DNA of 8,134 nt, taken from NCBI GenBank assembly GCA_023135215.1, contig JAGLTP010000206.1, positions 1 to 8,134 of the forward strand, given 5' to 3'. Positions 1-8,134 of this stretch are shown here, one piece after another. Every line of letters begins with the position of its first letter. Position 1 is the stretch's first letter. Below the pieces are notes generated by a model. The model saw nothing but the letters and a program-made list of their open reading frames with translations. It had not been told where the DNA came from and ran no database searches. Source of the DNA: Candidatus Heimdallarchaeota archaeon. GTDB lineage: Archaea > Asgardarchaeota > Heimdallarchaeia > Heimdallarchaeales > Heimdallarchaeaceae. The translations under genes and the position numbers were made by a program.

Positions 1-54
1 ATTTGTATAAAATTCATGTCATAAAACAATAACCTATGATAGAGGAAAATACAA

Positions 55-1071
55 CTATACTCTGATGTCAGAGTCTGTGTTACATTTTCTACACTTACCA
101 TCTTTCCCCAACTGTTTGATTTTCACATTATAGTAAACTCTCTCAACTAGTACAGCATTGCAATTCTGACAATAAGTAGTGTTTATCTCTGAATAAGGTA
201 GATTACCTGTAAAGACATACTTTAACCCAACTTCCTCAGCTATTTTTTTCGCATTGAGAACAGTTTCAACTGGTGTAGGAGGTACATGCTGCATTTTATA
301 ATGAGGATAAAATCTGCTGAAATGTATTGGAACCTTATCACTCATTTCTTCAATAACCCATCTTGAGAATTGTCTAATCTCATCATCGTCATCATTATGA
401 TCAGGGATTAATAACATAGTAAGTTCAACATGAACACCATTATCATAAAAAACTGAAGCATTCTTCTTTATTTGTTCTAAACCTGGAAAGTGTGCAATAT
501 CCCTGTAAAATTCTTCTCTAAATGATTTAATATCAATGTTTGCTGCATCTATAATTGATAGAAGTTCTTCTAAGGGTTTACTATTGATTAGACCATTTGT
601 TACTAGTATGTTTCCAAAACCGTTCTGGTGAGCTAATGTTCCTGTCTCTCTTATCCATTCGAAATTAATCAAAGGTTCATTGTATGTATAGGCTATCGTA
701 TCACAATTGTGTTTGCGAACCAACTCCATTGCATGATCTGAAGTTATGTTTATCAGATTCTTACTCTCTGCAGATATTTGGCTGATAGACCAGTTTTGAC
801 ACATATCACAATGTAAATTGCATCCAGCTGCTCCAAAACTCATAGTACGAGAACCTGGTTTGTAATGATAGATGGGTTTCTTTTCAATAGGATCATCATG
901 TACAGAAGTGAATCTATTGAAACCTAGAGCATAAAGGGTTCCATCTAGATTCTTTCTTGACTGGCAATTACCAAGTTTGTCAGGTTGAATTATGCAGTTT
1001 CTAGGACACAAAAGACAGTGAACTTTCTTTTCCTCAAGTTTTTCATAGTAATCTGCTTCAAACAACGTCAC
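55..1071 (-). CDS. AmmeMemoRadiSam-system radical SAM enzyme (PflA-like, COG1180 type)
   Basis: This is a cytoplasmic radical SAM protein of the family often misnamed pyruvate formate-lyase activating enzyme; members co-occur with AMMECR1 and Memo proteins and their substrate is not established. With a GTG start at 1071 (338 aa), the 4Fe-4S/SAM motif C84-x3-C88-x2-C91 (CNLHCDMCQNW) follows the family-typical KPIYHYKPGS segment. An N-terminal cluster C19-x2-C22-x3-C26-x9-C36 (CLLCPRNC...GNC) precedes it, and a CxxC...CxxC zinc-ribbon-like tail (C301, C304, C327, C330) ends the protein. The frame stays open to a TTG at 1116, but a TATA-like box at 1129-1138 would put the transcript start near 1105, downstream of that codon. 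GTG 1071 has a GTGAT element 4 nt upstream, and the family usually begins a few residues before EADYYEKL. GTG 1080 and TTG 1065 are alternatives. No AMMECR1 or Memo gene lies in the window. The family call is strong and the start is moderate. Confidence 0.9.
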   Translation of the reverse strand: MTLFEADYYEKLEEKKVHCLLCPRNCIIQPDKLGNCQSRKNLDGTLYALGFNRFTSVHDDPIEKKPIYHYKPGSRTMSFGAAGCNLHCDMCQNWSISQISAESKNLINITSDHAMELVRKHNCDTIAYTYNEPLINFEWIRETGTLAHQNGFGNILVTNGLINSKPLEELLSIIDAANIDIKSFREEFYRDIAHFPGLEQIKKNASVFYDNGVHVELTMLLIPDHNDDDDEIRQFSRWVIEEMSDKVPIHFSRFYPHYKMQHVPPTPVETVLNAKKIAEEVGLKYVFTGNLPYSEINTTYCQNCNAVLVERVYYNVKIKQLGKDGKCRKCNTDSDIRV

Positions 1072-1125
1072 ATGAATCACAGATATAATTATCTTTTGGA
1101 TAATTAAACTAGTCAAGGTTTGAAG

Positions 1126-1150
1126 AACTATAAATTTATCTATAATTTAC
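1126..1150. promoter_or_regulatory. Divergent TATA-like promoter region, radical SAM gene / ArsR-like gene
   Basis: A perfect 10-bp palindrome, ATAAATTTAT, lies at 1130-1139 and can read as a TATA box in either direction. A second box, CTATAATTTA, at 1140-1149 suits the plus strand. On the minus strand the expected transcript start is near 1105, leaving a short leader before GTG 1071. On the plus strand the start would fall near 1160-1168, giving roughly a 90-nt leader before ATG 1260, unless translation begins at TTG 1167. The boxes are seen directly; their function is inferred from spacing. Confidence 0.5.
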
Positions 1151-1259
1151 TAAGCAATCGAAAATATTGTATACAAACACCTTAAGTTACCCATATTTGG
1201 GGGACAATTACCAAAAACTAAAAAAGCAAACAAATCAAGCTTTTAATGGTATCTGGATT

Positions 1260-1946
1260 ATGAATTCTGAAATTAAACATGAAAAAACTGATAAAAAAGA
1301 TTTGAATATTATAAAATTAAAGAAAGGTGAAACTGTCAATATCAGTAAAGCTTTAGGTTCGAGTAAGCGTTTATCAATTTTAGAGTTCTTATCCAAAGAA
1401 GAACTCAATCTTTCTGAAATTGCTGAAAAGATTGAGAGTACTCCTCAAGCAGTATATCATCATCTCCAAATTCTAGAGAAATCTAAATTAATTCAGGTCG
1501 TAAGAGAAGAGCAGATTAAGAACATGACAAAGACGATAAAGTTTTACAGAGCAACATATGAACCAGATGCAATAAACCTAATTCTTTGGGCTCCACTAGA
1601 CATTATAGAACCTACTGAACTAGAAGCTAGAGTTCCCCTTCAAGAACGACCCGTCGAGAGAATCGTAAAGAAGATGGCTGATAAGGTTTTCAAAGATATT
1701 ACTGATGCGAAGATAGAAGTTCTCACTGGTGTTGTGAAGGGTCTTGTAGATTTGTCACATGAGTCAATGAATTCATTACGGAAAGAATATGGACTTGAGA
1801 CAGATGAAAAGCTTTGGAACTTAATTTTATTGTTCTCAAGTTTATCGATGATGAATGCTGTGAAAAAATTCTCAGAAACTGATGAATATAGAAAGAAAAT
1901 GGAAGATCTAATTTCATTACTTTATGAAGAGCATCAAGAACTCTAA
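1260..1946 (+). CDS. ArsR-like winged-helix transcriptional regulator
   Basis: This is a predicted cytoplasmic DNA-binding regulator of 228 aa. A winged helix-turn-helix spans about residues 26-100: a first helix (SSKRLSILEFL), a turn with LNLSEIAEKIE, a recognition helix (TPQAVYHHLQILEKSKLI, 61-78), and a wing running through VREEQIKNMTKTIKFYRA. This matches the ArsR/HTH_20 pattern common in archaea. The remaining 125 residues are mostly helical and charged, probably for dimerisation or effector sensing; no metal-binding cysteine set is visible, so metal sensing is unlikely. The frame can be extended to TTG 1167 (259 aa), but that extension has no family resemblance, and ATG 1260 already leaves about 25 residues before the fold. 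It ends one base before the convergent polymerase stop. Its target is unknown; the divergent radical SAM gene is the nearest candidate. The family is secure and the start is moderate. Confidence 0.85.
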   Translation: MNSEIKHEKTDKKDLNIIKLKKGETVNISKALGSSKRLSILEFLSKEELNLSEIAEKIESTPQAVYHHLQILEKSKLIQVVREEQIKNMTKTIKFYRATYEPDAINLILWAPLDIIEPTELEARVPLQERPVERIVKKMADKVFKDITDAKIEVLTGVVKGLVDLSHESMNSLRKEYGLETDEKLWNLILLFSSLSMMNAVKKFSETDEYRKKMEDLISLLYEEHQEL

Positions 1947-1947
1947 T

Positions 1948-4560
1948 CTAATCTTCTGATTTTTTTGAATCTAAGATACTGAAATCTAGTGTTTTTTGAC
2001 TAGAAGGATTGATGTCCTGCAATTCAACTCTCACACCAATTCTTTTCACATCTCTCAAAGCTTCCATAATGTAATGTTCTCTATCGATTTTAGAAGGATC
2101 TGTTAATGTGGGATGTTTTGCTCTTTTGTAGAGTGGTGAATTGCCTTCCAAAATAACAAATGGAAATCTTTCGTAATCTTTCCAGATTTCATCTACATCA
2201 AGTTCATTGTTAAAAGCGAAGTCTTCTAGAGCTCCTATGGCAGGAGTTTTACTCTTATAATCCTTGGGACTCCTTCTAATAGGACCTAAAATCATGGTTT
2301 TTTCAATAATTTTCTCTGGTTCCAAATCCTTGAATTCCAAGCACAATTCAATAACTTTTTGTCTTGCTTTCTGAATATCTCCATCTTCTAGTACAAGTTT
2401 GAGAGCAGCTGTTTGAACTTCTACAGCAAAAGGTGAAGTATCACTTCTGATTGCTTCAAAACCAACAATTATGAGTTCACCAGTTACAGCACTTACATAG
2501 CTGTATCTCTTCTTAGTTTCAGGAGCAAATACTATCCTTAGAGCTAAGTCAACAAACTGTAGATCCATTTGCTTGGGGAGCTTTGAAGCGAAATACTCAA
2601 GGAGATTATTAGCTTCAGGGACATCATCCAATGAAAATGCTTTCCCTTTGCTTGTTTTCTCAGCAACTTTGAAAACAGAGGCTTTGTCAGAAAGTTTAAC
2701 AAAAATACTATCAGTATCTCCATAAACTACTTGACATCTATTTTCAGTAAGATCTTGTGTCCATTGATCTACTCTTTTGATGTATTCTTTTGAAATGCTA
2801 GTAATTGCATTTGAAATCTCAGTATCATAAAAACGACTACCAACATAATTATGACTACCATACATGGAATTTGCTACAATTTTATACGCGTTGGATTGAA
2901 TTTTAAGTTTCTTAAGCTCCTTCTCTAATTTCTTATCTCGCTTTGATTTGGAAAAAGAACGAAGATAGGTCTCTAGTTCGTAAATTTCCTTCTTGACATT
3001 TTTTCTCTCTTCAAGAATCTGATTTTGCATAATCCGTAATCCCGTATCAGGTTTTGTTCGGAATTTGTTCATTGGAGCAGCAACAGATCCATCAAAGCTT
3101 TCTCCACCTATATTGTGACTGACCATAATTGATGGAAACATCGAAGTGAAATCCGCTATTAGTACAGCTTCATGCAACGTTCCTTTTGGAACGAGTACGA
3201 ATCCTCCCACAGCTAGAGATCTTGTACTCTTTCTAACTGATAACTCATCTCTTGTAGGTTCAGCTGGTATTATAGTGTCTTTATGATGCAGAATTCTGAA
3301 GAGTTGAAATTCTCCAAGATGTCTAGGTGTTGAGTAAATACCTTCAGATGGTCTTATTCCAACTAATTTCATAACTTCCAAATATTCCTGCATCCCCATT
3401 GCATAGAAAAGAGAATGAATGATGAAAGAATCATGATTACAAATATCTTCTAATAATTGTTTTTCTGTTTTCTTCTTGTTATTTAACATTTGAAACCAGA
3501 GGTCATTAATCTGTGAATAATCTCCTTTTCTTTCCGTATTCAAAAATTGACGAGCAAGGTCTTCTAAACCTTTCTTTCCTGTCTTTGTTCTAAGCCATCT
3601 TGTACTTTTTACTAAATCGTATGAGATGTATCCTGGAATTCTATAACCAAGATATCCCATAGAAGGTTTAATTTTAGCATTTTCTAGAGGGCAGATAATG
3701 TTAGGATCGATTCCTAAAGACTCCATTCTTGTGAAAAAGTAAGGTAAAGTAACTTGATTACCATTAAACGTGACAAATATTTCTGGTGATACATTATGAA
3801 TTGTTGCAATGACATTTTCTATCATTGTTTTCTCGCTTTCGTTCGTGTCATCTTCTAGAAGAAATGTTTTATTTTGAGTTTTGCCTTCTTCTTTTCCCCA
3901 ACTCAAACATATAGCAATGATTCGTTGACTTCTTTCAGCCATAACACTAGAGAAATTTCTAATTTTCTTGCCATCCTCTGATATTGAATTAATGGCTATA
4001 TTGAAACTCATAACAGTATATTGAAAATCTAGGTTGTCTATTTGTTCGATATCTTCATAGCTTACTTCAAAAACACGTGCGAATTGGTTTTCTGGTAATT
4101 CCTCGTAATTTTTAATCTTTATCCAATTGAGACCCTTGAAATTCGTATCAATTAAGAATCTTGAAATATATGATAAATCATTTTCATAGCTCTTAATTCC
4201 TTTTTCTTTCAAAAGTTTACTATATTTCATAATTCTCCAAGGGTTACGACCTAGAATTTTGTAGAGAAAAATTGGTTTGTTCTGATAATATCTATATTTA
4301 GTGATGGGAAAGTGATCTTGAATCCAATCCCCGAACTCTTTCTCTGTATATAAGAGACTCTGAATGGATTTTGTTGTTTCAGAAACATCATCAATGTAAA
4401 AATATGGGTAAAAACCAGTTACATGAATAACTATTGCTTCATTATCCTCTGTTTTTCCCCTGATACGAATAATAGGTTCCTCAGTATCTATTCCCTTCTC
4501 TTGAATAAAGAAATCTAAATCTACTATCAGACATCTTATTGGAGGGGGGTCTACTGCCAT
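1948..4560 (-). CDS. Family B DNA polymerase with degraded proofreading exonuclease site
   Basis: This is a DNA-dependent DNA polymerase of archaeal/eukaryotic family B (870 aa). The synthesis site is complete: motif A DFTSMFPSI (D470), motif B with K560, N564 and Y567-G568 (KIVANSMYG), motif C YGDTDS (D615, D617) and KKRY at 683-686. The N-terminal domain is family-like (GFYPYFYIDD, 49-58). The exonuclease fold is present but its catalytic residues are not: Exo I reads FNIA (N187, A189) for FDIE, Exo II has T271 for Asp (FNGNQVTLPYF), and Exo III has H382 and Y386 for Tyr and Asp (HSLFYA). The YxGG switch motif reads AVGG (450-453). Residues 518-563 form a longer, lysine-rich fingers segment than in Pfu polymerase. 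QKTLDFSIL (855-863) resembles a PCNA-binding box. ATG 4560 has GTGAT 6 nt upstream. The gene ends one base from the convergent regulator. Polymerase activity is expected and proofreading is not; a translesion or repair role is inference. Confidence 0.95.
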   Translation of the reverse strand: MAVDPPPIRCLIVDLDFFIQEKGIDTEEPIIRIRGKTEDNEAIVIHVTGFYPYFYIDDVSETTKSIQSLLYTEKEFGDWIQDHFPITKYRYYQNKPIFLYKILGRNPWRIMKYSKLLKEKGIKSYENDLSYISRFLIDTNFKGLNWIKIKNYEELPENQFARVFEVSYEDIEQIDNLDFQYTVMSFNIAINSISEDGKKIRNFSSVMAERSQRIIAICLSWGKEEGKTQNKTFLLEDDTNESEKTMIENVIATIHNVSPEIFVTFNGNQVTLPYFFTRMESLGIDPNIICPLENAKIKPSMGYLGYRIPGYISYDLVKSTRWLRTKTGKKGLEDLARQFLNTERKGDYSQINDLWFQMLNNKKKTEKQLLEDICNHDSFIIHSLFYAMGMQEYLEVMKLVGIRPSEGIYSTPRHLGEFQLFRILHHKDTIIPAEPTRDELSVRKSTRSLAVGGFVLVPKGTLHEAVLIADFTSMFPSIMVSHNIGGESFDGSVAAPMNKFRTKPDTGLRIMQNQILEERKNVKKEIYELETYLRSFSKSKRDKKLEKELKKLKIQSNAYKIVANSMYGSHNYVGSRFYDTEISNAITSISKEYIKRVDQWTQDLTENRCQVVYGDTDSIFVKLSDKASVFKVAEKTSKGKAFSLDDVPEANNLLEYFASKLPKQMDLQFVDLALRIVFAPETKKRYSYVSAVTGELIIVGFEAIRSDTSPFAVEVQTAALKLVLEDGDIQKARQKVIELCLEFKDLEPEKIIEKTMILGPIRRSPKDYKSKTPAIGALEDFAFNNELDVDEIWKDYERFPFVILEGNSPLYKRAKHPTLTDPSKIDREHYIMEALRDVKRIGVRVELQDINPSSQKTLDFSILDSKKSED
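1960..1997 (+). terminator. T-tract candidate terminator for the ArsR-like gene
   Basis: A run of seven T at 1960-1966 lies 14 bases past the regulator's stop, and a run of six follows at 1992-1997. Oligo-T tracts without a hairpin end transcription in many archaea. Both tracts lie inside the 3' end of the convergent polymerase gene, where they read as lysine codons on the minus strand, so they may be there for coding reasons alone. Confidence 0.4.
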
Positions 4561-4607
4561 CCATAAATCACTTTAGTTCATGAATTCTATAATCAAATAA
4601 TATCTTC

Positions 4608-4628
4608 TGAAATATTTAAACCCTTTTT
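4608..4628 (-). promoter_or_regulatory. TATA-like promoter of the family B polymerase gene
   Basis: On the minus strand the sequence reads AAAAAGGGTTTAAATATTTC: a TTTAAATA box with a purine-rich element just upstream, where an archaeal BRE sits. This predicts a transcript start near 4590 and a leader of about 30 nt before ATG 4560, long enough to include the GTGAT element at 4567-4571. The AAGGGTT part recurs in the divergent promoter at 4681-4687. Confidence 0.5.
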
Positions 4629-4680
4629 ATTTAAATTATATATAAATGAGTAAAGATTTTGATATAAAAAGCATCAAGTG

Positions 4681-4697
4681 AAGGGTTAAATTTTTAA
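4681..4697 (+). promoter_or_regulatory. TATA-like promoter of the 124-aa gene
   Basis: AAGGGTTAAATTTTTAA lies 33-49 bases before ATG 4730. An A/T-rich TATA-like core preceded by AAGGG predicts a transcript start near 4718 and a very short leader. An alternative TATA-like box, GATATAAAAA, lies at 4661-4670. The element resembles the divergent polymerase promoter in inverted orientation. Confidence 0.4.
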
Positions 4698-4729
4698 TAG
4701 ATAAAATTCTTTTAAATAATGTTGCCTAT

Positions 4730-5104
4730 ATGTCGTCTAAAAGATTACCAGCGGATGTCTATAAAAATCTTAAAAAATTAGAGCTTTCCGCAAACACAAA
4801 AAGTGGAACAATAGAGGAAACTATCACTTTAGAGAAACTACCAGATGATGATGATCCAAGACCTCATTATTGGTTTATCGTAATGCTCTCATTTGGGCAA
4901 AGAAGCGGCTATGTTTATGATAGATCAGGATTACATATTCCAGAGCCTGAAGCATATGTCTATAGTGTAGAGCTATGGAAATTTAGAGGCTCACAGATCA
5001 AAAGTGTTGAAACAAAAGCAAACAAAGTAAACTTTGATACATCTGTAAAAACATTCCAAACTATCCAAAAACAGATTACAGATGAAAATTTTAGAATTCT
5101 GTAG
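4730..5104 (+). CDS. Conserved-looking hypothetical protein, function unknown
   Basis: I do not recognise this 124-residue protein. It has no signal peptide, membrane segment, cysteine pair or nucleotide-binding motif. An N-terminal charged helix (residues 6-20) is followed by an acidic patch D39-D42 (PDDDDPRPHYWF), hydrophobic strand-like segments (48-55, VMLSF), a glycine/tyrosine-rich turn (SGYVYDRSG, 59-67), another strand-like segment (YVYSVELWKF) and a C-terminal amphipathic helix (about 104-120). This suggests a small soluble alpha/beta domain. It is likely a real gene: it starts with ATG, has a promoter-like element at normal distance, fills the space between its neighbours, and has no competing frame. 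It is divergent from the polymerase gene, and the shared promoter motif hints at co-expression. It ends 7 bp from the convergent membrane-protein stop. Confidence 0.75.
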   Translation: MSSKRLPADVYKNLKKLELSANTKSGTIEETITLEKLPDDDDPRPHYWFIVMLSFGQRSGYVYDRSGLHIPEPEAYVYSVELWKFRGSQIKSVETKANKVNFDTSVKTFQTIQKQITDENFRIL

Positions 5105-5111
5105 TTTATTT

Positions 5112-5675
5112 CTAAAGCATGAATAAAACCAAAGTAGAGATAGCAGAGGGAAGAAAGCTCAGCAAGATTAAGAGTATTTTATTTGGTTGAAACAGAGGTT
5201 TCTGTAAATTACTGATGCTGGGTTTTTCTTTTGTTAAAAATCGATGATTAATAAGGAACAAACCTGCTACAAAAACGACATGAATCGCTCCTAGAACCAA
5301 AAGTTTCCATAAATCAAAATTACCTGTTGTATATACTATTGCAAGTCCATAAATTGGTAAAAATCCCACATAGAAGAGAATTATTTGAAAAGTTATTTGT
5401 GCAACTATGTTCTTTGATTTCTCAACTATAGTATTGAATATCGCGAATTTTGGGGAGAGTGATATTGCTACTAAACCAGGTGCTACTGAAAGGATTATCA
5501 ATATAATTCCAAGAACACCAATACCTAACCCTACATTATTTTTGATGAAACTTTTATTCAATAGCGCATGACCTATTCCAAGGAATAAACCTGTAAAAAC
5601 ACCTCCTAGAGGATTGAAAGTCCTAGGTTTTTTAATAATAGGCTTAGTTGCTATATCTTTGTCAGTTAGAACCAA
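5112..5675 (-). CDS. Small multi-pass membrane protein, function unknown
   Basis: This 187-residue integral membrane protein has about four or five hydrophobic segments: roughly 25-38 (weak, glycine-rich), 47-73, 88-113, 118-143 and 168-187. A short polar N-terminus (about 20 residues) precedes PLGGVFTGLFLGIGHALLNK, which is faintly like the GxGHxxxG signature of small archaeal and bacterial TM2/DUF5683-like membrane proteins; I would not assign a family on that basis. The start is TTG 5675, supported by a strong GGTGAG site at 5681-5686 with a 5-nt spacer, placed directly after the TAA of the upstream Nudix gene. The 11-bp gap and the shared site make the two genes an operon. No transport, enzyme or receptor motif is visible. 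Confidence 0.75.
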   Translation of the reverse strand: MVLTDKDIATKPIIKKPRTFNPLGGVFTGLFLGIGHALLNKSFIKNNVGLGIGVLGIILIILSVAPGLVAISLSPKFAIFNTIVEKSKNIVAQITFQIILFYVGFLPIYGLAIVYTTGNFDLWKLLVLGAIHVVFVAGLFLINHRFLTKEKPSISNLQKPLFQPNKILLILLSFLPSAISTLVLFML

Positions 5676-5680
5676 GTATT

Positions 5681-5686
5681 CTCACC
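5681..5686 (-). promoter_or_regulatory. Shine-Dalgarno site that fixes a TTG start
   Basis: On the minus strand the junction reads TAAGGTGAGAATACTTG. The Nudix stop is followed at once by GGTGAG, complementary to the usual 16S 3' end, then a 5-nt spacer and TTG. The nearest downstream ATG is far inside the protein, so TTG is the likely initiator. Confidence 0.7.
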
Positions 5687-6124
5687 TTATGGTTTTTTTG
5701 CTAATTCATTTTCTCTTAAATATCTTTCAGCTGCTCTTATCACTTTCCGAGTATTCTCAAAAGTTAGCATTTCTAGAGCTTTTTCGTATGTCGCCCATTG
5801 AGATCCTATGTGTTCTTTTGAGATTTGTATGTCATCTGTTGATGAAATACCAATTAAATAAATAACAGTCTTCTTGATTCTATTTTGTCCTCGAGTGAAG
5901 TAGTAAGTAATTTTATGTTCAAACTCTTCTAATATTGAAATATCTTTGATGCCCGTTTCTTCAAATGCTTCTCTAAGCGCTGCTTCAATAACGGTTTCGT
6001 TCCCCTCAATACGTCCCTTCGTTAAACCCCATCTATTTGCCGTAACTCGACTTTTTCCGTAGTTGAGAAGGAGATACTTACCGGAGTTATAGATAACTAT
6101 ACCTGCCGATTGCTCAAGTTCCAT
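5687..6124 (-). CDS. Nudix hydrolase, bis(5'-nucleosyl)-tetraphosphatase-like (Ap4A hydrolase)
   Basis: This 145-residue cytosolic Nudix hydrolase is predicted to split Ap4A-type dinucleoside polyphosphates into NMP and NTP, as NUDT2-like enzymes do. The Nudix box is perfect at residues 37-59 (G37-x5-E43-x7-R51-E52-x2-E55-E56-x-G58). NUDT2-like flanking features are the opening SAGIVIYN, WGLTKGRIEGNE just before the box, FEHKITYYF and KTVIYLIG after it (lysine-lined strands), and HIGSQWATYEKALEML near the end. Length is normal for the family. ATG 6124 lies about 22 nt from a TATA-like TTTTAATA on the minus strand, so the message is probably leaderless or nearly so. It is first in an operon with the membrane protein. 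Substrate choice within Nudix enzymes is hard to fix from sequence; another nucleotide substrate is possible. Confidence 0.88.
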   Translation of the reverse strand: MELEQSAGIVIYNSGKYLLLNYGKSRVTANRWGLTKGRIEGNETVIEAALREAFEETGIKDISILEEFEHKITYYFTRGQNRIKKTVIYLIGISSTDDIQISKEHIGSQWATYEKALEMLTFENTRKVIRAAERYLRENELAKKP

Positions 6125-6140
6125 AGAATCATCATTTTTT

Positions 6141-6207
6141 TATTAAAATAATTCAGACTATTAATAAGATTATTGTAAAGTCACTTGAGTTCATAGATAT
6201 TTTTATC
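6141..6207. promoter_or_regulatory. Divergent promoters, Nudix operon / longin-like gene
   Basis: The 107-bp gap carries a TATA-like box for each direction. For the minus strand, TATTTTAATA (6141-6150) lies about 22 nt from ATG 6124. For the plus strand, ATATTTTTATC (6197-6207) lies about 29 nt from ATG 6232. Both distances place the transcript start at or very near the start codon, so both messages are probably leaderless. No Shine-Dalgarno-like site is seen before either ATG. Confidence 0.45.
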
Positions 6208-6231
6208 AACAGTATAAAGATATTATAGAAA

Positions 6232-7077
6232 ATGATACACCTTATCGCTTTCATGAATATTGAGAGTGGGCTCGGTCGAAGGATCTATTCAGATGAGACT
6301 TTGATGATGAGTGAGGAACTTGTCTGGCCTATGATCTGTGCTCTAAATAATTTCGTGATTGAATGTACTAAAAGTGAAAGAGGTTTAATCAATGCAGCAC
6401 TTGAGGACATTAAGATTTACTTGTATTCACCGCTAGGAGAATCTAATCCCCTTAGGTTTATATTTTTTACAGATTTATTTGATAACAATGAGTATCTAGA
6501 GTTGAGAGGGCAAGCAATATTCGAAATATTATCCCAATACATCTCGTTTGAAATCTTTGATCCACCAGTTGAAATTATGAATAAAGTTCTAAAAATTGCT
6601 CAATATACTCAAGAATTCCCTTCAGCTGATTTAGAATCCTTTTTTGTGGAAAGATTGAAACTAAAGCTAAACAATCTTGAGGATGAAGGGAAAATACTTG
6701 TTGCAGATTTATTTGTTGGTGATATCGATCAAGGTAAAGTTTTTTCACTCGCAGCTAATAAGGATTTACAAGAAAAAAATAGTGTTATACTATTCTCCGA
6801 ACTGTTAACCGCATTCTCTATTGATAGCGAAATTTTTGTAAAATCATCTCTAACAAAAAGGGAAAAAGAGAAACTTGAAAGAATGAATATCCGTTCTTTA
6901 GGAATGAATGAGGGATGGTTCCTTAAACAATTAGTAGAAAAAAATAGTGATTTCTGGTTAGTTGGTTATTTCTTTTTCAAGGAAAATTCAGAAGAGGAAA
7001 TTGAAGAGACATTGAACTGGATTACTGTGAAATTATCAGAGGAAATAATGGATACAATCTCAGAAAGACCATTTTAG
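6232..7077 (+). CDS. Putative tandem longin/roadblock-like domain protein
   Basis: This 281-residue soluble protein has no catalytic motif that I recognise. Read as secondary structure, it has two similar halves. Residues 2-104: a strand pair (IHLIAFMNIESGLGRRIYS), a long helix (ELVWPMICALNNFVIECTK), strands (LEDIKIYLYSPL, LRFIFFTDLF) and a final helix (LRGQAIFEILSQYI). Residues about 153-275: a strand pair (GKILVADLF, GKVFSLAA), a helix (ILFSELLTAFSI), strands (EGWFLKQLVE, FWLVGYFFF) and a last helix (EEEIEETLNWITVKLSEEI). That order is that of longin/roadblock folds, which in eukaryotes and Asgard archaea bind small GTPases or act as their exchange-factor scaffolds. A charged helical linker joins the halves. 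The start is ATG 6232, probably leaderless. The stop overlaps the convergent transporter stop. The gene is certain; the fold call is inference from pattern only. Confidence 0.75.
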   Translation: MIHLIAFMNIESGLGRRIYSDETLMMSEELVWPMICALNNFVIECTKSERGLINAALEDIKIYLYSPLGESNPLRFIFFTDLFDNNEYLELRGQAIFEILSQYISFEIFDPPVEIMNKVLKIAQYTQEFPSADLESFFVERLKLKLNNLEDEGKILVADLFVGDIDQGKVFSLAANKDLQEKNSVILFSELLTAFSIDSEIFVKSSLTKREKEKLERMNIRSLGMNEGWFLKQLVEKNSDFWLVGYFFFKENSEEEIEETLNWITVKLSEEIMDTISERPF

Positions 7078-8134
7078 TTTTTCTCTTCTTTATTCTCATC
7101 ATTTTGAGTGTTATTTGGGAATTTCCAAGCCATGTAGAGTTCAAAAGGTAATAAGATTATGCTGATTAGAAAAGGAATAAGTAATCCCCATTGATCTATT
7201 GTTTTCTCTATGATGAAACCTGCGATAAATCCAGTAGGAAGCCAACCCAAGGATTTAATTCCCGTGACCATACCATAAATCTCAGCTCTGCGGTTAGGAT
7301 TGAAATCTGTAACTATAGAAAGAATTCCTGGTACCCAGAAAGCAATACTTGCTCCCAAACCAGCCCATCCTATTAAAATTACATAAAGAAGATATCTGGG
7401 ATCTGTAAAATGACCTATGATGTTAGTAGTGAAAAATAATGAACCAGTGATAAGACTGAGAACTAATAATTCGTTCTTCTTCAGTTTGTCAGATACAAGT
7501 GTCAGAGGGATGAAGAAAACAATTGTACTGATATTGAGAACCAATTGCATAATTGCAATTTGACTTTCATTATATCCATATACGTATTTTACTGCTCCAT
7601 TGTAAATATTTAGACTCAAACCCCAAATAAATGCATCGAAAATAAAGAAACCAATTGCATATTTCACACCAGGATTTTTGAAAATATCTCTGAATAAATC
7701 ATAATCATGCTCAACACTTTCAGTGTATTTATTCTGATTAGAGTCTCTCTTTATTCTACTATATATCAAAACGAATGGCATCAAAAGAAACTTCAAGAGT
7801 GATTTTACAAACTCATAATATAGTATCCCAATTGCTTTTATCGATTGATTGAATTGTTTAAAAAAACTTGGAGAATATCCATCAATAACCAAAGGCTCTT
7901 TTAAGGAAAAGAGTTGAAAAATAAATAATATCACATTTCCTCCTATTAAGCCATAAAAATAATAACTCAAGGGAACACGATCTGTTAGAATACTAATAAC
8001 AATTGGACCTACCATTGCTGTAACGTATAAAGCTAAGTTTACAATAGAAAAAGATGAAGCTCTTTTTTCTCTGTCACTACTCTCAGCAACGAGGGAACTT
8101 CTTGCAGGATCACTAAATCCAAACGACATAGATA
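7074..8134 (-). CDS. Major facilitator superfamily transporter, 5' part missing (window edge)
   Basis: This is an integral membrane carrier; its substrate cannot be told. The first ATG in the window (8129) is probably not the start. The frame remains open to the edge, and the sequence there, DPARSSLVAESSDREKRASSFS, is the conserved cytoplasmic loop after helix 4 of MFS proteins. Counting from that Met, hydrophobic segments lie near 30-50 and 54-75 (helices 5 and 6), then a long partly amphipathic, basic central loop (76-150), then about six helices: 154-175, 186-210, 219-240, 245-268, 284-304 and 311-335. The C-half carries the matching loop VTDFNPNRRAEIYGMVTGI (about 271-289), the expected pseudo-repeat of the N-half loop. 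Helices 1-4 should lie to the right of the window. The C-terminus is charged (NTQNDENKEEKN). The stop overlaps the longin-like gene's stop by 4 bp. Confidence 0.85.
   Translation of the reverse strand, partial: SMSFGFSDPARSSLVAESSDREKRASSFSIVNLALYVTAMVGPIVISILTDRVPLSYYFYGLIGGNVILFIFQLFSLKEPLVIDGYSPSFFKQFNQSIKAIGILYYEFVKSLLKFLLMPFVLIYSRIKRDSNQNKYTESVEHDYDLFRDIFKNPGVKYAIGFFIFDAFIWGLSLNIYNGAVKYVYGYNESQIAIMQLVLNISTIVFFIPLTLVSDKLKKNELLVLSLITGSLFFTTNIIGHFTDPRYLLYVILIGWAGLGASIAFWVPGILSIVTDFNPNRRAEIYGMVTGIKSLGWLPTGFIAGFIIEKTIDQWGLLIPFLISIILLPFELYMAWKFPNNTQNDENKEEKN
7078..7096 (+). terminator. T-rich candidate terminator for the longin-like gene
   Basis: The stop is followed immediately by a pyrimidine tract, TTTTTCTCTTCTTTATTCT, a plausible archaeal U-rich termination signal without a hairpin. 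It lies in the last codons of the convergent transporter gene, where it encodes the Glu/Lys-rich C-terminus on the other strand, so coding constraint may also explain it. Confidence 0.4.

Follow-up and report, generated by a model that had tools for sequence, protein, structure and literature searches.

The window, that is, the whole stretch of 8,134 nucleotides that was analyzed, carries on its minus strand (positions 1948 to 4560) a gene for a family B DNA polymerase of 870 amino acids, in which the exonuclease site is degenerate and the polymerase site is intact. The 870-residue open reading frame was matched by the Pfam profiles DNA_pol_B (E = 1.2e-35) and DNA_pol_B_exo1 (E = 6.7e-17). Motif A (DFTSMFPSI, 3127 to 3153, with D470, and with F475 in place of the usual motif-A tyrosine), motif B (KIVANSMYG, 2857 to 2883, with K560), motif C (YGDTDS, 2707 to 2724, with D615 and D617) and the KKRY motif (2503 to 2514), all on the minus strand, were confirmed to be intact, as an earlier note on this DNA had stated, and the protein was classified as a B-family DNA polymerase by its motifs A, B, C and KxY and its DNA_pol_B domain. 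The closest solved structures were those of archaeal PolBs, at about 21-26% identity, and the AlphaFold2 model was confident (pLDDT 88.7, pTM 0.85). Near the C-terminus lies the peptide QKTLDFSI (residues 855-862, positions 1975 to 1998, minus strand), a putative PIP motif; because it is degenerate compared with QMKLSKFF of the exo-intact relatives described below, clamp binding remains conjectural. The intergenic region (4561 to 4729) is shared with a divergent gene on the plus strand (4730 to 5104) and contains recurrent A+T-rich elements that may serve as promoters. The divergent gene encodes 124 amino acids with a predicted WGR-like fold and is a candidate partner limited to this lineage. 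Pfam also matched further genes of the window (Nudix, MFS, HTH and radical SAM), none of which suggests DNA repair.

The exonuclease site was examined residue by residue by MAFFT alignment of homologues and by profile-profile alignments run against 19 remote PolBs and 11 exo-intact Heimdallarchaeia relatives. The earlier note had claimed, for positions 3403-4002 (polymerase residues 187-386), that all four exonuclease acids were lost. Both kinds of alignment confirmed this for Exo I, where the Asp is replaced by N187 and the Glu by A189 (3994 to 4002, minus strand), and for Exo II, where the Asp is replaced by T271 (3748 to 3750, minus strand). The Exo III acid had been equated with Y386 and the Exo III Tyr with H382, but MAFFT and two profile-profile alignments placed the acid nine residues away at D377 (3430 to 3432, minus strand), where it is retained, and the Tyr position at I373 (3442 to 3444, minus strand), where the Tyr is gone; the window residues LEDICNHD stand opposite LEEYSLTD of the intact relatives. 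Three of the four acids are therefore lost and one is kept, and the earlier exclusion of a misalignment holds for Exo I and Exo II, where the alignments agree, and fails for Exo III. In the AlphaFold2 model, Exo I lies on the strand 183-190 and D377 on the helix 365-387.

A PolB able to proofread would carry the Exo I DxE together with an Asp at Exo II and at Exo III; the window protein lacks this combination. Of the four catalytic acids, two come from Exo I, and replacing both, as in exo-minus archaeal PolBs of the D141A/E143A type, abolishes proofreading. Since both are replaced here, the prediction of an enzyme without proofreading stands although only three of the four acids are lost; loss of Exo I should by itself be enough, and exonuclease activity is predicted to be absent. 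The earlier proposal of DNA synthesis without proofreading draws support from homologues, profile alignment and selection.

The 42 homologues (P0001-P0042) are 44-93% identical to the window polymerase, and their named sources are Candidatus Heimdallarchaeota, Heimdallarchaeaceae or unspecified Asgard genomes; judged by these relatives, the window probably comes from a Heimdallarchaeaceae-type Asgard archaeon. Counts were made on 43 rows, the window protein and 42 homologue clusters (90% identity); an alternative table of 64 rows was partly redundant, as a locus and a protein cluster in it may be one gene, and was therefore not used. The Exo I Asp and Glu are gone in all 42 sequences having the region (P0041, a fragment without it, was left out), so that a sequencing error does not explain the loss. 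The Exo II Asp is retained in 6/42, and residue 386 varies (F, D, Y, V, I, G, H); of the N/A/T/Y changes, whose sharing among orthologues had been raised in the earlier note, the loss of the acids at Exo I is thus common to the group. Residue 377 is Asp in 42 of the 43 rows and Glu in one, and is invariant in a 48-sequence MAFFT alignment (A3); the polymerase Asp residues are present in every row with data. By the NG86 method, with some pairs close to saturation, the dN/dS of the exonuclease domain was 0.05-0.14 in 8 window-group pairs (0.045-0.073 for the polymerase domain of the same pairs), 0.09-0.14 in 3 exo-intact pairs, and 0.053 and 0.201 in 2 pairs of the exo-dead paralogue introduced below, the higher value resting on few changes. 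Judged from these ratios, the degenerate exonuclease domain is under purifying selection and is not freely decaying.

Genomes were scanned for relatives, and the best 80 of 255 were considered, among which L001-L021 are of the window type and L022-L040 form a second Heimdallarchaeia set at 31-36% identity. In some genomes of the second set there are two copies: one keeps the four acids, and the other is an exo-dead paralogue, in which Exo I has become N-x-K and the Asp residues of Exo II and Exo III are retained (8 of 9 rows read N, K, D, D, and the ninth is without the Exo I region). The four acids are present in 11/12 rows of the exo-intact copies and in 14/15 rows of a further class set, the remaining row being in each case without the Exo I region. 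Across the 58 genomes of the class, the family was found in 47 (E <= 1e-60); 21 have the window type and 9 the exo-dead paralogue, and both exo-dead types occur together only in G028, probably a mixed bin. L170 and L032 are probably one gene, and L135 and L145 each have one stop inside the matched stretch, where the open frames show the usual motifs.

A tree, as advised in the earlier note, was built from the polymerase domain; it places the exo-intact relatives in the same clade as the window type. The Heimdallarchaeia family forms one clade (support 100/100) and the window type another within it (99/96). The exo-dead paralogue (100/98) and its exo-intact mate (99/98) come out as sister groups, and the sister group of the window type (81/75) is not settled. 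The exo-intact relatives (L022-L028, L031-L033, L038 and L156-L170), which differ from the window type in retaining all four acids and the Exo III Tyr, share its polymerase clade with support of 100/100 (8 rows used) and with an SH-aLRT of 100 in a wider tree (10 used). Constraining the two exo-dead groups to one clade was rejected by the AU test (p = 7e-5), for which the groups had been set by motif and a quick tree had been seen beforehand. By these phylogenies, Exo I is taken to have been lost at least twice, independently, within the Heimdallarchaeia family. A viral origin of the window polymerase was unsupported: the single protein gave no match when scanned against viral contigs, and a scan with the alignment gave 11 matches, with segments 21-30% identical except for one of 34 residues at 50%.

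The 124-aa gene adjoins the window-type polymerase in all 21 loci reaching that side, and it is present in 20/21 genomes with this polymerase and in 0/37 others. Its predicted fold is beta-rich (Foldseek best E 0.074), and no WGR sequence match was obtained in Pfam (28 members) or, by profile, in the PDB, nor did other sequence searches identify the protein; the gene is regarded as a WGR-like candidate on the basis of the model. The exo-dead paralogue has a different neighbour, a SRAP gene (PF02586, E = 5.8e-71) directly upstream on the same strand in 7/7 loci with upstream sequence, one of which shows only the end of the SRAP gene at the contig edge; two further loci start inside the polymerase gene. 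SRAP genes occur in 12/58 class genomes, comprising 7/9 with the exo-dead paralogue and 5/49 others, and in only one of the 21 window-type genomes, that one being the probable mixed bin G028, where L171 still shows the SRAP pair. SRAP proteins shield abasic sites. Upstream of the exo-intact mate, genes for NurA and an Arf-type GTPase were found in 8 loci, and neither is present at L024, L026 and L028, which belong to another exo-intact subclade.

Seventeen genomes were searched for further polymerases, with PF00136 for PolB. All 17 contain a PolB1-like further PolB beside the family copy, with all four exonuclease acids in 15 of the rows and the other two rows truncated, and all 17 contain PolD DP2 and a Y-family polymerase; the second exo-proficient PolB or PolD that the earlier note had proposed to look for is thus present in these genomes. 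Two of the further PolBs were scored and exceeded the NCBIfam DNA polymerase I cut-off of 780 bits (L086, 916.5; L082, 1047.2); one of these two best matches 1s5j, and the further PolB of G010 is closest to them. The window protein did not score as a PolB1 (NF004417, 60.9 bits vs the cut-off of 780) and remained below every curated cut-off among the eight NCBIfam models that match it.

PF00136 was able to detect PolB2-type genes in two Sulfolobales genomes. Such genes were found in G012 and G014 among the 17 genomes, neither of which has an exo-dead copy, and in 14 other class genomes that were examined. For a tally over the 58 class genomes, a profile of the PolB2-type genes of the class (A7) was searched, in which PolB2 scored at least 345 bits and the others at most 186 bits, barring smaller pieces of the same PolB2 genes. 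PolB2 is present in 18/58, with 0/29 among genomes having an exo-dead copy and 18/29 among those without (Fisher p = 1.5e-7, kinship uncorrected). The 18 consist of 12/18 genomes with only exo-intact family copies and 6/11 without a family match, and PolB2 is also missing from 11 genomes without an exo-dead copy; MAGs are incomplete. Because the exo-dead state occurs in two lineages only, the mutual exclusion rests on about two events. The exo-dead copies may have displaced PolB2, which the distribution fits and does not prove.

The window polymerase is probably a chromosomal damage-tolerance enzyme, most likely a translesion extender like PolB2 and Pol zeta: its synthesis site is intact, proofreading is predicted to be lost, the exonuclease domain is constrained, accurate polymerases are co-resident and PolB2 is absent, as would suit such an extender. 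The SRAP gene beside the paralogue and the WGR-like gene beside the window polymerase lend indirect support. In the proposed mechanism, a Y-family polymerase would first insert a base at the lesion, and the window polymerase would then continue from the mismatched or lesion-distorted primer end, which would escape removal because a working exonuclease is lacking. Faithful replication would be left to PolD and the exo-intact PolB1, and recruitment might occur through PCNA or the WGR-like neighbour. In its lineage, the window polymerase would probably have taken over the part that PolB2 plays in other Heimdallarchaeia. The earlier suggestion of a translesion or system-specific polymerase therefore survives as the best reading, to which the exo-intact relatives, the second loss, PolB1 and PolD, and the exclusion of PolB2 have been added as context. 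A wider scheme is advanced tentatively, with doubt outweighing confidence: twice within Heimdallarchaeia, a proofreading PolB would have become the damage-tolerance polymerase of the cell by exonuclease loss and displaced PolB2, once as a single gene together with a WGR-like protein that would recognize breaks or nicks and once as a SRAP-coupled duplicate, as an independent archaeal counterpart of Pol zeta.

Several of the same observations can be read differently. An enzyme for general gap filling or lagging-strand synthesis, with fidelity supplied by PolD and PolB1 and with no special role at lesions, would account for the co-resident PolD and exo-intact PolB1 and for the PIP-like C-terminal peptide, and NurA, which processes DNA ends, lies beside exo-intact relatives of one subclade. 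Such a role is considered unlikely, as Exo I was apparently lost at least twice, each time in genomes without PolB2, and the other exo-dead copy is linked to SRAP. Pol alpha likewise lacks proofreading, and a Pol alpha-like enzyme extending primase products could be imagined: according to PMC12770985, no Pol alpha has been identified in Asgard genomes and the primases of the Heimdall group cluster with eukaryotic ones. The closest relatives in other Heimdallarchaeia are, however, exo-intact, and no primase domain is found among the Pfam matches of the window genes, so that this role is given very little probability.

The strong constraint on D377 is a counterpoint to the extender reading, as a simply dead site would not need it. 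Together with the constraint on the domain as a whole, the near invariance of this residue would be expected if the exonuclease were still active through a metal site rearranged to include D377 and further residues, and position 191 is indeed Asp or Glu in 9/42 sequences. The same position is Asn in 33/42, the window protein included, and is acidic in exo-intact relatives too, and thus it is not a new ligand; retained activity is accordingly judged improbable, much as is the Pol alpha-like role. An artefact of sequencing, assembly or alignment has a negligible chance of explaining the pattern: the Exo III alignment of the earlier note was indeed wrong, yet for Exo I and Exo II an artefact is refuted by the loss common to the whole group and by the agreement of MAFFT with the two profile-profile alignments. 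The extender reading thus remains the preferred one.

If these interpretations hold, one archaeal polymerase family, whose hosts are related to the ancestors of eukaryotes, has repeatedly lost proofreading. Exonuclease sites that are intact, partly decayed or more decayed coexist in Heimdallarchaeia lineages, and the pattern resembles displacement of PolB2, the known archaeal translesion polymerase. The exo-intact relatives found in nature and the two independent exo-dead branches offer a direct way to test how Pol zeta-type enzymes originate, and two candidate partner genes, WGR-like and SRAP, can be named.

Among known systems, archaeal PolBs have been split into groups B1-B10 (PMC7544198). 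The Thermococcales PolB3-type enzymes (Pfu, KOD and 9N in the PDB) differ from the window polymerase in an intact proofreading site; identity is about 21-26% for the top archaeal rows, and the PolB3-type rows used fall outside the branch of the window family. Group B10 (Pol epsilon-like) is described in PMC7544198 as having a C-terminal Cys metal motif and a motif C glutamate; the last 120 residues of the window polymerase contain no Cys, so that this metal motif is absent, and its motif C, VVYGDTDS, has no Glu. Exo-dead PolBs of Thermoproteota (L072, P0045, P0047, P0049 and P0052) combine lost exonuclease motifs with a complete YGDTDS, as the window type does, but group with Thermoproteota PolB3-type rows; a single clade of the window type, PolB2 and these PolBs was rejected (p = 6e-48, with long branches flagged).

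Archaeal PolB2 (Dpo2) resembles the window polymerase in kind, as an exonuclease-dead B-family enzyme beside exo-intact PolBs. The earlier note had presented PolB2 as the opposite case, which is misleading: according to PMC8764526 and PMC7544198, PolB2 has lost its exonuclease as well and is an active extender. Sulfolobus Dpo2 is reported to have no exonuclease, to be faithful on undamaged DNA, and to be poor at insertion opposite lesions and good at mispair extension (PMC8764526). Nevertheless, the window polymerase is not a PolB2, as judged from motif C, the Exo III Asp and the tree. PolB2 is marked by an altered motif C with one conserved Asp only and by a missing Exo III (PMC7544198), and the PolB2-type rows read HGIVDS or AGxxDS where the window polymerase has a complete YGDTDS; D377 and the full-length domain are also kept, although the Exo III Tyr is lost. 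A clade of the window type with PolB2 was rejected by the AU test (p = 0.0063; quick tree with two PolB2 rows, long branches flagged). PolB2 is linked to iRadA and PPB2 genes in PMC11791011; of eight window ORFs searched with Pfam, three matched nothing, and no match to a RadA-type domain was found in the others.

A PolB2 near the root of its group, as described in PMC11791011, has a canonical polymerase motif and a dead exonuclease, and hence the general combination was already known. No description of the window exo-dead group was found in the literature searched, and one may be contained in Feng et al. 2025 (Nat Ecol Evol, PMC12680538) or in the supplements of PMC7544198; within that literature, what appears to be new is the lineage, the recurrence of the loss, the mutual exclusion with PolB2 and the gene links. 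Toward Pol zeta, sequence similarity to REV3 (PDB 7lxd) is weak (E = 1.9e-8), and since the last 120 residues have no Cys, a zinc or Fe-S domain is not present there, unlike in Pol zeta. In design, the window polymerase is nonetheless like REV3, a B-family enzyme with an inactive exonuclease site and an active polymerase site (PMC7544198), and Dpo2 and Pol zeta, enzymes of like design, are both described as extenders in PMC8764526.

In the window polymerase, Phe (F475, window 3136-3138) replaces the usual motif-A Tyr, the steric gate. Phe was found at this position in 58 of the 64 rows of the window group, which are partly redundant, and Tyr in the exo-intact relatives, which keep all four exonuclease acids. 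Divergent from the polymerase gene lies a lineage-restricted gene on the + strand (window 4730-5104) for a 124-aa protein with a predicted WGR-like fold, and a Nudix hydrolase gene (window 5687-6124, - strand) was located near the polymerase in 20 loci, the window included.

In the second Heimdallarchaeia lineage, the exo-dead paralogue, which has lost the two Exo I acids, is immediately preceded on its 5' side by an SRAP gene (L037:9095-9781), and the same arrangement was present at the loci L029, L030, L034, L035 (partial) and L183. The exo-intact copy was accompanied by upstream genes for NurA and an Arf-type GTPase (L025:7799-9913 and seven other loci). PIP-like C-terminal peptides were observed in the exo-dead paralogues of L030 and L035 (QSALTLFA and QSRLSVYL) and in the exo-intact copies of L022 and its relatives (QMKLSKFF). 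Both exo-dead polymerase types were present in the genome bin G028 (L143 and L171), which probably consists of mixed contigs.

Three genomes carrying window-type polymerases contained an extra PolB-like gene (L193 in G023, L194 in G028 and L195 in G019), the nearest relatives of which belonged neither to PolB1 or PolB2 nor to the window polymerase family. Long in-frame inserts resembling an intein were found in the polymerase domain of two PolB1 genes, L106 (G005; at motif A) and L189 (G010; 1343-aa frame). PolB2-type genes (L190-L192 and L197-L210), with motif C as AGxxDS where found, resided in Heimdallarchaeia genomes without an exo-dead copy of the window polymerase family. Outside this family, loss of the exonuclease motifs with a complete YGDTDS was also observed in the PolBs of L072, from Thermoproteota, and of the protein clusters P0045, P0047, P0049 and P0052, all of which cluster with Thermoproteota PolB3-type rows.
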